Positions 1 to 64,000 of a stretch of DNA of 64,000 nt are shown piece by piece; the stretch's first letter is position 1; each line of letters starts with the position of its first letter. The notes under the pieces are model-generated. The model made no database searches and was not told the origin of the DNA. It saw nothing but the letters and a program-made list of their open reading frames with translations. The translations under genes and the position numbers were made by a program. The stretch comes from Salarchaeum sp. JOR-1 (lineage in GTDB: Archaea; Halobacteriota; Halobacteria; Halobacteriales; Halobacteriaceae): positions 1,054,001 through 1,118,000 of the forward strand of contig NZ_CP042241.1 of NCBI RefSeq assembly GCF_007833275.1, written 5' to 3'.

Positions 1-28
1 CCTGCACGTCCGGCAGTTGCTCGGTCAT
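1..28 (-). CDS. 5' end of an unidentified gene, cut by the window edge
   Basis: An ATG on the minus strand at 28-26 opens a frame reading M-T-E-Q-L-P-D-V-Q before the window ends. It lies about 50 bases downstream of the NAD kinase stop on the same strand, so it could be the next gene of that operon. Nine residues are too few to name a family. Confidence 0.35.
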
Positions 29-77
29 TACACGATGCTTCCCGCGGTAGCACGGAACTACTTTCGGTATCGGAAGT

Positions 78-899
78 TCACTCCAGTTTTCCGAGCGCCT
101 GGAAGAAGTCGCTCGCCGGCCCCGCGACCCGCGCGGGTTCGTCCGCCTCGCGGAGCGTCACCTCGCTCGGCGTCTCGATTTCGCGCGTGTTCGAGCCGTC
201 GCTCGACACGACCGCGTGGTCGGCGTCGTCCACGCGCACGGTGACCTCGCTATCCGTCCGCGTGACGAGCGGCGGCATCGCGTCCTCCGCGCACATTCCG
301 GTGACGACGAACCCGTGCACGCCGGGCTGGACGAGCGGCCCGCCCTCGCTGAGGTTGTACGCCGTGCTTCCCGTGGGGGTGGAGACGAGCACGCCGTCCG
401 CGTGACTCGCCGTGTACAGCGAGCCGTCCACTCGAACTTCGACGCTGACGCCCTGTCCGTGCCCGCGCTGCGGGCCCTGTACGACGACTTCGTTCAAGGC
501 CGGCGTGAGCACCCAGTCCGCGCCCGACGCCTCGATGCGCGGCACGTCCCGCGAGCGAACCGCGCCCGTCTCGAGGTAGCGCTCGACCTCCTGTTTCACC
601 GCCGCCACGGCGTCCTCCGGCGCGACCGCGTTCAGGAAGCCGACCTCGCCGAGGTTCACGCCGAGAATCGGCACGCTCCCCGCGCCCCGCGCCGCGAACA
701 GGAACGTCCCGTCCCCGCCGATGCTCACCACGAGGTCGCACGTCGAGAACGCCGAGACCTCGTGGCCCTCCAGGCCGGCGGCCTCCGCGCTCTCCTCGTC
801 CACCCACACCTCGACCGTCTCGGGGAGCGCGTCCGCGATGTCCGCCGCGAGGTAGGCCGCGCGCGCGTTCCCGCGCTGCGCGACGATTCCCACACGCAT
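78..899 (-). CDS. nadK: NAD kinase (ATP-NAD kinase)
   Basis: This enzyme phosphorylates NAD+ to NADP+ in the cytoplasm. The 273-residue protein has the family GGDGT motif (SIGGDGTFL, near residue 60), followed by the VNLGEVGFL segment. The second conserved region, with [17 protein letters not shown], lies near residues 175-190, and its length is normal for archaeal NAD kinases. The start is the ATG at 899, followed directly by the Rossmann-like strand RVGIVAQ. It is the last complete gene of a minus-strand run that begins with a DUF2240 gene, with a 37-base gap to the gene before it. Confidence 0.93.
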
Positions 900-936
900 A
901 CCCGCCCCGAGAACGCCCGACAGTAAAAATCCCGCC

Positions 937-1308
937 TTACGACAGCGCCGCGTCGAACGCGTCCACGGCTCGCTTCACCTCCGCCGCGTCCGCAACGAAC
1001 ACGAGGAGTCGCGGCGGTTCGACGGCTTTCGGCCGCGTCCGCAACCCACGCTCCGCCGCCGCTTCCCGCGCCGCGTCCAGTCCGGTGTCGAACTCCACGT
1101 GCGCGCGCTCCGGGTGGACGAACACTTCTGCCACCCGCTCGCCCGCGTGGTGCACGTCGTACGCGCGCGCGCCGTCCGCCGTCGGCTCCACGTCGAGATC
1201 CGCGTTCTCGACGGTTACGTCCGCGAACGAGCCGACCTGCCGACCCGTCAACTCGGAGGCGAGCAACTCCGCGATGCGCACGCCGTCGTTCAGGGATTCC
1301 GCGACCAT
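937..1308 (-). CDS. conserved haloarchaeal hypothetical protein (123 aa)
   Basis: I do not recognise a named family. The protein is acidic and soluble, with an alternating alpha/beta pattern, no Cys pairs and no membrane segment. Its ATG (1308-1306) overlaps the stop codon of the upstream DUF2240 gene by one base, so the two are probably translationally coupled. A short gap then leads into NAD kinase on the same strand. Coding is supported by acidic composition, GC-rich third codon positions and tight packing, but the function is open. Confidence 0.7.
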
Positions 1309-1748
1309 CAGAGCTCCTCCCGGGCCTTCGCGGCCGCGTCGTCCACGTCCACGCCCTCGCGGCGCGCGTACACCACTGCCGCCGCGTCCGCCGTGATACC
1401 GACTTCCTGCTGGAGTTCGTTCACGGCCGCGACGACCTCCTGCTTCTCCAGGCCGTCCGCTTCGAGTGCGTCCACCGCGCGCTCGAACGCCGAGCGCTCC
1501 CGGAACACCGACTTGTCCGGCGAGAAGTCATCCGGGATCTCGACCGAATCGAGGTCGAAGTCCGCGATGAGGTCGCCGTCGTCACGCGAGACGAGGCCCT
1601 CTCCGGTGGCGATGTCGATGACGCGCTTTGCCTGATCGGGCGACAGCCAGTCCCGGTCGAGGGAGAGCGCCACCACGAACTCGTGTTCGCCGATCCGGGC
1701 CTTCCCCCGCTGTTTGAACGGGGCCGCGACCGTCACGCGAAGACTCAT
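1308..1748 (-). CDS. DUF2240 family protein
   Basis: This 146-residue protein matches the archaeal DUF2240 pattern: a short N-terminal strand pair, then a helical winged-helix-like region (WLSPDQAKRVIDIATGEGLVSRDDG) and a C-terminal helical part near residues 95-146. The winged-helix character suggests nucleic-acid binding, but no activity is established for the family. I chose the ATG at 1748 (MSLRVTVAAPF) because the 15 residues that an upstream start would add are Arg-rich and unlike haloarchaeal coding sequence. It leads a minus-strand operon with the 123-aa protein and NAD kinase. It is divergent from rps8e, with about 95 bases between them for both promoters. Confidence 0.75.
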   Translation of the reverse strand: MSLRVTVAAPFKQRGKARIGEHEFVVALSLDRDWLSPDQAKRVIDIATGEGLVSRDDGDLIADFDLDSVEIPDDFSPDKSVFRERSAFERAVDALEADGLEKQEVVAAVNELQQEVGITADAAAVVYARREGVDVDDAAAKAREEL

Positions 1749-1843
1749 CACCCGTACTCTTCGCCCGCCGGGCGTAAATCGCGCGGTTTTCACGCGACTC
1801 CGGTTCCGAGCCTTTTTAGTACGCGCTGAGCCACAATACGGGT

Positions 1844-2218
1844 ATGCAATACCAGGGCCGCTCCAAGCGCACGAAAACGGGTGGGCGCAGTCGACCGCAC
1901 AGCAAGAAGAAAAAGCACGAACTCGGCCGCAGCCCCACCGAGACCACCGTCGGCGAACCCAAGTTCCGCACCGTCGACTCCCGCGGCGGCGAGGAGAAAG
2001 TCCGCACGCTCTCCACGAACGTCGCGAACGTCACCGAGGACGGCGAGACCACGCACGCCACCATCGAGGACGTCACCGAGAACGAGGCGAACCCGAACTA
2101 CGTCCGCCGGAACATCATCACGAAGGGCGCGCTCATCGAGACGGACGCCGGCACCGCCCGCGTCACGTCTCGCCCCGGCCAGGAAGGCCAGGTCAACGCC
2201 GTCATCGTCGACGAATAA
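1844..2218 (+). CDS. rps8e: 30S ribosomal protein S8e
   Basis: This is a small-subunit ribosomal protein found in archaea and eukaryotes. The 124-residue sequence begins MQYQGRSKRTKTGGR, followed by the basic RPHSKKKKHELGR stretch. It ends with the conserved NYVRRNIITKGA and TSRPGQEGQVNAV segments typical of archaeal S8e. It is monocistronic, convergent with cdc48, and closed by a strong hairpin at 2354-2400. A TATA-like TTTTTAGT (about 1812-1820) lies some 25-30 bases before the ATG, which fits a nearly leaderless transcript. Confidence 0.97.
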   Translation: MQYQGRSKRTKTGGRSRPHSKKKKHELGRSPTETTVGEPKFRTVDSRGGEEKVRTLSTNVANVTEDGETTHATIEDVTENEANPNYVRRNIITKGALIETDAGTARVTSRPGQEGQVNAVIVDE

Positions 2219-2353
2219 CCCCGCCGTCCGACCGACACGACGGTTTCACTCTCCTCTCCAGATCTAGAAGCGTTCGCCGAGCGAGCGGTTCGAACGAACC
2301 CGAGCGAGGCGATTCACGTCGCGAGCGAAGCGAGCGCCGCGTTTTTAGTGAAG

Positions 2354-2400
2354 GTTTTTGCTCAAGCGGTCGCGCGAAGCGCGACCCGCCGAGCAAAAAC
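2354..2400. terminator. bidirectional terminator between rps8e and cdc48
   Basis: Arms GTTTTTGCTC (2354-2363) and GAGCAAAAAC (2391-2400) are perfect reverse complements. They enclose a second perfect stem, GGTCGCGC (2368-2375) with GCGCGACC (2379-2386), around a GAA loop. Each strand ends in a T-run, so the element can stop transcription of the two convergent genes. The other bases from 2219 to 2353 hold GAGCGAAGCGAGC-type short repeats and no gene. Confidence 0.75.
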
Positions 2401-2402
2401 GT

Positions 2403-4625
2403 TCATTGGAAGCCGATGTGGCCGCCTTCCCGTCCCGTTTCGGGTGTCTGGCCGCCTTTGAACTGTTCTTCGACGTCCTCGTAGTAGTCGAGGAGGTCGT
2501 CGTTGATGGTGGGGCGGACGTTCTCCATGGCTTTCCGGAAGTGCCGCATGCCGACTTCGGTGGCGTCGTCGTCCTCGCGGAGCGCTTCGATGGCGGCTTC
2601 GCGCGCGATGTTCGCGAGATCCGAACCGACGTACCCATCAGTTATCTCGGCGAGTTCGCGGAGGCTCACGTCGGGCGCGAGCGGCGTGTCGTCGGTGTGG
2701 ATGCGGAGGATGCGTTCGCGGCCCTCGGTGTCGGGCTGCCCGACCATCACCATGCGGTCGAAGCGCCCGGAGCGGATGAGCGCGGGGTCGATGATGTCGG
2801 GGCGGTTGGTCGCGCCGATGACCATCACGTCCTCCATGTCCTCTAAGCCGTCGAGTTCGGTGAGGAGTTGGTTGACGACGCGCTCTGAGACGTTGTTCCC
2901 GGCGTTCTGGCCGCGGCCGGGCGCGAGGCTGTCGAGCTCGTCGAAGAAGATGATGGTCGGGCTGACCTGCCGGGCCTTCCGGAACGTCTGCCGGATGGCC
3001 TTCTCCGACTCACCCACCCACTTCGAGAGAAGCTGGGGGCCGCGGACGCTGATGAAGTTCGCGTTCGTCTCGTTCGCGACGGCTTTCGCCATCAGCGTCT
3101 TCCCGGTGCCGGGCGGGCCGTAGAGGAGGACGCCGCTCGGCGGTTCGACGCCCATCCGCCCGAACTTCTCGGGGGAGTTCAGCGGCCACTCGATGGACTC
3201 CTGCACCTGCTGTTTCGCGTCGGTGAGGCCGCCCACGTCGTCCCACGATATCTTCGGGAGTTCGACGAGGACTTCGCGCATCGCGGAGGGCTCGACCTCG
3301 TTGAGCGCGCCGCGGAAGTCCTGGCGCTTCACGATCATGCGGTCGATGAGGCTCGGCGGGATGTCCTCCTCGTCGAGGTCGATCTCGGGGAGGTAGCGCC
3401 GGAGCGCGCGCATCGCGGCCTCCTTGGTGAGGCTCTCGATGTCCGCGCCGACGAAGCCGTGCGTGTCGTCCGCGAGGTTCCCGAGGTTCACGTCGTCCGA
3501 CAGCGGCATGCCGCGCGTGTGAATCTTCAGGATTTCCTCGCGGCCGACCTCGTCGGGGACGCCGATTTCGATTTCGCGGTCGAACCGGCCGGGCCGGCGG
3601 AGCGCGGGGTCGACGGCGTCGACGCGGTTCGTGGCGGCGATGACGATGACCTGGCCGCGGCCTTCGAGGCCGTCCATCATCGTCAACAGCTGCGCGACGA
3701 CGCGGCGCTCGACCTCGCCCGTCACGTCCTCGCGCTTCGGCGCGATGCTGTCGAGTTCGTCGATGAAGATGATGGACGGCGAGTCGTCCTTCGCGTCCTC
3801 GAATATCTCCCGCAACTGCTGTTCGGACTCTCCGTAGTACTTCGAGATGATCTCGGGGCCGGCGATGGAGAAAAAGGACGCGCTCGTCTCGTTGGCGACG
3901 GCCTTCGCGAGGAGCGTCTTCCCCGTTCCGGGCGGGCCGTGGAGGAGCACGCCCTGCGGCGGCTCGATGCCGAGCTTCTGGAATATCTGGGGGTGCTTCA
4001 TCGGGAGTTCGACCATCTCCCGGACGCGCTGAATCTCGTTCTGGAGGCCGCCGATGTCCTCGTACGTGATGCCGCCGCCGGTGCGCTCGAACCCGCTGAT
4101 GGGTTCCTCGCGGAGTTCCACGTCGGTGTCTTCGGTGACGAGGCAGACTCCCTCGGGTTCGGTCTCGACGGCGATGAGCGGAATCGCCTGGCCGGGCGAG
4201 CGCATGAACGGGTGGTTCGTCGAGGACATCACGGGGACGATGTCGCGCGCGACGACCGGCCGCTTGAGAATCTGGCGCTTGACCATGCCGGCGGCGTCGC
4301 TGCCGAACTGCACCGAGGCTTCCTCGGGCGGCGCGAGCACGAGCTTGTCCGCTTTCTCCGCTTCGGCCTTTCGTATCTCGACGCGTTCGCCGATACCGAC
4401 GTCGGCGTTCTGCCGGGTGAACCCGTCGATGCGAACGGTATCCGTGTTCCAGTCCTGCCGGTCGGCGCGCCAGACCTTCGCGGCCGTGGTCTCCGCGCCC
4501 TCGATCTCGATGATGTCGCCCGGGCTGAGCTTCAGGTGGAGTAGCGTGTCGGGGTCGAGGCGCGCGATACCTCTGCCCGAGTCGTTCGGGTAGGCTTTCG
4601 CGACCTCGAGTTGGACTTCGTTCAT
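2403..4625 (-). CDS. cdc48: Cdc48/VCP-type AAA+ ATPase with two ATPase domains
   Basis: This is a hexameric unfoldase related to Cdc48/p97/VAT, expected to feed substrates to the proteasome or remodel complexes in the cytoplasm. The 740-residue protein has a Cdc48 N-domain (residues 1 to about 175, double-psi barrel start [21 protein letters not shown]). D1 has Walker A GPPGTGKT at 230-237 and Walker [10 protein letters not shown] around 285-293. D2 has Walker A GPPGTGKT at 503-510 and a second [13 protein letters not shown] box. I chose ATG 4625 because upstream in-frame codons are Arg/Cys-rich and non-coding in character. It is monocistronic, with about 110 bases before the next gene upstream. 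The psmB-psmA operon at 20-21 kb would supply a candidate partner. Confidence 0.95.
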
Positions 4626-4735
4626 CGTTAGTTGGGTGTAGGTGCGCCCTGTCGCCCGAAGAACCTTCCGACGACAGACGTATGCCAACGTATGGCACGG
4701 ACGCGTATAGCGGTGGCGGTCCACCCCTTCGTCGC

Positions 4736-5470
4736 CTACTCCCCGTGCTCCTCGATGGCCTCGTCCAGCGTCAACTCCCCGCGCGCCACCCGCCGGGCGA
4801 GCGACTCCGGAATGGCGCGGTTCTCGGCGGAACGCTCCCGCGACCGGCTCTTGATGACCTGTAACTCGCCTGCTGTCGGCTCGAACGACCGCGACGTGAC
4901 GACCTCCCCCTCTAGGCGCGCGATGTTCGCCGCGGCGAGCACGTCGTCCATCCCCCGCACGCCCGCGCCCAGGTGGGGCGTCGTCCCCGTCTCGTCCACG
5001 AGTTCCACCGTCACGCCAGCGTCCGCGAGACCGTCGACGACGCGCGCGCCGTGCAACCGCGCGCCGTCACCCACTCGCACCAGCGGGTCGAGCGCGCCCT
5101 CGATCTCGTCCAGCACCACGTCCACGGTGTCCTCGACGGGCACGCGGAACGCCGCGACCACGAGGTCGCCGGACAGGACTGCGACGCCCGGGTTCGGCCC
5201 CGGGTCGACGCCGACGATTGTTCGCCCCGTCCCGCCGCGGAGGACGGCGAGCGCCTCGTCCACGGCCTTCCGCGCGTCGTCGGCGTCCGCCACGACGGTC
5301 TCGAGGGCGGCGTCTACGTCGTCGCCCGCGCCGGTCACGAGCACCGCCGCCTCCTCCGGGATCCGGTCGCCGGGCTCGATGGTCGTGAAGGAGACGTCCC
5401 GGTTCCTGAGTTCCGCGAGGAGTTCGTGGTAGAGTTCGAAGTCCTCGGTCGCGACGACTATCACGCCCAC
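4736..5470 (-). CDS. RNase H/RuvC-fold-like haloarchaeal protein of unknown function
   Basis: The 244-residue protein starts with a strand pair ([21 protein letters not shown]). In its middle it has [18 protein letters not shown], which resembles the first catalytic strand of RuvC/RNase H-fold nucleases (D-x-G-x-x-x-G). The C-terminus is helical and charged. I chose the GTG at 5470 because CTTTTACTC upstream looks like a leaderless-promoter TATA box. GTG at 5497 or 5464 is also possible. It is divergent from radB with about 75 bases between them, a context that would suit a DNA-repair role. The nuclease assignment is inference from one motif. Confidence 0.65.
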
Positions 5471-5544
5471 GCTTCGGACGGCGGCGAGTAAAAGCACTCC
5501 GCCGTTCGGTGTGTTTTTCCCCGATAGCGCGTAACGTAGGGGTA

Positions 5545-6231
5545 GTGACCGACTCCCCCCTCACCACCGGGTGCGGCGCGCTCGACGACCTGCTCGGCGG
5601 CGGGTTCGAGCGCGGCACCGTCACCCAGCTCTACGGCCCGCCGGGCGCCGGGAAGACGAACGTTGCGCTCTCCGCCGCCGTCGAGGCCGCGGACGACGGC
5701 GACACCGTCGTCTACGTCGACACCGAAGGCCTCTCCGTCGACCGATTTCGAGACGTGCTCGAGGGGAGCGCGAGCAACCCGGACGCCGCCTCGTCCCGCA
5801 TCGTCGTCTCCGAAGCCCACGACTTCGACGAGCAGGCGGAGGCCGTGCGGGACGCGACCGAGTTCGCGCCCGACGCCAGCCTCGTCGTGCTCGACTCCGC
5901 GACCGGGTTCTACCGCCTCCGCCGCGCCGACGACGAGGAGGCGGGCGACGCGCTCCGGCAGGTCGCCAAGCAGGCGACGCACCTGCTCTCGCTCGCGCGC
6001 AAGCACGACCTCGCGGCCGTCCTCACCAACCAAGTGTACACCGACCCCGAGTCCGACACCAGCCGCCCGCTCGGCGGCCACACCCTCCAGCACTGGACGG
6101 GAACGGTGGTTCGCCTCGACCGCTTCAAGGGCGACCGCCGCCGAGCCACTCTCGAAAAGCACCGCGCGAAACCGGAGGGCGACCGGGCGCAGTTCCGAAT
6201 CACGAACGACGGCATCGAGAGCGTCACATGA
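5545..6231 (+). CDS. radB: DNA repair and recombination protein RadB
   Basis: RadB is the archaeal RecA-family paralogue that assists RadA in homologous recombination. The 228-residue protein is the bare ATPase core, without the N-terminal helix-hairpin-helix domain of RadA. It opens with the family-typical TTGCGALDDLLGGGFERGTVTQLYG, and Walker A GPPGAGKT is at residues 31-38. A hydrophobic Walker B strand (SLVVLDSATGFYRL) and the L2-like segment AAVLTNQVYTD follow. The start is the GTG at 5545, since this places the LTTG motif at residues 6-9 as in relatives. Its stop overlaps the ATG of a 30-residue membrane peptide (ATGA). Confidence 0.93.
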   Translation: MTDSPLTTGCGALDDLLGGGFERGTVTQLYGPPGAGKTNVALSAAVEAADDGDTVVYVDTEGLSVDRFRDVLEGSASNPDAASSRIVVSEAHDFDEQAEAVRDATEFAPDASLVVLDSATGFYRLRRADDEEAGDALRQVAKQATHLLSLARKHDLAAVLTNQVYTDPESDTSRPLGGHTLQHWTGTVVRLDRFKGDRRRATLEKHRAKPEGDRAQFRITNDGIESVT

Positions 6232-6320
6232 ACTCGGACGTCTGGGTGCTCGCGGGCGCGGCCGGGTGTTCGCTCCTGTTCGTGGTGTTCGCGTACCTCT
6301 GGCTCCAGCTCAAGGCGTAG
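6228..6320 (+). CDS. 30-aa single-pass membrane micro-protein downstream of radB
   Basis: The ATG at 6228 overlaps the radB stop in an ATGA arrangement, and the frame ends at TAG 6318-6320. The peptide is a five-residue polar start (MNSDV), a hydrophobic stretch of about 20 residues (residues 6-25) with LLFVVFAYLWL, and a short basic end (QLKA). This is a typical one-helix membrane peptide. Translational coupling to radB supports expression. I know no function. A chance ORF is possible because it is so short, but the clean hydrophobic pattern argues against it. Confidence 0.6.
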   Translation: MNSDVWVLAGAAGCSLLFVVFAYLWLQLKA

Positions 6321-6357
6321 CGCAACGGTTTTTCTCGCTGGGCGGTCAGGACGGCGT

Positions 6358-6870
6358 ATGGATGTTCGACGCCTCGCGTCTCCCGACGACCTCGCCGGAC
6401 TCCAGCGCGTGAACACGCTCGCGTGGCGGGCCGCCTACAGCGGTCTCGTCCCGGAATCGGTTCTCGACTCGCTCTCCACGGGCGTTTCCGACGACACCGC
6501 GGAACGGCGCTTCGAGGAACTCAGAGAGGCCGACGGACGGGTGTTCGTCGCGCAACGGGACGGCGACATCGTCGGGTACGCCCGCGTCCGGTGGGCGGAC
6601 ACCGAGCGGTTCGTCAATCCCGGAGACGCCGGGCTGACAGCGCTCTACGTTCACCCCGATCACTGGCAGGACGGGATAGGGACGGCGCTCCTCGAACGCG
6701 TCCTCGACAGTCTTCCCGACGGCACGGACGCGCTCGTGCTCGAAGCGCTCGCCGGCAACGAACGCGCCCAATCATTCTACACCCGCCGTGGATTCGTTCA
6801 CGCCGGTAGCCGCACCGCCGAATTCGCCGGCGAGGAACTCGAAACCGCAATCTACCGGCGAGACCTGTAA
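6358..6870 (+). CDS. GNAT family N-acetyltransferase
   Basis: The family transfers acetyl from acetyl-CoA to an amine. The 170-residue protein covers a whole GNAT fold: N-terminal helix pair with LAWRAAYSGLVPESVLDSL, the central strand DIVGYARVRW, and motif A ALYVHPDHWQDGIGTALLERVLD near residues 92-115, which holds the CoA-binding Q/R-x-x-G-x-G/A loop as QDGIGT. It ends with the conserved FYTRRGFVHAG segment. The AYSG...P pattern near the start is common in the subgroup that also contains ribosomal-protein and peptidoglycan-type acetyltransferases, but the substrate cannot be read. It is convergent with the CBS gene. Confidence 0.88.
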   Translation: MDVRRLASPDDLAGLQRVNTLAWRAAYSGLVPESVLDSLSTGVSDDTAERRFEELREADGRVFVAQRDGDIVGYARVRWADTERFVNPGDAGLTALYVHPDHWQDGIGTALLERVLDSLPDGTDALVLEALAGNERAQSFYTRRGFVHAGSRTAEFAGEELETAIYRRDL

Positions 6871-6960
6871 CCGTCTTGTGGCGGTGGCTGTGCGGCGGTC
6901 GCGGTGCGTATTGCTGTGCGGCGCGGATGCGGTCGCGGAAGAACGGCCCGCGGGGAGTAC

Positions 6961-6991
6961 CGAGCGCGCCGCCGGCGCGCTCGGGTTTTTT
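6961..6991 (+). terminator. intrinsic-type terminator of the GNAT gene
   Basis: A perfect 10-bp stem, CGAGCGCGCC (6961-6970) with GGCGCGCTCG (6974-6983), has a 3-base loop and is followed by GG and a run of six T. It lies 90 bases after the GNAT stop. The stretch 6871-6960 is GC-rich with GTGCGGCGG-like repeats and no gene. Confidence 0.7.
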
Positions 6992-7001
6992 AGTGGAGGG
7001 G

Positions 7002-7044
7002 TTTACCGTGAGCAGTCGGCTTCGCCGACCCGAACGGTAAAAAA
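7002..7044 (-). terminator. terminator of the CBS/HPF-like gene
   Basis: Outer arms TTTACCGT (7002-7009) and ACGGTAAA (7034-7041) enclose an inner stem GTCGGC (7015-7020) with GCCGAC (7024-7029). On the minus strand the hairpin is flanked by a T-run (complement of A's at 7039-7044). It sits just after the CBS gene stop at 7048, facing the GNAT terminator. Confidence 0.6.
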
Positions 7045-7047
7045 GCC

Positions 7048-8208
7048 CTAGAGCTCGTTCAGCTTGCGGAGGAGTTGTCCCTTGTACTCCTCGTCGGCCT
7101 GGATGCCTTTGAGTTCGAGGACGTTGCGTTCGAGGTGGTCGAGCGCGAGGTTGAGGGCGTTGTCCGCGCCGTAGCCTTCGCCGGTTCCGGCGGCCTGGCC
7201 TTTGTTGGTGCGGAGGCGGATCTGGCAGTAGATGAGGGGCGTCCCGCGGAGGCGTTCTTTGTGTTCGTGGAAGCGGACGTGCGCGTGCTGAACCTGCATG
7301 TCGCTGTACTTCTGGGTGATGTCCTCGATGCCTTCGCGGACGTCCTCGCGGCCGATGGTGTCGAGGAGGTCGATGTTCGTGATCTGGACGTCCATGCGTT
7401 CCTCTTCGGTGAAGGAGAGCGCGCGGAGGACGTCCGTCTTGGTGAGGATGCCGCCGACGACGCGGTCGTCGTCTTCGGGGGTGACGACCAGTCCGGCGAT
7501 GTCGTCGCCGAGCATGGTGCGGACGGCGTCCTCGACGCTGTCGCCGGGGTGGATGGTGGTGACGGGGCTGGACATCACGTCGTAGACGGGGAGGTCGAGG
7601 AGGCGTTCCATCTCGCCGCGGCGGTCGCCGCGCGTGGTCTTCTCGACGTCGCGGACGATGAAGTCGACGAGGTCGTGGACGGTGACGATGCCGGTGAGGA
7701 AGCCGTCCTCGTCGAGGACGGGGAGGCGGCTGATGGAGTTCTCGCGGAGTCGGTTGATGACCGTGCCGATGTTGGCGTCTTCGTCGACAGTGATGATGTC
7801 TTCGCTGAAGATCTGGTCGACGGTGAGCGCGTCGAGGTTGTCGAGGACGGCGTCGAGGATGAGGTCTTCGGTGACGACGCCCCAGAGCTGGTCGGCCTCG
7901 AAGACGGGCGCGACTTTCGTGTTCCCCTCGACGAGTTTGCGGGCGACGTCACGGACGTTCTCCGTGCGGTCGAGTTTGGGGACGCTGTGACTGGATGGGT
8001 TGGTGAGAGACGCGACGCGGGTGTCGTCCTCGATGTGTGAGGAGAGGAGTTGCTTCTGGGTGATGACGCCCTCGAACTCGGCGCCGCCGGCGCGCGTGAC
8101 GATGATGCCCTTCGGGTTCTCGTCCTCGAAGAGCGAGCGCACTTTCCCCATGCGTTCTTCGGCGTCGACCGAGACGTAGTCCTGTGTCGCGATGTCGGAG
8201 ATATCCAT
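7048..8208 (-). CDS. four-CBS-domain protein with a C-terminal HPF/RaiA-like domain
   Basis: The 386-residue protein has four CBS motifs in tandem (about residues 1-55, 65-120, 130-190 and 200-265), each with the usual I/V-T-V-D/G turn such as IITVDEDANIGTVINRL. CBS domains sense adenine nucleotides. The last 110 residues have the strand-helix order of ribosome hibernation factors: YSDMQVQHAHVRFHEH, then LIYCQIRLRTNKGQ and a final helix DNALNLALDHLERNV. I infer an energy-sensing ribosome-binding protein. Fusions of this type in archaea have been linked to 30S dimerisation, which I recall but cannot verify here. It is monocistronic, with a terminator at 7002-7044. Confidence 0.82.
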   Translation of the reverse strand: MDISDIATQDYVSVDAEERMGKVRSLFEDENPKGIIVTRAGGAEFEGVITQKQLLSSHIEDDTRVASLTNPSSHSVPKLDRTENVRDVARKLVEGNTKVAPVFEADQLWGVVTEDLILDAVLDNLDALTVDQIFSEDIITVDEDANIGTVINRLRENSISRLPVLDEDGFLTGIVTVHDLVDFIVRDVEKTTRGDRRGEMERLLDLPVYDVMSSPVTTIHPGDSVEDAVRTMLGDDIAGLVVTPEDDDRVVGGILTKTDVLRALSFTEEERMDVQITNIDLLDTIGREDVREGIEDITQKYSDMQVQHAHVRFHEHKERLRGTPLIYCQIRLRTNKGQAAGTGEGYGADNALNLALDHLERNVLELKGIQADEEYKGQLLRKLNEL

Positions 8209-8294
8209 GAGTGTATCGGAGAGTCGGGGGGGATAGTCTAAAACCTTGTTGCGGCCCGCGAGGGCTTACGGTGGTTCGTTCCCTTCGTCGGGGT

Positions 8295-8603
8295 ATGATC
8301 CCTGATGTGAGCGCGGTGTTCGGCTCGTACACGTATCTGGCGTCGGAGGTCGTCTTCGGCGCGTTCGCAGCGGCCCTGCTCTACCGGGAGGCGGCGTTTG
8401 GGCGAGCGGCGCGGACGATAGCCGTGCTCTATCCGGTCGGGTTCGTCTGGGACTGGTACACGCTCGAAATCGGCGTGTTCGCGGTGACGTTACGGACGGG
8501 CGTGGACGTGCTCGGCATCCCGCTGGAGGAGCACCTGTTTATCGTCGTCGTCCCGGCGTTCGTCGTCGCTGTCCACGAGACGCTGCATTCGTCGAAGGAG
8601 TGA
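8295..8603 (+). CDS. single-unit lycopene-cyclase-domain membrane protein
   Basis: The 102-residue protein has three or four hydrophobic helices. It ends with PLEEHLFIVVVP, close to the PxEE-type motif of membrane lycopene beta-cyclases of the CrtYc/CrtYd and archaeal CrtY type. Full archaeal CrtY is a tandem of two such units, and this is only one. It could work as a homodimer or with a partner, or have a related carotenoid role. The ATG at 8295 (MIPDVSAVFGSY) is preferred to upstream in-frame codons, which would overlap the promoter of the divergent CBS gene. The bacterioruberin genes lie 25 kb away. Confidence 0.72.
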   Translation: MIPDVSAVFGSYTYLASEVVFGAFAAALLYREAAFGRAARTIAVLYPVGFVWDWYTLEIGVFAVTLRTGVDVLGIPLEEHLFIVVVPAFVVAVHETLHSSKE

Positions 8604-8629
8604 TACGCACGAGAGTGGTATCGTGTGGC

Positions 8630-8728
8630 ATGGGAGACCCGGCGTGCTATCTCGACTTCTGTCCGGAGTGTGATTGTCGCGTCACGAAAACGGACGACGA
8701 GTGTCCGGACTGCGGCGCGTCGCTGTAG
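8630..8728 (+). CDS. 32-aa zinc-finger micro-protein
   Basis: The ATG at 8630 opens a 32-residue protein with two zinc-binding pairs: C-P-E-C (with another Cys two residues later) and C-P-D-C near the C-terminus, followed by GASL. Haloarchaea have many uncharacterised one-domain zinc micro-proteins with paired CPxC motifs. It lies 26 bases after the lycopene-cyclase-like gene on the same strand, and the operator of the next flavoprotein starts 19 bases after its stop. Function is unknown. Regulation or protein-protein contact is plausible from the class, not from this sequence. Confidence 0.65.
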   Translation: MGDPACYLDFCPECDCRVTKTDDECPDCGASL

Positions 8729-8747
8729 TCCGAAACACCCATAGACG

Positions 8748-8763
8748 TTTAGGTAGACCTAAA
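8748..8763. promoter_or_regulatory. palindromic operator upstream of the flavoprotein gene
   Basis: TTTAGGTAGACCTAAA consists of 7-bp inverted arms TTTAGGT/ACCTAAA around two bases. It ends three bases before the ATG at 8767. It resembles operators bound by DtxR-family metal repressors. Its position over or just upstream of the start would block initiation. Assignment to a metal regulator is inference. Confidence 0.5.
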
Positions 8764-8766
8764 ACC

Positions 8767-9582
8767 ATGAGTGGTTCCACCCCCAGCGTCGCAGTGGTCG
8801 GCGGCGGCCCCGCCGGTGCCGCGGCCGGCGTCTTCACCGCCCGATACGGCCTCGAAACGACGATACTCGACCGCGGCAGCTCCTCGCTCCGCCGCGCCGC
8901 GTTCGTCGAGAACTACCTCGGATTCCCCGCCGGCATCGACCCCGCGACCTTCTACGACCTCGCGCACGACCACGCGCGCGAGGCCGGCTGCGAGGTCGTC
9001 GACGACATGGTCACCGACGTCTTCGAGACGGACGACGGCTTCCGGGTCGAGACGCAGGACGACCGCGTTCTCGGCGCCGATTTCGTCGTCGCCGCGACGA
9101 AGTACGACTGGCAGTACCTCGACAGCCTCCCCGTCGAGTTTGTGCTGGACGGCGAGTACGAGCAGTTCGACTCCTCGGTCGTCGAGCAGGACGGCGCGAC
9201 GCCCCTCGACGGCCTGTACGTCGCCGGGCCGAACGCCGGCGTCCCCGACCAGGCGCTCATCGCCGCCGGCCACGGCGCGCACGTCGGCCGCGCCATCATC
9301 GCGGACGTCCGCCGCGCCGACGGCTACGAGGGCACGTTCGCTGAACACTACGACTGGCTCCGCCGCGAGGAGACCCTCACCGGCGAGTGGGCGACCCGCG
9401 AGCGCTGGCAGGCGTACCTCGACAACGCACCCGACGCGCCCGACGACGACGAACTCCGCGAGCGCTACATCGACGACCGCTTCGCGAAGTACATCGACGC
9501 GGACGAACGCGAGAAACGCACGCAGGAGGCCCATCGACGGCTCGCCGACCACCTCGACCTCGGGGAAGAAACCACGGACTGA
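8767..9582 (+). CDS. FAD/NAD(P)-dependent oxidoreductase, thioredoxin-reductase-like
   Basis: The 271-residue protein begins with a dinucleotide-binding fold: SVAVVGGGPAGAAAGVFTARYGLETTILDRG (GxGxxG at about residues 11-16). It continues with the ENYLGFPAGIDP segment seen in thioredoxin-reductase-like flavoproteins. A second flavin motif, LDGLYVAGPNAGVPDQALIAAGHGAHVG, lies near residues 155-180. The redox CxxC of true thioredoxin reductase is absent, so the electron acceptor differs. The C-terminus is an acidic helical extension. A palindrome sits immediately upstream, suggesting tight repression, perhaps metal-dependent. DUF1684 follows on the same strand after 35 bases. Confidence 0.83.
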   Translation: MSGSTPSVAVVGGGPAGAAAGVFTARYGLETTILDRGSSSLRRAAFVENYLGFPAGIDPATFYDLAHDHAREAGCEVVDDMVTDVFETDDGFRVETQDDRVLGADFVVAATKYDWQYLDSLPVEFVLDGEYEQFDSSVVEQDGATPLDGLYVAGPNAGVPDQALIAAGHGAHVGRAIIADVRRADGYEGTFAEHYDWLRREETLTGEWATRERWQAYLDNAPDAPDDDELRERYIDDRFAKYIDADEREKRTQEAHRRLADHLDLGEETTD

Positions 9583-9617
9583 CGAGGGCTTTTCACGCCG
9601 CACGCACAACTATCTGT

Positions 9618-10151
9618 ATGGACTACGCGGAACGCCTCCAGCGCGAACGCGCCGAGAAGGACGAGTACTTCGCGGAACACCCGCGCTCCCCGATTCCGAC
9701 GGGCGACCGCGACGGCTTCGACGGCCTCGACTACTACGACCCCGACCCCGAGTACCGATTCGAACTCGAACTCCACGAGTTCGACGACCACGACACCATC
9801 CAGGTCGACACCACCCAGGACGGCGAACAGACCTACTACCGCTGGGGCGAGTTCGAATTCGAACTCGACGGCGACACCCACACGCTCACCGCCTACCGCC
9901 GCGACCCCGGCGAAAAACAGCTCTGGGTGCCCTTCACGGACGAGACGAACGGCGACACCACCTATCCCGCCGGCCGCTACCTCGACCTCGACGAAGACGC
10001 CGAACGCGACGGCGTCTGGCTCCTCGACTTCAACCGCGCCTACAGCCCCTTCTGCGCGTACTCGGACGCCTACGAATGCCCGCTCGTCCCGTTCGAAAAC
10101 CACCTCGACACCCGCATCGAAGCCGGCGAACGGTACGAAAACACCGAATAA
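9618..10151 (+). CDS. DUF1684 family protein
   Basis: The 177-residue protein shows the family hallmarks: a strand-rich centre with GDTHTLTAYR, then LWVPFTDETNGDTTYPAGRYLDL (about residues 108-130). The near-invariant end NRAYSPFCAYSDAYECPLVPFENHL holds two Cys. The family has no proven biochemical role. Its conserved Cys/Asn pattern looks like a binding or catalytic pocket. There is no signal peptide, so it is cytosolic. The gene lies 35 bases after the flavoprotein and may share its transcript. Confidence 0.82.
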   Translation: MDYAERLQRERAEKDEYFAEHPRSPIPTGDRDGFDGLDYYDPDPEYRFELELHEFDDHDTIQVDTTQDGEQTYYRWGEFEFELDGDTHTLTAYRRDPGEKQLWVPFTDETNGDTTYPAGRYLDLDEDAERDGVWLLDFNRAYSPFCAYSDAYECPLVPFENHLDTRIEAGERYENTE

Positions 10152-10158
10152 CTCTCTC

Positions 10159-10210
10159 CACGAATTCGTCGCTCGCCAGTTGGCTCGCGACAGAATGTAG
10201 TGGGTTGGGG
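10159..10210. repeat. 52-bp direct repeat, copy 1, ending in a tRNA-Val 3'-end copy
   Basis: The 52 bases at 10159-10210 recur exactly at 10283-10334. The unit ends in GTGGGTTGGGG, the plus-strand image of the tRNA-Val 3' end at 10446. The copy then continues as CGGATTGTGAAC, a degenerate T-arm. This looks like a duplicated attachment-site remnant. Confidence 0.7.
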
Positions 10211-10282
10211 CGGATTGTGAACCTCACTCGGACGTGCTCGCTTCGCTGCGCGCGTCCTCCCTGGTTCAAATCGCGTCCACTG

Positions 10283-10334
10283 CACGAATTCGTCGCTCGC
10301 CAGTTGGCTCGCGACAGAATGTAGTGGGTTGGGG
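10283..10334. repeat. 52-bp direct repeat, copy 2, ending in a tRNA-Val 3'-end copy
   Basis: This is an exact second copy of the unit at 10159-10210. It continues as TGGATTTGAAC, again a near copy of the tRNA-Val T-arm. Each unit also contains a facing TTCAAAT segment 40-50 bases further on (10265-10271 and 10377-10383). No gene is visible between 10152 and 10445. Confidence 0.7.
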
Positions 10335-10445
10335 TGGATTTGAACTTCAGTCACTTCGCTCCGCTTCGTTCCCTAGTTCAAATCCGCCTGTCCACTTCGA
10401 CGAACGGACTCTTCACTATCGTTCATCGTTGCGGTTCGTCAGAAG

Positions 10446-10520
10446 TGGGTTGGGGCGGATTTGAACCGCCGGCCTCCTCCATGTCAAGGAGGTGTCATAG
10501 CCTGACTAGACCACCAACCC
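10446..10520 (-). tRNA. tRNA-Val (anticodon GAC)
   Basis: The minus strand folds as a complete 75-nt cloverleaf. The acceptor GGGTTGG pairs with CCAACCC and A73 is at 10446. The anticodon stem CCTCC/GGAGG encloses the loop TTGACAT, so the anticodon is GAC. The T-arm is GGCGG-TTCAAAT-CCGCC. CCA is not encoded. Two partial copies of its 3' end lie downstream. Confidence 0.95.
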
Positions 10521-10603
10521 GCCTGCGATTTTCCGTATGCCGGCGCTACACTTGATGGTTTCGACTCGGATTCGACGCCCGACCGCGACAGGCTTAAGTC
10601 TAC

Positions 10604-10617
10604 GTACACACTTGTAC
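10604..10617. promoter_or_regulatory. candidate operator/promoter element of the trp operon
   Basis: GTACACACTTGTAC has perfect 5-bp arms, GTACA and TGTAC, around CACT. It ends 33 bases before the trpD ATG, next to the A/T-rich CTTAAGTCTA and ACATTACAAC segments where the TATA box should be. A repressor responding to tryptophan would fit this position, but that is inference. Confidence 0.35.
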
Positions 10618-10650
10618 ATTACAACCCACAATCGGACATTGGTGGCCACT

Positions 10651-11649
10651 ATGCAGGATTACATTCGACGCGTGACGGACGGCGACGACCTCTCACTGGA
10701 CGACGCGCGGAGCGCCGCGTCCGCGGTGTTCGAGGACGCCACGGACGCCCAGATCGGCGCGCTGCTCGCCGGACTCCGCGCGAAGGGCGAGACCGAGGAC
10801 GAAATCGCGGGGTTCGCGCAGGGCATGCGGGACGCCGCGCGCACCATCGACCCCGACCGAAGCCCGCTCGTGGACACCTGCGGCACCGGCGGCGACGACT
10901 ACGACACCATCAACGTCTCCACCACCACGGCGCTCGTCGTCGCGGGCGCGGGCGTCCCCGTCGCCAAACACGGCAACTACTCCGTCTCCTCCTCTTCCGG
11001 CAGTTCGGACGTGCTGGAGGAGGTCGGCGTCGACCTCGACGCCAGCCCCGACGCCGTCGAAGACCGCATCGAGGACGACGGCATCGGCTACATGCACGCG
11101 CCCGCGTTCCACCCCGCGATGAAGGCCGTCATCGGCCCGCGCCGCGAACTCGGAATGCGCACCGTCTTCAACGTCCTCGGGCCGCTCACGAACCCCGCGG
11201 GCGCGGACGCCCAACTGATGGGCGTCTACGACCCCGACCTCGTCCCCCTGCTCGCGAACGCGCTCACCCGGATGCCGACCGAGCGCGCGCTCGTCGTCTA
11301 CGGCAACGGCCTCGACGAAATCGCGATTCACGACGAAACCGTCGTCGCGGAAGTCGACGGAGACAGCGTCGAGGAGTACACGCTCACGCCGAGCGACATG
11401 GGGCTCGAACGCGCGCCCATCGAGGCAATCGAGGGCGGGACGCCCGCGGAGAACGCCGACGACCTCCGGGGAATCGTCGAGGGCGTCGTCACCGGCCCGA
11501 AGCGCGACGTGATTCTCGCGAACGCGGGCGCGGCCATCTACGTCGCCGGCGAAGCCGACAGCATCGAAGCGGGCGTCGACCGCGCGCGCGAAGCCATCGA
11601 CACCGGCGCGGCCGCCGAGACGCTCGCGACACTGCAGGCGTCGAAATGA
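10651..11649 (+). CDS. trpD: anthranilate phosphoribosyltransferase
   Basis: This enzyme transfers phosphoribose from PRPP to anthranilate, the second step of tryptophan synthesis. The 332-residue protein has the glycine-rich PRPP loop DTCGTGGDDYDTINVST near residues 74-90. It also has VAKHGNYSVSSSSGSSDVLE, and FHPAMKAVIGPRRELGMRTVFNVLGPLTNPAG near residues 155-187, all diagnostic of TrpD. The ATG at 10651 gives the usual helical N-terminal domain start. Its stop overlaps the trpF start (ATGA), the first of three such couplings in trpDFEG. Confidence 0.97.
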   Translation: MQDYIRRVTDGDDLSLDDARSAASAVFEDATDAQIGALLAGLRAKGETEDEIAGFAQGMRDAARTIDPDRSPLVDTCGTGGDDYDTINVSTTTALVVAGAGVPVAKHGNYSVSSSSGSSDVLEEVGVDLDASPDAVEDRIEDDGIGYMHAPAFHPAMKAVIGPRRELGMRTVFNVLGPLTNPAGADAQLMGVYDPDLVPLLANALTRMPTERALVVYGNGLDEIAIHDETVVAEVDGDSVEEYTLTPSDMGLERAPIEAIEGGTPAENADDLRGIVEGVVTGPKRDVILANAGAAIYVAGEADSIEAGVDRAREAIDTGAAAETLATLQASK

Positions 11650-12293
11650 CGCGCGTGAAAGTCTGCGGCATCACGAACGAGGCGGACGCCGCCGCGGCGG
11701 TCGACGCCGGCGCGGACGCCCTCGGGTTCATCGTGGACGTGCCCGTGGACACGCCCCGCGAACTCGACCCCGAGCGCGCCGCCGCCCTCGCCGCGTCCGT
11801 TCCGCCGTTCGTCACCACCGTGCTCGTGACGATGCCGGACGCGCCAGACGACGCTGCCGACCTCGCCGCTCGCGTGCGGCCGGACGTGCTCCAGGTGCAC
11901 GGCGACGTCCCCGCAACCGACCTCGCCGCGCTCGCGGACGGCGTGGACGCGAAACTCGTGAAGACCGTGGACGCCGACAGTCCGGAGGACGCCGCGCGGT
12001 ACGACGACGCCGCGGACGCGCTCCTCGTGGACTCGACGGACGCGTCGGGCGCGGGCGGCACGGGCCGCACCCACGACTGGACGGTCACCCGCGACCTCGC
12101 CGCGCGCCTCGATTCACCGATCGTGCTCGCGGGCGGCCTCACCCCCGACAACGTCGCCGAGGCCGTCGAGACCGTCCGGCCGTTCGCGGTCGACGTGGCG
12201 TCGGGCGTCGAGGAGTCGGGCGGCGTGAAAGACCACGACGCGGTCGCGGCGTTCGTCGCCGCCGCGAAGCACGCGGACGGGGTGGTGGCGTGA
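11646..12293 (+). CDS. trpF: phosphoribosylanthranilate isomerase
   Basis: This enzyme performs the Amadori rearrangement of phosphoribosylanthranilate. The 215-residue TIM barrel starts with the TrpF signature RVKVCGITNEADA, with the catalytic Cys at residue 7. It has the LQVHGD strand, DSTDASGAGGTGRTHDW (catalytic Asp and phosphate loop), and LAGGLTPDNVAEAV followed by DVASGVEESGGVKDH. It overlaps trpD by four bases at its start and trpE by four at its end (GTGA). Confidence 0.96.
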   Translation: MTRVKVCGITNEADAAAAVDAGADALGFIVDVPVDTPRELDPERAAALAASVPPFVTTVLVTMPDAPDDAADLAARVRPDVLQVHGDVPATDLAALADGVDAKLVKTVDADSPEDAARYDDAADALLVDSTDASGAGGTGRTHDWTVTRDLAARLDSPIVLAGGLTPDNVAEAVETVRPFAVDVASGVEESGGVKDHDAVAAFVAAAKHADGVVA

Positions 12294-13849
12294 ACGTCGA
12301 GCGCGCCGACTTCGCCGAGCGCTGCGCGGGCGACGACCCCGTGGTCGCGTACGCGAGCGCCGACCTCGACACGGACGCGTCGCCGCTCGCCGCGTACGCC
12401 GCGCTCGCCGACGGCGACCACTCTTTCCTCCTCGAATCCGCGAGCAAGACCGCTGCGAGCGACCCCGACGGCGCGTTCCAGCACGAGTCCGACGACCGGC
12501 ACGCCCGCTACTCGTTCGTCGGCTACGACCCGGACGCGCTCGTCACCGTCGACCCCGACGGCGCGACCGTCGACCCCCTCGCCGGCACGGGCGCCGCCGA
12601 CCACGTCACGCCCGAACGCGGCGACGACGTGCTCGACACCCTCCGAACCGCGCTCCCCGACGCGGACCGCCGGGGGTTCCCGGACGCCGACCGCCAGCTC
12701 CTCGACGGCGGCCTCGTGGGCTTCCTCGCCTACGACGCCGTCTACGACCTCTGGCTCGACGAGGTCGGCGTCGAACGACCCGAGACGCCGCTCCCGGACG
12801 CCCAGTTCGTCCTCACCACGCAGACGCTCGTCTTCGACAACGCCACCGGCGAGGTGTCGCTCGTGTTCACGCCCGTCGTCGGTGCGGACGACGACCCCGG
12901 CGACGTGTACGACGCGCTCGCCGACGAGGCCGACCGCGTCGCCGACGAGCTCGCGGACGCCTCGCATCCCGACACGGGCGGGTTCCGGAAGACCGGGGAG
13001 TCCGCGGGCCCGCGCGACGAGTACACGGACGCGGTCGAACGCGCGAAGGACGCCGTCTTGGACGGTGAAATCTATCAGGGCGTCATCTCCCGCACGCGCG
13101 AACTCCACGGGGACGTCGACCCGCTCGGGTTCTACGAGTCGCTGCGCGACGTGAACCCCTCGCCGTACATGTACGTCGTCCGCACCGGCGACCGAACTGT
13201 CGTCGGCGCAAGCCCCGAAACCCTCGTCTCCGTCCGCGGCCGCACCGTCCTCAACAACCCCATCGCCGGCACGTGTCCCCGGGGGACGAGTCCCGTCGAG
13301 GATCGCCGGCTCGCGGGCGAGATGCTCGCGGACGAGAAGGAGCGCGCCGAACACACGATGCTCGTCGACCTCGCGCGCAACGACGTGCGCCGCGTCAGCG
13401 ACCCCGGTTCGGTCTCCGTCCCCGAGTTCATGCGCGTCCTCAAGTACAGCCACGTCCAGCACATCGAGTCCACCGTCACCGGCCACCTCGCCGACGAGTA
13501 CGACGCGTTCGACGCCGTCCGCGCGTCCTTTCCCGCCGGCACGCTCTCCGGCGCGCCCAAAGTCAGGGCGATGGAACTCATCCACGCCCTCGAAAACGGC
13601 CCGCGGGGCGCGTACGGCGGCGGCGTCGGCTACGTCTCGTGGACGGGCGACGCCGACTTCGCCATCGTCATCCGCACCGCGACAATCGAACACGGCGAGC
13701 GACGCGCCGCCGGGTCGGACACGATCCGCGTTCGCGCGGGCGCGGGCGTCGTCGCGGACTCCGACCCGGACAGCGAGTTCGAGGAGACCGAGAAGAAGAT
13801 GGGCGGCGTGCTCGACGCGCTCGCCGGCATCACGGAGGTGTCGGAATGA
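12290..13849 (+). CDS. trpE: anthranilate synthase component I
   Basis: The large subunit converts chorismate and ammonia to anthranilate. The 519-residue protein carries the chorismate-binding core in its C-terminal half: YQGVISRTREL, NPSPYMYVVRTGDRTVVGASPETLVSVRG, IAGTCPRG, HTMLVDLARNDVRRVS, FPAGTLSGAPKVRAME and a final AGAGVVADSDPDSEFEE segment. Start is the GTG at 12290, overlapping the trpF stop. This is the only in-frame start that keeps the compact operon. TrpG follows with an ATGA overlap and supplies ammonia. Some N-terminal residues resemble the feedback-site region, but I could not confirm a tryptophan-binding motif. Confidence 0.96.
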   Translation: MNVERADFAERCAGDDPVVAYASADLDTDASPLAAYAALADGDHSFLLESASKTAASDPDGAFQHESDDRHARYSFVGYDPDALVTVDPDGATVDPLAGTGAADHVTPERGDDVLDTLRTALPDADRRGFPDADRQLLDGGLVGFLAYDAVYDLWLDEVGVERPETPLPDAQFVLTTQTLVFDNATGEVSLVFTPVVGADDDPGDVYDALADEADRVADELADASHPDTGGFRKTGESAGPRDEYTDAVERAKDAVLDGEIYQGVISRTRELHGDVDPLGFYESLRDVNPSPYMYVVRTGDRTVVGASPETLVSVRGRTVLNNPIAGTCPRGTSPVEDRRLAGEMLADEKERAEHTMLVDLARNDVRRVSDPGSVSVPEFMRVLKYSHVQHIESTVTGHLADEYDAFDAVRASFPAGTLSGAPKVRAMELIHALENGPRGAYGGGVGYVSWTGDADFAIVIRTATIEHGERRAAGSDTIRVRAGAGVVADSDPDSEFEETEKKMGGVLDALAGITEVSE

Positions 13850-14433
13850 ACGTCCTCTTCGTGGACAACTTCGACTCCTTTACGTACAACCTCGTGGAGT
13901 ACGTCTCCGAGCGCGGCCACGACACCACGGTGCTGAAGAACACCGCGTCGCTCGGCGAGGTTCGGGACGCCGACCCGGACGCCATCGTCGTCAGTCCCGG
14001 CCCCGGCCACCCCGCGACGGAGCGCGACGTGGGCGTGACGATGCCCGTTCTTCGCGAACTCTCCCCGCTGGTTCCGACGCTCGGCGTCTGCCTCGGAATG
14101 GAGGCCGCGGTGTACGAGTTCGGCGGCACCGTCGGGCACGCCCCCGAACCCGTCCACGGGAAGGCCTATCCAATCAGCCACGACGGCGACGGCGTCTACC
14201 GCGGCCTCGAACAGGGCTTTCACGCGGGACGCTATCACTCGCTCGTCTGCACCGAGATACCCGAGTGCTTCGACGTGACCGCGACCACCGACCACGACGG
14301 CGAGACGCTCGCGATGGGCGTCCGCCACGAGACCTATCCGCTCGCGGGCGTGCAGTTCCACCCGGAGAGCGTGCTCACCGGCGTCGGCCACGACATCGTC
14401 GGGAACTTCCTCGCTACAGCCCGAGAACACTGA
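13846..14433 (+). CDS. trpG: anthranilate synthase component II (glutamine amidotransferase)
   Basis: This subunit releases ammonia from glutamine for TrpE. The 195-residue class I amidotransferase begins with LFVDNFDSFTYNLVEYV and has the PGPGHP oxyanion-strand segment near residues 51-56. The nucleophile is Cys82 in GVCLGM, and the catalytic His-x-Glu pair is in VQFHPES near the C-terminus. The residue after GVCLG is Met where most relatives have His, a minor deviation. It is the last gene of trpDFEG. trpC, trpB and trpA are not in the window. Its end overlaps the tail of a convergent membrane-protein gene by 20 bases. Confidence 0.95.
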   Translation: MNVLFVDNFDSFTYNLVEYVSERGHDTTVLKNTASLGEVRDADPDAIVVSPGPGHPATERDVGVTMPVLRELSPLVPTLGVCLGMEAAVYEFGGTVGHAPEPVHGKAYPISHDGDGVYRGLEQGFHAGRYHSLVCTEIPECFDVTATTDHDGETLAMGVRHETYPLAGVQFHPESVLTGVGHDIVGNFLATAREH

Positions 14434-14599
14434 GCGCGTAGAGCGCGGCCACGACGACGCCCGCGACGAGCAGGAGTTTCCACGCGACGCTCAGGAGGAC
14501 GCGGCCGACGAGCACGATGACGAGCAGCGCGACGATGGCGACGAGGAGGGTGCCGAGCGGCGACCCGACCCCCATCGCCGCGAGTGCTGGCGCGGGCAT
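14414..14599 (-). CDS. small two-helix membrane protein (61 aa)
   Basis: After a short start (MPAPALAAMGVG) the protein has two hydrophobic segments separated by GRVLLSVAWK: about residues 13-33 (LLVAIVALLVIVLVG) and 42-60 (LLLVAGVVVAALYALSVLGL). ATG 14599 is preferred to the in-frame TTG at 14626. It overlaps the 3' end of trpG on the opposite strand by 20 bases. No family is recognised. The strong hydrophobic pattern and absence of charged residues in the helices support a real gene. Confidence 0.6.
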   Translation of the reverse strand: MPAPALAAMGVGSPLGTLLVAIVALLVIVLVGRVLLSVAWKLLLVAGVVVAALYALSVLGL

Positions 14600-14748
14600 A
14601 CTCGGAGAACGGACGACTACGGGCAAAAGCGTGTGGGCTGTGCGGGCGTGAAACTGGAACGGTATCCAGCAGGGGGACGCGCCGGAGACGACCCCGATTT
14701 TAGTTTCACTCCCCTTTGAGTACTGTTATACTTGCCCCGGTTCTACCG

Positions 14749-14792
14749 ACGTGACACCACGTGCCGGGTGCGGTGACGACACCCGGTCACCG
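14749..14792 (+). promoter_or_regulatory. overlapping inverted repeats upstream of the B12-dependent ribonucleotide reductase
   Basis: Three stems can form. ACGTG (14749-14753) pairs CACGT (14758-14762) with a 4-base loop. CCGGGTG (14764-14770) pairs CACCCGG (14780-14786). CGGTGAC (14771-14777) pairs GTCACCG (14786-14792). The last two cannot both form fully because they share base 14786 and interleave. A TATA-like GTTATACTTG (about 14724) would put them in the leader RNA. A second, GGTATATGG (about 14802), would make them DNA operator sites. I see no cobalamin-riboswitch consensus. Bases 14600-14748 hold nothing else that I can name. Confidence 0.45.
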
Positions 14793-14859
14793 AATCCACT
14801 AGGTATATGGTTCGGGCTACAGTAATACATCGTCGTCACCTGACTCCCGGAAATCTACT

Positions 14860-14913
14860 ATGAAACGAGACTCGATCCCCCTACACGCCGAATCCCGGAG
14901 GTATAGACAATGA
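14860..14913 (+). CDS. 17-aa upstream ORF overlapping the nrdJ start
   Basis: An ATG at 14860 opens 17 codons (MKRDSIPLHAESRRYRQ), and its TGA (14911-14913) overlaps the nrdJ ATG as ATGA. The nrdJ Shine-Dalgarno GGAGGT (14897-14902) lies inside it. The peptide is basic, unlike typical halophile proteins, so any role is more likely regulatory (coupling) than as a protein. It may also be chance. Confidence 0.35.
   Translation: MKRDSIPLHAESRRYRQ
14897..14902 (+). promoter_or_regulatory. strong Shine-Dalgarno site of nrdJ
   Basis: GGAGGT ends seven bases before the nrdJ ATG at 14910. Such a site is notable where most neighbouring genes are leaderless or coupled, and it indicates that nrdJ is translated from a leadered mRNA. 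Confidence 0.6.
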
Positions 14914-17900
14914 GTTCGAACGAGCTATCCGCGGGCGATATCACGCTCCCGATCAAGCGCGTTACTGGCGACACGCTGCAGGACCGCCTCACTGAGAACG
15001 CGTACAACAACATCCTGCCCGCGCGCTACCTGAAGAAGAACGCCGACGGCGACCTCGTCGAGACGCAGGAAGACCTCTTCGACCGCGTCGCGAAGAACAT
15101 CGCGCTCGCGGAGGCCGTCTACGAGTCCGAGAAGCAGGGCGTCGACGTGCTCGTCACGCCCGACCAGCTCAAGCCCGACCACCCGCGCCGGGACGAGCTC
15201 GCGGCCGAGGTGTTCGGCGAGGGCGTCACCGCGGACGACGAGAGCGCGGAGACGGAACTGACGGCGGAGAACGTCAATAAGTTCGCGTACGACACCGTCG
15301 TTCCCGACCTCCCCGAGGACGTCCGCGCGCACGTCGAGGACACCGCGGCGGAGTTCCAGGATCTGATGGAGTCGCTGTCCTTCATGCCGAACAGCCCGAC
15401 GCTGATGAACGCGGGCGACGAACTCCAGCAGCTCTCCGCGTGCTTCGTGGACTCCCCGGGCGACGACATCACGGACATCCACGAGACCGCGAAGGAAGCC
15501 GCGGAAGTCTTCCAGTCCGGCGGCGGCATGGGGTACGCGTTCTGGCAACTCCGGCCGTACGGCGACCCCGTCGGCAGCACGGGCGGCATCGCGTCCGGCC
15601 CGATGACGTTCATGGAGACGTTCGACCAGATGTGCGAGACCATCGCGCAGGGCGGCGCGCGCCGCGGCGCGCAGATGGGCGTCATGCGCATCAGCCACCC
15701 GGACGTCATCGAGTTCATCCACTCGAAGAACAAGGACGTCAGCCTCGCGCACTGCCTGAAGCTCAACGACCCCGACGACTACACGTACACGACGTTCAAC
15801 GAGGCCCTCGAAGAGGCCCGGGGCCTCATCGACGAGGACGGGAAGGTTCCGAAGCACCTCCGGAACGCGGTCGAAGGCCACCTCTCGAACTTCAACATCT
15901 CCGTCGGCGTGACGGACGACTTCATGGAGGCCCTGGAGAACGGCGAGGAGTTCACGTTCACGAACCCCCGCACGGGCGAACCCCACATCGCCACCGAGGA
16001 GACGAAGGAGATGTACGCCCGGTACGGCCTCGGCGACCACGTCGAGGTCGGCGAACCGCTCTCGATGCCCGCCGACGTGGTCTGGGATCCGATCGTCGAG
16101 GGCGCGCACGAGAACGGCGAACCCGGCGTCATCTATCTCGAACGCGTCAACAAACAGCACTCCTTCGACGTGGAGGAACACCCCGACCACCGCATCCTCG
16201 CGACCAACCCGTGCGGCGAACAGCCCCTGGAGGAGTACGAGGCGTGCAACCTCGGGCACATCAATCTCTCCACGCTCGCCGCGCAGGACGCGCCCGACTG
16301 GCGCGTCTGGAGCGAGGAGCACGAGTACGACACGCTCGAAGAGGGGATCAGTCGGTTCCTCGACGACGCGCTCGACCACGAGGAGTTCGACCACCGCATC
16401 GAGCAGGGCACGCGCTTCCTGGAGAACGTCGTCACGATGTCGGACTTCCCGGTCGAGGAGATCGAGGAGAAGGTCCGGGAGATGCGGAAGATCGGTCTCG
16501 GCGTGATGGGGCTCGCGCAGCTCTACGTCCAGCTCGGCGTCTCCTACGGTACCGAGCCCGCGAACGAGATCGCGAGCCAGGTCATGACCCACATCAACCA
16601 CGAGTCGAAGGACGCGAGCCACGAACTCGCGACGGAACGCGGAAGCTTCGACGAGTGGAACAACTCGAAGTACGCGAACCCGACCGAGTACCGCGAGTGG
16701 TTCGAACACCACACGGGCGAGTCCGCGGACGACTGGGCGGACGGCTACCCGATTCGGAACCACAACACGACCACTATCGCGCCCACGGGCACGACGTCGA
16801 TGGTCGGGAACACCACGGGCGGCTGTGAACCCATCTACAACGTCGCGTACTACAAGAACGTCAGCGACGACGTGCAGGGCGACGAGATGCTCGTGGAGTT
16901 CGACGACTACTTCCTCCGAACGCTGGAGGCGAACGACATCGACGTCGACGCCGTCAAGGAGGAGGCCCAAGAGCAGATGGCGAACAACGAGTTCGACGGC
17001 GTCACCGGTCTCTCCACGGTGCCGGACGCCATCGGCGAACTGTTCGTCGTGACGGAAGACCTCTCCGGGAAGCAGCACGCGGCCGTCCAGACCGCCTGCC
17101 AGAACGGCGTGGACTCCGCCATCTCGAAGACGTGTAACTTCCCGAACTCCGCGAGCGTGGAGGACATGGACGAAGTCTACCGCTACATCTACGAGCACGG
17201 CGGGAAGGGCGTCACCGTCTACCGCGACGGCACGCGCTCGAAGCAGGTGCTCACCACGCGCGCCGACAACGCGGAGTTCTCGGACGAGGACGAGGCCGCG
17301 GAGGTGCTCCTCGAACAGATTCAGGACGCGTTCGGCGACCTCGAGACGTTCCTGGACAACGAGGACGTGCGGGACGCCATCGGCGGCGATACGGACGACC
17401 TCGTCGACGTCGATGTCGACGGCGCGCAGAAGCGCCCGCGGCCCGACGTGCTGTACGGCGTCACCCAGCGCATCGACACGGGCTACGGGAAGCTCTACGT
17501 GAACATCAACGAGGACGAGCAGGGCCGGCCGTTCGAACTGTTCGCGAACATCGGGAACTCGGGCGGGTTCACTGCGTCATTCACGGAGTCGCTCGCGAAG
17601 ACCGTCTCGACGGCGCTCCGCGCGGGCGTCGACCCCGAGGAGATCGCGAGCGAACTGCAGGGAATCCGCAGTCCGAAGGTCGCCTGGGATAAGGGCGAGC
17701 AGATCAACTCCATCCCGGACGCCATCGGCACGGCGATGCGGCGGTACCTCGACGGCGACATCGACAAGCAGGTGCCGAAACAGCAGAACCTCACCGAACT
17801 CGCGGAGGACGAAGAAGAAGACGCGGACGTCGCGAAGCTCGACGGCGGCGCGACCTCCGAGAGTCCGAACGCGGACACCGAATCGGTCGGCACCGCGACG

Positions 17901-18062
17901 CCGGACACAGAGCAGGCGGCTCCCGGCGACAGTGACGAAGACATGACGAAGAAGCTCATCGAGGCCGGCGAGCTACCGGAGTGCCCCGACTGCGGGACGA
18001 TGGATCTCTACTACTCCGAAGGCTGCAAGACGTGCCAGAACTGCGGCTGGAGCGAGTGCTAA
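14910..18062 (+). CDS. nrdJ: adenosylcobalamin-dependent (class II) ribonucleoside-diphosphate reductase
   Basis: This enzyme reduces ribonucleotides to deoxyribonucleotides with a radical generated from adenosylcobalamin. The 1050-residue protein has the first active-site Cys in LSACFVDSPGD (Cys178). The thiyl-radical Cys is in NPCGEQPLEEYEACNLGHINLS (Cys435), with its partner Asn and Glu, and APTGTTSMVGNTTGGCEP follows. A long domain typical of the large class II enzymes comes next, and an acidic linker precedes the C-terminal zinc ribbon CPDCGTMDLYYSEGCKTCQNCGW. I see no intein in the usual RNR positions. It is monocistronic, with a structured upstream region, a strong ribosome-binding site and a small upstream ORF. 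Confidence 0.96.
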   Translation: MSSNELSAGDITLPIKRVTGDTLQDRLTENAYNNILPARYLKKNADGDLVETQEDLFDRVAKNIALAEAVYESEKQGVDVLVTPDQLKPDHPRRDELAAEVFGEGVTADDESAETELTAENVNKFAYDTVVPDLPEDVRAHVEDTAAEFQDLMESLSFMPNSPTLMNAGDELQQLSACFVDSPGDDITDIHETAKEAAEVFQSGGGMGYAFWQLRPYGDPVGSTGGIASGPMTFMETFDQMCETIAQGGARRGAQMGVMRISHPDVIEFIHSKNKDVSLAHCLKLNDPDDYTYTTFNEALEEARGLIDEDGKVPKHLRNAVEGHLSNFNISVGVTDDFMEALENGEEFTFTNPRTGEPHIATEETKEMYARYGLGDHVEVGEPLSMPADVVWDPIVEGAHENGEPGVIYLERVNKQHSFDVEEHPDHRILATNPCGEQPLEEYEACNLGHINLSTLAAQDAPDWRVWSEEHEYDTLEEGISRFLDDALDHEEFDHRIEQGTRFLENVVTMSDFPVEEIEEKVREMRKIGLGVMGLAQLYVQLGVSYGTEPANEIASQVMTHINHESKDASHELATERGSFDEWNNSKYANPTEYREWFEHHTGESADDWADGYPIRNHNTTTIAPTGTTSMVGNTTGGCEPIYNVAYYKNVSDDVQGDEMLVEFDDYFLRTLEANDIDVDAVKEEAQEQMANNEFDGVTGLSTVPDAIGELFVVTEDLSGKQHAAVQTACQNGVDSAISKTCNFPNSASVEDMDEVYRYIYEHGGKGVTVYRDGTRSKQVLTTRADNAEFSDEDEAAEVLLEQIQDAFGDLETFLDNEDVRDAIGGDTDDLVDVDVDGAQKRPRPDVLYGVTQRIDTGYGKLYVNINEDEQGRPFELFANIGNSGGFTASFTESLAKTVSTALRAGVDPEEIASELQGIRSPKVAWDKGEQINSIPDAIGTAMRRYLDGDIDKQVPKQQNLTELAEDEEEDADVAKLDGGATSESPNADTESVGTATPDTEQAAPGDSDEDMTKKLIEAGELPECPDCGTMDLYYSEGCKTCQNCGWSEC

Positions 18063-18098
18063 CCTAGGAGTTTTCTCCCCCGCGGTCTTCTCGTCTGT

Positions 18099-18215
18099 AT
18101 GGCTGATGGGCCGACGTGTCCGATGTGCGAGTCCGCCCTCCTGAAGCGACACTGTAAGTACGTCTGCCCGCAGCACGGCGTGCTCGCGGACTGCAGCGAC
18201 CCGTTCACGCCCTGA
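18099..18215 (+). CDS. 38-aa zinc-finger micro-protein
   Basis: The ATG at 18099, 36 bases after nrdJ, opens a 38-residue protein. It has C-P-M-C near the N-terminus, then KRHCKYVCPQHG (C-x3-C with a His) and DCSDPF near the end. The Cys/His pairs make one or two zinc sites. The family of short CPxC-related zinc proteins is widespread in haloarchaea and mostly uncharacterised. Proximity to nrdJ, whose own tail is a zinc ribbon, may be coincidental. Confidence 0.68.
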   Translation: MADGPTCPMCESALLKRHCKYVCPQHGVLADCSDPFTP

Positions 18216-18265
18216 CTTCTGCCGGCACCCGACTGCTTTTGCGGGCGAGACGCGAACCCGTGGGT

Positions 18266-18625
18266 ATGGACGAGTGGAGCGAGTCGTGGACGGCGGCGGC
18301 GGCCGTCGATGACGGTGAGCGGTCGCCCGACCCGGGTGCGTCGAGCGAGGCGTTCGGGACGCTCGCGAACGAGGTTCGCGTCACCGTGCTCGTGCGGTTG
18401 GTGCGCGCGGAGCGCGAGGGCGAGACGCCGGTCTCGTTCTCCGACCTGCAGGCGGCGGCCGACACCGAGAGCTCGGCGGGGTTCGCGTACCACCTCCGAC
18501 AGCTGACGGGGCGGTTCGTGGAGAACGCCCCCGAGGGATACGTGTTGACGGACGCGGGCCGTCGCGCGGCCGACGCGGTGCTCTCCGGTGAGTTCCTCGG
18601 CGACGGCAAGCGGCGCGCGAGCTGA
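18266..18625 (+). CDS. winged-helix transcriptional regulator, ArsR-like
   Basis: The 119-residue protein has an acidic low-complexity start (residues 1-28). A compact winged helix follows: FGTLANEVRVTVLVRLVRAE, then SFSDLQAAADTESSAGFAYHLRQLTGRFVEN, with the recognition helix in the AYHLRQL part, and a wing ending YVLTDAGRRAADAVLSGEF. This is the layout of many haloarchaeal ArsR-type regulators. I see no Cys metal site, so it is unlikely to sense metals through thiols. The ATG at 18266 follows GTGGGT. It stands alone between small genes, and its target cannot be read. Confidence 0.82.
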   Translation: MDEWSESWTAAAAVDDGERSPDPGASSEAFGTLANEVRVTVLVRLVRAEREGETPVSFSDLQAAADTESSAGFAYHLRQLTGRFVENAPEGYVLTDAGRRAADAVLSGEFLGDGKRRAS

Positions 18626-18757
18626 GACGAACGAACGCCGCCGGACTACTGCTCCGCTGGCGGCGTCTCCGTCGGATCGACCGCGGTATTTTGCTGTCGA
18701 ACTTGGCGTTCGGCCCGCCGATTCCTCGAAATAGCGAGTGCTGGTGGCCGGCTGGGT

Positions 18758-19513
18758 TTACTGCGCCAGCAAGCCGCCGTCGATGACTATCGGCTGCCCC
18801 ATCACGTACGAGGAGTCCTCGGAGCACAGCCAGACGACGGCGTCGGCTATCTCCTCGGGGTCGCCGAGGCGTCCCGCGGGGATTCCCGCGGTGATGCGGT
18901 CCAGCTCCTCCGCGTTGTCCTCGCCCGCCTGTTGAACCATCGGGGTGTCGATGACGCCCGGACAGACGGCGTTGAAGCGGATCCCGTCGTCGGCGTAGTC
19001 GACCGTCGCCCGTCGAGTCAGCCCGATGACGCCGTGCTTACTGGCGGCGTAGTGTGCGCTCCCGTTCGCGCTCACGCCGGCAACCGACGAGGTGTTGACG
19101 ATAGCGCCGCCGCCGCGTTCGATTATCTCGGGGATCTCGGCTTTCAGGCACCGCCAGACGCCCTTCAGGTTCACGTCGATCATCCGATCCCACTCCGCCT
19201 CGTCGTAGTCGGCGAGGCGCGCGCCCTCCTCCGCGATGCCGGCGTTGTTGTGCGCGAAGTCCAGGCCGCCGTACTCGTCGAGCGCGGTCTGTACCATCGC
19301 GGCCACGTCGTCGGAGTCGGTGACGTCGGTTCTGACGAACGTCGCGTCGCCGCCCTCGCTCTCGATCATCTCGACGGTCTCGCGGCCGCCGTCCTCGTCG
19401 ACGTCGGCGACGACGACCTTCGCGCCTTCCTCGGCGAACCGAATCGACGACTGTCGACCGATTCCCGAGCCGCCACCGGTAACGACCGCGACTCCGCCTT
19501 GTATTCCGTTCAT
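18758..19513 (-). CDS. short-chain dehydrogenase/reductase (SDR)
   Basis: This is a classical 251-residue SDR that oxidises or reduces an alcohol or keto group with NAD(P). The cofactor motif TGGGSGIG is at residues 12-19, and an Asp at the end of the second strand (VVVADVDEDGG) favours NAD. The NNAG motif lies near residue 90. The catalytic Ser is in VNTSSVAGVS, and the YxxxK in YAASKHG. The C-terminal segment CPGVIDTPMV is standard. The substrate cannot be inferred. Upstream (minus strand, about 19585-19595) GGATATATACA is a convincing TATA region, some 75 bases before the ATG, so a short leader is likely. The 266 bases from 19514 to 19780 hold no gene. Confidence 0.92.
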   Translation of the reverse strand: MNGIQGGVAVVTGGGSGIGRQSSIRFAEEGAKVVVADVDEDGGRETVEMIESEGGDATFVRTDVTDSDDVAAMVQTALDEYGGLDFAHNNAGIAEEGARLADYDEAEWDRMIDVNLKGVWRCLKAEIPEIIERGGGAIVNTSSVAGVSANGSAHYAASKHGVIGLTRRATVDYADDGIRFNAVCPGVIDTPMVQQAGEDNAEELDRITAGIPAGRLGDPEEIADAVVWLCSEDSSYVMGQPIVIDGGLLAQ

Positions 19514-19780
19514 AGTATCAGCCGCCGCGCGATTGACGCGACAGCAACTAGTTAGTAGGCTTTTGTGAAGTAGCTATTGTATATATCCCTATCAGTAACT
19601 GTCGCCAGTATCGATCCCGGCGCGGCCGCCACGCACCCGCGTCTCTCTGCTGTGGTTCCGTCGGATCGGTGCCGAAGCGCGCGATTGACTCGAGACCGCC
19701 GATCCCCGCTCGTGGGCGCAGCGAACCGACGAACTGACGAGCGCCGCGCTCCCCGTCCCGCTCCGGACGCCGCCTCTCGC

Positions 19781-20443
19781 CTACGTCTCAGTGAACGCCG
19801 CGCCGGCCGCGGTGACCGTGACGGTCTCCGTCGGGTGGTCGTCGCCGACCGCGGCGTCGAGCGCGTCGAGCGCGAGTTCCTCGGCGTCCTCCGCGGCGAG
19901 TCCGTCTTCGTAGGTCGCTTCGAGGTGTTCCTGCGCGTCCGGTGCGCCGTCGCCGAGGGCGTTCGCGCGCCACTCGCGGGTCGCGCCCGAGGGGTCTACT
20001 TCCACGAGCGTCGGGCCGTCCGCGTTCCCGGCGACGAGGAGCGCGGTGCCGTACGGCCGCGCGCCCCCAGTCTGCGTGCGCTCCTGGACGTGGTCGGCGA
20101 GCGCGGTGGCGAGCGCGTCCGCAGCCATCGGTTCCTCGTACCGCACGCGCTCTTCCTGGGCGGTCTGGCGGGCGATGTCCACGAGGCGGCGGGCGTCCGC
20201 GGCGTGCCCGGCGGTGCCGACGGCGAGGTGGGCGTCCACGCGGTGGAGTTTCTCGATGCTGTCCGTCTCGACGAGCGGCGACCCGGCGTCGGGTGCGGCG
20301 GCGAGCACGACCGCGTCGCCGCCCCGGACGCCGACGACGGGCGCGCCCTGTCCGACGGCCTCCCGGGCGTACTCGACCTGGTAGAGCCTGCCGTCCGGCG
20401 AGAAGATGGTGGTGCCGCGGTCGTACGCCTGCTGGTCTTCCAT
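19781..20443 (-). CDS. psmA: 20S proteasome alpha subunit
   Basis: Alpha subunits form the outer rings and gate of the proteasome. The 220-residue protein has the alpha-type N-terminal signature AYDRGTTIFSPDGRLYQVEYAREAV at residues 6-30, with the gating helix behind it. It then has SIEKLHRVDAHLAVGTAGHAADARRLV and TGGARPYGTALLVAG, both conserved in archaeal alpha subunits. There is no processed Thr. Its ATG is one base after the psmB stop, so beta and alpha are co-translated. The GAPVVGVRGGDAVVLAA segment is more divergent than in standard haloarchaeal alpha-1, hinting at an accessory set, though this is impression only. Confidence 0.94.
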   Translation of the reverse strand: MEDQQAYDRGTTIFSPDGRLYQVEYAREAVGQGAPVVGVRGGDAVVLAAAPDAGSPLVETDSIEKLHRVDAHLAVGTAGHAADARRLVDIARQTAQEERVRYEEPMAADALATALADHVQERTQTGGARPYGTALLVAGNADGPTLVEVDPSGATREWRANALGDGAPDAQEHLEATYEDGLAAEDAEELALDALDAAVGDDHPTETVTVTAAGAAFTET

Positions 20444-20444
20444 C

Positions 20445-21131
20445 TCAGGCCACCTCCCCGGCGCCGGCGTACTCGTCGACCTGCACGCCCTCGCGGGTGA
20501 CGGTGGCGACGGTGACGCCGTTCCCGCTCGCGGTGTCGCGCTCGCTCGCGCTCCCCACCGCGGACGCGGCGACCGCTCGCGCGTCTTCGGTCGTGAGGTC
20601 GTCGCGGTAGGCGTCTTCGAGCGCGCCGTACGCGAGTTGCATCCCGCTCCCGCCGGCGGCGTACGTGTCGCGGAGCACGCCGCCCGCGCCGTCCACCTCG
20701 AAGACGTGGCCGCCGGTGTCGTCGACGCCGCCGAGCAGGGGGCTGACCTGCAGGCCGGCGTTCCGGAGGACGTTTCCGGCGAGCGTGGAGAGCGCGGTCA
20801 TCGATGGGGCTGTGTCGCGGCGGTCGGCGTACAACCGAGTTTCGGCGCGGAGGAGGCGAACGAACTGCTGGAGGTGGCCGACGGTGCCGGAGAGCGCCGC
20901 GGCGGCGGTCGGGTGCACGGGTTCGACCTTCCGGACGTGCTTGTTGGTGACGACGCGGCCGCCGATGCTGGCGCGTCGGTCGGCCGCGAGCACGACGCTC
21001 TCGCCGGCGGCGACGCCGACGACGGTGGTTCCGGTCTCCGCGCCGTCGCCGGATCCGGGCGAGACGAGACCTGGGTTCGATTCGTGGAGCGCGCGCCGAC
21101 CGACCGGGTCGGGTTCCTGTGGTGTCTCCAT
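20445..21131 (-). CDS. psmB: 20S proteasome beta subunit (catalytic)
   Basis: Beta subunits carry the proteolytic site. The 228-residue precursor has a 34-residue propeptide ending AETG. Autocleavage before Thr35 would expose the N-terminal nucleophile in TTVVGVAAGESVVLAADRRASIG. The catalytic Asp and Lys equivalents lie in AADRRAS and HVRKVEPVH. GGSGMQLAYGALEDAY is the conserved SGxxxxA helix region. The ATG at 21131 is preferred to the much longer upstream frame, which runs through the neighbouring gene. psmA follows after one base. An A/T palindrome 35 bases upstream probably holds the TATA box. Confidence 0.95.
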   Translation of the reverse strand: METPQEPDPVGRRALHESNPGLVSPGSGDGAETGTTVVGVAAGESVVLAADRRASIGGRVVTNKHVRKVEPVHPTAAAALSGTVGHLQQFVRLLRAETRLYADRRDTAPSMTALSTLAGNVLRNAGLQVSPLLGGVDDTGGHVFEVDGAGGVLRDTYAAGGSGMQLAYGALEDAYRDDLTTEDARAVAASAVGSASERDTASGNGVTVATVTREGVQVDEYAGAGEVA

Positions 21132-21165
21132 ACCCGTGCTTGGGCCGACCCACGCAAATATGTTA

Positions 21166-21183
21166 GCTAAAATATATTTTAGC
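21166..21183. promoter_or_regulatory. perfect 18-bp A/T palindrome, promoter of psmBA and end of the upstream gene
   Basis: GCTAAAATATATTTTAGC is a perfect palindrome. Its centre is a TATA-like core 35-50 bases before the psmB ATG on the minus strand, and it overlaps the stop codon (TAA, 21179-21181) of the upstream TVP38-like gene. It could be TATA box, operator and weak terminator at once. Confidence 0.5.
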
Positions 21184-21808
21184 GGCGGCGCGAACGATAC
21201 AGCGGCCTCGCGAGCAGGAGGGCGGCGAGCAGGACGCACGCGCCGACGAGCACCGGGTCGAACGCGCTCCGGAGGCTGAACGACTCGAGCGAGGCGCCGA
21301 CACCAACTGCGGCTATCGTCCACGGGAGCTCCCCCACAAGCGTCCCGGCGACGAACGCGCGCAGCGGGACACCAGCGATACCTGCGCCCGCGGACACGAC
21401 TTCCGCCGGGGTCGGCGCGAGACGCGCCGCGACGACGCCCCGGGTGTCGCCTGCGGCCGCGAAGTACCGCTCCCCGCCGGAGCGAACGCGGCCGAGCACG
21501 CGCCCGGCGGTCGGCAGCCGGTCGCCGACGTAGTACGGGATCAGGCTCGTTCCGGCCGCGCCCAGGAGGGCTACCGGCACGCCGAGCGCGAGACCGTACT
21601 TGTACCCGACGAGCACCGAGAGGGCGGACACCGGCCACGCGAGGAACGGCCGCACGACGTACAAACCCACGAGAATCAAGGGAAACCACGGGCTCGCCAC
21701 GACCCCGCGCACCCGCGCCAGCACGCCCTCCGGAACGAGCAGAGCCAGTGCGAGCACGCAGACGCCCGCCAGCGCCGCGAGCAGCGTCCGGCCCGCCACC
21801 GACACCAT
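21179..21808 (-). CDS. TVP38/TMEM64 (VTT-domain) membrane protein
   Basis: The 209-residue protein has about six hydrophobic segments. In the middle is the family region PFLAWPVSALSVLVGYKYG...LLGAAGTSLIPYYVGDRL, and then the GVVAARLAPTPAEVVSAGAGIAGVPLRAFVAGTLVGELPW loop. This matches the G-x-x-A-G pattern of VTT/DedA-like proteins. The superfamily is linked to lipid scrambling and membrane homeostasis; the exact role here is unknown. The gene is transcribed toward psmB. Its stop codon lies inside an A/T palindrome. Confidence 0.85.
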   Translation of the reverse strand: MVSVAGRTLLAALAGVCVLALALLVPEGVLARVRGVVASPWFPLILVGLYVVRPFLAWPVSALSVLVGYKYGLALGVPVALLGAAGTSLIPYYVGDRLPTAGRVLGRVRSGGERYFAAAGDTRGVVAARLAPTPAEVVSAGAGIAGVPLRAFVAGTLVGELPWTIAAVGVGASLESFSLRSAFDPVLVGACVLLAALLLARPLYRSRRR

Positions 21809-21867
21809 ATCCCGGAATCCGGCGGCGAACGCTAAATGTCTTGTACTCCGCGGCCGGGTGCTACGGT

Positions 21868-22218
21868 ATGGACGCGGTCGAAGCGGGCGTCGAACTCCTC
21901 GCCGCGATGGACGACGACACGCTCTCCGTCGCGGACGCCGTCGACCGACTCGAAGCCGTCACCACCCATCCCGAGAAGACCCGGCGCATCCTCGACGAGG
22001 CCGAATCCCGCGGCATCATCGACCGAGACGGCAGCGAGGTCACGTTCAACAAAGGCGGCTACGGCGGCTTCGACCCCGACATCGTCACGAAGGAAGGCGA
22101 CTTCACGTGTCGACGCTGCGGCACCGGCATCTCCACCGGCTACTTCCTCAACCTCGAAACGGGCGAACTCGGCCCATTCGGCTCTTCTTGCGTCCGCAAA
22201 GTCACTGGTCGCGAATAG
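21868..22218 (+). CDS. DUF5830 family protein, winged helix plus zinc-binding motifs
   Basis: The 116-residue protein starts with an N-terminal helical part (MDAVEAGVELLAAMDDDTLSVADAVDRLEAV) and a winged-helix-like ILDEAESRGIIDRDGSEVTF. It ends with a small Cys module: CRRCGTGISTGYFLNLETGELGPFGSSCVRKV, with C-x2-C and a third Cys. The combination suggests a DNA- or RNA-binding regulator. The family is haloarchaeal and has no known function. The ATG at 21868 is used because upstream in-frame codons are Arg/Pro-rich and overlap the divergent gene's start. It overlaps its convergent neighbour by 17 bases. Confidence 0.75.
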   Translation: MDAVEAGVELLAAMDDDTLSVADAVDRLEAVTTHPEKTRRILDEAESRGIIDRDGSEVTFNKGGYGGFDPDIVTKEGDFTCRRCGTGISTGYFLNLETGELGPFGSSCVRKVTGRE

Positions 22219-23194
22219 TCTCCCGCAGGGCCTCGATGCGCTCGCGCTGCTCCTCCAGGAGCGCCGACTGCTCGGCGAGGAGCGCCTCCTGCTCCGCGAT
22301 GTGTTCCGCCTGCTGGTCGACGGTTCCCGCGAGGTCGTCCAGTTCCGCCCGCAGTTCCTCGACATCCACCGTCGGCTCCGGCTCGGGGCTCGACTCGGGC
22401 TCTTCTACCGCCACCTGCGCACTCGCCTGTCCGCCGCCTTCGCCCGCCTCGGCCGACGCGCCGTCCGGATCGTTCGCCTCGTCGCGGCCGCCGAGCGGTT
22501 CGAGGCTGTCGTTGTCGAACGCCACCGCGCTCGCCGACTCCGCTTCGGGGCGGTCGCTCGCCACCGCGCGCCGGAACTCCTGATAGTCGTCGGCGTCGTG
22601 CGCCGCGAACAGCGCGTCCTCCACGGTCTCCCGCACGTCCCGGAACGAGTCGTTCGGCGCCTTGATGCGCTGGGTTCGTCCGGTGGTTTCGAGGACGAGC
22701 TGGCTCGCGACGTTCCCCTCCTCCGTGTCGATATCGGTCACCTCGCCGAAGACGATCTCCTCGTAGTCCTCGTCCCAGACCGCCGCGCCGACGTGCTTCA
22801 CCAGGCGGTCGCTCGTGACGATGAGCGTGAGTTCGCTGAACCGATACGTCCGCTTCACCGTCTCCCCCGCCGCGGTCACGTCAGCGTGGTTCAACACGCC
22901 CGCGATAATCGGATGGAGCGCGTCGTCCAGCTTCCCCGCGGGCACCGTCAGCGTGTCCTCGCCCTCCAGCCCGTAATCCAGCGTCACCTTCGACTTCCGC
23001 CGGCCCTCCGCCACCGTGATGCGCTCGGCGGCGTGCGAGTACTCCGTCACCGACTCGTCGCTCAACAGGCCGTCCGCCCGGTACGCGAGCGTGCGCGTCG
23101 CCGTAACGAACAACGCGTCCTCGCCGCGGAGCGGGATGCGCGCCGCGACGCTCTCACCGTCGAGCGCCGCGTCCACGGCCGCAGGTACGTCCAT
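22202..23194 (-). CDS. DUF7115-like protein with PH-like repeats and a C-terminal coiled coil
   Basis: The 330-residue protein has two similar beta-rich halves (about residues 1-100 and 100-190) with strands such as DALFVTATRTLAYRADGLLSDE and LTLIVTSDRLVKHVG, resembling PH-like or bacterial PH domains. An acidic Ser/Glu/Pro linker follows (about 205-275). The C-terminal heptad coiled coil (DDLAGTVDQQAEHIAEQEALLAEQ...) is of about 50 residues. It is probably an oligomeric scaffold. DUF7115 is my best recollection for this architecture. ATG 23194 is favoured over the start nine codons upstream. It is soluble, with no signal peptide. Confidence 0.7.
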   Translation of the reverse strand: MDVPAAVDAALDGESVAARIPLRGEDALFVTATRTLAYRADGLLSDESVTEYSHAAERITVAEGRRKSKVTLDYGLEGEDTLTVPAGKLDDALHPIIAGVLNHADVTAAGETVKRTYRFSELTLIVTSDRLVKHVGAAVWDEDYEEIVFGEVTDIDTEEGNVASQLVLETTGRTQRIKAPNDSFRDVRETVEDALFAAHDADDYQEFRRAVASDRPEAESASAVAFDNDSLEPLGGRDEANDPDGASAEAGEGGGQASAQVAVEEPESSPEPEPTVDVEELRAELDDLAGTVDQQAEHIAEQEALLAEQSALLEEQRERIEALRETIRDQ

Positions 23195-23287
23195 ACCCCG
23201 GAAAAACGCACCTGCGGACATAAACCCGGCGGGTCACCCGGCCCAGATGAGAACCTTAATAGGCGACAGCCGTCTACCGGAAACCGA

Positions 23288-23440
23288 GCCCGGGTGGCTT
23301 AGTCTGGTCATAGCGCCGCACTCATAGGGTTCCGAGATTCGGTGCGGCAGCCATTCGGTGGCTGTGCGTGTCCCCCGAGGCCCGCCGAGCCTCGAACCTG
23401 GGACATGCGGAGGCCGAGGGTTCGAACCCCTCCCCGGGCA
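23288..23440 (+). tRNA. elongator tRNA-Met (anticodon CAT) with a 78-nt intron
   Basis: Exon 1 is 23288-23326 and exon 2 is 23405-23440, joining to a 75-nt cloverleaf. The acceptor GCCCGGG pairs CCCGGGC, with A73 at 23440. The anticodon stem is CCGCA/TGCGG and the loop is CTCATAA with anticodon CAT. The T-arm is GAGGG-TTCGAAC-CCCTC. The intron (23327-23404) interrupts after position 37, the canonical archaeal site. It folds into a helix (GGTTCCGAG near its start against CTCGAACC near its end) as expected for the splicing endonuclease. CCA is not encoded. A TATA-like CTTAATAGG lies about 35 bases upstream. Confidence 0.93.
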
Positions 23441-23444
23441 TTTT
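23427..23444. repeat. tRNA-Met 3' end, copy 1 of a duplicated attachment-like sequence
   Basis: CCCCTCCCCGGGCATTTT here is the tRNA 3' end plus four bases. It recurs exactly at 23584-23601. Confidence 0.65.
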
Positions 23445-23583
23445 CTGACGAATCGACGAGCGTTAGCGAGTCGTTCGTCGAAACGCCCCGTGAGGGTTCG
23501 AACGAGACGAGTCGCAGCGGCCGACCCGTGGGAGGCCGACCGTCTCGGCGTAGTTCAACGCGAGCGGGGTGAGCGTGCAGAAC

Positions 23584-23601
23584 CCCCTCCCCGGGCATTT
23601 T
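23584..23601. repeat. tRNA-Met 3'-end copy 2, downstream scar
   Basis: An exact 18-bp copy of the tRNA-Met 3' end lies 157 bases downstream, also preceded by GAAC. The interval 23445-23583 shows no gene. This looks like the footprint of an element that integrated at the tRNA and was lost. Confidence 0.65.
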
Positions 23602-23643
23602 CACGTCGTCGCTCGCATCGGTGAGCGACAGCCCCGTGAAAAT
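23597..23643. terminator. large hairpin between tRNA-Met and uspA
   Basis: ATTTTCACG (23597-23605) pairs CGTGAAAAT (23635-23643), with an inner stem GTCGCTC (23608-23614) and GAGCGAC (23623-23629). It overlaps the second tRNA-end copy. It may terminate tRNA transcription or be a relic structure. Confidence 0.4.
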
Positions 23644-23712
23644 GACGGGGTGGTCTCGCCGGGTGGGCGTCGGCGGGTGTTTTTATTTGTCGTGGGTGTG
23701 TCGGTTCGACTG

Positions 23713-24153
23713 ATGTACGACCGTATTCTCTTGGCGACGGACGGGAGCGAGGCGTCCGCGGAGGCAGTCGAGCACGCGGTGGCGTTGGCGGAGGCGACGG
23801 GTGCGACGCTGCACGCGCTGTACGTGGTGGATGAGGACGTGTACTCGGCGTACTCGGGCGACGAGTACGTGCAGGAGCACGAGGGATTGGAGAGCGGGCT
23901 GGTGGAGTCCGGTGAGGACGCGCTCGCGGCGGTCGAGTCGGCGGCCGACGACGTGGACGTGGTGACCGAACTGGTGCACGGGCGGCCGTCGGACGAGATT
24001 CTCGCGTACGGGAACGAGCACGACGTCGACCTCATCGTCGTCGGGACGCGCGAGCGGTCGGCGGCGTACCGGAACCTCCTCGGGAGCGTGACGGAGCGCG
24101 TCGTCCGCATCGCGTCGCGGCCGGTGACGGTCGTGAAGACCCAGGTCGACTAG
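23713..24153 (+). CDS. universal stress protein (UspA family)
   Basis: The 146-residue single-domain Usp protein begins MYDRILLATDGSEASAEAVEHAVALAEATGATLHALYVVD. It ends with the ATP-binding signature DLIVVGTRERSAAYRNLLGSVTERVVRIASRPVTVVK, in which G-x2-R-x9-G-S/T is present. It therefore probably binds ATP. Usp proteins dimerise and are tied to stress survival. The ATG at 23713 gives the exact family N-terminus. Its stop TAG shares bases 24150-24153 (CTAG) with the stop of the convergent membrane gene. Confidence 0.92.
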   Translation: MYDRILLATDGSEASAEAVEHAVALAEATGATLHALYVVDEDVYSAYSGDEYVQEHEGLESGLVESGEDALAAVESAADDVDVVTELVHGRPSDEILAYGNEHDVDLIVVGTRERSAAYRNLLGSVTERVVRIASRPVTVVKTQVD

Positions 24154-24839
24154 CGCGCGAGGCGCTGGCGGATCGCTGCTTCTATTTCGCGACTCCAGTA
24201 GAGGGTGGCGAGCGCGACGACGTAGACGAGGGTGGAGGCGTCCCACGTGTAGGCGGTCGCGCCGGCGAACGTGCTCGCGCCGAGCAGGGGGACGAGGAGG
24301 CTCATCGTGCAGCCGACGCAGGAGAACAGGCCGAGGACGGCGGACGCGACCATCCGTGTGGCGTCGAGCAGGCGGGCGTAGAGGACGTAGGAGAGCGCGA
24401 GGTAGCCGACGGCCTTGAACGGGACGATGGTGAGTTGGACGCCGAGCGCGCGGGCGGTGACGATGGGGCCCCAGCCGGGCAGCACCCACGAGACGGAGAC
24501 CGTCGTGCCGCCGTGTGGTGGGTTGACGAGCGGGAGGAAGAGCAGGCCGCCGACGGTGGCGAGCACGGCGAAGTAGCCCGCGGCGAGCGCGCCCGCGACG
24601 AGCCTGGTTCGGGGGGCGGGGTCGCGGTCGCGAACCCAGCGGCGGGTGTGGAGGACGGCGAGCAGGCCGAGGTTAATCCAGACGAACGGGTAGACGACGT
24701 ACCGCGGTTCGGTCACCCAGCCGGGCGTAATCGCGAGGTAGAAGACGACGAGCGTGAGTTCCGACCAGACGACGACCCCCCACGCGGCGAGCGTCTGGGG
24801 GTCGAACCGGTCGCGGACACCGGGCGCGCGCGTGGCCAT
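24150..24839 (-). CDS. polytopic membrane protein of unknown function
   Basis: The 229-residue protein has six or seven predicted transmembrane helices. The N-terminal third holds aromatic loops (TPGWVTEPRYVVYPFVWINLGLL). The middle has LFLPLVNPPHGGTTVSVSWVLPGWGP. Near the C-terminus is LFSCVGCTMSLLVPLLGAS, with a membrane-embedded CVGC pair that could bind metal or be redox-active. I recall related haloarchaeal proteins annotated DUF7546, but I cannot confirm it. The ATG at 24839 gives a short basic start (MATRAPGVRDR). It shares four bases with uspA at its end. Confidence 0.72.
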   Translation of the reverse strand: MATRAPGVRDRFDPQTLAAWGVVVWSELTLVVFYLAITPGWVTEPRYVVYPFVWINLGLLAVLHTRRWVRDRDPAPRTRLVAGALAAGYFAVLATVGGLLFLPLVNPPHGGTTVSVSWVLPGWGPIVTARALGVQLTIVPFKAVGYLALSYVLYARLLDATRMVASAVLGLFSCVGCTMSLLVPLLGASTFAGATAYTWDASTLVYVVALATLYWSREIEAAIRQRLAR

Positions 24840-25083
24840 ACCCGTGGTTCGTGCTCCGGGGAGTAAAGCGGACTGGAGTCGGAGTGGACTGGGGCCGCGG
24901 CGGCGGACGACCGCACTGGCGTGTTCGCGATTTCGGCGTACGAGCACGCTCGATAAAATGTCTCGTGGCCGCTCGTCGCTCGATAAAACTCCCGCGTCTC
25001 TCTCGTGGAGCGCGTGAAACGTCCTGAAACCACCCCAACGGTTGACTCCTTATATGGGGGTGGGTCGTGTAGGGCTGGCTGTG

Positions 25084-25317
25084 ATGTCGAGTCCTCCAAC
25101 CCCTCACGAGAACAGCCGCGTCGGGTCGCAAACGCTCCCGCTCGGCGTTCCGAAACCCCTCGAAGCCGCCGGGTTCTGGAGCGCGGTCGCCCTCCCCTTC
25201 CTCTACGTCCCCCTGTTCGTCGCGGGACTCCCGTCGGCGGACGCGCAGGTCGCGTTCGCCGCGCTCGTCCTCGCGCACGCCGTGGCGCTCTTCCTCGGCC
25301 ACGGCTACGAGGCTTAG
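25084..25317 (+). CDS. small two-helix membrane protein (77 aa)
   Basis: After a polar, Pro-rich start (residues 1-30) there are two hydrophobic segments: [22 protein letters not shown] (about 28-49) and [19 protein letters not shown] (about 55-74), ending in YEA. No family recognised. The upstream 240 bases carry two copies of CTCGATAAAA (about 24950-24960 and 24979-24989) and a CCTTATATGG TATA region about 40 bases before the ATG. Its stop overlaps the ilvD stop by four bases (TTAG). Confidence 0.65.
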
Positions 25318-27029
25318 TCCCGCCGCACCGCCGGATTCGTCACCGCTCCTCTGGCGGCCGAGCCGAACAGGTCTCCGTACTTCCGCAGCACGCCCGAGTC
25401 GTACTGGCGCTCGGGTTCCTCGCGCTCCCGGACGCGCTCTTCTATCTCGTGGCGGTCGAGGTCGACGGAGAGTTCGCGATTCGGGATGTCAACCGTCACG
25501 GTGTCGCCGTCCTCGACGCCCGCGATGGGGCCGCCGGCCGCCGCTTCGGGCGCGACGTGACCGATCATCGGACCGCGGGTCGCGCCGGAGAACCGGCCGT
25601 CCGTGAGGAGCGCCACGTCGTCCTCGTGGCCCTGCCCGACGACGGCGGCGGTGACGCCGAGCATCTCCCGCATCCCGGGGCCGCCCTGCGGCCCCTCGTT
25701 CCGGATGACGACGACGTCGCCGCTCGCGATTTTGCCCGTCTGGACGTACTCCATCGCGGCCTCCTCGTTCTCGAACACGCGCGCCGGCCCCTGGTGGTAG
25801 AGCTCGTCGTCGCCCGTCACCTTCAGGACTGCACCGTCAGGCGCGAGGTTCCCGGTCAAGACCTTGATCGCACCCTCCTCGTGGAGCGGGTCGTCCGTGG
25901 TGTAGAGGAAGTCAGTCTCGATGTCGTCGTCCGCGGGCAGGTCGAGTTCGTCGAGTTCCTCCGCGATGGTGCGGCCGGTGACGGTCATCGCGTCCCCGTG
26001 CATGTAACCGCCCTCGACGAGCCGGCGGATGACGACGGGGACGCCGCCGACGGCGTGGAGGTCGTTCATCACGCGCTCCCCGCCGGGCTGGAGGTTCGCG
26101 ATCTTCGGCGTGCGGTCGCTGATGGTGTTGAAGTCCTCGATGTCGAGGTCGATACCGGCCTCGGCGGCGAGCGCGAGCAGGTGGAGGACGGCGTTCGTGG
26201 AGCCGCCGAGCGCGACCTGGAGCGCGATGGCGTTCTCGAACGACTCGCGGGTGAGGATATCCGAGGGTTTCCGGTCGTTCTCCACGGCGTCGAGCACGAG
26301 ATCACCGGCGTCGCGCGCCACGTCGTAGCGCTCCTCGGACTCGGCGGGCGCGCTCGCAGATCCGAGGGGGGCGAGGCCGAGCGCTTCGCTGATGGAGGCC
26401 ATCGTGTTCGCGGTGAACATCCCGCCGCAGGATCCCGCGCCGGGGCAGGCGTGACACGCCATCTCCTCGATTTCCTCCTCGTCCATCTTCCCCGAGGACA
26501 CCGCGCCGACAGCCTCGAAGACGTTCTGCACGGTGATGTCGCGGCCGTCGTGCTCGCCGGGCATGATGGAGCCGCCGTAGAGGAAGACGGTCGGGAGGTC
26601 GGTGCGGATGGCCGCCATCATCATCCCGGGAAGGTTCTTATCGCAGCCGGCGACGGTGACGAGCGCGTCCATACGCTCGCCGAACGACACGAGCTCCACC
26701 GAGTCCGCGATGACCTCCCGGCTGATGAGGGACGCCTTCATGCCCTCGTGGCCCATCGAGATGGCGTCCGAGATGGTGATGGTGCCGAACTCGATGGGCA
26801 TCCCGTCCGCGTCCTCGATGCCCTCGTAGGCCGCGGCGGCCACGTCGTCCAAGTGAACGTTACACGGCGTGATGTCGGCGGCCGGGTTGGCGACGCCGAC
26901 CATCGGCTTCGCGAGGTCGTCTCGGTCGTAGTCCATCGCGTAGAACATCGCCCGGTGGGGTGCGCGTTCGGGGCCCTCCGTGACTTCCGCGCTCCGGAGT
27001 CCGGGTTCTTTCGTGGGGTGGTCGTTCAT
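25314..27029 (-). CDS. ilvD: dihydroxy-acid dehydratase
   Basis: This enzyme makes the 2-keto acids of valine and isoleucine from 2,3-dihydroxy acids, using an iron-sulfur cluster. The 571-residue protein has cluster-ligand segments [11 protein letters not shown] and [20 protein letters not shown]. It also has the signature [15 protein letters not shown] and the C-terminal [28 protein letters not shown]. Length and order match bacterial and archaeal IlvD. The ATG at 27029 ([19 protein letters not shown]) is preferred, since residues upstream are Arg/Pro-rich. Other branched-chain genes are not in the window. It overlaps the convergent 77-aa gene by four bases. Confidence 0.96.
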
Positions 27030-27127
27030 ACCACGACCTGGCGCTCGGGACGAATAAACCCACCCGACCGAACAGACGTTGCCGGACGACCGGAAGCTAC
27101 ACCTCGCGGGAGCCCCCGATTCCGGGT

Positions 27128-28063
27128 ATGCACGTCGCGGTCGCACACTATCCGGCGAGCGCGGGGCACGCCACCGGGATGCTCGCGGTCGCGCGCGAAC
27201 TCGAAGCCCGCGGCGCCCGCGTCTCGCCCGCGGGCGGCGGTTCCGGCGGACGGTTCGCCGACCGCCTCGGGTACGACGAGGCCGTCCCCACACGCGTCGA
27301 CTTCATCGGGGACTACCGGAACGGCGGCGGCCTCGCGGACGTTCTCACCGGCAGCCTCCCGGACAGCGCGCGCCGCGTCCGCGACGTCTACCGCTGGCTC
27401 CGCCGCGAGAACCCGGACGCGCTCGTGACGGACGACGCGTTCGCGGCGATGGCCGCGCCGATGGCGCGCGTCCCGCTCTACGTCTGCACCCACAGCGCGC
27501 CCGGCCTCTACGACGACCCGGTCGAGCGCGCGGGCGCGTGGACGCGTACCGCCTATCAGGTCGCGGCGGCCCGTGACTTCCTCTTCCCCGCCGTCTGGCC
27601 GCCCGGGGACGCCGACCCGATGGGCGTCTCGCGGGTTCCGCCGCTCGCCCTCGACGCGGACGCGCCCGCCGTCGGCGACCCGGACGTGGTGATGGTGCCG
27701 AGCACGTACTCGGACGAGCTCGACGCGGTCGCCGACGGCCTCCGCGAGAACGGGCGTCGCGTCACCGTCGTCGGCGGCGCGGACTGGGAGCCGGTGGCGT
27801 CGCTGCTCCCGACGCTGCGGGCCGCGAACCTCGTCGTCTGCCCCGACTACTCGACGGTGATGGGGGCCGCGGTCGCCGGCACGCCCACCCTCATCTATCC
27901 GTGCACGAGCGAGCAGCGCGGCGTCGCCCGCCTCGCCGCCCGCGCCACCGGCTTCCGCACCGTCACCAGTCCGGACGAGGTCGTCGCGGCCGCCGCCGAC
28001 CCGCCCGACCCGCCCGCGTTCGAGAACGGCGCGGGCGTCGTCGCGGACGCCGTGCTCTCGTAG
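27128..28063 (+). CDS. GT-B type glycosyltransferase-like protein (MurG/MJ1255-like)
   Basis: The 311-residue protein has an N-terminal Rossmann-like domain opening [32 protein letters not shown], the layout of GT-B enzymes with a glycine-rich acceptor loop (SAGHATGM). A linker with [11 protein letters not shown] follows. The C-terminal nucleotide-sugar domain has a donor-site-like stretch, [36 protein letters not shown], around residues 238-272. The donor and acceptor are unknown. The protein is soluble or peripheral. The next gene, a GHMP-kinase-family enzyme, starts 49 bases later on the same strand. Confidence 0.75.
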
Positions 28064-28112
28064 GCGTTACCGGTGTCGAAACCGGCTTTCCCGTACTCTC
28101 CGAGGTGTGTGT

Positions 28113-29093
28113 ATGGCCGTTCGCGTCTCCGCGCCCGCCCGCCTCCACTTCGGATTCTGCAACCTCTCGCTCGCCCACGAGCGCCTCTACGGGAGCCTCG
28201 GCGTCGCGCTCGCCGAACCCCGCACCGTCGTCACCGCCGAACCCGCGGACCGCGTCGTCTGCGACCACCCGACCGCTCGCGAGTACGCAGAGCGCGTCGT
28301 CTCCCTCTTCGACGTGCAGGGAGCGCGGGTGACCGTGGAGTCCGAGTTGCCGCGGCACGTCGGCCTCGGGAGCGGCACCCAGCTCGCACTCGCCGTCCTC
28401 GCCGCGATAGCGCGCGCGCACGACCGCGAGCCACGCGTCAGGGAGCGCGCCCCCGCACTCGGCCGCGGCGGACGGTCCGGCGTCGGCGTCGCCGGGTTCG
28501 AGGCCGGGGGGTTCGTGCTTGACGCCGGCCACCCGACGGAGCGGTTCACGGTCGACGCGCCGGACCGCGGGTCGTGGACGGTGCCGGCAGTCGCGGCGCG
28601 CGAACCGGTTCCCGACGACTGGCGGTTCGTGCTCGCGCTCCCGGACGCGGACCCCGGCCGGCACGGCGACGCGGAGGAGACGAGCATGCGCACCGTCGTC
28701 GAGGACGCCGACCCCGGCGTCGCGGACGCCATCGCGGGCCTCGTCGTCCGCCGCGTCCTCCCCGCGGCCGCGGAGGGCGACTGGGGTCGGTTCGGCCGCG
28801 CCGTCGCGGAACTCGGCCGGCTGAACGGCAAGTGGTACGCGGACGAACAGGGCGGCGTCTACCGGCCGCCCGCGGGCGCGGTGGTGGACAGCCTCCGTGC
28901 GTCGCCCGCCGTCTCCGGCGCGGGCCAGTCCTCGTGGGGGCCGGCGGTGTACGCGGTCACGGACGCGACGCACGCCGCGGAAGCCCGCCTCGCCGCGCGG
29001 AACGCGCTCGACGACGCCGGCTGTGACGGTCGCGTGCGCGTCGTCCGTCCCGACAACGCGGGCGCACGCGTCGAACCCAACCCCAACTCGTAA
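28113..29093 (+). CDS. beta-ribofuranosylaminobenzene 5'-phosphate synthase family protein (GHMP superfamily)
   Basis: The 326-residue protein matches the GHMP fold used by the methanopterin-pathway synthase (MptG-like). It starts with RVSAPARLHFGFCNLS, has the glycine loop PRHVGLGSGTQLALAVLAAIA near residues 84-102, then GRGGRSGVGVAGFEAGGFVLDAGH and a C-terminal AGQSSWGPAVYAVTD. Those features separate it from sugar and mevalonate kinases. In methanogens the enzyme joins PRPP and 4-hydroxybenzoate derivatives. Haloarchaea use folate-like C1 carriers, so its product here is uncertain. ATG 28113 is chosen over the GTG two codons earlier. Confidence 0.83.
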   Translation: MAVRVSAPARLHFGFCNLSLAHERLYGSLGVALAEPRTVVTAEPADRVVCDHPTAREYAERVVSLFDVQGARVTVESELPRHVGLGSGTQLALAVLAAIARAHDREPRVRERAPALGRGGRSGVGVAGFEAGGFVLDAGHPTERFTVDAPDRGSWTVPAVAAREPVPDDWRFVLALPDADPGRHGDAEETSMRTVVEDADPGVADAIAGLVVRRVLPAAAEGDWGRFGRAVAELGRLNGKWYADEQGGVYRPPAGAVVDSLRASPAVSGAGQSSWGPAVYAVTDATHAAEARLAARNALDDAGCDGRVRVVRPDNAGARVEPNPNS

Positions 29094-29117
29094 GCACTCC
29101 CCCGCCGTCTCACCCGT

Positions 29118-29954
29118 ATGGTTCGGATTCCGTTCGGTATCTCCCGGCTGGACGACCAGATCGGGGGCGGTGCGCCCGGCGGGAGCGTCGTCCTGCTCGC
29201 GGGCGAGGCCGGTGCCGGCGCACGCGAGTTCCTGTTCACGAGCGCCGTGATGAACGGGCTTGCGTACAACGACCCCGACCTCTTCGACCTCCACTACGGC
29301 GAGATCGGGTCGGCGGCCGAACTCCCCGCGGACGTCCACTACGTCTCCTTCACTGCGAGCGGGGACGAACTCCACCGCGAGGTGTCGCTGACGATGGACG
29401 ACGACATCGTCGACGCCGGCCTGCAGTCGGTTCGGTTCAAAGACCTCTCCCCCGAGTTCTTCCAGTTGAGTCCGGTGCCCCGCGAGTGGTACGTCGGGCA
29501 GACCCGGTCGATCACCGACCTCGGCAAGGAGACCGACCGTCGGAGCGTCATCGAGGCGTTCGCGGACTACCTCGACGCGAACGCGCGGAACAGCCTCGTG
29601 GTCGTGGACTCCCTCACCGACCTCGTGAGCGCGCAGGCGGGCGCCCTCCAGTTCAGCGACATCGTGTACGCGCTCAAGGGGCTGCGGAAGGCGGCGCGGT
29701 CGTGGAACGGCCTCATCCTCCTCCACGTGAGTCAGGAGGCGCTGACGGAGGTGGAACTCGGCGACCTCGTGACGAGCGTGGACGGCACCATCCAGTTCGA
29801 GTGGGAGACCGGCGGAAACGAGCGCGTGCGGACGATGTTCGTCCGGGAGTTCCGGGGCGTGTTGTCCCAGCTGGAGGACGAGGACATCATTCGCTTCGAG
29901 ACGGAGATCCACGAGGCCGGATTCGACGTGAGTAACGTCCGCAAGATTCGTTAA
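29118..29954 (+). CDS. RecA-superfamily (RAD55/KaiC-like) ATPase homologue with a degenerate Walker A
   Basis: The 278-residue protein opens with the RAD55/KaiC pattern IPFGISRLDDQIGGGAPGGSVVLLAGEAGAGAREF. The P-loop at residues 29-37 reads G-E-A-G-A-G-A-R-E, so the essential Lys is Ala. The Walker B strand SLVVVDSLTDLVS and the strand LILLHVSQEAL remain. ATP hydrolysis is doubtful, and binding may persist through Arg36. Related haloarchaeal genes are often labelled 'HTR-like'. It is followed after 79 bases by a coiled-coil zinc protein and a Cys-motif protein on the same strand, suggesting a functional group. Confidence 0.8.
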   Translation: MVRIPFGISRLDDQIGGGAPGGSVVLLAGEAGAGAREFLFTSAVMNGLAYNDPDLFDLHYGEIGSAAELPADVHYVSFTASGDELHREVSLTMDDDIVDAGLQSVRFKDLSPEFFQLSPVPREWYVGQTRSITDLGKETDRRSVIEAFADYLDANARNSLVVVDSLTDLVSAQAGALQFSDIVYALKGLRKAARSWNGLILLHVSQEALTEVELGDLVTSVDGTIQFEWETGGNERVRTMFVREFRGVLSQLEDEDIIRFETEIHEAGFDVSNVRKIR

Positions 29955-30033
29955 CTCTCACTGACTTTTCCCGGGGTGAATTTTACCATCGCGGTCAAAC
30001 ACGTTAAGCCCCCGGCTCCCGAATTAGGGACGA

Positions 30034-30882
30034 ATGCCGGACGGGACGAGTGAGACGACGAGGGAGGTATCCGTCTCCGGGGGCGCGGCGGAGTGGCTCG
30101 AAGCCCGGGCTGACGAGTCGAACCTGGACCCCGACGCGTTCCTGATGCGACTGGTCGCCGCGTTCCGCACCATCGAGGAGTCTGGAGACGTCTCCTTTGC
30201 GACGGAGAGCGAGCTCGACGACCTCTCCGGGGACGTGGCGGCGCTCGAAGACGATGTGGACGCGCTCCGGAGCGCGACCGAGGACGATCTCGAGGACGTC
30301 CGCGAGCGCGTCGTCGAGGTCGCTGAGGAACTCGACGAGAAGGCGGACGCCCAGCACGACCACTCCGAACTGACGGAGCGCATCGACACGGCGGTGGAGA
30401 CGGTTCGGGAACTCCGTGAGGAGACGCGCGCCGTCTCCGAGGAAGTCGACGACCTCCGGGAGTGGGCGACGGACGGCTTCGAGAACTACGAGGACGTTCT
30501 CGAGTACCTCACGGAGACCACGGAGGAACTCGACGAGAAGGTCGGGACGCTCGCGCGCGTGCTCGTGGAGGTGCGGCGGTCGACGGGCTCGCTCGCCGCC
30601 GCGGAGGAGGAGCGCGCCGCCGCGGGCGCGCTGAAGCACATGGCGAACGAACAGGGCGTCCGCGAGGCCGTCTGCGGGGAGTGCGAGAACGCGGTCGACA
30701 TCGCGCTCCTCACGGACGCGACGTGTCCGTTCTGTCAGAGCACGTTCTCCGGCGTGGAGTCCTCGCGGCGCTTCGGGCTGTTCCAGTCCGCGACGCTCAC
30801 CACGGGCGAACGCCCCGCGCTGGAAGCGCCGGACGTCGCGGAGAGCCTCGACGACGAACTGGAGGAACTCGCCGATGAGTGA
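30034..30882 (+). CDS. ribbon-helix-helix-like N-terminus, long coiled coil and zinc ribbon (282 aa)
   Basis: The N-terminal 45 residues (REVSVSGGAAEWLEARADESNLDPDAFLMRLVAAFRTIEES) look like a ribbon-helix-helix DNA-binding segment. About 150 residues of heptad-patterned, very acidic coiled coil follow (LDDLSGDVAALEDDVDALRS..., ending about residue 195). A zinc ribbon with Cys214, Cys217, Cys231 and Cys234 (CGECENAVDIALLTDATCPFC) comes next, and the tail is acidic. I infer a dimeric DNA- or protein-tethering factor. The gene overlaps the next by eight bases, and the RecA-like gene precedes it. A TTAAG sequence about 30 bases before the ATG could be its promoter. Confidence 0.72.
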   Translation: MPDGTSETTREVSVSGGAAEWLEARADESNLDPDAFLMRLVAAFRTIEESGDVSFATESELDDLSGDVAALEDDVDALRSATEDDLEDVRERVVEVAEELDEKADAQHDHSELTERIDTAVETVRELREETRAVSEEVDDLREWATDGFENYEDVLEYLTETTEELDEKVGTLARVLVEVRRSTGSLAAAEEERAAAGALKHMANEQGVREAVCGECENAVDIALLTDATCPFCQSTFSGVESSRRFGLFQSATLTTGERPALEAPDVAESLDDELEELADE

Positions 30883-31336
30883 GGGCGAACGCGACAGCGG
30901 CGCGCCCGCAGACGAACGCGACGAGCAGCGCGCCGACGAGGGTCGCGAGGAGCGGAGCGCGCCGCTCTCCGACCTCGCGACGGGCGTTCGGGAGCGCGAG
31001 AGCGAGCGGGAGAGCGACGGCGAGTTCGACGACCTGTTCTCCGAGGTGGACGTGGGCGAGCTGGACGGCGAGCAGGCGTGGCGCGACCTGCTCGCGGAGG
31101 CGGAGGGCGAACCGCTCGCCATCGGCCAGCAGGTGGAGAGCGAGGAAGACCGGGACGTGCGCGTCATCGAGAACCGCACCTGCCACAACTGCCAGTACTT
31201 CGGCGAACCGCCCGAACTCCACTGCACCCACGAGGGAACCGAAATCCGTCGCGTCGTGGACACCGACCACTACGAGGTCGTGGACTGCCCGATGGTCGTG
31301 GACGAGGAGGAGTTCGACCTCCCCGACACCGAGTAG
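30875..31336 (+). CDS. acidic protein with a Cys-rich C-terminal motif (153 aa)
   Basis: The first 90 residues are highly charged and low-complexity (many Glu, Asp, Arg), probably disordered or coiled. Residues about 105-145 hold RTCHNCQYFGEPPELHCTHEGTEIRRVVDTDHYEVVDCPMV, with C-x2-C, a third Cys with a nearby His, and a last Cys: a likely zinc site. It overlaps the coiled-coil gene by eight bases, so the two are co-translated. TFS follows 50 bases later. I know no function. The shared zinc theme suggests a complex with the preceding protein. Confidence 0.72.
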   Translation: MSEGERDSGAPADERDEQRADEGREERSAPLSDLATGVRERESERESDGEFDDLFSEVDVGELDGEQAWRDLLAEAEGEPLAIGQQVESEEDRDVRVIENRTCHNCQYFGEPPELHCTHEGTEIRRVVDTDHYEVVDCPMVVDEEEFDLPDTE

Positions 31337-31386
31337 GGTCGCCGACGGGGCGAGGGGTTTTTTCGCCGGGCGCGGCTAGCCGGTGT

Positions 31387-31707
31387 ATGCAATTCTGCGA
31401 CGAGTGCGGGTCGATGATGCGAAAGGAGGACGGCGTCATGGTGTGCTCCTCGTGCGGCTACAGCGAGGCGCAGGACGAGGATCTCGCGGAGGCGTTCGTC
31501 TCCACGGACGCCCAGGACACCTCCGACGTCGTCGAGTCCGACCCCGAGAGCGGCGACGAAGGGAAGCCCACGGCGGAGGTCGAGTGCGACGCCTGCGGGA
31601 ACGGCACGGCGTGGTACACGATCAAGCAGACCGGGTCGGCGGACGAACCGCCGACGCGCTTCTTCAAGTGTACGGAGTGCGGACACCGCTGGCGGAGTTA
31701 CAGTTAG
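31387..31707 (+). CDS. tfs: transcription elongation factor TFS (TFIIS/RpoM-like)
   Basis: TFS stimulates RNA cleavage in backtracked archaeal RNA polymerase. The 106-residue protein has the N-terminal ribbon CDECGSMMRKEDGVMVCSSCGYSE and an acidic linker. The C-terminal ribbon CDACGNGTAWYTIKQTGSADEPPTRFFKCTECGHRWRSY keeps the acidic Asp-Glu pair (SADE) that reaches into the polymerase active site. Its length is standard. The ATG at 31387 follows GGTGT with no leader room. Its stop shares TTAG (31704-31707) with the stop of the convergent ZIP gene. Confidence 0.95.
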   Translation: MQFCDECGSMMRKEDGVMVCSSCGYSEAQDEDLAEAFVSTDAQDTSDVVESDPESGDEGKPTAEVECDACGNGTAWYTIKQTGSADEPPTRFFKCTECGHRWRSYS

Positions 31708-32555
31708 GCGACGAGGAGCCAGGCGGCGAACACGGCGCTGCTCCCGGCGAGCACGCTCACGACGGCGTGTTTGCGGAGGCGGTCGAGGGCGTGGTGGGCG
31801 TGCTCGTCGAGGTCGGCGGCGTCGTGGATTTCGCTCCCGACCTCACAGCGGGGGAGGAAGTCCATGGCGATGTGGAGGAAGATGCCGGCGGCGAACCCGA
31901 AGACGACACCCCTGAACTCGGGGCTGGCGGGTATCTGGAGCGCGCTGGCGGCGATAGCGGCGAGCCCGACGCCGGAGGCGGGGAGGAGGAGCATGCTGAG
32001 GGGGCGGTCGTTGCGTCGGAGGCGGCCGGCGGCGGCGTAGCCGGCGGGGCCCTTGTGGGAGACGATGGCGAGGCCGAGGAGCAGTCCGAGGTCGGGCATC
32101 GACCCGTAGACGATGCCGATGATTGCGCCGGCGGAGAGCGCGTGCGCGGCGATCTGCGCGGTGGTCGTGTCGAGCGGGAGGTCGCGGTGGGTGAGTTCGT
32201 GGCCGACGGTGTGCGCGGCGAACCCGGCGAGGACGCCGGCGGCGATGCCGAACCCGCCGAACTTGGGGTGCTGGCCGATGGCTTGCGGGACGAGGAAGGC
32301 GGCGGCGCTGGCTATCATCGCGCCGGCGGCGAGGCCGTACCCCCAGACGAGCGCGGTGGGGTTGCCGGCGGGCTTGCGGTAGCCGACGGCGGCGAACCCG
32401 AGCATGCCGAGGAAGGCCACCCAGGAGATGCCGAGGAGCTTGTACGATTCGGCGGTGACGGCGTACGCGGAGGCGGCGAGGAACGCGAGGACGCTGAGTG
32501 CGCCGACCACGACCGCCGGGCGATAGTTGTGATTCGAGAAGGCTCCGGAACTCAT
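31704..32555 (-). CDS. ZIP-family divalent metal transporter
   Basis: The 283-residue membrane protein has about eight hydrophobic helices. Helix IV has the metal-binding pattern AAHTVGHELTHRDLPLD and helix V has GLLLGLAIVSHKGPAGYAAA, both with His as in ZIP transporters. A C-terminal FLHIAMDFLPRCEVG contains a further His/Asp pair. Such proteins import zinc, iron or manganese. A long inverted repeat in the short divergent promoter suggests metal-dependent control. It ends by sharing four bases with tfs. Confidence 0.88.
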   Translation of the reverse strand: MSSGAFSNHNYRPAVVVGALSVLAFLAASAYAVTAESYKLLGISWVAFLGMLGFAAVGYRKPAGNPTALVWGYGLAAGAMIASAAAFLVPQAIGQHPKFGGFGIAAGVLAGFAAHTVGHELTHRDLPLDTTTAQIAAHALSAGAIIGIVYGSMPDLGLLLGLAIVSHKGPAGYAAAGRLRRNDRPLSMLLLPASGVGLAAIAASALQIPASPEFRGVVFGFAAGIFLHIAMDFLPRCEVGSEIHDAADLDEHAHHALDRLRKHAVVSVLAGSSAVFAAWLLVA

Positions 32556-32557
32556 TC

Positions 32558-32587
32558 GTTAACAACATTGGGGGTGATATTATTAAC
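32558..32587. promoter_or_regulatory. inverted repeat in the ZIP/DUF2071 divergent promoter
   Basis: GTTAACAAC (32558-32566) and ATTATTAAC (32579-32587) are inverted with 7 of 9 matches and a 12-base spacer. The element starts three bases before the ZIP ATG on the minus strand. It is A/T-rich enough to hold TATA boxes and could bind a metal-responsive repressor. Confidence 0.4.
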
Positions 32588-32635
32588 ACTGTCGGTGGTC
32601 GCCGGGTAGAAGAGGCTCGCGAGCGCACGAGACGT

Positions 32636-33322
32636 ATGCGCGTCATCGACATGGACTGGGAGCGCGTCTGCTTCGCCAGCTGGCCGGTCAACCCCCGGCT
32701 CGTGGAGCGCTCGCTCCCCGACAGCGTCGACGCCGACACCTACGACGGCCAGGCCTACCTCTCCGTCGTCCCCTTCCTGATGGGCCGCGTCCGCCCCCGC
32801 CACGCCCCGCGCCGCGTCGGATTGGACTTCGCGGAACTCAACCTCCGCACGTACGTCGAACACGACGGCGACCCCGGCATCTACTTCTACAACCTCGACG
32901 CCGACGACCCCGTCGGCATCGCGCTCGCCCGTCGCCTGTTCAGCCTCCCCTACTACCGCGCCGACACCCGCGTCGAGCGCGTGCCCGACGACGGCACCCG
33001 CTTCGAGTCCACCCGCACCCACGGCGGCGTCCCCCAGTGTGCGTTCGCCGCGACCTACCGCCCCACCGAGACCCCCGCGAGGCCCGACTCCGGGAGTCTC
33101 ACCGAGTGGCTCGTCGAACGCTACCGGTTCTACACGGAGGGCCGCAGTCGCCTCTGGTACGGCGAGGTGGAACACCCGCCCTGGGAAGTGGCCGACGCCG
33201 AAATCGCGTTCGACGACAACGACCTCTTCGCCGCGAACGGCTTCGACCACCCCGCGGGCGACCCGCACGTCGCGTACAGCCCCGGCGTCCCCGTCACCGC
33301 CCACCACCTCCGCCCCGCCTGA
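32636..33322 (+). CDS. DUF2071 (YqjF-like) protein
   Basis: The 228-residue protein fits DUF2071: WERVCFASWPVNPRLVERSLPDSVDADTYDGQAYLSVVPFLMGRVRPRHAP near the start. Then come DFAELNLRTYVEHDGDPGIYFYNLDADDPVGIALARRLFSLPYYRA and a C-terminal W-rich stretch. Its function is unproven; an acetoacetate-decarboxylase-like fold has been proposed for the family. It is cytosolic. The ATG at 32636 is used because the upstream frame crosses the divergent promoter. It is co-directional with crtD, which starts 54 bases downstream. Confidence 0.82.
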   Translation: MRVIDMDWERVCFASWPVNPRLVERSLPDSVDADTYDGQAYLSVVPFLMGRVRPRHAPRRVGLDFAELNLRTYVEHDGDPGIYFYNLDADDPVGIALARRLFSLPYYRADTRVERVPDDGTRFESTRTHGGVPQCAFAATYRPTETPARPDSGSLTEWLVERYRFYTEGRSRLWYGEVEHPPWEVADAEIAFDDNDLFAANGFDHPAGDPHVAYSPGVPVTAHHLRPA

Positions 33323-33375
33323 GAGGCCCGGCGCGCTGCCTGTCGTTTTATTGTCCGCGCGCCCCCACGTCCGCT

Positions 33376-34839
33376 ATGAGTTCACCCACGTCCGCCGTCG
33401 TCGTCGGCGGCGGGTTCGGCGGCCTCTCGACTGCCTGCTACCTCGCGGACGCGGGCGTCGACGTGACGCTCCTGGAGAAGAACGACCAGCTCGGCGGCCG
33501 CGCGAGCGTCCTCGAAACCGACGGCTTCCGCTTCGACATGGGGCCCTCGTGGTACCTGATGCCGGACGTCTTCGAGTCCTTCTTCGCCGACTTCGGACAC
33601 GCCCCCGAGGACTTCTACGCCCTCCAGCCCCTCGACCCGCATTACAGGATCTTCTTCAAGGACGGCGACCGCGTGGACATGACGGGCGACCTCGACCACG
33701 TTCGCTCCGTCTTCGAGTCCTACGAGTCGGGCGCGGGCGACGCGTTCGAGGACTACCTCGCGAAGAGCGAGCGCAACTACGACGTGGGCATGGAGCACTT
33801 CGTCTACGAGGACCGCCCCCGCCTCCGCGACTACCTCTCGCTCGACGTCGCCCGGAACGCCCGCGGCCTCAGCCTCCTCGGGTCGATGGAAGACCACGTC
33901 GAGAACTACTTCGAGAACGAGAAACTCAAGCAGATCGTCCAGTACTCGCTCGTGTTCCTCGGCGGCAGCCCCAGCAACACGCCCGCGCTCTACAACCTCA
34001 TGACGCACGTCGACTTCAACCTCGGCGTCCACTACCCCGAGGGCGGGATGCGCGGCGTCGTCGACGGCATCGTCACGCTCGCGGACGACCTGGGCGTCAC
34101 CTTCCACACCGGCGCCGCCGTCGAGCGCATCCAGCCCCGCGAACCCGGGTTCACCGTCGCCACCGCGGACGCCGAGTACGAGGCCGACGTCGTCGTGAGC
34201 GACGCCGACTACGCGCACACCGAACAGGAACTCCTGCCCGCCCAGTACCGCCAGTTCGACGAGGCCTACTGGGAGTCCCGAACCTACGCGCCCTCCGCGT
34301 TCCTCCTCTACCTCGGCGTCGAGGGCGACGTGGATCCGCTCGCCCACCACACGCTCGTCCTCCCCACCGACTGGGACGAGCACTTCGCGGAGATATTCGA
34401 CGACCCCGTGTACCCCGACGACCCCGCCTACTACGTCTGCGTCCCCTCCGACACGGACGACACCGTCGCGCCCGACGGCCACAGCAACCTCTTCGTCCTC
34501 GTCCCGATCGCCCCCGGCCTCGACGACACCCCTGAGATTCGCGCGGAGTACCGCGACCTCGTGCTCGACGACCTCGCCGAGAACACCGGCGTCGACGTCC
34601 GCGACCGCATTGTCGTGGAGGAATCGTTCTCCGTGAACGACTTCGCGGAGCGCTACAACAGCTACCAGGGCACCGCGCTCGGGATGGCGCACACGCTCAC
34701 TCAGACGGCGCTGTTCCGCCCGCCGCACGCGAGCGAGTCCTGCGACGGCCTCTACTTCACGGGCGCGAACACCACGCCCGGCATCGGCGTGCCGATGTGC
34801 CTCATCTCGGGCGAACTCACCGCCGACTACGTGCTGTAG
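33376..34839 (+). CDS. crtD: CrtI-family carotenoid desaturase, probably carotenoid 3,4-desaturase
   Basis: The 487-residue flavoprotein has the FAD motif SAVVVGGGFGGLSTACYLADAGVDVTLLEKNDQLGGRASV at residues 6-45. Typical CrtI features follow: FRFDMGPSWYLMPDVFE, and GLYFTGANTTPGIGVPMCLISGELTADYVL at the end. Phytoene desaturase and CrtD cannot be separated by motif. The order desaturase-LyeJ-CruF matches the bacterioruberin cluster described in Haloarcula japonica, where the first gene is the 3,4-desaturase. lyeJ starts on the base after its stop. Confidence 0.85.
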   Translation: MSSPTSAVVVGGGFGGLSTACYLADAGVDVTLLEKNDQLGGRASVLETDGFRFDMGPSWYLMPDVFESFFADFGHAPEDFYALQPLDPHYRIFFKDGDRVDMTGDLDHVRSVFESYESGAGDAFEDYLAKSERNYDVGMEHFVYEDRPRLRDYLSLDVARNARGLSLLGSMEDHVENYFENEKLKQIVQYSLVFLGGSPSNTPALYNLMTHVDFNLGVHYPEGGMRGVVDGIVTLADDLGVTFHTGAAVERIQPREPGFTVATADAEYEADVVVSDADYAHTEQELLPAQYRQFDEAYWESRTYAPSAFLLYLGVEGDVDPLAHHTLVLPTDWDEHFAEIFDDPVYPDDPAYYVCVPSDTDDTVAPDGHSNLFVLVPIAPGLDDTPEIRAEYRDLVLDDLAENTGVDVRDRIVVEESFSVNDFAERYNSYQGTALGMAHTLTQTALFRPPHASESCDGLYFTGANTTPGIGVPMCLISGELTADYVL

Positions 34840-35667
34840 ATGGACTTTCGGTACCTCCTCACGCTCTCTCGGCCGCGGTTCTGGCTCTACCTCGCCGGTC
34901 CCGTCCTCGTCGGCGCGACCTACGCCGCCACCGGACTGAGCGACCTCACGAGTCCGGTCGTGCTCGCGCTCGCAGCGTACTTCCTCGTGCCCGCGAACGT
35001 CTTCCTCTACGGCGTCAACGACGTCTTCGACCGCGACGTGGACGAACATAACCCCAAGAAGGACGAAAAGGAAGCGCGCTACCGCGGCTCCCGGGACGCG
35101 CTCGTCGCCGTCGCCGCGACTGGCGTGCTCGGCCTCGGGACGTTCGCCGTCACGCCGGCCGTCGCGTGGCCGTGGCTCGCCGGCTTCTTCGCGCTCGCCG
35201 TCGGGTACAGCGCGCCCCCCGTTCGCTTCAAGACCACGCCCCTCCTCGACTCCGCCTCGAACGGCCTCTACGTCCTCCCCGGCGCGGCCGCGTACGCCGC
35301 GCTCGCCGGCCACCATCCCCCACTGCTCGCCGTCGTCGGCGGCTGGCTGTGGACGATGGGAATGCACACGTTCAGCGCCATCCCCGACATCGTCCCGGAC
35401 CGGGAGGCCGGCATCCGCACCACCGCGACCTGGCTCGGCGAACCCAAGACGTACGCGTACTGCGTCGCGGTGTGGACGCTCGCGGCCCTCGCGTTCGCCG
35501 CGCTCGACCTCCGGCTGCTCGCCGTCTTCGCGATATACCCCGCGTTCTGCGCGTGGGTCGCGCGCTCCGCCGTGTCGGTCGAGCGCGCGTACTGGTGGTT
35601 CCCGTACCTGAACGGACTCGCCGGCATGACGCTCACGCTCGCCGGCCTCTGGAGGCTCTATGGATAG
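34840..35667 (+). CDS. lyeJ: lycopene elongase/1,2-hydratase, UbiA prenyltransferase
   Basis: This enzyme adds C5 units to both ends of lycopene to start C50 bacterioruberin. The 275-residue membrane protein has about eight helices. The first UbiA motif is in NVFLYGVNDVFDRDVDEHNPKKDEKEARY (N-x3-D-x3-D), and the second Asp-rich motif is in FSAIPDIVPDREAGIRTTATWLG. Both bind the prenyl diphosphate through Mg2+. It starts directly after the crtD stop and overlaps cruF by eight bases, so all three are one translated unit. Confidence 0.92.
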   Translation: MDFRYLLTLSRPRFWLYLAGPVLVGATYAATGLSDLTSPVVLALAAYFLVPANVFLYGVNDVFDRDVDEHNPKKDEKEARYRGSRDALVAVAATGVLGLGTFAVTPAVAWPWLAGFFALAVGYSAPPVRFKTTPLLDSASNGLYVLPGAAAYAALAGHHPPLLAVVGGWLWTMGMHTFSAIPDIVPDREAGIRTTATWLGEPKTYAYCVAVWTLAALAFAALDLRLLAVFAIYPAFCAWVARSAVSVERAYWWFPYLNGLAGMTLTLAGLWRLYG

Positions 35668-36463
35668 ACGCACCGTCGAAGAACGGCTGGAGCGCCTCGT
35701 CCGCGAGAACCGCTTCACCGTCGCCGTCGTCTTCCCGCTCGTCGGCGCGCTCACGCTCGTCGCGAGCGAAATGGGCGTCCTCCCGCCGCCGCTCGCGTTC
35801 AACCCCGCGTTCGTGCTGTTCGGCACGCTCGTCATGCGCCTCCCGCTCGTCGCCGGCTTCCTCCCCCTCGTCGGTCGCCGGGAAGCCGTCGCGCTCGCCG
35901 GCCTCACCACCTACACGTACCTCGTGGAGTACGTCGGCGTCCACACCGGCCTCCCCTACGGCGAGTTCGAGTACCTCGTCAGCCTCGGCCCGATGCTCGC
36001 CGGCGTCCCCGTCGGCCTCCCCGTCTTCTTCTTCCCGCTCGTCCTGAACGCCTACCTCCTCGTCCTCCTCGTCGTCCGCGCGAACACGCCCGGCTGGGTG
36101 CGGGTCGCGCTCGCCGTCCTCGTCGTGGTTCTCGGCGACCTCGTCCTCGACCCCGCCGCCGTCAGCCTCGGGTTCTGGCGGTACGCCAGCGGCGGCGTCT
36201 ACTACGGCGTCCCCCTCTCGAACTACCTCGGCTGGATAGTCTCCGCCACCGTGGCCATCGCGTTCGTCGAGTACGCGTTCAGCCCGCGCGCGCTCGCCGG
36301 ACGCCTCGCGCGCTGCGAGTTCATGCTCGACGACCTCGTGAGCTTCGTCCTGCTCTGGGGCGCCGTCAACCTCGTGTACGCGAACTGGCTGCCCGCGCTG
36401 CTCGCCGCACTCGGCGTGGCAGTGCTCGTCAGAACCGAGCGCTTCGACTTCCGGGTTCGTTAG
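35660..36463 (+). CDS. cruF: carotenoid hydratase CruF (bisanhydrobacterioruberin hydratase)
   Basis: The 267-residue membrane protein has about seven helices. It has LTTYTYLVEYVGVHTGLPYGEFEYLVSLGP near residues 90-120, then a conserved region GDLVLDPAAVSLGFWRYASGGVYYGVPLSNYLGW near residues 165-200, as in CruF carotenoid 1',2'-hydratases. It should hydrate the ends of bisanhydrobacterioruberin to bacterioruberin. It overlaps lyeJ by eight bases. Its stop shares TTAG (36460-36463) with the stop of convergent crtB. Confidence 0.9.
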   Translation: MDRRTVEERLERLVRENRFTVAVVFPLVGALTLVASEMGVLPPPLAFNPAFVLFGTLVMRLPLVAGFLPLVGRREAVALAGLTTYTYLVEYVGVHTGLPYGEFEYLVSLGPMLAGVPVGLPVFFFPLVLNAYLLVLLVVRANTPGWVRVALAVLVVVLGDLVLDPAAVSLGFWRYASGGVYYGVPLSNYLGWIVSATVAIAFVEYAFSPRALAGRLARCEFMLDDLVSFVLLWGAVNLVYANWLPALLAALGVAVLVRTERFDFRVR

Positions 36464-37425
36464 AGCGTCGCCACGTCTTCTTCGCGCTCCCGGTCGCCCT
36501 CGGGTGCGCCCGTCCGGTCTGACGGTACCGCGCTCACCGCGTCGAACACCGCTTCCGGGTCGTCGTTGCGCCACCACCGCCAGCTCGTCTTCGCCGTCAC
36601 GTACAGCTTCCGGGGGAGGCTGAGGCTCGGGCGCTCCGAGAGCACGTCGAACCCCTGCCGGCGGATGAGCCGGTGGTGTTCCGCGTACAGGACTGCCGCC
36701 AGCAGGACGGGGAACTGGCAGTCGCGGGGGAGGTACTTGATGCCCGCGACGCCCTCCCGGTAGAGCGCCTCCGCGCGCGACAGCTCCGACTGGAGCGCTG
36801 TCCTCAACCCCTCCGAGGGCTCGTGGTTCCGCAGTTGGTCGATCGTGACGCCGTTCGACCGCAAGCGCTCCATCGGCACGTACACGCGGTCGAGGTCGTC
36901 GATGTCCTCGCGAACGTCCCGGATGAAGTTCGTGAGCTGGAACGCCTTCCCGAGTGCGCCGGCGTGCGGCAGCGCCGCGTCCGCGTTCTCCCGCTCGGGG
37001 TCCATCAGGTACACCATCATGTGCCCGACGGACACCGCAGACCCCCGCATGTACTCGTCGAGGTCGGCCGCAGTCTCGTACGTCTGCTGCTCGATGTCGG
37101 CCTCCATCGTGTCCAGGAACACCTCGACCTCGCCGTCCGGGATGCCGTACGTCTCCTTCACGTCCGCGAACGCCGCGAGCACGTCGTCCTCGGGCGTCCT
37201 GTCGCCCAGCACGCCCTCGCGAATGCGTTCGAGTTCGGCGCGCTGCTCCGCCGCCGCCAACGACTCGTCGCCGTCGACGACCTCGTCCGCGACGCGGAAG
37301 AACCCGTAGAGGACGTACGTTCCGCGTCGCACACGCTCCGGGAGGAGTCGCGTCGCGAGATAGAACGTCTTTCCCGTCCGTCGGTGTATCGACTTCGCCG
37401 TCGCGACCTGCTCCCGGGAGACCAT
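36460..37425 (-). CDS. crtB: phytoene synthase
   Basis: This enzyme joins two geranylgeranyl diphosphates to phytoene, the first committed carotenoid step. The 321-residue protein has the first Asp-rich region VADEVVDGD near residues 46-54. The second is NFIRDVREDIDDLDRVYVPMERL around residues 164-186, and the TRLLPERVRRGTYVLYGFFRVAD start is typical. An Arg/Glu-rich tail ends the protein. It faces crtD-lyeJ-cruF rather than sharing their operon, so supply and modification of the C40 backbone are transcribed separately. No phytoene desaturase other than the crtD gene lies in the window. Confidence 0.94.
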   Translation of the reverse strand: MVSREQVATAKSIHRRTGKTFYLATRLLPERVRRGTYVLYGFFRVADEVVDGDESLAAAEQRAELERIREGVLGDRTPEDDVLAAFADVKETYGIPDGEVEVFLDTMEADIEQQTYETAADLDEYMRGSAVSVGHMMVYLMDPERENADAALPHAGALGKAFQLTNFIRDVREDIDDLDRVYVPMERLRSNGVTIDQLRNHEPSEGLRTALQSELSRAEALYREGVAGIKYLPRDCQFPVLLAAVLYAEHHRLIRRQGFDVLSERPSLSLPRKLYVTAKTSWRWWRNDDPEAVFDAVSAVPSDRTGAPEGDREREEDVATL

Positions 37426-37607
37426 AGATACCTCGAAGGGACGGCCGCCTGCGACTTAGTTGTGCGGGGCTACCGGCGTGCGTTCTCCCCGAGCGCGGCG
37501 TGCGCGCGCCGCACGACCCAGCGAAGTCGCGCCCGATGGCACGCGAAACCCGAGGCGGTCCTCGTACGTGCCGTCACACCGCCCCGGAAGCTTGTTCGCA
37601 CCCGAAC

Positions 37608-38930
37608 TTACAGGTCAGTGATGGCGTCGAGCAGTTCGCCGGGCGTCGTGTCGTGGAACTCGACGCGGTAGGACGCGTCCACGACCGGCGCGTCCACGTC
37701 CACGACGCGTTCGAGCGCGATAGGGGTTCCCGAGACCACCGCGTCCGGGCCGACGGCGTCGATGGTCGCTTCGAGGTCGGCGCACTGCGCGTCCGAGTAC
37801 CCCATCGCGGGGAGCACGCGGTCGAGGTGGTCGTACGACTCGAGCACGTCCGCGATGGAGCCGACCGCGGCCCCGCGCGGGTCGAGGCGTTCCGCCGCGC
37901 CGTACTCCGCCGCGGCGACCGTTCCCGCACCGTACGTCGCGTCGCCGTGCGTGAGCGTCGGCCCGTCCTCCACCACGAGCACTGACGCGCCCCGAATTCG
38001 TTCGGGGGCGTCCACGGACACCACGGAGTCCGCGTGATACACCGGCGCGTCCGAGTTCGCGTCCCGTATCCGTCGGACGGTCTCCGACACCTGGTCGTCG
38101 CTCGCGGAGTTCTCCTTGTTCACGACGACGGCGTCCGCGGCCCGGAGGTTCGCCTCCCCCGGATGGTAGGTGTCCGTGTCCGCGGCCCGGAGCGGGTCGG
38201 CGAGCACGACGTGCGCGTCCGGCCGCACGAACGGCAGTTCGTTGTTCCCGCCGTCCCAGACCAGCACGTCGTTCTCGTCGCTCGCGCGCGCCAGCACCGC
38301 CTCGTAGTCCACGCCAGCGTACACCGTGTGGTCGCGCTCCACGTGCTGTTCGTACTCCTCGCGCTCCTCTACGGTCACCGATTCGAGGTCTGCCGTCGAT
38401 TCGAAGCGCTGCACGCGGTTCGCGGCGAGGTCGCCGTACGGCATCGGCTCTCGAACCACGCCCACGTCGTAGCCGCGGGACTGGAGTTCGTCCGCGAACG
38501 CCCGCGAGAGCTGTGACTTCCCGCAGCCCGTCCGCACGGCGTCCACCGCCACCACCGGCACGTCCACGTCAAGTTGCATCTCGTTCGGTCCGATCAATCG
38601 GAACCCCGCGCCCTCGCTGAGCGCGCGCGACGCGGTGTGCATCACGTGCTCGTGCGAGACGTCGGAGTAGGAGAAGACGACGGTGTCCACGCCCTCCTCG
38701 CGAACGATGTCCTCTAACTTCGCTTCGGGGCGGATGGGGATGCCGTCCGGGTATCGGGGACCGGCGAGTTCGGGCGGGTAGCGGTCGTGTCCCTGCTCGG
38801 TTTCGCCGAGGTTCTGGTCGGGCGCGCGCGTGAACGCCACGACTTCCACGGCGTCGTCGTCCCGGAAGACGGTGTTGAAGTCGTGGAAGTCGCGGCCCGC
38901 CGCGCCCGTGATGACAACGCGTTCTGCCAT
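37608..38930 (-). CDS. cyclic 2,3-diphosphoglycerate synthase family protein
   Basis: The 440-residue protein belongs to the family of archaeal cyclic-2,3-diphosphoglycerate synthetase, a P-loop ATP-using enzyme. It begins RVVITGAAGRDFHDFNTVFRDDDAVEVVAFTRAPDQNL. The kinase-type loop is at residues 133-140 (RTGCGKSQ), followed by LSRAFADELQSRGYDVGVVREPMPYGDL. Cyclic 2,3-diphosphoglycerate is a solute of methanogens. In haloarchaea the substrate is uncertain, and related GTPase-like proteins exist, so the family call is firmer than the reaction. It is monocistronic. The 181 bases from 37426 to 37607 carry only the crtB promoter. Confidence 0.82.
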   Translation of the reverse strand: MAERVVITGAAGRDFHDFNTVFRDDDAVEVVAFTRAPDQNLGETEQGHDRYPPELAGPRYPDGIPIRPEAKLEDIVREEGVDTVVFSYSDVSHEHVMHTASRALSEGAGFRLIGPNEMQLDVDVPVVAVDAVRTGCGKSQLSRAFADELQSRGYDVGVVREPMPYGDLAANRVQRFESTADLESVTVEEREEYEQHVERDHTVYAGVDYEAVLARASDENDVLVWDGGNNELPFVRPDAHVVLADPLRAADTDTYHPGEANLRAADAVVVNKENSASDDQVSETVRRIRDANSDAPVYHADSVVSVDAPERIRGASVLVVEDGPTLTHGDATYGAGTVAAAEYGAAERLDPRGAAVGSIADVLESYDHLDRVLPAMGYSDAQCADLEATIDAVGPDAVVSGTPIALERVVDVDAPVVDASYRVEFHDTTPGELLDAITDL

Positions 38931-39082
38931 ACCGAGAGCACGAGGGGGACGCCCAAAAGTCCGGAGGCCGCCTAGGGAGACGGTCGGGGGGGAAGCAGCG
39001 GCGGCAGGCGAGCGCGGTCGACCGCGCCCTCCCCCCGCGCGAGCACGTCCGGCCGCCGCTCGCCAACCCGAAAACGGACGGT

Positions 39083-39922
39083 CTATCCGGTGACTGTGCC
39101 AGCGACGAGGTCTGCGAGCGTGCCAGTCACGCTGTACGCGGGCGTGTCAACCCGGATCGTGGTCGCCTCGGAGATGTCGCTGAATCGGAGGTGGAGTTCG
39201 TACAGGCCGTCGTCGCCGATGGGCGCGGCCTCCTGCTGGTCGGAGTCGACGGCCGTCGCCCACGCGTACGCGCCGCTGTACGCCGGGTCGACGCGGCCGT
39301 CGATGTGGTAGGCGGCCGGTTTATCGAAGTCCGTGCCCGCCATCGGGTACCCCCGGTCGTGCCACGTCCAGAACCCCTCGTCGATGACGTACACGTCCGT
39401 GTAGCCCGCGGCCTGGAGGGTGGACGCGCGGATCGCGGAGAGGTGGTGGGGACAGCCGCAGTAGGCGACGACGCGGTCGTCGGTCGGCCAGCCGTCCACC
39501 GGGCCGCCCGCGGCCTGGGGTTGGGCGGGGCTGTTCACCGCGCCGTAGATGTGCGCGTGCTCGTACTGGGTCTTCGGGCGGGCGTCCACGAACCGCGCTT
39601 CGCCACGGTCGTACCAGTACTTCGCCACGTCGATGGGCGCGAGCTTCACGGTCTGTCCGTTCACGTCCAGCGTCTCGAACGCGGCCGTGTCGATGGAGCG
39701 CTCCGCGGGCCGGCCGCCGAACTCGGGCGGCACGCCGTCCGCGGGAGCGGGGTCGTCGGGGTAGTCGCCGTTCCGCACGAACGCCGTCTTCAGGTTCCCC
39801 GGGTGGTAGAACGCGGACGACCCGGTGCCGTTCTCGGCGCTGCCGCTGCCGATTCCGAGGCAGCCGGCGAGTCCGGCGGCCGCCGCGCCGCCCATCGCGC
39901 CGAGGAACGCGCGTCGGTTCAT
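39083..39922 (-). CDS. Tat-exported rhodanese-domain lipoprotein
   Basis: The 279-residue protein starts MNRRAFLGAMGGAAAAGLAGC, a twin-arginine signal with a lipobox ending at Cys21, so it is a membrane-anchored extracellular lipoprotein. A rhodanese domain (about residues 85-200) has RFVDARPKTQYEHAHIYGAVNSPAQ and the active-site loop YCGCPHHLSAIRASTLQAAGYTDVYVIDEGFWTW. Rhodaneses transfer sulfane sulfur from thiosulfate-like donors through the loop Cys. The C-terminal 80 residues are beta-rich. It precedes cpgS-like on the minus strand but with 150 bases between them. Confidence 0.88.
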   Translation of the reverse strand: MNRRAFLGAMGGAAAAGLAGCLGIGSGSAENGTGSSAFYHPGNLKTAFVRNGDYPDDPAPADGVPPEFGGRPAERSIDTAAFETLDVNGQTVKLAPIDVAKYWYDRGEARFVDARPKTQYEHAHIYGAVNSPAQPQAAGGPVDGWPTDDRVVAYCGCPHHLSAIRASTLQAAGYTDVYVIDEGFWTWHDRGYPMAGTDFDKPAAYHIDGRVDPAYSGAYAWATAVDSDQQEAAPIGDDGLYELHLRFSDISEATTIRVDTPAYSVTGTLADLVAGTVTG

Positions 39923-39965
39923 ACCCGAGGCAGGGACTCCGGTAAGTTAGGGTTGACGCAGTCGG

Positions 39966-40226
39966 CTACGCACGCGCTACGTCAGTGACGACGCCGAACG
40001 TCGCCCAGCCGTCGCCCGCGTTCCGTCCGACCACGAGGTCGTCGCCGTCGGTCACCAGCCGGTAGTCGGCGTCGTCGTCCACTCGGGCGGCTTCGCCCTG
40101 GAAGTCCTCCTGGAAGAACTCCGTGCTCTCGATTTCGAACTCGTGCGTCTCGCCGTCCGCGAACGTCAACAGGACGGGGTCGGGCGCGACGTTGTACACG
40201 CGTTTCGCGTGCTCGTTCAGGCTCAT
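39966..40226 (-). CDS. conserved haloarchaeal hypothetical protein (86 aa)
   Basis: The soluble protein MSLNEHAKRVYNVAPDPVLLTFADGETHEFEIESTEFFQEDF... has short strands and acidic composition, like a small beta-barrel or Sm-like fold, but no diagnostic motif. The ATG at 40226 is used because the upstream frame is Arg-rich and enters the divergent hydrolase promoter. It stands 43 bases before the rhodanese gene. Unknown function. Confidence 0.68.
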   Translation of the reverse strand: MSLNEHAKRVYNVAPDPVLLTFADGETHEFEIESTEFFQEDFQGEAARVDDDADYRLVTDGDDLVVGRNAGDGWATFGVVTDVARA

Positions 40227-40304
40227 ACCCGCCGTGAGGGCGCGCACTGGCAAGGCGGTGTCGGGAGCGCAACGCCTACGGCGGCCTCCCGCGAACCCGG
40301 GCAC

Positions 40305-41012
40305 ATGAAACTCGCTCGCGCCCGCATCGACGGCGAGGTCGTCGAGGGACGCTACGAGGACGGGACGCTCGTCACCGATGACGCCGCGCACGACGTGGCC
40401 ACCGAGGACTTGCTCGCGCCGTGTTCACCGTCGGCGCTCTACTGCGTCGGCCGGAACTACGCGGCGACGCTCGACCAGATGGAGTACGAGCGCCCCGACC
40501 AGCCCGACTTCTTCATCAAGCCGCCCGTGTCCGTCATCGGCCCCGGAGACGCGATTCCGTATCCGAGTTTTTCGGAGGAGGTGACGTACGCCGGCGAACT
40601 CGCCGCCGTCATCGACGAGGAGTGCACCGACCTCACCGAGGACGAGGTCCCCGACGCGGTGCGCGGGTACACCATCATGAACGACGTGGACGCGCTCGAC
40701 CAGCCCGGCCGCACCGCCCGGAAGGCGTTCGACGGCTCCGGCCCGCTCGGCCCCTGGATAGCGACCGACCTCGACCCCACCGGTATCGACATGCACACCG
40801 TCGTGGACGGCGAGCGCCGCCAGGAGTCGAACACGGAACTGATGCTGTTCGACCCCCGCGAGATCATCGCGTTCCTCAGCGAGCGATTCACGTTTCAGGC
40901 CGGGGACGTGGTCGCGTTCGGCAGTCCCGCGAACCCCGGAACGATCGAACCGGGAAGCGAGGTCGCCATCACGTACGAGGGCGTCGGCACTCTCCACAAC
41001 ACCGTCCGCTAG
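40305..41012 (+). CDS. fumarylacetoacetate hydrolase (FAH) family protein
   Basis: The 235-residue protein covers the FAH fold: LYCVGRNYAATLDQM near residues 45-60, PDFFIKPPVSVIGPGDAIPYP, then EVTYAGELAAVIDEECTDL (metal-ligand Glu in the YAGELA segment) and YTIMNDVDALD (metal Asp). Later come the SGPLGPWIATDLDP loop and the DVVAFGSPAN end. Such enzymes cleave C-C bonds of diketo acids or decarboxylate oxaloacetate. The exact substrate is unknown. ATG 40305 gives MKLARARIDGEVVEG, the usual start. Its stop shares CTAG (41009-41012) with the convergent cupin gene. Confidence 0.9.
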   Translation: MKLARARIDGEVVEGRYEDGTLVTDDAAHDVATEDLLAPCSPSALYCVGRNYAATLDQMEYERPDQPDFFIKPPVSVIGPGDAIPYPSFSEEVTYAGELAAVIDEECTDLTEDEVPDAVRGYTIMNDVDALDQPGRTARKAFDGSGPLGPWIATDLDPTGIDMHTVVDGERRQESNTELMLFDPREIIAFLSERFTFQAGDVVAFGSPANPGTIEPGSEVAITYEGVGTLHNTVR

Positions 41013-41377
41013 AGGCGTTCCGGGTTCTCGACGGTTCGCTCTTCGTCGTCGGCGTCGCCCGTGTTCAGGGTGCCCGCGGGTTCGACGAGCAGGACTTTCG
41101 CCTCGCCGTCGCGCGCGACCGGCCTGTGTTCGACGCCCGCCGGAACGACGACGAGTTCGCCCGCCGCGAGTTCGACGGGGTCGTCGTCGCGGACTTCGAT
41201 GTCGAGGCGGCCGTCGAGGACGTAGAACAGTTCGTCCGCGTCCTCGTGGGCGTGCCAGACGAACGCGCCCTCCAACCGTGCGGCCTTCACGTGCTGGGCG
41301 TTCGCCTCGGCGAGCACGCGCGGACTCCACTGCTCGCTGAACGAGTCGAAGGCGTCGTCGACGCTGACTTTCTCCAT
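41009..41377 (-). CDS. cupin-domain protein
   Basis: The 122-residue single-domain cupin has FVWHAHEDADELFYVLDGRLDIEV (motif 1: H-x-H-x4-E-x6-G) and ELVVVPAGVEHRPVARDGEAKVLLV (motif 2: P-x-G-x2-H). All His/Glu ligands of a metal site are present. The N-terminal KVSVDDAFDSFSEQWSPRVLAE region is family-typical. Single cupins may be enzymes, ligand binders or regulators. The acidic tail suggests a soluble cytoplasmic protein. It overlaps the FAH gene by four bases. Confidence 0.88.
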   Translation of the reverse strand: MEKVSVDDAFDSFSEQWSPRVLAEANAQHVKAARLEGAFVWHAHEDADELFYVLDGRLDIEVRDDDPVELAAGELVVVPAGVEHRPVARDGEAKVLLVEPAGTLNTGDADDEERTVENPERL

Positions 41378-41484
41378 ACGTCACGATGGATGGCGGACGG
41401 AATGAGGGTTCGGGACGGGGAACCATAGCACGGTCGGGCGTATCCGGGGGGTTCTTCCGTCCCCGTCGCGTCCTCTCGAACCCA

Positions 41485-41667
41485 ATGGGCTTCGGAAGCT
41501 ACGACGAATCCGAGCAGAAAGACCAGAGCGCGAACGTGGACGAGGACGCGGGCGTGAACGTCCACGAGAACGACCACGAGGGCGAGGTCGCGCTGGAGGG
41601 CGGCGACGACACGGACGCGCTCGTGGACGCGCTCAGCGACATGAAAGACAGCGACGACGAAGACTAA
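41485..41667 (+). CDS. DUF5786 family small acidic protein (60 aa)
   Basis: The 60-residue protein MGFGSYDESEQKDQSANVDEDAGVNVHENDHEGEV... has the MGFGSYDESEQ start characteristic of the haloarchaeal DUF5786 family. It has extreme acidity and no hydrophobic core. It is probably disordered. No role is known. The ATG at 41485 is the family start; upstream in-frame codons belong to a GC-rich promoter region. Confidence 0.8.
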   Translation: MGFGSYDESEQKDQSANVDEDAGVNVHENDHEGEVALEGGDDTDALVDALSDMKDSDDED

Positions 41668-41692
41668 GGCCCCGGCGCGCTCGTTTTCGGTC

Positions 41693-41917
41693 GTGCGCGA
41701 GACGCACGACAAACTGGTTCGAGACGGCGTTCCTGACGTGATTCGAGCGAACGGCGAGACGCCGGAACTCGAACGCGTCTCGGGTGCGGAGTACCGGGAG
41801 CGACTGCACGAGAAACTGGACGCGGCGGTCGCGGAGTTCCACGACGACCCGTCGGCCGCGGAACTGGCGGACGTGCGCGCCGTCCTCGACGCGGTCGAGC
41901 GTTCTGGTAGCGAGTAA
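41693..41917 (+). CDS. short phosphoribosyl-ATP pyrophosphohydrolase/MazG-like protein, C-terminally short
   Basis: The 74-residue protein from GTG 41693 starts VRETHDKLVRDGVPDVIRANGETPELERVSGAEYRERLHEKLDAAVAEF, the KLVRD-x-I/V-P pattern of a MazG-like family with proposed NTP house-cleaning activity. It then has HDDPSAAELADVRAVLDAV and stops at ERSGSE. Relatives usually continue some 25 residues with a helix and an RGGF-like end. That part is absent here, and no continuation is visible before ychF at 41972. It may be a genuinely short version or a decaying gene. Confidence 0.65.
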   Translation: MRETHDKLVRDGVPDVIRANGETPELERVSGAEYRERLHEKLDAAVAEFHDDPSAAELADVRAVLDAVERSGSE

Positions 41918-41971
41918 CACGCCACCGGGCCTTTCAGAACCCGTTTAGGCGCGAATCGTCTCTTTCGGGTA

Positions 41972-43159
41972 ATGAGTTACAAGATCGGTCTCGTGGGCAA
42001 GCCCTCGGTGGGGAAGTCCACGTTCTTCAACGCGGCGACGATGGGTGACGTGCCCGAGGGCGCGTACCCGTTCACGACTATCGACCCCAGCCTCGGCGAG
42101 GCGTACGTCCGCGTGGACTGCGCGGCCCCGGACTTCGACGAGACGTGCGAGCCGAACACGGGCTACTGCCGGGACGACAAGCGCTTCGTCCCCGTGAAAC
42201 TCGTGGACGTGGCGGGCCTGATTCCGGGCGCGCACGAGGGGAAGGGCCTCGGGAACCAGTTCCTCACCGACCTGAACGAGGCGGACGTGCTCGTGCACGT
42301 CGTGGACTTCTCCGGGGAGACGGACATGGAGGGCGAACCCACGGAGGGCCACGACCCCCGCGACGATATCGACTTCCTCGAAGACGAACTCGACCAGTGG
42401 TACCTCTCCATCCTGGAGAAGGGCATCGAGCGCTTCGAGACCCGGCACATGGCCGAGACGGAACTCGAGGTCGAACTCGCGGAGCAGATGAGCGCGTTCG
42501 GCACGAACAAGGACGAGATCAAGCAGACGATTCTCTCGCTCGGCCTCGAACTCGACCCCGCGACGTGGGACGAAGCAGACGAACTCGAACTCGCCCGCGA
42601 AATCCGCAAACGCACGAAGCCGATGGTCGTCGCGGCGAACAAGATGGACACGCCCGAGGCCCGCGCGAACTACGAGGAAATCACGAGCGACCCCGACTAC
42701 GACCACCTCACCATCGTCCCGTGCAGCGCGCACGCCGAGAAGGCGCTTAAGACCGCAGAAGAGAACGGCGTCGTCGAGTACACGCCCGGCGCGAGCGACT
42801 TCGAGATCACCGGCGACGTGAGCGACGAGCAGGCCGCGGGCCTCGACCAGATTCGGGAGTTCGTCGCCGAGTTCGACGGCTCCGGCGTCCAGCGCGCGCT
42901 CGAAGCCGCGCTGTTCGAGGAACTCGACGCCGTCGCCGTCTTCCCCGGGAGCGCGAACGGGAACTGGACGAACGGCCCGTTCCCCGACTGCTTCGTCCTC
43001 CCCGCGAACGCGACCGCCGAGGACTTCGCGTACCACCTCCACTCCGACATCGGCGACGGCTTCCTCCACGCTATCGACTGCCGGACCGAACGCCAGATCG
43101 GCGCGGACACCGAACTCGAAACCGGCGACGTGGTCGAAGTCATCTCCACGAACCAGTAA
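41972..43159 (+). CDS. YchF/Obg-like GTPase family protein with TGS domain
   Basis: The 395-residue protein has G1 GKPSVGKS (residues 9-16), a G3 DVAGL in KLVDVAGLIPGAHEGKGLGNQFL, and an insertion of coiled helices (about residues 120-185). The G4-like sequence is VVAANKMDTPEA. The TGS domain sits at the C-terminus (HSDIGDGFLHAIDCRTERQIGADTELETGDVVEVIST). It is probably a ribosome-associated ATPase/GTPase. The CEPNTGYCRDDKRF loop with two Cys lies between G1 and G3 and is seen in archaeal members. It is the last gene before the start-less lipoprotein relic. Confidence 0.94.
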   Translation: MSYKIGLVGKPSVGKSTFFNAATMGDVPEGAYPFTTIDPSLGEAYVRVDCAAPDFDETCEPNTGYCRDDKRFVPVKLVDVAGLIPGAHEGKGLGNQFLTDLNEADVLVHVVDFSGETDMEGEPTEGHDPRDDIDFLEDELDQWYLSILEKGIERFETRHMAETELEVELAEQMSAFGTNKDEIKQTILSLGLELDPATWDEADELELAREIRKRTKPMVVAANKMDTPEARANYEEITSDPDYDHLTIVPCSAHAEKALKTAEENGVVEYTPGASDFEITGDVSDEQAAGLDQIREFVAEFDGSGVQRALEAALFEELDAVAVFPGSANGNWTNGPFPDCFVLPANATAEDFAYHLHSDIGDGFLHAIDCRTERQIGADTELETGDVVEVISTNQ

Positions 43160-43205
43160 CCACCAGAAGGCATTTCGTCCTACTGACGGTTCCTCCGGAA
43201 AGCTC

Positions 43206-43574
43206 CCTCTCTCTCGTCGGTGGTTCGTTCGAACCGCGCCGCTCGCCGCGCTCGCGCTCGCCGGGTGTAGTTCGTCGCGGGAATCCGGTGTCACCGACAT
43301 TTCCCTGACGAACCACACCGCAACCGAGGTGACGGCCATCGTTCGGGTCGTTCGCGAGGACGACACGCGATTACTCGACGACACGGTTTCGATCGCCGCT
43401 GGGGCGACTCGAACGTACGAAAACCCCATTGAGGGGTCGACGGTTCGCGTCACTGTCGATGTCGAGAACGGGCCGGAGGGGACGCGTGAGTGGACGGAGT
43501 GGGCGAATGATTCGTCCGGGTTGTTTGTCGATATACGCGAGCGGGATGTGTCGTTCTCCGTGGTCGCCGCCTAG
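43206..43574 (+). pseudogene. Tat-lipoprotein gene lacking a start codon
   Basis: In one frame 43206-43574 encodes a Tat-lipobox signal, then a short extracellular beta domain. The signal reads P-L-S-R-R-W-F-V-R-T-A-P-L-A-A-L-A-L-A-G-C. The domain includes VTDISLTNHTATEVTAIVRVVRED and TWANDSSGLFVDI-like text, ending DVSFSVVAA. No ATG, GTG or TTG precedes it in this frame back to the previous in-frame stop. The first in-frame GTG (43329) lies after the lipobox. The start has probably been mutated (the codon before CCTCTCTCTCGT is CTC). A leaderless non-standard start or a sequencing error are alternatives. Its stop shares CTAG with the next gene. Confidence 0.5.
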
Positions 43575-43918
43575 TACTCTGCTTCGAGGTAGCCGCCGAT
43601 GTAGCCGCCCGCGGCGCTCAGCGCGGCGGTGAAGCCGACGGCGAACACGACGACGAAGAGGATGGCGACGACGCCGAGCGCGGCGAACTCGATGGGGGCG
43701 AAGGGGAGCGCGCCCGCGAACAGCGCGAGTACGAGAATGAGTGGGAGGGAGGCGACGATGCCGGAGATCGCGCCGACGCGCGCGCCGTCGCCGGGGCCGT
43801 TCGCCTGGAGGTAGCCGGCGGCCGCGCCGCCGAGGAGGGGCGAGACGCCCGTGAAGGAGAGGACGACCGTGACTGCGGCGCCGATGAGGGCGTTGATGAG
43901 GGTGTTCTCTTTCGCCAT
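43571..43918 (-). CDS. DUF5518 family membrane protein
   Basis: The 115-residue protein MAKENTLINALIGAAVTVVLSFTGVSPLLGGAAAGYLQANGPGDGARVGAISG matches the DUF5518 pattern. It has four hydrophobic segments: about residues 9-28, 30-42 (glycine-rich), 50-75 and 82-108 with GYIGGYLEA at the end. The glycine-zipper loops suggest tight helix packing. No function is established. Its stop shares bases 43571-43574 (CTAG) with the relic lipoprotein gene. Confidence 0.85.
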   Translation of the reverse strand: MAKENTLINALIGAAVTVVLSFTGVSPLLGGAAAGYLQANGPGDGARVGAISGIVASLPLILVLALFAGALPFAPIEFAALGVVAILFVVVFAVGFTAALSAAGGYIGGYLEAEY

Positions 43919-43960
43919 ACGCGTCAGGACGCGGCCCCGGGATAAGTCGGTTGTGCCGGC

Positions 43961-45007
43961 TCAGGCGCGCGCGGCGGTGACGGTGCGCTGCCACGCGGCG
44001 AGCCAGTCGCCGAGAGAGGCCGCGAGCGAGCCGTAGTCGGGGCTGACGGTGGCGTCGGGGGTGCGGACGTACCGGTCGAAGTCCTCGGGGAGCGCGGCGT
44101 CCTCGATGACGGGGAGCGACCCGGTGAGAACCGCGATTCGGCCCTGCACGTTCGGTTCCAGCAGGAATCTGGTGAACCTGTCGACGTGCTTCGCGTTCGC
44201 GGCGTCCGCGAACCGGCCGACGCCCACGACGTGCCGATAGGCGTCGCCGTCGAGGAACTGTACGCGGTAGCGTTCGAGGTCGAGCCGATCGCGTGCCGCG
44301 AACAGCGGCGTCGTGGACGTGCCGACGAGCACGCCGCCGAGCCCGTTCCGGTACGCGGTTCGCGCGTCCGCGCTGGACGCGACGAGGTGCGCGCCCGCGT
44401 CGAGGAACTCGCGCCAGCGCTCGCAGGCCTCGCGGAGGCCGAACTCGTGGATCGACCACGCGAAGAACGCGAGGCCGAGCGCGTCCGTCCGCGGGTCGGG
44501 GACGAGCGTCAACGGCGCGCGTCCGGGAGCGAAGAACTCTGCGAACGACGTGGGCGGCGCGACTCGCGTCTCGTCGTACACGAGACACACGTCGGAGCGC
44601 GTGACCGGGAGCACGCGCGCTTCGGGGTCGAACTCGTACGCGTCGATCACTTGACCGTAGCCACTTGCCGCCGTGAACAGGCCGTCGGTGCGCTCGCGTG
44701 CGGTGGCGAGCGCCCCGGGGGTCACGCCGAGGAACGCGTCCGCGTCGACCGCTGCGCCCTGCAGGTGGCGAGCGACGTACGCCGACAGCGCGCCGGGCGG
44801 CGTCTCCCAGGAGAGCGTGGCGGTCGTGCGCGCCCGGAACTCCTCCGCGAGCCAGGTTCCGGCGACTTCGGCGTCCGGACTGGACGCGACGAACTCTCGG
44901 GTCGCGCCCGCCGTCAACGCCTCTCGGGGCGTGCTGGAGTTCGCACAACCGGCGAGTCCGGCGAGCGCGCCGGAGGCGAGCGAGGTGAGGAGGGCGCGAC
45001 GACGCAT
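43961..45007 (-). CDS. extracellular solute-binding lipoprotein, thiamine-type (ThiB-like)
   Basis: The 348-residue protein starts MRRRALLTSLASGALAGLAGC, a Tat signal with lipobox. It then has the periplasmic-binding-protein fold of ABC importers: REFVASSPDAEVAGTWLAEEFRARTTATLSW, LPVTRSDVCLVYDETRVAPPTSFAEF, LTLVPDPRTDALGLAFFAWSIHEFG, and YRVQFLDGDAYRHVVGVGRFADAANAKHVDRFTRFLLEPNVQGRIA, resembling thiamine/iron binding proteins. I see no permease or ATPase partner (ThiP, ThiQ) in the window, so it is an orphan or works with a distant transporter. ATG 45007 is chosen over an adjacent GTG. Confidence 0.8.
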   Translation of the reverse strand: MRRRALLTSLASGALAGLAGCANSSTPREALTAGATREFVASSPDAEVAGTWLAEEFRARTTATLSWETPPGALSAYVARHLQGAAVDADAFLGVTPGALATARERTDGLFTAASGYGQVIDAYEFDPEARVLPVTRSDVCLVYDETRVAPPTSFAEFFAPGRAPLTLVPDPRTDALGLAFFAWSIHEFGLREACERWREFLDAGAHLVASSADARTAYRNGLGGVLVGTSTTPLFAARDRLDLERYRVQFLDGDAYRHVVGVGRFADAANAKHVDRFTRFLLEPNVQGRIAVLTGSLPVIEDAALPEDFDRYVRTPDATVSPDYGSLAASLGDWLAAWQRTVTAARA

Positions 45008-45048
45008 CACTCGGTTGTCGTTACACGACGGCCTTATGCTTTTACTAC

Positions 45049-45213
45049 CTACACGCCGCCGTGCATCGCCTGGTTCTCGCCGTCGACGAGGTTGTGGAGG
45101 CGGCGCTCGGAAGACCCGAACTGGCGTTGGCAGCGGTCAACCCACGAGGTCGTGTCCTCGATGGATGGGTGCTTGGCGGTCGATGCGGCGGGTCGTGTCG
45201 TACTCTGGCTCAT
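45049..45213 (-). CDS. possible small protein (54 aa) of unknown function
   Basis: ATG 45213 opens a 54-residue polar sequence (MSQSTTRPAASTAKHPSIEDTTSWVDRCQRQFGSSERRLHNLVDGENQAMHGGV) with no membrane segment or known motif. An A/T-rich ATTTATGATAG lies about 110 bases upstream on this strand. The composition is less acidic than in neighbours, so it may be acquired or spurious. Low confidence. Confidence 0.3.
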   Translation of the reverse strand: MSQSTTRPAASTAKHPSIEDTTSWVDRCQRQFGSSERRLHNLVDGENQAMHGGV

Positions 45214-45414
45214 CTGGGTGGTGTGGATTCGGGTGGGTAGCGGGCGGAACTGGCCGGGGCGTGCTGGCGTGCGGGTGCGCGTACGGATAGCATCACGAGT
45301 ACTCCCAAACGCGAGACTATCATAAATGTTCATGTTCGTACTGGGTGTTGCCGCCGCGACCAATGCTACCACACATATCGGATGACTTTACCGTCTCCCC
45401 ACCCAAGAGAGGCT

Positions 45415-45699
45415 GTGAGCGAAGAAAGTGGCCGCCGGAACCTCCGGATGCCAAACGACGACGAAGTCTTCGCCGTGGTCTCCCAACACAACGGGGGCAA
45501 CCACGTCGAACTCCAGTGCGCAGACGGAAAGACTCGAATGGGCCGCATCCCCGGTCGCATGAAGTACCGCGTCTGGATCAACGAGGGCGACGTCGTCCTC
45601 GCCGAACCCTGGGACTGGCAGGACGAGAAAGCCAACGTCGAATGGCGCTACGACGACCAGGCCGCGGAACAACTCCGCGAAGAAGGCCACATCGACTAA
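45415..45699 (+). CDS. translation initiation factor aIF1A (eIF-1A family)
   Basis: eIF1A helps Met-tRNA binding and start-site selection on the 30S subunit. The 94-residue OB-fold protein has [86 protein letters not shown], a complete archaeal eIF1A. The start is GTG 45415, matching the usual start ([12 protein letters not shown]). Archaeal genomes often hold more than one eIF1A copy. It is the last core gene before the low-GC segment. Confidence 0.93.
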
Positions 45700-45750
45700 C
45701 CCGACTTCTCACGTCGTTTCCCGCCGCACAGCCACCGGTATCGCGAAAAC

Positions 45751-45764
45751 GGCCTCGGCACTCA
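45751..45764. repeat. 14-bp direct repeat, left copy, at the edge of the low-GC segment
   Basis: GGCCTCGGCACTCA occurs here, 52 bases after the eIF1A stop, and again at 48982-48995. Nine bases CTATCCATA at 45776-45784 have their inverse TATGGATAG at 48967-48975. Confidence 0.5.
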
Positions 45765-45887
45765 CGACTCACAATCTATCCATAGCGAACGTGGGTGGCG
45801 CCGCTGTCAAGGCGACTTAGTCTAAGTCTCCGCCGCAAGCCGAGCACGCGCGTGTCCGCGGTTGTCCGCTCTGTCGGCAGGCCCCGC

Positions 45888-46442
45888 CTACAGCTGCACG
45901 ACGGACAAGTACGTTGAGACCCGACTCCCCCCGATACGGAGCGGACTGCCCTCGTACTGTTCGACCTCCAGGTGGAACGAGTCGCCGCTATCAACGTCGA
46001 GGACGGGGCGGCTCGCCTGGAGCTGCCAGTCGTTTGGGCCCTCTGCGAACGCCTGTGCGACCCCGACATTGCCGTTCCTCCTGACGGTGAACCAGTGGTT
46101 CGTTCCGGACGAGGGCTGGTCGCGCAAGAAGATACCGCCGGAGACCAGATAGTTCCCTGGCTCGGTGACCTCGATAGTGTAGTTCGAACTGCTCCATTGG
46201 CTTCGCTGGTCGATTTCGACGTTCTGGAACTCGATCGTCGTCGAGCTCCCAGACGGAACCGACTGGCCGTAGGCGTCCCAGACGGTCGTGCCGACGTCTG
46301 TCGCGACGACCGTATCGGCCTTCACGCGGATGGCGCTGACCGTCTCCGGAGAGATGTCGTCGCCGGAGTGCAAGCCAACGAACCAATCAAACAGAAGTAG
46401 AACTCTATTACCGCTGGACTGAGAATGGATCGTACCGATCAC
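45888..46442 (-). CDS. C1q/TNF-like jelly-roll protein (184 aa)
   Basis: From a GTG at 46442 the protein has a polar start, then a beta-rich domain. Strands end in GNYLVSGGIFLRDQPSS, HWFTVRRNGNVGVAQAFAEG, RPVLDVDSGDSFHLEVEQYE and a final STYLSVVQL, matching the C1q/TNF-like order (Y-x-V, NG turn, LxxGDxxxL, x-SxF/Y-L). There is no signal peptide, so export or a truncated N-terminus must be considered. A stop lies five codons before the GTG. GC and codon use are visibly lower than in the flanks. It is divergent from the CapA lipoprotein. Such domains occur in adhesins, virus fibres and surface proteins. Confidence 0.62.
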   Translation of the reverse strand: MIGTIHSQSSGNRVLLLFDWFVGLHSGDDISPETVSAIRVKADTVVATDVGTTVWDAYGQSVPSGSSTTIEFQNVEIDQRSQWSSSNYTIEVTEPGNYLVSGGIFLRDQPSSGTNHWFTVRRNGNVGVAQAFAEGPNDWQLQASRPVLDVDSGDSFHLEVEQYEGSPLRIGGSRVSTYLSVVQL

Positions 46443-46554
46443 AATAGTGTGCTGAACTTACCCTCTGTATGCCGCAGGCCGTTTGGATCGACTGGGTAGG
46501 GTTTCAACAGAGCCAGTCCACCACTTTTCTATCCAGGAGTCTTTTATCAGATCA

Positions 46555-48714
46555 ATGGATCAGTGGTCCCGTCGTGAATTCGTTCGGATTGCAACGGTCG
46601 GAGCGGGAGCGGGAATTGCCGGGTGTAACGCTCTTTCGCCGTCAGAGTCGACAGAAAACGATTTCCAGACAGAACAGACCGATCAAAAATCCGCAGGTAG
46701 CTCCGAGCCCATATCGGGACGAGTTGTCGACATAGAGGGCGAGGAGATCACCGGTGCGACGCTGAAAGCGATCGTTCCAGGGAGCGGATTCGTAGCCGAG
46801 ACAACCACTGATGAGCAAGGACGATTTGATGTAGTGGAGGTCGACGGACCAATCTGGCTTCGCGCAGCGAAAACGGATTTTATCGGACGGACTGTCGCTG
46901 TGGCTCCGGGAACAAGTCCTCGTATCAGACTCTCACCTCGTGAGGGAACAGTCGCGCTCAGTTTCGGCGGCGACGTAATGTTTGGCCGTCGGTTCTACGA
47001 GGACGACCACCCTCTCGAACCGCACTTCCAGATTCGACCTGATGACCGGATGGAATCACACCAGACGATACTACAGTACATTTCCCCACTGTTACAGGAC
47101 GCCGATCTCACGTCAGTGAATCTCGAAACACCGCTGACGACGACGGCATGGAGACACCCCTCCAAACGGTACCACTTCGTATCGAACCCGGACGCCGCAC
47201 CCGCGATGGCCGATGCCGGGATCGACTATGTCGCACTGGGGAACAACCACACGCTCGACGCGTTGACGCCGGGGTTGGATGAGACGTTACAGGCACTCTC
47301 TGCTGCAGGGATCGAATGGTCTGGTGCCGGCAGGTCCAGCACAGAAGCGTGGGAACCGACGTACTTCGAACGGCGGGGACTTACCATCGGGTTGGTCTCC
47401 TGTACTACCGTTACGGGCGACCAGTACGATATCGATTGGTCAGCCGACGACAACCAGTCCGAGACATATGCAGTGTCGGGGGACGACGTGGCCGGGACAC
47501 CCGACACTGAGCAACTGACGGTCTCCGGGAGTGTCGGGGTAGCAGCGGCGACTCGCGACCGAATATCTCGGACGGTATCAGAAGTCGATGCGAACGCGGA
47601 CGTAACCGTCGTCCAGATCCACGGCGGATCCGAGTATCAACAGGAACCGACCGACAAAATCAGACGCCTGACTGAAACGGCAAAGACAGCCGGTGCAGAC
47701 GTTGTCGTCAATCACCATCCACACGTAACCGGTGGAGTGGAACTGCAGGATGAGACACTGGTCGCGTGGACGCTTGGAAACCTCGTGTTCGACCAGGAGT
47801 TCTGGTCGACGTTTCCATCGTATATCTTGACGGTCCACGTCACTGACGATGGTATCACCAGAGCGTACGTTGACCCCCTTCTGATTGAAGGCTACGTTCC
47901 GAAAGGGGTGGTCGACAAACCGAGGACGTGGCAACTCCGGGAAACAGCCGCGTTGTCGTCGGATGAGTTCTCGCTTGACCACAACAGGCTGGAGTACGTC
48001 GCAAGAGACGAGACACCGGCCCGGACAGCAACCCGAACGCTGGACGGAGACGGGACAATATACACGCGGAACTCGGGATGGGTCAACCGAGTCATAGACG
48101 GGGCGGAATCTGTCGAACTGGGCCGTGACCTCCTTCCGACTGGAACGTTCGACGACCCTGATATCGACGACGGGCGGCACGAAGGTCCGTTATGGCGGTT
48201 CAGTCGTGGATCAGACTCCAACGGTCCGGAGTTCGGATACGACGGGAGTGGCGGGATTCAACTTTCCCGAACCGCAGACAACACCCAGCGGTCGATTCTG
48301 ACGACGGCCGAGCGTGTCCCCCTAACCGGGCGGACGACCCTTCTCGGCCAGTACCGCCACGAGACGGATACCCGACTGGAACTGCTCGTGCGATGGTACG
48401 AGTCGACCAGTGGTTCGGCACTCGATTCAGTGTCGATCGATCTCGACCGAACGACTGGCTGGGAACGTCTCGAACGGTCGCTGTCGACACCTGAGGAAGC
48501 GGCCTATGTCCGCCTTTATTTCCGGCTCTATCCTCCCGACGACGGAGAGAAACGTGTCGCCAACTTTGACAACATTCAGTTGGTCGAATGGACCGATTCA
48601 GTAACTAGCGGCGGCAAAAACTACGATTACCTCCGCGTACACGAGTCGTCAACCATCGAGTTTACATCGAGTAGCCTATCTGACGAGGCTATCTCGTGGG
48701 AAGCTCTCGATTAA
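46555..48714 (+). CDS. Tat lipoprotein with CapA (poly-gamma-glutamate type) metallophosphatase-like domain
   Basis: The 719-residue protein starts MDQWSRREFVRIATVGAGAGIAGC (Tat signal, lipobox Cys24). A carboxypeptidase-regulatory-like Ig domain follows (about 50-145). The CapA domain has SFGGDVMFGRRFYEDD, DADLTSVNLETPLTT, YVALGNNHTLDAL, VVQIHGGSEYQQEPTDKIRRL and NHHPHVTGGVELQDETLVAWTLGNLVFDQ (about 155-440). The C-terminal 200 residues are beta-rich and carbohydrate-binding-like (GTFDDPDIDDGRHEGPLWRFS). CapA proteins are needed for polyglutamate or capsule formation. ATG 46555 starts the Tat signal. GC is lower than in the surroundings. No ligase genes are adjacent. Confidence 0.82.
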   Translation: MDQWSRREFVRIATVGAGAGIAGCNALSPSESTENDFQTEQTDQKSAGSSEPISGRVVDIEGEEITGATLKAIVPGSGFVAETTTDEQGRFDVVEVDGPIWLRAAKTDFIGRTVAVAPGTSPRIRLSPREGTVALSFGGDVMFGRRFYEDDHPLEPHFQIRPDDRMESHQTILQYISPLLQDADLTSVNLETPLTTTAWRHPSKRYHFVSNPDAAPAMADAGIDYVALGNNHTLDALTPGLDETLQALSAAGIEWSGAGRSSTEAWEPTYFERRGLTIGLVSCTTVTGDQYDIDWSADDNQSETYAVSGDDVAGTPDTEQLTVSGSVGVAAATRDRISRTVSEVDANADVTVVQIHGGSEYQQEPTDKIRRLTETAKTAGADVVVNHHPHVTGGVELQDETLVAWTLGNLVFDQEFWSTFPSYILTVHVTDDGITRAYVDPLLIEGYVPKGVVDKPRTWQLRETAALSSDEFSLDHNRLEYVARDETPARTATRTLDGDGTIYTRNSGWVNRVIDGAESVELGRDLLPTGTFDDPDIDDGRHEGPLWRFSRGSDSNGPEFGYDGSGGIQLSRTADNTQRSILTTAERVPLTGRTTLLGQYRHETDTRLELLVRWYESTSGSALDSVSIDLDRTTGWERLERSLSTPEEAAYVRLYFRLYPPDDGEKRVANFDNIQLVEWTDSVTSGGKNYDYLRVHESSTIEFTSSSLSDEAISWEALD

Positions 48715-48876
48715 TCTATCTCGGCACGGAACGAGGGTGATATTGACGAACTTGGGCAAAAAATCGGTCAGTCGGTGTTTGACCTCTACGACCTCGAGGA
48801 CGAAGACGTACAGGAGCACGTAAACAGGTACAACGGTCAGCACGATTCCGTTCGGCCGCTAGACCCGCTGGAGTGA
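48715..48876 (+). pseudogene. C-terminal remnant of a larger protein, possibly a type IIG-like restriction-methylation enzyme
   Basis: After the capA stop the same frame stays open for 53 codons without a start: SISARNEGDIDELGQKIGQSVFDLYDLEDEDVQEHVNRYN..., ending RPLDPLE at TGA 48874. The segment DELxxxxxxxVFDLYDLEDEDVQEH resembles the end of Eco57I-like methylase-restriction proteins (DELVYxLYxLxxEE). The rest of the gene is missing. This is a family guess from a tail. Confidence 0.4.
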
Positions 48877-48981
48877 CCTCTGTTTACGTACTAGTTCACA
48901 ACAGTCTCACTCCACGAGCGCCGGAACACCGCTTTCGTGACGTTTGTGCACTTCTTTCCCGAAATGTATGGATAGAAAGCT

Positions 48982-48995
48982 GGCCTCGGCACTCA
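48982..48995. repeat. 14-bp direct repeat, right copy, at the edge of the low-GC segment
   Basis: GGCCTCGGCACTCA recurs here. Just before it, TATGGATAG (48967-48975) is the inverse of CTATCCATA at 45776-45784. Between 48877 and 49092 I see no gene I can support. Confidence 0.5.
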
Positions 48996-49092
48996 TAGGG
49001 CTCGTCGTCCCGCGGGTGCCAGCCCGGGTCGGAGCGGTCGCATCGTCATCGGCCGATTTTACGTACGGCTCGGGCGGTGTTAGGGCTTCGGC

Positions 49093-51045
49093 TCAGTCGT
49101 CGAGTGCGTTCGCGGATGCGTCAGCCTGCGTCTCCCAGAGGCTCGCGTACATCCCGCCGTCGGAGGTGAGGGCGTCGTGCGTCCCCATCTCCGCGATTCC
49201 GCCGTCGTCCATCACGACGATGCGGTCGGCGTCCTTGATCGTGGAGAGGCGGTGCGCGATGACGAACGCGGTTCGATCCTCGATGAGCGTCCGCAGGGAC
49301 TCCTGAATCAGCTCTTCGGTCTCGGTGTCCACGTCGGACGTGGCCTCGTCGAGCACGATGATAGCGGGGTCGTTCAGGAGCGCGCGGGCGATGCTGAGCC
49401 GCTGGCGCTGGCCGCCCGACAGTTTCACGCCGCGCTCGCCGATCTGGGTGTCGTACCCGTCCGGCAACTCCCGGATGAACCCGTGGGCTTCTGCGGCCTT
49501 CGCGGCGTCCACGATGCGCTGGTCGACGTCGTCCCCGCCGAGCGCGGTGAGGTCGCCGTACGCGATGTTCTCCGCGACCGTCCCCGAGAACAGGTAGGGG
49601 TTCTGCTCGACGACCCCGATGTGCTCGCGGAGGCCCTGGAGGTCGTACTCGCGCACGTCCGTCCCGTCCACGCGAACCGCGCCGGAATCGACGTCGTAGA
49701 ATCGCGGGACGAGCTTCACGAGCGTCGACTTCCCCGCGCCCGTCTCGCCCGCGAGCCCGACAGTCTCGCCCGGCGAGACGTCGAGGCTGACTCCCGAGAG
49801 AATCTCCTCGGTGGTGTCGTAACTGAAGCGGACGTCGTCGAACTCCACGTGGCCCTCCACGTCCTCCCGATGCGTCGGGTTCTCGGGGCTGGTGACGGTT
49901 GGTTCGTGGCCGAGCACGCCGAAGACGCGCTCCGCGCTCGACTTCGCGCGCTGATAGCGGTTCGCGGTCACGCCGATGCGGCGCATCGGCGCGTACAGCC
50001 TGCGGAGGTAGAGGAAGAACATCGTGAACGTCCCCGCGGTGATGGTGGACGCGATGGCGACCGGGCCGGCGCGGAACTCCCCGCGGATGACCATCTCGCC
50101 GCCGACGAGGAGGATGCCGACGAACGCCACGCCCGTGAGCACGCGGATGGTCGCGAAGAACGCGCGACGCAGCCGGATGGCCGCGACCTTCTCGTCGTGG
50201 TACGTCTCGGACTGGTCTGCGACCCGGTCGAGCTCGAAGTCGTAGCGGTCGAACGCCTTGATGACTTTCGCGCCCCCGATGTTGTTCTCCAGCCGGCTGT
50301 TCAGGCGCGCGACCGTCTCCCGGATGCGCTTGTACTTCGGTTCGATCCACGTCAGGAAGTAGACGCTCGAGACGCCGATGATGGGGACGGGCGCGAGCGC
50401 GATGACCGCGAGCGGCGGCGACACGTAGAACAAGACCACTCCGATACCGCCGACCGTCGCGACGACGCGGATTATCTGGCGGAGTTCGTCGTTCAGGAAC
50501 CGCTCCAGGCGATTGATGTCGTTGTTCAGAATCGACATCATCGCGCCCGTCTGATGGCGACTGAAGAAATCGAGGGAGAGCCGCTGCATGTGGTCGTACG
50601 TGTCGTTCCGGAGGTCTCGCTGAATCTTCTGAGCGGTCGACTGCAACAGGTACCGCGAGAGAAAGCGCGTTATCGACCGCACGACGTACGCGACCGCAGC
50701 GATGAGCGCGAGCCGCCGGAGAAGCGCGATTCGGGCGGCGTCGGTCACCAGCGGGTCGCTCGTCAACAGTCCGAGCTCCGCGAGCAGGCCGGGCTTGCCG
50801 CTTCCCGTGATGACGCGGTCGACCGCGGCGGCGACGATGAGCGGCGGCACGAGCCGAGCGACGCGCGTGACGAGCGACGTGAGAACTCCGACGGTCAGAC
50901 GTTTCCAGTACGACTTCGCGTACCGGAGTAACCCCAGCATGGGATGGCCGTCCACCTCCTCCCGGACGTTCTCGAACCCCCCGAGTTCGTCGGACACGAC
51001 AACAGGCTCGAACGCCCCGATGAAATCCCCTGCGGCCGCCCGCAC
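49093..51045 (-). CDS. ABC exporter, fused membrane and ATPase domains
   Basis: The 650-residue half-transporter is a type IV ABC exporter (lipid A exporter MsbA/multidrug type). The membrane domain (about residues 40-345) has six helices with RLTVGVLTSLVTRVARLVPPLIVAAAVDRV at its start. The nucleotide-binding domain (about 380-620) has Walker A GETGAGKS, signature LSGGQRQR, Walker B IIVLDEATSD and switch His in IAHRLST. It would dimerise to export a hydrophobic substrate. Start is GTG 51045 (VRAAAGDFIGAF), though a start at ATG 50940 (MLGLLRYAKS) is possible. It lies 13 bases after the Nif3-like gene, probably one operon. Confidence 0.92.
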   Translation of the reverse strand: MRAAAGDFIGAFEPVVVSDELGGFENVREEVDGHPMLGLLRYAKSYWKRLTVGVLTSLVTRVARLVPPLIVAAAVDRVITGSGKPGLLAELGLLTSDPLVTDAARIALLRRLALIAAVAYVVRSITRFLSRYLLQSTAQKIQRDLRNDTYDHMQRLSLDFFSRHQTGAMMSILNNDINRLERFLNDELRQIIRVVATVGGIGVVLFYVSPPLAVIALAPVPIIGVSSVYFLTWIEPKYKRIRETVARLNSRLENNIGGAKVIKAFDRYDFELDRVADQSETYHDEKVAAIRLRRAFFATIRVLTGVAFVGILLVGGEMVIRGEFRAGPVAIASTITAGTFTMFFLYLRRLYAPMRRIGVTANRYQRAKSSAERVFGVLGHEPTVTSPENPTHREDVEGHVEFDDVRFSYDTTEEILSGVSLDVSPGETVGLAGETGAGKSTLVKLVPRFYDVDSGAVRVDGTDVREYDLQGLREHIGVVEQNPYLFSGTVAENIAYGDLTALGGDDVDQRIVDAAKAAEAHGFIRELPDGYDTQIGERGVKLSGGQRQRLSIARALLNDPAIIVLDEATSDVDTETEELIQESLRTLIEDRTAFVIAHRLSTIKDADRIVVMDDGGIAEMGTHDALTSDGGMYASLWETQADASANALDD

Positions 51046-51058
51046 AGATTTCCGGTAC

Positions 51059-51823
51059 TCAGATACCCGTCGGCGCGTCCAGCACGGTCGTCTCCACGCC
51101 CCATTCGTCGGCGAGGTCGGCGAGCGCGTTCACGCCGAACGTTTCGGTCGCGTAGTGGCCGGCGAGATAGACATGCACGCCCGCTTCCTTCGCCTGATGG
51201 TAGAGTTTCTGTTTTCCCTCGCCGGTGACGAAGGCGTCCGCACCGCGTTCGACGGCGGCGTCGAACCAGTCCGCGCCGCTCCCGGTCACGACCGCCACGT
51301 CCTCAATTTCGCGGGGGCCGAAGTCGAGGTGGCGAACGCCGCCCGCACCGTGATCCAACTCGGATTCGAGCGTCTCCCGCACACGCTGTGGACTGAGGGC
51401 GTCGGCGGTGCCGGCGAGCCCGATGTACTCCGGCCCCATCGCGCCGAAGCGCTCGCGGCCGGCGAGACCGAGGAGGTCCGCGAGACCGGCGGCGTTCCCG
51501 AGCTCCGTGTGCCCGTCGAGCGGGAGATGGGCGACGTAGAGCGCCACCTCCTCCCGAATCAGGGGTGCGACCCGGTCGAAGTCCCGGCCGGTCACGCGCT
51601 CGATACCGCCCCACGACAGTCCGTGATGGCTGACGAGGGCGTCCGCGCCCGCCGAAATCGCGTCCTCGATGGTTTCGACGGCGGCGTCAACCGCGAACGC
51701 GACGTGCTCGACCTCCCAGTCGCCGCTTCCTACCTGAAGGCCGTTCGCGCTCGCGTCCAGATCCGCGTAGTCGCTCGTCCGCAGCTCCTCGTCGTACAGC
51801 GCCGCGAGTTCGGAAACCTCCAT
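51059..51823 (-). CDS. Nif3-like dinuclear metal centre protein
   Basis: The 254-residue protein shows the Nif3 pattern: DASANGLQVGSGDWEVEHVAFAVDAAVETIEDAISAGADALVSHHGLSWGG (metal His pair), then YVAHLPLDGHTELGNAAGLADLLGL. C-terminally it has YLAGHYATETFGVNALADLADEWGVETTVLD (metal His/Glu). The family is hexameric with a two-metal centre; GTP cyclohydrolase-type activity has been suggested but is unproven. The ATG at 51823 (MEVSELAALYDEEL) is the family start. It precedes the ABC exporter by 13 bases. Confidence 0.9.
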   Translation of the reverse strand: MEVSELAALYDEELRTSDYADLDASANGLQVGSGDWEVEHVAFAVDAAVETIEDAISAGADALVSHHGLSWGGIERVTGRDFDRVAPLIREEVALYVAHLPLDGHTELGNAAGLADLLGLAGRERFGAMGPEYIGLAGTADALSPQRVRETLESELDHGAGGVRHLDFGPREIEDVAVVTGSGADWFDAAVERGADAFVTGEGKQKLYHQAKEAGVHVYLAGHYATETFGVNALADLADEWGVETTVLDAPTGI

Positions 51824-51972
51824 ACGGGTACACTGAGCGCCCCCGCCATAGGTGCGGCGAACATTCAAATACGAAACCGCGGCCAACCGGGAGCGTGCAG
51901 TAACAGTCGCCCCGGGGCGTTCAGCGATAGCGCGTCACGCCGCCCCGGAGATGGAGTGACGCCTGTCAGCCC

Positions 51973-52773
51973 CTACTCGCCGGCGGCGTGCGCGAACACG
52001 AAGTCCCGGAGGAGTTTCGCCCCCAGCACTGCGGCCTGGCCGTCGTCGCGGTCGTTCACCTCCACCACGTCGAACGCCGACGCCATCGGTGCGAGATCGC
52101 GGACGAGTCGCCGCAGCGTCCGCGACGACAGCCCGCCCGGTTCCGGCGTCCCCGTCCCGGGCGCGAACGCCGGATCCGCGGCGTCCACGTCCACCGAGAC
52201 GTAGACCTCTCCCGAGAACGACGGCGACCACGACCGAACCTCGTCCGGTTCCACTACGGTCACGTCGTCCTCGCGGGCGCGCTCCCACTCTGCGCCGCTC
52301 CCCGAGCGCGCGCCCACGACGTACGCCTCGTCCGCAACCGAGAGCGCGTGCCGCGTCACGGTCGAGTGACTCAACGGGTTCCCGTCGTACGCGTCGCGGA
52401 GGTCGAGGTGCGCGTCGAGCGCGACGAACACGTCCGGGTCTACCGCTCGAACGCCCGCGACGGACACCGTGTGTTCACCCCCGACGAGCAGCGGCACCGC
52501 GTCGTCCCACACCACGTCCGTGAGCGTCCCTCGGAGGTAGTCGAGGTACGCCTCGGCGTCGTCCCACGCGCGGACATCGCCCGCGTCGTGCACGCCGAGC
52601 GTCGAGAACGACTGGTCAGTCCGGTGGTCGTAATCCTCGAACGTTCGCGCGAACTGGCGGACGCGATCCGGTCCGAACCGCGTGCCCGGCTGAAAAGACG
52701 TCGATACGTCGAGTGGTGCGCCGACGACCACGTAGTCGGCGTGCTTGCGGTCGGCGGTCGCACCGGGAAACAT
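51973..52773 (-). CDS. speB: agmatinase family protein (ureohydrolase)
   Basis: The 266-residue ureohydrolase removes urea from a guanidino group. The Mn-binding motifs are present: VGGEHTVSVAG (His), ALDAHLDLRDAY (DxHxD) and VSVDVDAADPAFAPGTGTPEPGGLSS (DxD, P-x-x-x-P-G-G). It directly follows the eIF5A gene (stop at 52774, ATG at 52773, no gap). In haloarchaea this pair has been tied to hypusine formation, in which an agmatine-derived adduct on eIF5A is de-ureated. The substrate may therefore be protein-bound rather than free agmatine. Confidence 0.93.
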   Translation of the reverse strand: MFPGATADRKHADYVVVGAPLDVSTSFQPGTRFGPDRVRQFARTFEDYDHRTDQSFSTLGVHDAGDVRAWDDAEAYLDYLRGTLTDVVWDDAVPLLVGGEHTVSVAGVRAVDPDVFVALDAHLDLRDAYDGNPLSHSTVTRHALSVADEAYVVGARSGSGAEWERAREDDVTVVEPDEVRSWSPSFSGEVYVSVDVDAADPAFAPGTGTPEPGGLSSRTLRRLVRDLAPMASAFDVVEVNDRDDGQAAVLGAKLLRDFVFAHAAGE

Positions 52774-53154
52774 CTATTCGAGAACCTTCCGCTTGCCCTC
52801 CCACTCCAGGTACTCGATGTCGTCGTCAGGCTCTACGGAGATCTCGTCGGGGAGTTCCATGGTGATCGTCTCGTACGTATCGAGATCCATCACCTGCACG
52901 ACGTTCTCGGACTCCTTCGCGACGACCTGGCCCTGTTTCCGGTTGACGATGGGCACCCAGACCTTCGCGTCGACAGGCTGGCTGAAGCTCCGCTTCTTCT
53001 CGTCGAAGACACCACGGGCCTCGACGCGCGCCTTCGCGCTCCCGTGCTTCCCGGGCTTCGCGGTGGAGTACGCGTCGATCTTGCACGCCGCGTCGTCGAT
53101 GATGACGTAGTTTCCTTCCTGGAGTTCGCGAACCTGCTTCTGCTCTTTCGCCAT
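52774..53154 (-). CDS. eif5A: translation factor aIF5A (hypusinated)
   Basis: aIF5A aids translation at difficult peptide bonds. The 126-residue protein starts [26 protein letters not shown] and has the hypusination loop [19 protein letters not shown] with the modified Lys36. A C-terminal OB domain follows ([24 protein letters not shown]). ATG 53154 is standard. Its stop abuts the agmatinase start, so the modifying enzyme is translated right after its target. Deoxyhypusine synthase is not in the window. Confidence 0.96.
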
Positions 53155-53207
53155 GCACGCGGATTCTCGACGTGCGAGTATAAACCGTTTGGAACGCGAC
53201 GACCGCC

Positions 53208-54272
53208 CTACGCGCGGAGGACGGCGCTCACGCGCTCCAATCCCGCGTCCAGTTCGTCGGTCGGCAGGCCGAATCCGATTCGGAAGTAGTCGTCGTACCC
53301 GAAGCAGTCCCCGGGCGCGAGCACGACGCCCGCGTCCTCCACGACGGTGCGGCAGAACTCCCGCGACCCCGCGTACTCATCCGGAACGGTGACGAACCCG
53401 TTCACGCCCGTCGGGTCGTGCCAGTCGAGGCCGTGTTCGTCGAGCCAGTCCGCGACGATGTCGTGGTTCCGCGCCGCGACTTCGTGGTTCGCCGCGAGAA
53501 TCTCGTCCTCCTGTTCGCCGAGCGCCTGCCGGGCGACGTGCTGGCCGAAGACCCCGGGCGAGATAGTCGTGTAGTCCTTCCACTCGACGGCGGCGTCCAC
53601 GACCGCTTGTGAACCGCAGAGCCAGCCGAACCGAAGGCCCGCCAGCCCGTACGATTTCGAGAGGCTGGACGTGCTTATTCCATAGTCGCCCAGGCTCGCC
53701 ACGGGCGGCGTCGGGTTCTCGGCCAGCAGTCGGTACACTTCGTCGCCGAGCAGGTAGGCGTCGTGAGCCGCCGCCACGTCGTAGAGTTCCTCGACAGTCT
53801 CGGCGTCGTGGTGGCGGCCGGTGGGATTGTTCGGGTTCACGAACGCCACCACGTCCGTCTCCGGGCGTATCGCGTCACGGACGGCGTTCACGTCCAGTTC
53901 CCACTCCGGCGGTTCGAGGGAGACTTCCGTCACCTCGCCGATGGTGTCGGGGACGGCGGTGAGCGCCTGGTACGTCGGCGTAACGACGACCGCGTGTCCG
54001 CCCTCGCCCATCAGCGCGTGGTACGCGAGGAAGTTCGCTTCCTGCGCGCCGCACGTGAACGCGAGTTCGTCCCGGGAGCGGTCGTGGCGGCCCGCGACCT
54101 CCTCGCGGAGCGCAGGATCGCCGTTAGTGGGGATGACGTACCCGAGTTCGCCCGGGTCGGTGTCGAAGCGCCCGCTGTCGAGACTCCTGATGCCCGATTC
54201 CGCGAGCATGATGTCCGCGTCGTGTTCGTACTCGTCGAACCATCGTTCGAGGTCGAACGTCTCGATGTCCAT
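53208..54272 (-). CDS. PLP-dependent class I/II aminotransferase
   Basis: The 354-residue fold-type I aminotransferase has [55 protein letters not shown] (N-P-N-N-P-T-G), [11 protein letters not shown] (PLP Asp) and the Schiff-base Lys in [21 protein letters not shown]. These are textbook aspartate-aminotransferase-like motifs. The substrate is not clear. The start [28 protein letters not shown] and the [14 protein letters not shown] segment look like small haloarchaeal subgroup members. ATG 54272 is used. It is monocistronic. Confidence 0.9.
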
Positions 54273-54311
54273 ACTCGGGCTACGCGAACCCACGCAAAAG
54301 GCCGGCTGGTA

Positions 54312-55973
54312 TCACTCGTTTTTGCGCTCGCGGAGGCTCTGCCGCGTGAACTGCGGGGTCGCCTGCAGGCGTTTTCGCTTCCGGAACGACCGGTAGAGGT
54401 AGAACGCCGTAACGGTTGCGAGTCCGGCGGTCACGGCGGCCGCGCGGAGGTGGGCGTCCGCGTACAGGTAGGACGTGGAGAGCACGGACACCGCGAGCAG
54501 GAGGCCGAGTACGATGCGTCTCCCGAGGCGGTCGACGACGTCGTTCGAGTCCTCGATGCCGGCGCGGACGTAGAGATCGTCGCGGTCGACGCGATCGAGC
54601 GCGCGTTCGAGTTTCGGCGGGACGCGGACGGCGGACTGCGCGGCGCGCGAGAACTGCTCGCCAGTCTCCTCGACGAACTGGCGCGCGCCCTCCTCGCGGT
54701 AGCCCGAGTCACCGAGGTAGTCCGTGGCGACGGAGATGAAGTCGAAGTCGGGGTCGAGCGTCACGCACACGCCCTCGACGACGGTCGCGACCCGGAGGAC
54801 GAGCGCGAGGTTCGCGGGGAGGCGAAGCGGGAAGTCGTAGATGGTGTCCTCGACCTTCCCCACGATCTGCTGGACGCGGTAGGTCTCGATGGACTCGCCG
54901 CGGGCGTCCCGAATCGCGAGCTCCATCACCTCCGCCATCGTCGCGCGGTCGGCGTCCGGACTCAGGGTGCCGAGTTCGACGAGCGTGTCGAGAATGGCCT
55001 CGATGTCCTGGTTCGCGACCGCGATGTAGAAGTCGACTATCTTCTGCTGGACGAACTCGTCCGCGCGCCCGCTCATTCCGAAGTCGTAGAAGACGATGGT
55101 GCCGTCGTCCTGCACCGCGAGGTTCCCCGGGTGGGGGTCAGCGTGGAACACGCCGTCCTCGATTATCATCTGGAGGTACGCGCGCTCCAGCGTCTCCGCA
55201 ACGGCGTGCCGGTCGACGCCGCGTCGGTCGAGCTCTTCGACGTTCGAAATCTTCGTTCCCGGGACGTACGCCATCGTGAGCACGCGCTCCGTCGAGTAGT
55301 CGTCGTACACGCCGGGGATGGCGATGCGGTCGTTCTCCGCGAAGTTCTCCCGGATCTCCGCGAGCATCTCAGCCTCCCGCGCGTAGTCCATCTCCTCGCG
55401 AATCGTCTTCGCGAACTCGTCCGCGAGGTTGTCGAGGCTGAACGCCCGCGCCTGTCCGACGAACCGCTCGACGAGCGGGATCGTCCACCGGATCACGCGC
55501 AGGTCGGCCTCCACGAGGTCTTCGATGCCCGGCCGCCGCACCTTCACCGCGACGGGTTCGCCGTCGATTTCCGCCGTGTACACCTGGCCGAGGCTCGCGC
55601 CGCTGATGGCGTCACGGTCGAAGTCGTCGAACGCCTCGTCCACGTCGCCCACGTCCGCTTCGAGCACCTCCCGCGCCGCCGCCCAGTCCGCCGGCGGCAC
55701 CTGGTCTTGCAGTCCCTCCAGCACGTCGACGTACTCCGGCGGCAGGATGTCCGGTCGAGTGGAGAGCAGTTGGCCGAGTTTGATGAACGTCGGGCCGAGC
55801 GTGAGCAGGCTGTCGAGCAACCGCTGGGCGCGCCGCACCCGCATCTCGCTCGACACCTGCCGCCGCCCGCCGAACAACAGGTACTTCCGGCGGTCGCGGA
55901 GGTACGCGGCGATGAGCGGGGAGAACTGCCAGAGCACGACGACGAACCGCCGGTACGCGCGCAGCACCGCCAC
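54312..55973 (-). CDS. ABC1/UbiB-family protein kinase-like protein
   Basis: The 553-residue protein belongs to the ABC1/AarF/UbiB atypical kinases linked to quinone or lipid metabolism. It has GPTFIKLGQLLSTRPDILPPEYVDVLEGLQDQVPP (KxGQ) and GASLGQVYTAEIDGEPVAVKVRRPGIEDLVEADLRV. It continues with MDYAREAEMLAEIRENF, VFHADPHPGNLAVQDDGTIVFYDFGMSG (catalytic and metal loops) and two C-terminal helices near residues 490-540 that likely anchor it in the membrane. Start is the GTG at 55973, two bases after the Hsp20 stop. Another GTG lies two codons on. It forms an operon with the small heat-shock gene. Confidence 0.9.
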   Translation of the reverse strand: MAVLRAYRRFVVVLWQFSPLIAAYLRDRRKYLLFGGRRQVSSEMRVRRAQRLLDSLLTLGPTFIKLGQLLSTRPDILPPEYVDVLEGLQDQVPPADWAAAREVLEADVGDVDEAFDDFDRDAISGASLGQVYTAEIDGEPVAVKVRRPGIEDLVEADLRVIRWTIPLVERFVGQARAFSLDNLADEFAKTIREEMDYAREAEMLAEIRENFAENDRIAIPGVYDDYSTERVLTMAYVPGTKISNVEELDRRGVDRHAVAETLERAYLQMIIEDGVFHADPHPGNLAVQDDGTIVFYDFGMSGRADEFVQQKIVDFYIAVANQDIEAILDTLVELGTLSPDADRATMAEVMELAIRDARGESIETYRVQQIVGKVEDTIYDFPLRLPANLALVLRVATVVEGVCVTLDPDFDFISVATDYLGDSGYREEGARQFVEETGEQFSRAAQSAVRVPPKLERALDRVDRDDLYVRAGIEDSNDVVDRLGRRIVLGLLLAVSVLSTSYLYADAHLRAAAVTAGLATVTAFYLYRSFRKRKRLQATPQFTRQSLRERKNE

Positions 55974-55975
55974 CG

Positions 55976-56323
55976 TCAGCCCTCTATCTCTATCTTGCGG
56001 CCCCGGCCGGCCTTCGGGAGCGTCACGGTCAGCACGCCGTCGTCGAGCGACGCGGCCGCGTCCCCGTCGGTCGCGTCCGGCGGGAGCGGGAGTTCCACGT
56101 CGAGGAAGAGCGCGCGGTCTTCTCTGTGGTACGAAAAGCCCGCGGGAGCGTCCTTCTCGCGGCGCGCCTCCACGCGCAGCACGCCGTCCTCGACGCGTAC
56201 GTCGGTCGTGTCGACGGTCGCGCCCGGAACGTCGATGACGATCCGGTAGGCGTCCTCGGACTCGTGGAGATCCACGGAGACGGCGTCGGGAAGTTCGCGG
56301 AGCGCGTCGCGGAAGCCAGTCAT
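55976..56323 (-). CDS. Hsp20/alpha-crystallin small heat-shock protein
   Basis: The 115-residue protein has a short N-terminus and the alpha-crystallin domain: SVDLHESEDAYRIVIDVPGATVDTTDVRVEDGVLRVEARREK, FSYHREDRALFLDVELPLPPDATDGDAAASLDDGVLTVTLPKA (the A-x-x-x-x-G-V-L-x-V-x-x-P signature). It lacks the usual long N-terminal arm, so it is compact. Small heat-shock proteins hold unfolding proteins. The ATG at 56323 is preferred to upstream codons. It is followed after two bases by the ABC1 kinase gene and is divergent from moeA. Confidence 0.9.
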   Translation of the reverse strand: MTGFRDALRELPDAVSVDLHESEDAYRIVIDVPGATVDTTDVRVEDGVLRVEARREKDAPAGFSYHREDRALFLDVELPLPPDATDGDAAASLDDGVLTVTLPKAGRGRKIEIEG

Positions 56324-56411
56324 ATTCACGTGTTCGCGCGCCGGGTCGAAAAAACCGACGGGCGTTCCGCGACCCGCTGGCTTTAGACGGCCGACGGCCC
56401 AACCCCCGGAT

Positions 56412-57617
56412 ATGAACGCAGACCGCCAGGAGGCCGGATTCAAGAATCGAACCCGGCTCTCGGACGCTCGCGACACCCTCTCCGAGGTCGTCGACCCCCA
56501 CGGCCGCGTGGAGTCAGTTCCGCTCGCCGACGCCGACGGCCGCGCGCTCGCCGCGTCCGTGAGCGCGGCGCGCGACGTCCCGCATTACGACCGCGCCGCG
56601 ATGGACGGCTACGCGGTGCGCGCCCGCGACACGTTCGGCGCGGGCGACCGCTCGCCCGCCGTCCTCCGACAGACCGAGGGCGACGTTGGGCCGGGGGAGG
56701 CCGCGCGCGTCCACACCGGGAGCGCGATGCCCGACGGCGCGGACGCCGTCGTGATGATAGAACACCTTACCGCGGTCGGCGACGAACTCGAGGTGTTCGG
56801 CCCGGTCGCGGAAGGCGAGAACGTCGGCGCCGCCGGCGAGGACGTCGAGGACGGAACGCGGTTGTTCGAGACGGGTCACCGTCTCCGCCCGAGCGATTTG
56901 GGGCTCCTCCGCGGAACGGGCGTCACCGAGGTCTCCGTGTTCGAGCGTCCGTCCGTCGCGGTGATCCCGACGGGAGAGGAGCTCGTGGACGCCGACCCGG
57001 GGCCGGGCGAGGTGGTGGAGACGAACGGCCTCACCGTCTCGCGGCTCGCCGAGCGCTGGGGCGGGACGAGCCGATACCGCGACGTCGTGACTGACGACAC
57101 GGACGCGCTTCGCGCCGCCATCGAACGCGACCTCGACGCCGACGTGGTGGTGACGACGGGCGGGTCGTCCGTCGGGGAACGCGACCTCGTCCCCGACGTG
57201 GTGGCCGACATCGGCGAGGTCTTGGTGCACGGCGTCGCGCTCAAACCCGGTCATCCCGTCGCGTTCGGCCGCGTCGAGGACACGCTCGTCGTGATGCTCC
57301 CAGGGTATCCGGTCGCGTGCATCGTCAACGCCGTCCAGTTCCTCCGCCCTGCAATCGCCCGCACCGGCGGGTTCGACCCCGAACCCCATCCCCGTCGGGA
57401 GGCGACGCTCGACGGGAAACTCGCGAGCGAACCCGGGACGCGGACGTTCGCGCGCGTCACCGTCGACGGCGACACCGCCACGCCCGTCCGCACCTCGGGG
57501 TCGGGGATCCTGTCTTCGGTCGCGCTCTCTGACGGCTGGGTCGTCGTCCCCGAGGACGCGGAGGGCTACCCGGCCGGCGAGACGGTCACCGTGGAGTTCT
57601 GGGAGGGCGAGCGATGA
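56412..57617 (+). CDS. moeA: molybdopterin molybdenumtransferase MoeA, first paralogue
   Basis: MoeA inserts molybdate or tungstate into adenylylated molybdopterin. The 401-residue protein has the MoeA domains in order: PHYDRAAMDGYAVRARDTFG, VHTGSAMPDGADAVVMIEHL, then the MoaB/Mog-like domain VAVIPTGEELV...ETNGLTVSRLAERWGG and DVVVTTGGSSVGERDLVPDVVADIGEVLVHGVALKPGHPVAFGRVEDTLVVMLPGYPVACIVNAVQF. The C-terminal beta domain (EATLDGKLASEPGTRTFARVTV) is complete. Its stop overlaps the second moeA-like gene by four bases (ATGA). Confidence 0.95.
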   Translation: MNADRQEAGFKNRTRLSDARDTLSEVVDPHGRVESVPLADADGRALAASVSAARDVPHYDRAAMDGYAVRARDTFGAGDRSPAVLRQTEGDVGPGEAARVHTGSAMPDGADAVVMIEHLTAVGDELEVFGPVAEGENVGAAGEDVEDGTRLFETGHRLRPSDLGLLRGTGVTEVSVFERPSVAVIPTGEELVDADPGPGEVVETNGLTVSRLAERWGGTSRYRDVVTDDTDALRAAIERDLDADVVVTTGGSSVGERDLVPDVVADIGEVLVHGVALKPGHPVAFGRVEDTLVVMLPGYPVACIVNAVQFLRPAIARTGGFDPEPHPRREATLDGKLASEPGTRTFARVTVDGDTATPVRTSGSGILSSVALSDGWVVVPEDAEGYPAGETVTVEFWEGER

Positions 57618-59485
57618 CCCGCAAGGAGTTCCGCGACCTCTCCTCGCCCGCCGAGGCGCGCGAAGTCGTGGACGCCCTCGACCTCTCGCCCGGCACCGAA
57701 CTCGTCCCGTTGGCGGACGCTCGCGGCCGCGTGCTCGCTGAGCGCGTGGACGCCGACCTCGACGTCCCCGGGTTCGACCGCGCGTCCATGGACGGCTACG
57801 CGGTGCGCGCCCGCGACACGTTCGGCGCGACCGAGTCCGACCCCGTCGTGCTCGACCGCGCGGGCACCGTGCACGCCGGCGAGACCCCCGACGTTTCCGT
57901 CGCGTCCGGCGAGTGCGCCGAGGTGTCCACGGGCGCGGTCGTCCCCGACGGCGCGGACGCGGTCGTGATGGTCGAACGCACCGCCGAAGTCGAGTCCGGC
58001 GACGGCATCGAGGTTCGCACGGCGGTCGCGCCCGGCGAGAACGTGATGGTCGCGGGCGCGGACGTGGCGGCGGGCGAGCGCGCGCTCGGCCCCGGAACCC
58101 GCCTCACGTCCCGCGAAATCGGCCTCCTGTCGGCGCTCGGCGTCGCGGACGTCCCCGTTCGGGCGAAACCCCGCGTCGGCATCGTCTCCACGGGCGACGA
58201 ACTCGTCCGGCCCGGCGACCCCCTCGACTCCGCCCGCGGCGAGATTCACGACGTGAACACGTACACCATCGCCGCGGGCGTCGAGGAGGCCGGCGGCGAC
58301 CCCGTCCTCTACCCACACGCCGGCGACAGCGAGGCCGAGATGGAACGCCAGCTCCGCGAGGCCGCAGATGAGTGCGACCTCGTGCTCTCTTCCGGGTCTA
58401 CGAGCGCGAGCGCCGTCGACGTGGTTTATCGCGTCGTCGAGGACCGCGGCGAACTCCTCCTGCACGGCGTCGCCGTCAAGCCCGGGAAGCCGATGCTCGT
58501 CGGGGAACTCGGCGGGAGCGCGTACGTCGGCCTCCCCGGCTACCCCGTGAGCGCGCTCACCATCTTCCGGACATTCGTCGCCCCGAAAATCCGGGACGCC
58601 GCCGGCCAGCCCGCCCCGCCCTCCGCGACCGTCACGGGTCGAATGAGCGCGCGGGAGCGCTACGGCGAGGGCCGTACCCGTCTCATGCCGGTCGGCCTCG
58701 TCGAGGACGGCGACGGCGAGACGCTTGTCTATCCGGTGGACAAGGGGAGCGGCGCGACCACCAGCCTCGTCGAGGCCGACGGCGTCGTCACCGTGGACGC
58801 GGACACCGACTACCTCGACGCGGGAGAGCGCGTGGACGTGCAGTTGTTCTCGCCGGACGTTCGCCCGCCCGCCCTCCTCGGCGTCGGCGAGGACGACCCC
58901 GCGCTCTCCCGCGTCCTCGACCGCGTTCGGGGGCCGCGCTACCTCTCCTTCGGCACCCGCGAGGGCGTTCGGCGGCTCCGCGACGACCTCCCCGACGTCG
59001 CCGTCGCCAGCGGCCCGCTCGACCGCGACGTTGCGGGCGACGAACTCGCGTCCTGGACTCGGGAGTGGGGGCTCGTCACCGCCCCGGACGGCCCCGACAG
59101 CCTCGCCGCCCTCGTGGACGGCGATTACCGGTTCGTCAACCGCGACACCGCCTCCGGCCTCCGGACGTCCTTCGACGCCGCGCTCTCCGCCCTCGCCGCC
59201 GACCGCGACGCCGACTCCCTCGCGGAGCGCATCGACGGCTACGACTTCACCGTGAAAGCGCACGCCAGCCCCCCGCGGAAAGTGCTTGAGGGCCGCGCTG
59301 ACGCCGGCCTCGGACTGCGCGCGACCGCCGCCGACCTCGGCCTCGACTTCGTCCCGCTCGGCGACGAACCGGTGCGCGTCTTCGTGAACTCCGAGCGCCG
59401 CGAGAAACCCGGTGTCAGCGCGCTCACGTCAGCGCTCGCCGACCTCGACGCCGTTCTCGACGACCTCCCGGGATACGGCCGATGA
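57614..59485 (+). CDS. MoeA-like protein fused to a C-terminal PBP-like (molybdate-sensing?) domain
   Basis: The 623-residue protein repeats the MoeA layout: FDRASMDGYAVRARDTFG, STGAVVPDGADAVVMVERT, RVGIVSTGDELVRPGDPLDSARGEIHDVNTYTIAAGVEEAGG and LVLSSGSTSASAVDVVYRVVEDRGELLLHGVAVKPGKPMLVG. From about residue 410 a periplasmic-binding-protein-like domain follows (RPPALLGVGEDDPALSRVLDRVRG ... LGLRATAADLGLDFVPLGDEPVRVF), as in haloarchaeal molybdopterin proteins with a LysR-type/PBP-like tail. Paralogue and fusion suggest metal or cofactor specificity. It is coupled to moeA before it and to a peptidase remnant after it. Confidence 0.9.
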   Translation: MTRKEFRDLSSPAEAREVVDALDLSPGTELVPLADARGRVLAERVDADLDVPGFDRASMDGYAVRARDTFGATESDPVVLDRAGTVHAGETPDVSVASGECAEVSTGAVVPDGADAVVMVERTAEVESGDGIEVRTAVAPGENVMVAGADVAAGERALGPGTRLTSREIGLLSALGVADVPVRAKPRVGIVSTGDELVRPGDPLDSARGEIHDVNTYTIAAGVEEAGGDPVLYPHAGDSEAEMERQLREAADECDLVLSSGSTSASAVDVVYRVVEDRGELLLHGVAVKPGKPMLVGELGGSAYVGLPGYPVSALTIFRTFVAPKIRDAAGQPAPPSATVTGRMSARERYGEGRTRLMPVGLVEDGDGETLVYPVDKGSGATTSLVEADGVVTVDADTDYLDAGERVDVQLFSPDVRPPALLGVGEDDPALSRVLDRVRGPRYLSFGTREGVRRLRDDLPDVAVASGPLDRDVAGDELASWTREWGLVTAPDGPDSLAALVDGDYRFVNRDTASGLRTSFDAALSALAADRDADSLAERIDGYDFTVKAHASPPRKVLEGRADAGLGLRATAADLGLDFVPLGDEPVRVFVNSERREKPGVSALTSALADLDAVLDDLPGYGR

Positions 59486-59580
59486 CGGTCGTCGACGGCC
59501 ACACCGACGTGCTCCTCCGGTGCGTGGACGCCGCCCACTCCGCCGCCGCGCTCCGCGCCCGCGAGACCGGCCACAACTAG
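59482..59580 (+). pseudogene. N-terminal fragment resembling M19 membrane dipeptidase
   Basis: The ATG overlaps the stop of the MoeA-like gene (ATGA), so it is translationally coupled. Thirty-two codons encode MTVVDGHTDVLLRCVDAAHSAAALRARETGHN then TAG. The VVDGHTDVLLR start resembles peptidase M19 (the D-G-H-x-D metal motif). The rest of the roughly 300-residue enzyme is missing. Downstream bases 59581-59633 do not continue it. It may be a decayed gene or a real short peptide. Confidence 0.45.
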
Positions 59581-59633
59581 AACTCGAACCCGTCGACCGT
59601 CGCCACGCGTACGGTGCGAACGCCTAAGAACAC

Positions 59634-60002
59634 TCAGCCCTGCGTCTCGACGCTGCTCCCGAAGTACTTGTGCACGACCTCGGAGACGGAGTCGGCCTTG
59701 AAGATGTCGAGGTCGGCTTCGATCTCGTCCGTGAACGCCTCCCAGTACTCGTCGTCCGTCTCGAACCCGCGGTACTCGACGGCGAGCACGGGCACGTCCA
59801 GCGCGTCCTCCGTGAGTCCGCGGAAGTGCTTCCTGTCCTCCAGTTCGCCCCGCCAGAGGTTGTCCCGGAAGAACAGCCACCCGGAGTTCCCGGGGGTGTC
59901 GGCCTCACGGTACAGCCGCGTCTCGAACTCGTCCGGCTCCACGGACACGTCTTTCGTCGGGTCGAGGCGGAACCGCACGTGGAAGACGTAGCGCGCGTCC
60001 AT
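59634..60002 (-). CDS. LWR-salt family protein
   Basis: The 122-residue protein has YVFHVRFRLDPTKDVSVEPDEFETRLYREADTPGNSGWLFFRDNLWRGELEDRKHFRG, matching the haloarchaeal LWR-salt family (hallmark FRDNLWRGE). It is probably soluble. The function is unknown. Its ATG lies directly against the stop codon of the pterin-dehydratase gene, so the pair is co-translated. The C-terminal half is helical and acidic. Confidence 0.85.
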   Translation of the reverse strand: MDARYVFHVRFRLDPTKDVSVEPDEFETRLYREADTPGNSGWLFFRDNLWRGELEDRKHFRGLTEDALDVPVLAVEYRGFETDDEYWEAFTDEIEADLDIFKADSVSEVVHKYFGSSVETQG

Positions 60003-60278
60003 CTATCGGAGCGCGTTCGACTCCTCCGCCAGTTCGATGTCCTTGCCCGTGATACCGCCCTCCTCGTGGCTCGTGAACCGCACCGCGACCTCCTCGTACC
60101 GAATCACGATTTCGGGGTGGTGGAACTCTTCCTCCGCGAGCTCGCCGATTTCGGACGCGAACGCGACGCCCTCGAGGTAGTCGTCGAACTCGAACACGCG
60201 CACGATTTCGTCGCCGTCGCGCGTCCAGCCCTCGGGAAGCCGTTCCGCTACCTCGTCATCGTCGAGTAGTTCTGCCAT
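60003..60278 (-). CDS. pterin-4a-carbinolamine dehydratase (PCD/DCoH family)
   Basis: The 91-residue protein has the PCD fold: WTRDGDEIVRVFEFDDYLEGVAFASEIGELAEEEFHHPEIVIRYEEVAVRFTSHEEGGITGKDIELAEE. The His-His-Pro motif and the following VRFTSHE strand hold the catalytic histidines. It dehydrates 4a-hydroxytetrahydropterins. No aromatic-amino-acid hydroxylase is adjacent, so its pterin partner is unknown. ATG 60278 is used because the upstream frame is Arg-rich. It is followed without a gap by the LWR-salt gene. Confidence 0.92.
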   Translation of the reverse strand: MAELLDDDEVAERLPEGWTRDGDEIVRVFEFDDYLEGVAFASEIGELAEEEFHHPEIVIRYEEVAVRFTSHEEGGITGKDIELAEESNALR

Positions 60279-60316
60279 ACTCCAGGATTCCCGCGCCAGC
60301 CTCAAAACAGTACTCG

Positions 60317-61618
60317 CTAGTCGTCCTCGGTCTCGGCGGCCGCCCACGCGCTCGGGTCGGCGTCCGCGAGCGGACTGCTGCCGTCGAGGTCGGGGTCGAA
60401 CAGTTCGAGCGCGGTCGCGATGGTCTGCCAGTCGTCGTCCTCCGCCGCGTCCCGCAGACTCCGCGTGGGCGCGGCGAGAATCTGGGAGACGAGGGAGTCC
60501 GCGAGCGCCTCCACCGTCTCCCGCTGGGCGTCGTTCAACTCGCCCTCCGCGTCGAGCTTCGAGAACGCGGTGTCGAGCTCGCGCGCCTTCAGGCGCTCCG
60601 CGCTCTCGTACATCGTCGCGATGACCTCGTCCGCGCGCTTTCGCTTGTACTGCGCGAGCAACCGCTCGAACTCCTCGGTGACGATGCGCTCGACATCGCG
60701 GGCGGCGTCAGCGCGCTTATCCCGCGTCGCGTCCGTGACCGCCTCGATGTCGTCGAGGTCGCGCACCCACACGCCCTCGACCTCCGAGACGGCGGGCGCG
60801 ACGTCCCGCGGCTGCCCGAGGTCGACGAGGAGCGTCTCGCCCGCGCCCTGCACGGTCTTCTTCGTCACGAGGGGGTCGTCGCTTCCGGTGGCGGTGACGA
60901 CCACGTCCGCTGACGCGACGTGGTCGTCGAGCGCGTCCAGGCTCACCGCCGCGCTCGCCGTCTCCAGCTCTTCGAGCACCCACTCGGCGTGCGTCACTGT
61001 GCGGTTCGCGACGACGAGGTTCTCCGCCCTGCTCGCGTCGAACGCCTTCGCGGCGAGCGCGCCCATCTCGCCCGCACCGACGACGAGCGCGCTCGCGCCC
61101 GCCAGCCCGGTCTCGCGATCCGCGAGCCGGGTCGCCGCGCTCCCGAGGCTCACCACGCCCTCGTTGATCGTGGTCTCGTTCCGGGCGCGCTCCCCGACGT
61201 GCAACGCCTTCGTTACGGCCTCGCGGAGCACGGGGCCGATGCCACCAGCCTCCCGCGCCGTCTCGAACGCGTCCCGGAGCTGGCCCAGAATCTGGTCTTC
61301 GCCGAGCACGACCGATTCGAGGCCGGCCGCCACCCGGAGGAGGTGGCGAAGGCTCGCCTCGTGGTTCATCCCGACGACGGGCGCGTCCCCGAACACCGCG
61401 TCGAGCGCGCGGTCGCCGGTGGACTCGTCGTCCGCCACCACGTACGCCTCCACCCGGTGACAGGTCTGCACGGCGAACGCCTCCCGGACGCCCGGCTCGT
61501 CGAGCAACGCGGTGACCACGTCCGCGTCGCTCCCGAGCCGCGCGGCCTCGATATCGTCCAGCGTGGCGTGGTCGTGCGAGACGCGAACGCCCGCGATGAC
61601 GCCCAAGTTCTCGTTCAC
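60317..61618 (-). CDS. hemA: glutamyl-tRNA reductase
   Basis: This is the first step of tetrapyrrole synthesis: reduction of glutamyl-tRNA to glutamate-1-semialdehyde. The 433-residue protein has the catalytic Cys53 in QTCHRVE and ASLRHLLRVAAGLESVVLGEDQILGQLRDAF. The NADPH domain (ASALVVGAGEMGALAAKAFDASRAENLVVANRT) and C-terminal dimerisation helices follow. The start is GTG 61618, overlapping the stop of the sirohaem-synthase gene (GTGA). The product enters the sirohaem route whose next genes lie just upstream. Its own promoter is shared with the operon. Confidence 0.95.
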   Translation of the reverse strand: MNENLGVIAGVRVSHDHATLDDIEAARLGSDADVVTALLDEPGVREAFAVQTCHRVEAYVVADDESTGDRALDAVFGDAPVVGMNHEASLRHLLRVAAGLESVVLGEDQILGQLRDAFETAREAGGIGPVLREAVTKALHVGERARNETTINEGVVSLGSAATRLADRETGLAGASALVVGAGEMGALAAKAFDASRAENLVVANRTVTHAEWVLEELETASAAVSLDALDDHVASADVVVTATGSDDPLVTKKTVQGAGETLLVDLGQPRDVAPAVSEVEGVWVRDLDDIEAVTDATRDKRADAARDVERIVTEEFERLLAQYKRKRADEVIATMYESAERLKARELDTAFSKLDAEGELNDAQRETVEALADSLVSQILAAPTRSLRDAAEDDDWQTIATALELFDPDLDGSSPLADADPSAWAAAETEDD

Positions 61619-62268
61619 GGTGAGTACTGCTCCCCGAGTTCGTCCGCGAGGACGACCTCGGCTTGTTGGCGAGGATTCGCCCCACGCGTACGTAAAGCCT
61701 TCCAAACCGACGGCGCTCGCACCAGCCGCCGCACTGCCCTCCGCCGGTCGTCCGGCGGGACGCCCGCCGCCTTCAGCTCCTCGCGGACCGCGCCGGAGAG
61801 GTCGGCCATCCCGCCAGCGCCCGCTATCTCGTCCGCCACGCGCTCCCGGAGGTGCTTCGCGAGCGCGGGACTCGACCCGCCCGTCGAAACCGCGACAGTC
61901 ACCGGGTCGTCCTCGACGGTCGCCGGAACGGTCACGCTCCCCGCTCGCCGCCCCCCGGATTCGTCCGCGCGATTCACGAGCGAGCCGTGCTCGCGCGCCG
62001 CCTCCTCCGCGGCGTCGTTCACGTCCGCAGAATCCGTCGCGGCGACCACGAGCACGGGCTCGACGCGCTCCACCCACTCCGAAACCCCGTTCGGGCCGGG
62101 GGCCGCGCGGACGAGGTCGGCGTCACCGAACGCGGCGTCCGCGAACTCGGGACTCACGACTAGCACGTCCGCCTCGCTCGCGAAGTGACGGGCCTTCCGC
62201 GCGCCCACCCGACCGCCGCCGAACACCAGCACGGCCTCCCCCCTGAAGTCGTGCGCGAGCGGAATCAT
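61615..62268 (-). CDS. precorrin-2 dehydrogenase/sirohydrochlorin ferrochelatase (CysG N-terminal type)
   Basis: The 217-residue protein has the NAD-binding start MIPLAHDFRGEAVLVFGGGRVGARKARHFASEADVLVVSPEFADAA, then LVVAATDSADVNDAAEEAAREHGSLVNRAD and DDPVTVAVSTGGSSPALAKHLRERV. These are the CysG/Met8 motifs. It oxidises precorrin-2 to sirohydrochlorin and may insert iron, giving sirohaem for the decarboxylase gene that precedes it with no gap (62269/62268). It is coupled to hemA by a four-base overlap. Confidence 0.93.
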   Translation of the reverse strand: MIPLAHDFRGEAVLVFGGGRVGARKARHFASEADVLVVSPEFADAAFGDADLVRAAPGPNGVSEWVERVEPVLVVAATDSADVNDAAEEAAREHGSLVNRADESGGRRAGSVTVPATVEDDPVTVAVSTGGSSPALAKHLRERVADEIAGAGGMADLSGAVREELKAAGVPPDDRRRAVRRLVRAPSVWKALRTRGANPRQQAEVVLADELGEQYSP

Positions 62269-63339
62269 CTACTCCTCCGAGTCCGCCTCGGTGTTCGCGT
62301 CCGCGCGCTCCGCCATCCGAAGCCCCGTCTTCTTGAGGATTCGCGTCGAGAACAGCGTGTCCCAGTCGTCGTCCCCGACGTCCCAGTACTCGCTCATCAC
62401 CTCTCGCACCTGCTGGATGCGCGCCTCGCTCTCTTCCTCGCTGCGGCCGTGCGTCATCGCGAAGAAGTTGTACGGCCACACGCCCTCGTGGCGCGGCCGC
62501 TCGTAGCAGTGCGTCACGAAATCGAGACTCGCGACCGCCGGCCCGACCTCCGACACGGCGTCGTCCGGCACGTCCCACACCGTCATCCCGTTCTCCGTGT
62601 ACCCGAGCGCGTAGTGGTTCGGAATCACGCCCACCCGCCTGACCTTCCCCTCCTCGTTGAACCGCCTGAGCGCCTCCACCACCCACTCGGCGTCCTGCCC
62701 GATCTCCGCGGCCACGTCCGCGTACGGCGTCGGCGTTATCGGGAGGCCGTCCTGGATCGCGAGCACGAGGTCGCGCTCCGCCGGCGTCAACGCCTCCCGA
62801 TCCGTCCGGGCGGGGCTCGGTCCGAGGTGCGAGAGGTCTACGTCGCCGTCCTGCACGGGGCCGTCGACGAGGAACTTCGCCTCCACGCGGAACTCCTGTT
62901 GCTTCGGCAGATTGTACGTCTCCTGGCCGGTCTCCTCCTCGATCTCTCCGAGCACCTCGCCGACGCGCTCCTCGTCCGCGACGGAGAGCACGAACCACAT
63001 GTTCAGGTGGGGGTGTTCGCGCTCGTAGTTGTGCGCGACCTCCCGGTGGTCGTTCACCAGCTCGGCGGTCTCTTCGAACGACTCCGCTGGCGCGTGCATC
63101 GCGACCAGCGTCGCCTGCCCGCCGATCTCCTCCGCGTTGATGAGCGCACCAAACCGCGTCAACACTCCCTCGTCGTCTAACTCTCGAACCAGCTCCACGA
63201 GCTCCGCGGCGTCCACGTCGATACCCCGTCCGCGGAGCGCTTCCGCGGCCGGTTCGAACGGATGACGGACGACCGGAAACCCGCCCTGGAACGCGTTGAT
63301 GACCGCGCGTTCCCGGTCGTCGAGGCCCGTCTCAGTCAT
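62269..63339 (-). CDS. fused AhbA/AhbB-type sirohaem decarboxylase (Lrp/AsnC fold)
   Basis: The 356-residue protein consists of two Lrp/AsnC-like units. The first (residues about 1-170) has DDRERAVINAFQGGFPVVRHPFEPAAEALRGRGIDVD, a winged helix, then NYEREHPHLNMWFVLSVADEERV. The second (about 190-345) has LTPAERDLVLAIQDGLPITPTPYADVAAEIGQDAEWVVEALRRF, then CYERPRHEGVWPYNFFAMTHGRSEEE. YERxxHxxxWxxNFFxMxHG is the AhbB-type signature. It should remove carboxyl groups from sirohaem to 12,18-didecarboxysirohaem on the alternative haem route. In many species AhbA and AhbB are separate proteins. Confidence 0.92.
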   Translation of the reverse strand: MTETGLDDRERAVINAFQGGFPVVRHPFEPAAEALRGRGIDVDAAELVELVRELDDEGVLTRFGALINAEEIGGQATLVAMHAPAESFEETAELVNDHREVAHNYEREHPHLNMWFVLSVADEERVGEVLGEIEEETGQETYNLPKQQEFRVEAKFLVDGPVQDGDVDLSHLGPSPARTDREALTPAERDLVLAIQDGLPITPTPYADVAAEIGQDAEWVVEALRRFNEEGKVRRVGVIPNHYALGYTENGMTVWDVPDDAVSEVGPAVASLDFVTHCYERPRHEGVWPYNFFAMTHGRSEEESEARIQQVREVMSEYWDVGDDDWDTLFSTRILKKTGLRMAERADANTEADSEE

Positions 63340-63387
63340 ACCCTCGACTGGGGGATGAGCACAGATAAGCGCACTCGTTCCCCGCTC

Positions 63388-63804
63388 CTACGCGAAGTAC
63401 TCGTCCTCCGTCACGCCGACGACCTCGTCCGCGTTCGCCACCTCGCGCAGGTCGGCGAGAACCGCGTTGTGATCGTCCGTCGCCTCCCAGTACAGCACCA
63501 CGTCGTACGTCCCCTCCCGCATGAGCTGCTGGCACTCCCAGACGAACTCGTCGCCGTCGATGGTGCGGCCGTGGTGCTGGTTCACGCCGAACTCGTCGCT
63601 GTCGTTCCCCGAGTACACGTACGTGTCCTCGTCCGTGACGTGCTCGGCGATAGCGTCGCCCGCGTCGAGCGTGAGCTGATGCATCATGCTCTCCTCCTCC
63701 CCGTCGAGACTCGTGTGGACGACCGCGCCGTGTAACTCGATGTCGCCGGGCTTGAGGAGTTCGACCGCGCGCCGGTAGAGGTCCGCGTTCAGCGTCTCAC
63801 TCAT
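63388..63804 (-). CDS. DUF5778 family protein
   Basis: The 138-residue protein MSETLNADLYRRAVELLKPGDIELHGAVVHTSLDGEEESMMHQLTLDAGDAIAEHVTDEDTYVYSGNDSDEFGVNQHHGRTIDGDEFVWECQQLMREGTYDVVLYWEA matches DUF5778 (hallmark TYVYSGND and NQHHGR). It is cytosolic with mixed alpha/beta structure and has no known function. The ATG at 63804 is the family start. It precedes the haem cluster on the same strand. Confidence 0.85.
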   Translation of the reverse strand: MSETLNADLYRRAVELLKPGDIELHGAVVHTSLDGEEESMMHQLTLDAGDAIAEHVTDEDTYVYSGNDSDEFGVNQHHGRTIDGDEFVWECQQLMREGTYDVVLYWEATDDHNAVLADLREVANADEVVGVTEDEYFA

Positions 63805-63896
63805 ACGTCCTACTGGGGCGGAGCGCGCCATACGTCTCACGGTCCCGGTCTACCACTCCAGAAGGCTGATACCCCTTCGCTGCCCACGGACGAGTG

Positions 63897-64000
63897 ATGC
63901 GAGACTGGCTGCGCCGCCGCGTCCGCGCGGGCTACGAGCGACTGCTCTCCCGCGAGGTCGACGGCGCGCCCGAACACGTCGCCGTCATCCAGGACGGCAA
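63897..64000 (+). CDS. uppS: cis-prenyltransferase (undecaprenyl-diphosphate synthase-like), N-terminal part
   Basis: ATG 63897 opens MRDWLRRRVRAGYERLLSREVDGAPEHVAVIQDGN and the window ends. HVAVIQDGN is the first conserved motif of Z-type prenyl-diphosphate synthases (xxxIMDGNxR/xxQDGNRR). In haloarchaea the product is the dolichol-type carrier for glycosylation. The gene is incomplete, so the rest cannot be assessed. It is divergent from the DUF5778 gene. Confidence 0.82.
   Translation, partial: MRDWLRRRVRAGYERLLSREVDGAPEHVAVIQDG

Follow-up and report, generated by a model that had tools for sequence, protein, structure and literature searches.

A low-GC insert at the sR-tMet guide RNA gene of a haloarchaeon as a probable remnant of site-specific integrative elements

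We found that a low-GC insert in a haloarchaeal genome of 2.52 Mb (G000) is bordered on both sides by a copy of the 3′ end of the gene for sR-tMet, a box C/D guide RNA. The insert lies in the 64,000-nt stretch of DNA that was analysed here (the window), and it very probably derives, as a remnant, from site-specific integrative elements whose attachment site (attB) is this 3′ end. In our best reading, it is a decayed integration product in which the gene for CapA is the only one that appears intact. The original prediction, made from the letters of the window, had taken the segment for a mobile cassette between direct repeats. This is supported by the different insert of the sister species G001 and by the recurrence of the two halves of the segment elsewhere. 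The prediction missed the sRNA 3′ end, the conserved element ends, the dedicated integrase clade and the truncated gene.

Results

The insert and its boundaries

The insert has a GC content of 0.57-0.58 (46-49 kb), compared with 0.65-0.75 in most of the rest of the window, in agreement with the drop in GC that had been noticed before. The 14-bp direct repeat described around it, GGCCTCGGCACTCA, was found in both places (45751-45764 and 48982-48995). The 13-mer GGCCTCGGYACTC has two exact copies in the whole genome, and both are the repeat copies of the insert. The inverted 9-mers reported just inside the repeat were likewise present (45776-45784 and 48967-48975) and proved to be the conserved inner arms of the element ends. 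As had been supposed, no recombinase is left: the insert holds no integrase gene, and no member of the integrase clade linked to this site was identified in the genome of the window at E<=1e-80. Because the integrase is missing, we file the insert as a remnant and not as an autonomous element; related elements with the same type of ends do encode an integrase. The features are listed in Table 1.

Table 1. Features of the insert and its attachment site (window coordinates)
Feature	Position	Strand	Basis or remark
Outer attachment core, 13 bp, GGCCTCGGCACTC (then A)	45751..45763	+	duplicate of the sR-tMet 3′ end
Conserved left element end (A)CGACTCACAATCTATCCATAG, inner arm CTATCCATA	45764..45785	+	24 elements aligned
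C1q-like fibre ORF, 5′-truncated	45888..46442	-	other haloarchaea have a 270-aa protein whose C-terminal part matches residues 22-184
Fusion point of C1q cassette (left, G079-like) and CapA cassette (right, G123/G034-like)	46370..46372	.	identity switch
CapA / PGA_cap lipoprotein, 719 aa from ATG	46555..48714	+	PGA_cap match; relatives in G123/G034
Orphan 48-aa C-terminal gene tail	48730..48876	+	within segment common to G123 and G034
Conserved right element end CGAAATGTATGGATAGAAAGCT, inner arm TATGGATAG	48960..48981	+	22 elements aligned
sR-tMet box C/D guide RNA gene, intact	48982..49054	-	RF02163; inner core copy formed by the 14 nt at its 3′ terminus (48982-48995)

The repeat is the 3′ end of the sR-tMet gene

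The Rfam model of sR-tMet (RF02163) matched the minus strand of the window at 49054-48982 over the full model (1-72), scoring 66.1 bits where the gathering score is 50. The 14-bp repeat corresponds to the 3′ end of this gene, from the final nucleotides of the guide through box D to the terminal stem, and its displaced copy lies at 45751. As is characteristic of tyrosine-integrase elements, the 3′ end of the target is repeated at both ends of the insert and the target gene itself is intact. A passage of a review (PMC4033218, citing Joardar et al. 2011) describes sR-tMet as the guide for Cm34 formation in haloarchaeal tRNA.

The association is not confined to the window. We identified sR-tMet above the threshold and adjoining the core in all 16 occupied loci that were scanned. 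In two sets of loci that were read, the sRNA directly followed the right core in 14 of 20 and in 17 of 21, and several of the loci that lack it there run on into another element. Two other kinds of target were considered and rejected. A tRNA gene does not fit, as ARAGORN finds only one tRNA-Val, at 10.4 kb. A transposon with target-site duplication was dropped since what is duplicated never varies: it is the 13-bp core fixed by the sRNA.

The element ends are conserved across Halobacteria

We searched 391 Halobacteria genomes for both ends together with the core, allowing up to three mismatches and using the reversed pattern as the control. The left end (core-CGACTCACAATCTATCCATAG) was identified in 60 genomes from 33 genera and the right end (AAATGTATGGATAGAAAGCT-core) in 52 genomes from 30 genera; the reversed pattern had no match in the 391 genomes. 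Either end was present in 88 genomes, and with the integrase clade added the number rises to 116 (about 30%). Since the patterns that contain the inverted 9-mers recur and the reversed control is zero, these 9-mers are not a product of chance. Other genera of the window's family carry the same left and right ends, and most columns of the left end are identical in 22-24 of the 24 aligned elements. The exact right end gave 21 matches in a collection of 84,980 species, all of them haloarchaeal by name save one MAG titled 'uncultured archaeon'. A search of viral contigs with both ends gave no match and no free attP.

Another right end, TCTACCGTCAAAAATRGC before the core, is also common and was observed at L044 (G003), L132, L138, L198 and L201. 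This right end occurs beside several left-end types, and other right ends are present in some arrays (G003, G005, G013 and G079); the arrays seem to swap their left and right halves. Some element ends are degraded (G265 and G005).

The same site is differently occupied in the sister species

G001, the only other genome of the genus that was compared, carries an unrelated 41.6-kb insert between exactly the same two bases (G001:C1:510234-551879, loci L014-L016; about 51% GC). Its flanks are 91-96% identical to the window up to the core (92-94% on the left and 96% on the sRNA side). Such different occupancy of one site in a close relative is typical of tyrosine-integrase elements, and the sister's element indeed encodes a tyrosine integrase (L014:12469-13401), which matched PF00589 (6e-22) and PF13495 (4e-8). 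It also encodes homologues of DndA, DndC, DndD, DndE and of PbeA, PbeC and PbeD. The likeness to Dnd/Pbe phosphorothioation defence islands is that of the sister's occupant only, and the insert in the window carries none of these genes.

Because both genomes of the genus (2/2) are occupied, no strict empty site was seen for the host of the window. In G022 and G024, which belong to another genus, 445 bp at 92% identity run straight into the sRNA core, and this stretch looks as an unoccupied site should. The comparison with a sister that had been proposed as a check was run, with the result that the segment is not carried by all relatives and the repeat is not random.

A clade of tyrosine integrases is linked to the core

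Tyrosine integrases of one clade (about 53% identity or more) were identified in 43 of the 391 genomes. The core lay within the locus read in 38 of these 43, the reversed core in none, and in the loci of the other five the core was missing from the stretch read. It is often found about 600 bp upstream of the integrase gene, with several distinct left-end sequences. Window-type ends accompany the integrases of six elements (G006, G107, G036, G022, G092 and G392), 86-93% identical to that of G006, and the end type of the sister accompanies an integrase that is 59% identical to the G006 protein. As expected of tyrosine recombinases, Phage_integrase and SAM-like domains are present in the G001 integrase, and R, K, HxxR and Y are kept in the G006 integrase (L046). 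When the latter was aligned to archaeal XerA, D (IRGD) was found to replace the second catalytic H (LLGH), a feature of the clade (L014 and L046). The integrase gene of G392 (L108) contains an in-frame TAA; here an element is caught losing its integrase.

In the phage collection, the integrase has relatives at only about 25% identity, and no haloarchaeal virus is among these matches. One Natrinema plasmid encodes a 65% relative, and in the genome locus that matches it (L189) there is no core within 10 kb. In G003, host and element cores differ: position 9 has the host allele in the sRNA and a different one in the outer copies; this pattern would fit strand exchange within the first eight bases of the core.

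Elements are stacked in tandem and carry diverse cargo

Adjoining element ends that share one core were found in G140, G069, G036, G034, G307 and G274. In G069, the array runs through two cassettes into the left end of a sister-type element, and arrays end at sR-tMet. Small elements of 0.9-5 kb have both ends and one or two genes, with diverse cargo (subtilase, S66 peptidase, TrkH/TrkA, heliorhodopsin, GH5 hydrolase and PIN/VapB-like proteins). A PAS kinase with a KaiC-like protein, DUF6414 and DUF6884 proteins, DNA methylases, and GmrSD and Mrr-type restriction enzymes were also identified as cargo. Related cargo is found at like sites in other families with 84-97% DNA identity. The heliorhodopsin gene is the cargo of a 1.15-kb cassette in G069 (L120), and a similar gene flanks the insert of G015 on its left (L054).

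The insert is a chimera of two cassettes

Positions 45750-46370 are 97.4% identical to a C1q-fibre cassette of G079, which belongs to another family, and positions 46372-48994 are 95.7% identical to a CapA cassette of G123 and 90.2-90.8% identical to that of G034 (families f2 and f4). The identity to G079 stops at 46370 and that to G123 and G034 starts at 46372, which marks the insert as a chimera in which two cassettes were fused. The G079 cassette itself lies at sR-tMet, where its two cores are separated by 1,635 bp; its product is a fibre-like protein of 270 aa. Between G000 and G079 the sRNA gene, a conserved host gene, reaches only 88% identity, far below that of the cargo. These identities indicate that the cassettes have spread recently between families.

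Because the insert is chimeric, the 184-aa ORF has only the C-terminal part of the fibre (residues 22-184), and its start (residues 1-21, about 22 codons) comes from unrelated upstream DNA. The full-length form has 270 aa, and the truncated fibre is probably non-functional. The C1q-like character that had been assigned to the 184-aa protein held as a resemblance, which is real but weak, in a gene that has lost its 5′ part: the ORF reached 14.1 bits against PF00386 (C1q), below the cut-off of 23.7, and the profile of the fibre family gave only three matches in PDB, to C1q-related factors (E 0.27-0.31). AlphaFold on the single 184-aa sequence gave a pLDDT of 37, and this model was set aside. The full-length fibre has an N-terminal segment NTPxxGATDWHxPLNDNFERLD and weakly matched PHROG 13989, a virion structural protein (E=1.6e-4). 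This match hints at the virus-related island that had also been considered, and does no more than hint at it.

The reading of the larger gene as a Tat CapA lipoprotein proved correct. CapA matched PGA_cap (PF09587) with 228.5 bits against a cut-off of 27, and it carries a Tat-like RR motif and a lipobox at the N-terminus, followed by a CarboxypepD_reg and the PGA_cap domain. Proteins of the CapA (PGA_cap) type are linked to the synthesis of polyglutamate capsules, and the protein of the insert presumably acts at the cell surface. The 48-aa remnant had no match in Pfam or PADLOC.

Discussion

We propose that the tyrosine integrase of related elements would recombine the 13-bp core in a circular attP, laid out as TATGGATAG, 6 bp, the 14-bp repeat, 11 bp and CTATCCATA, with the identical 13-bp sequence that ends the sRNA gene. 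The integrated DNA would then end between two cores, and the sRNA would keep a complete 3′ end (remaining guide sequence, box D and terminal stem), so that the guide RNA would not be lost to the host. Tandem stacks of elements would arise from further integrations at this core. In the lineage of the window, an internal deletion may have joined two stacked cassettes, one with the C1q-tipped fibre gene and one with CapA, truncating the fibre gene and leaving no integrase behind. We infer from the sequence comparisons that it is this integrase which performs the recombination and that the cassettes were fused when part of a tandem array was deleted.

It is possible, if rather doubtful, that the short cassettes without an integrase are live, being moved in trans by the integrase of another element, with sR-tMet as an integron-like platform. 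Of the 88 genomes with ends, 73 have no integrase relative at the cut-off used, and the small two-ended elements with their diverse cargo, the tandem arrays and the closely related cargo in other families all point in this direction. However, decay of larger elements would leave short ones too, transfer by homologous recombination through the conserved flanks could also have moved them, circular forms were not seen, and the copy in the window is plainly a deletion product.

Haloarchaea recombine readily, and together with the degraded ends in G265 and G005 this favours a spread of the segment by homologous recombination of flanking DNA, with the core marking only an ancient integration. We consider this very unlikely, given that the high identity to G079 starts at the core while the sRNA is much less alike, that different elements lie at the same bases in sisters, and that carriers differ in the chromosomal genes next to the site. 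An origin as a provirus or virus-derived island, with the C1q-tipped fibre as a virion protein and the rest lost, is improbable as well. The N-terminal segment of the fibre and its PHROG match suggest such an origin, but the match is weak, no capsid, portal or packaging gene was recognized in the elements examined, the family-assigned cargo consists mostly of host-like or defence genes, and the phage collection holds only distant relatives of the integrase.

The preferred reading, that of integrative elements at sR-tMet, places the insert near the genomic islands (Islander) that tyrosine integrases insert at tRNA/tmRNA genes (PMC4383910; archaeal review PMC8371274). Shared features are a tyrosine integrase, a short core at the 3′ end of a small-RNA gene, a target restored on one side with a displaced copy on the other, and tandem reuse of the site; the difference is that the target here is a box C/D guide RNA gene. 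The targets given in the archaeal review (PMC8371274) are tRNA genes, protein-coding genes and intergenic regions; the terms snoRNA and sRNA never occur in it. The SNJ2-type integrases that it describes, classical haloarchaeal tyrosine integrases, also combine SAM-like and Phage_integrase domains, a 13-bp core and the 3′ end of an RNA gene, but SNJ2 is reported at the 3′ (amino-acid attachment) end of a tRNA gene. No guide-RNA gene serving as an attachment site was found in open-access papers; because the search was confined to these, with subscription papers outside it, the novelty is provisional.

Integrons, including archaeal ones (PMC9668308, which names no haloarchaea), are similar in that one- to few-gene cassettes lie in tandem at one locus and most genomes are without an adjacent integrase. 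They differ in that here the integrase gene is inside the elements and not at a platform next to attI, and in that the insertion point is a conserved RNA gene. As a speculative extension, sR-tMet might be the hub of a class-wide, integron-like exchange in haloarchaea, in which dedicated integrases would act in trans on small cassettes without an integrase, so that genes for surface, transport, toxin-antitoxin and defence functions would be stacked and exchanged between families.

Surveys of haloarchaeal integration sites have centred on tRNA genes, and sR-tMet gives a defined locus at which genes that move horizontally, including defence islands, can be sought. For haloarchaeal genetics, the site supplies a ready-made attB/attP pair. 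It also prompts the question whether integration alters sR-tMet expression and the Cm34 modification of elongator tRNA-Met.

Two minor observations concern the surroundings of the site. The ABC exporter gene adjoining sR-tMet (window 49093-51045) is present in G000, G015 and G020 and absent from the sister G001. In G022, a full element with the window's end type and an integrase (L110, G022:C1:905042-912563) lies 500 kb from the sR-tMet of that genome (393 kb), with the right end of a second element on its left, and represents either a secondary site or a moved array.
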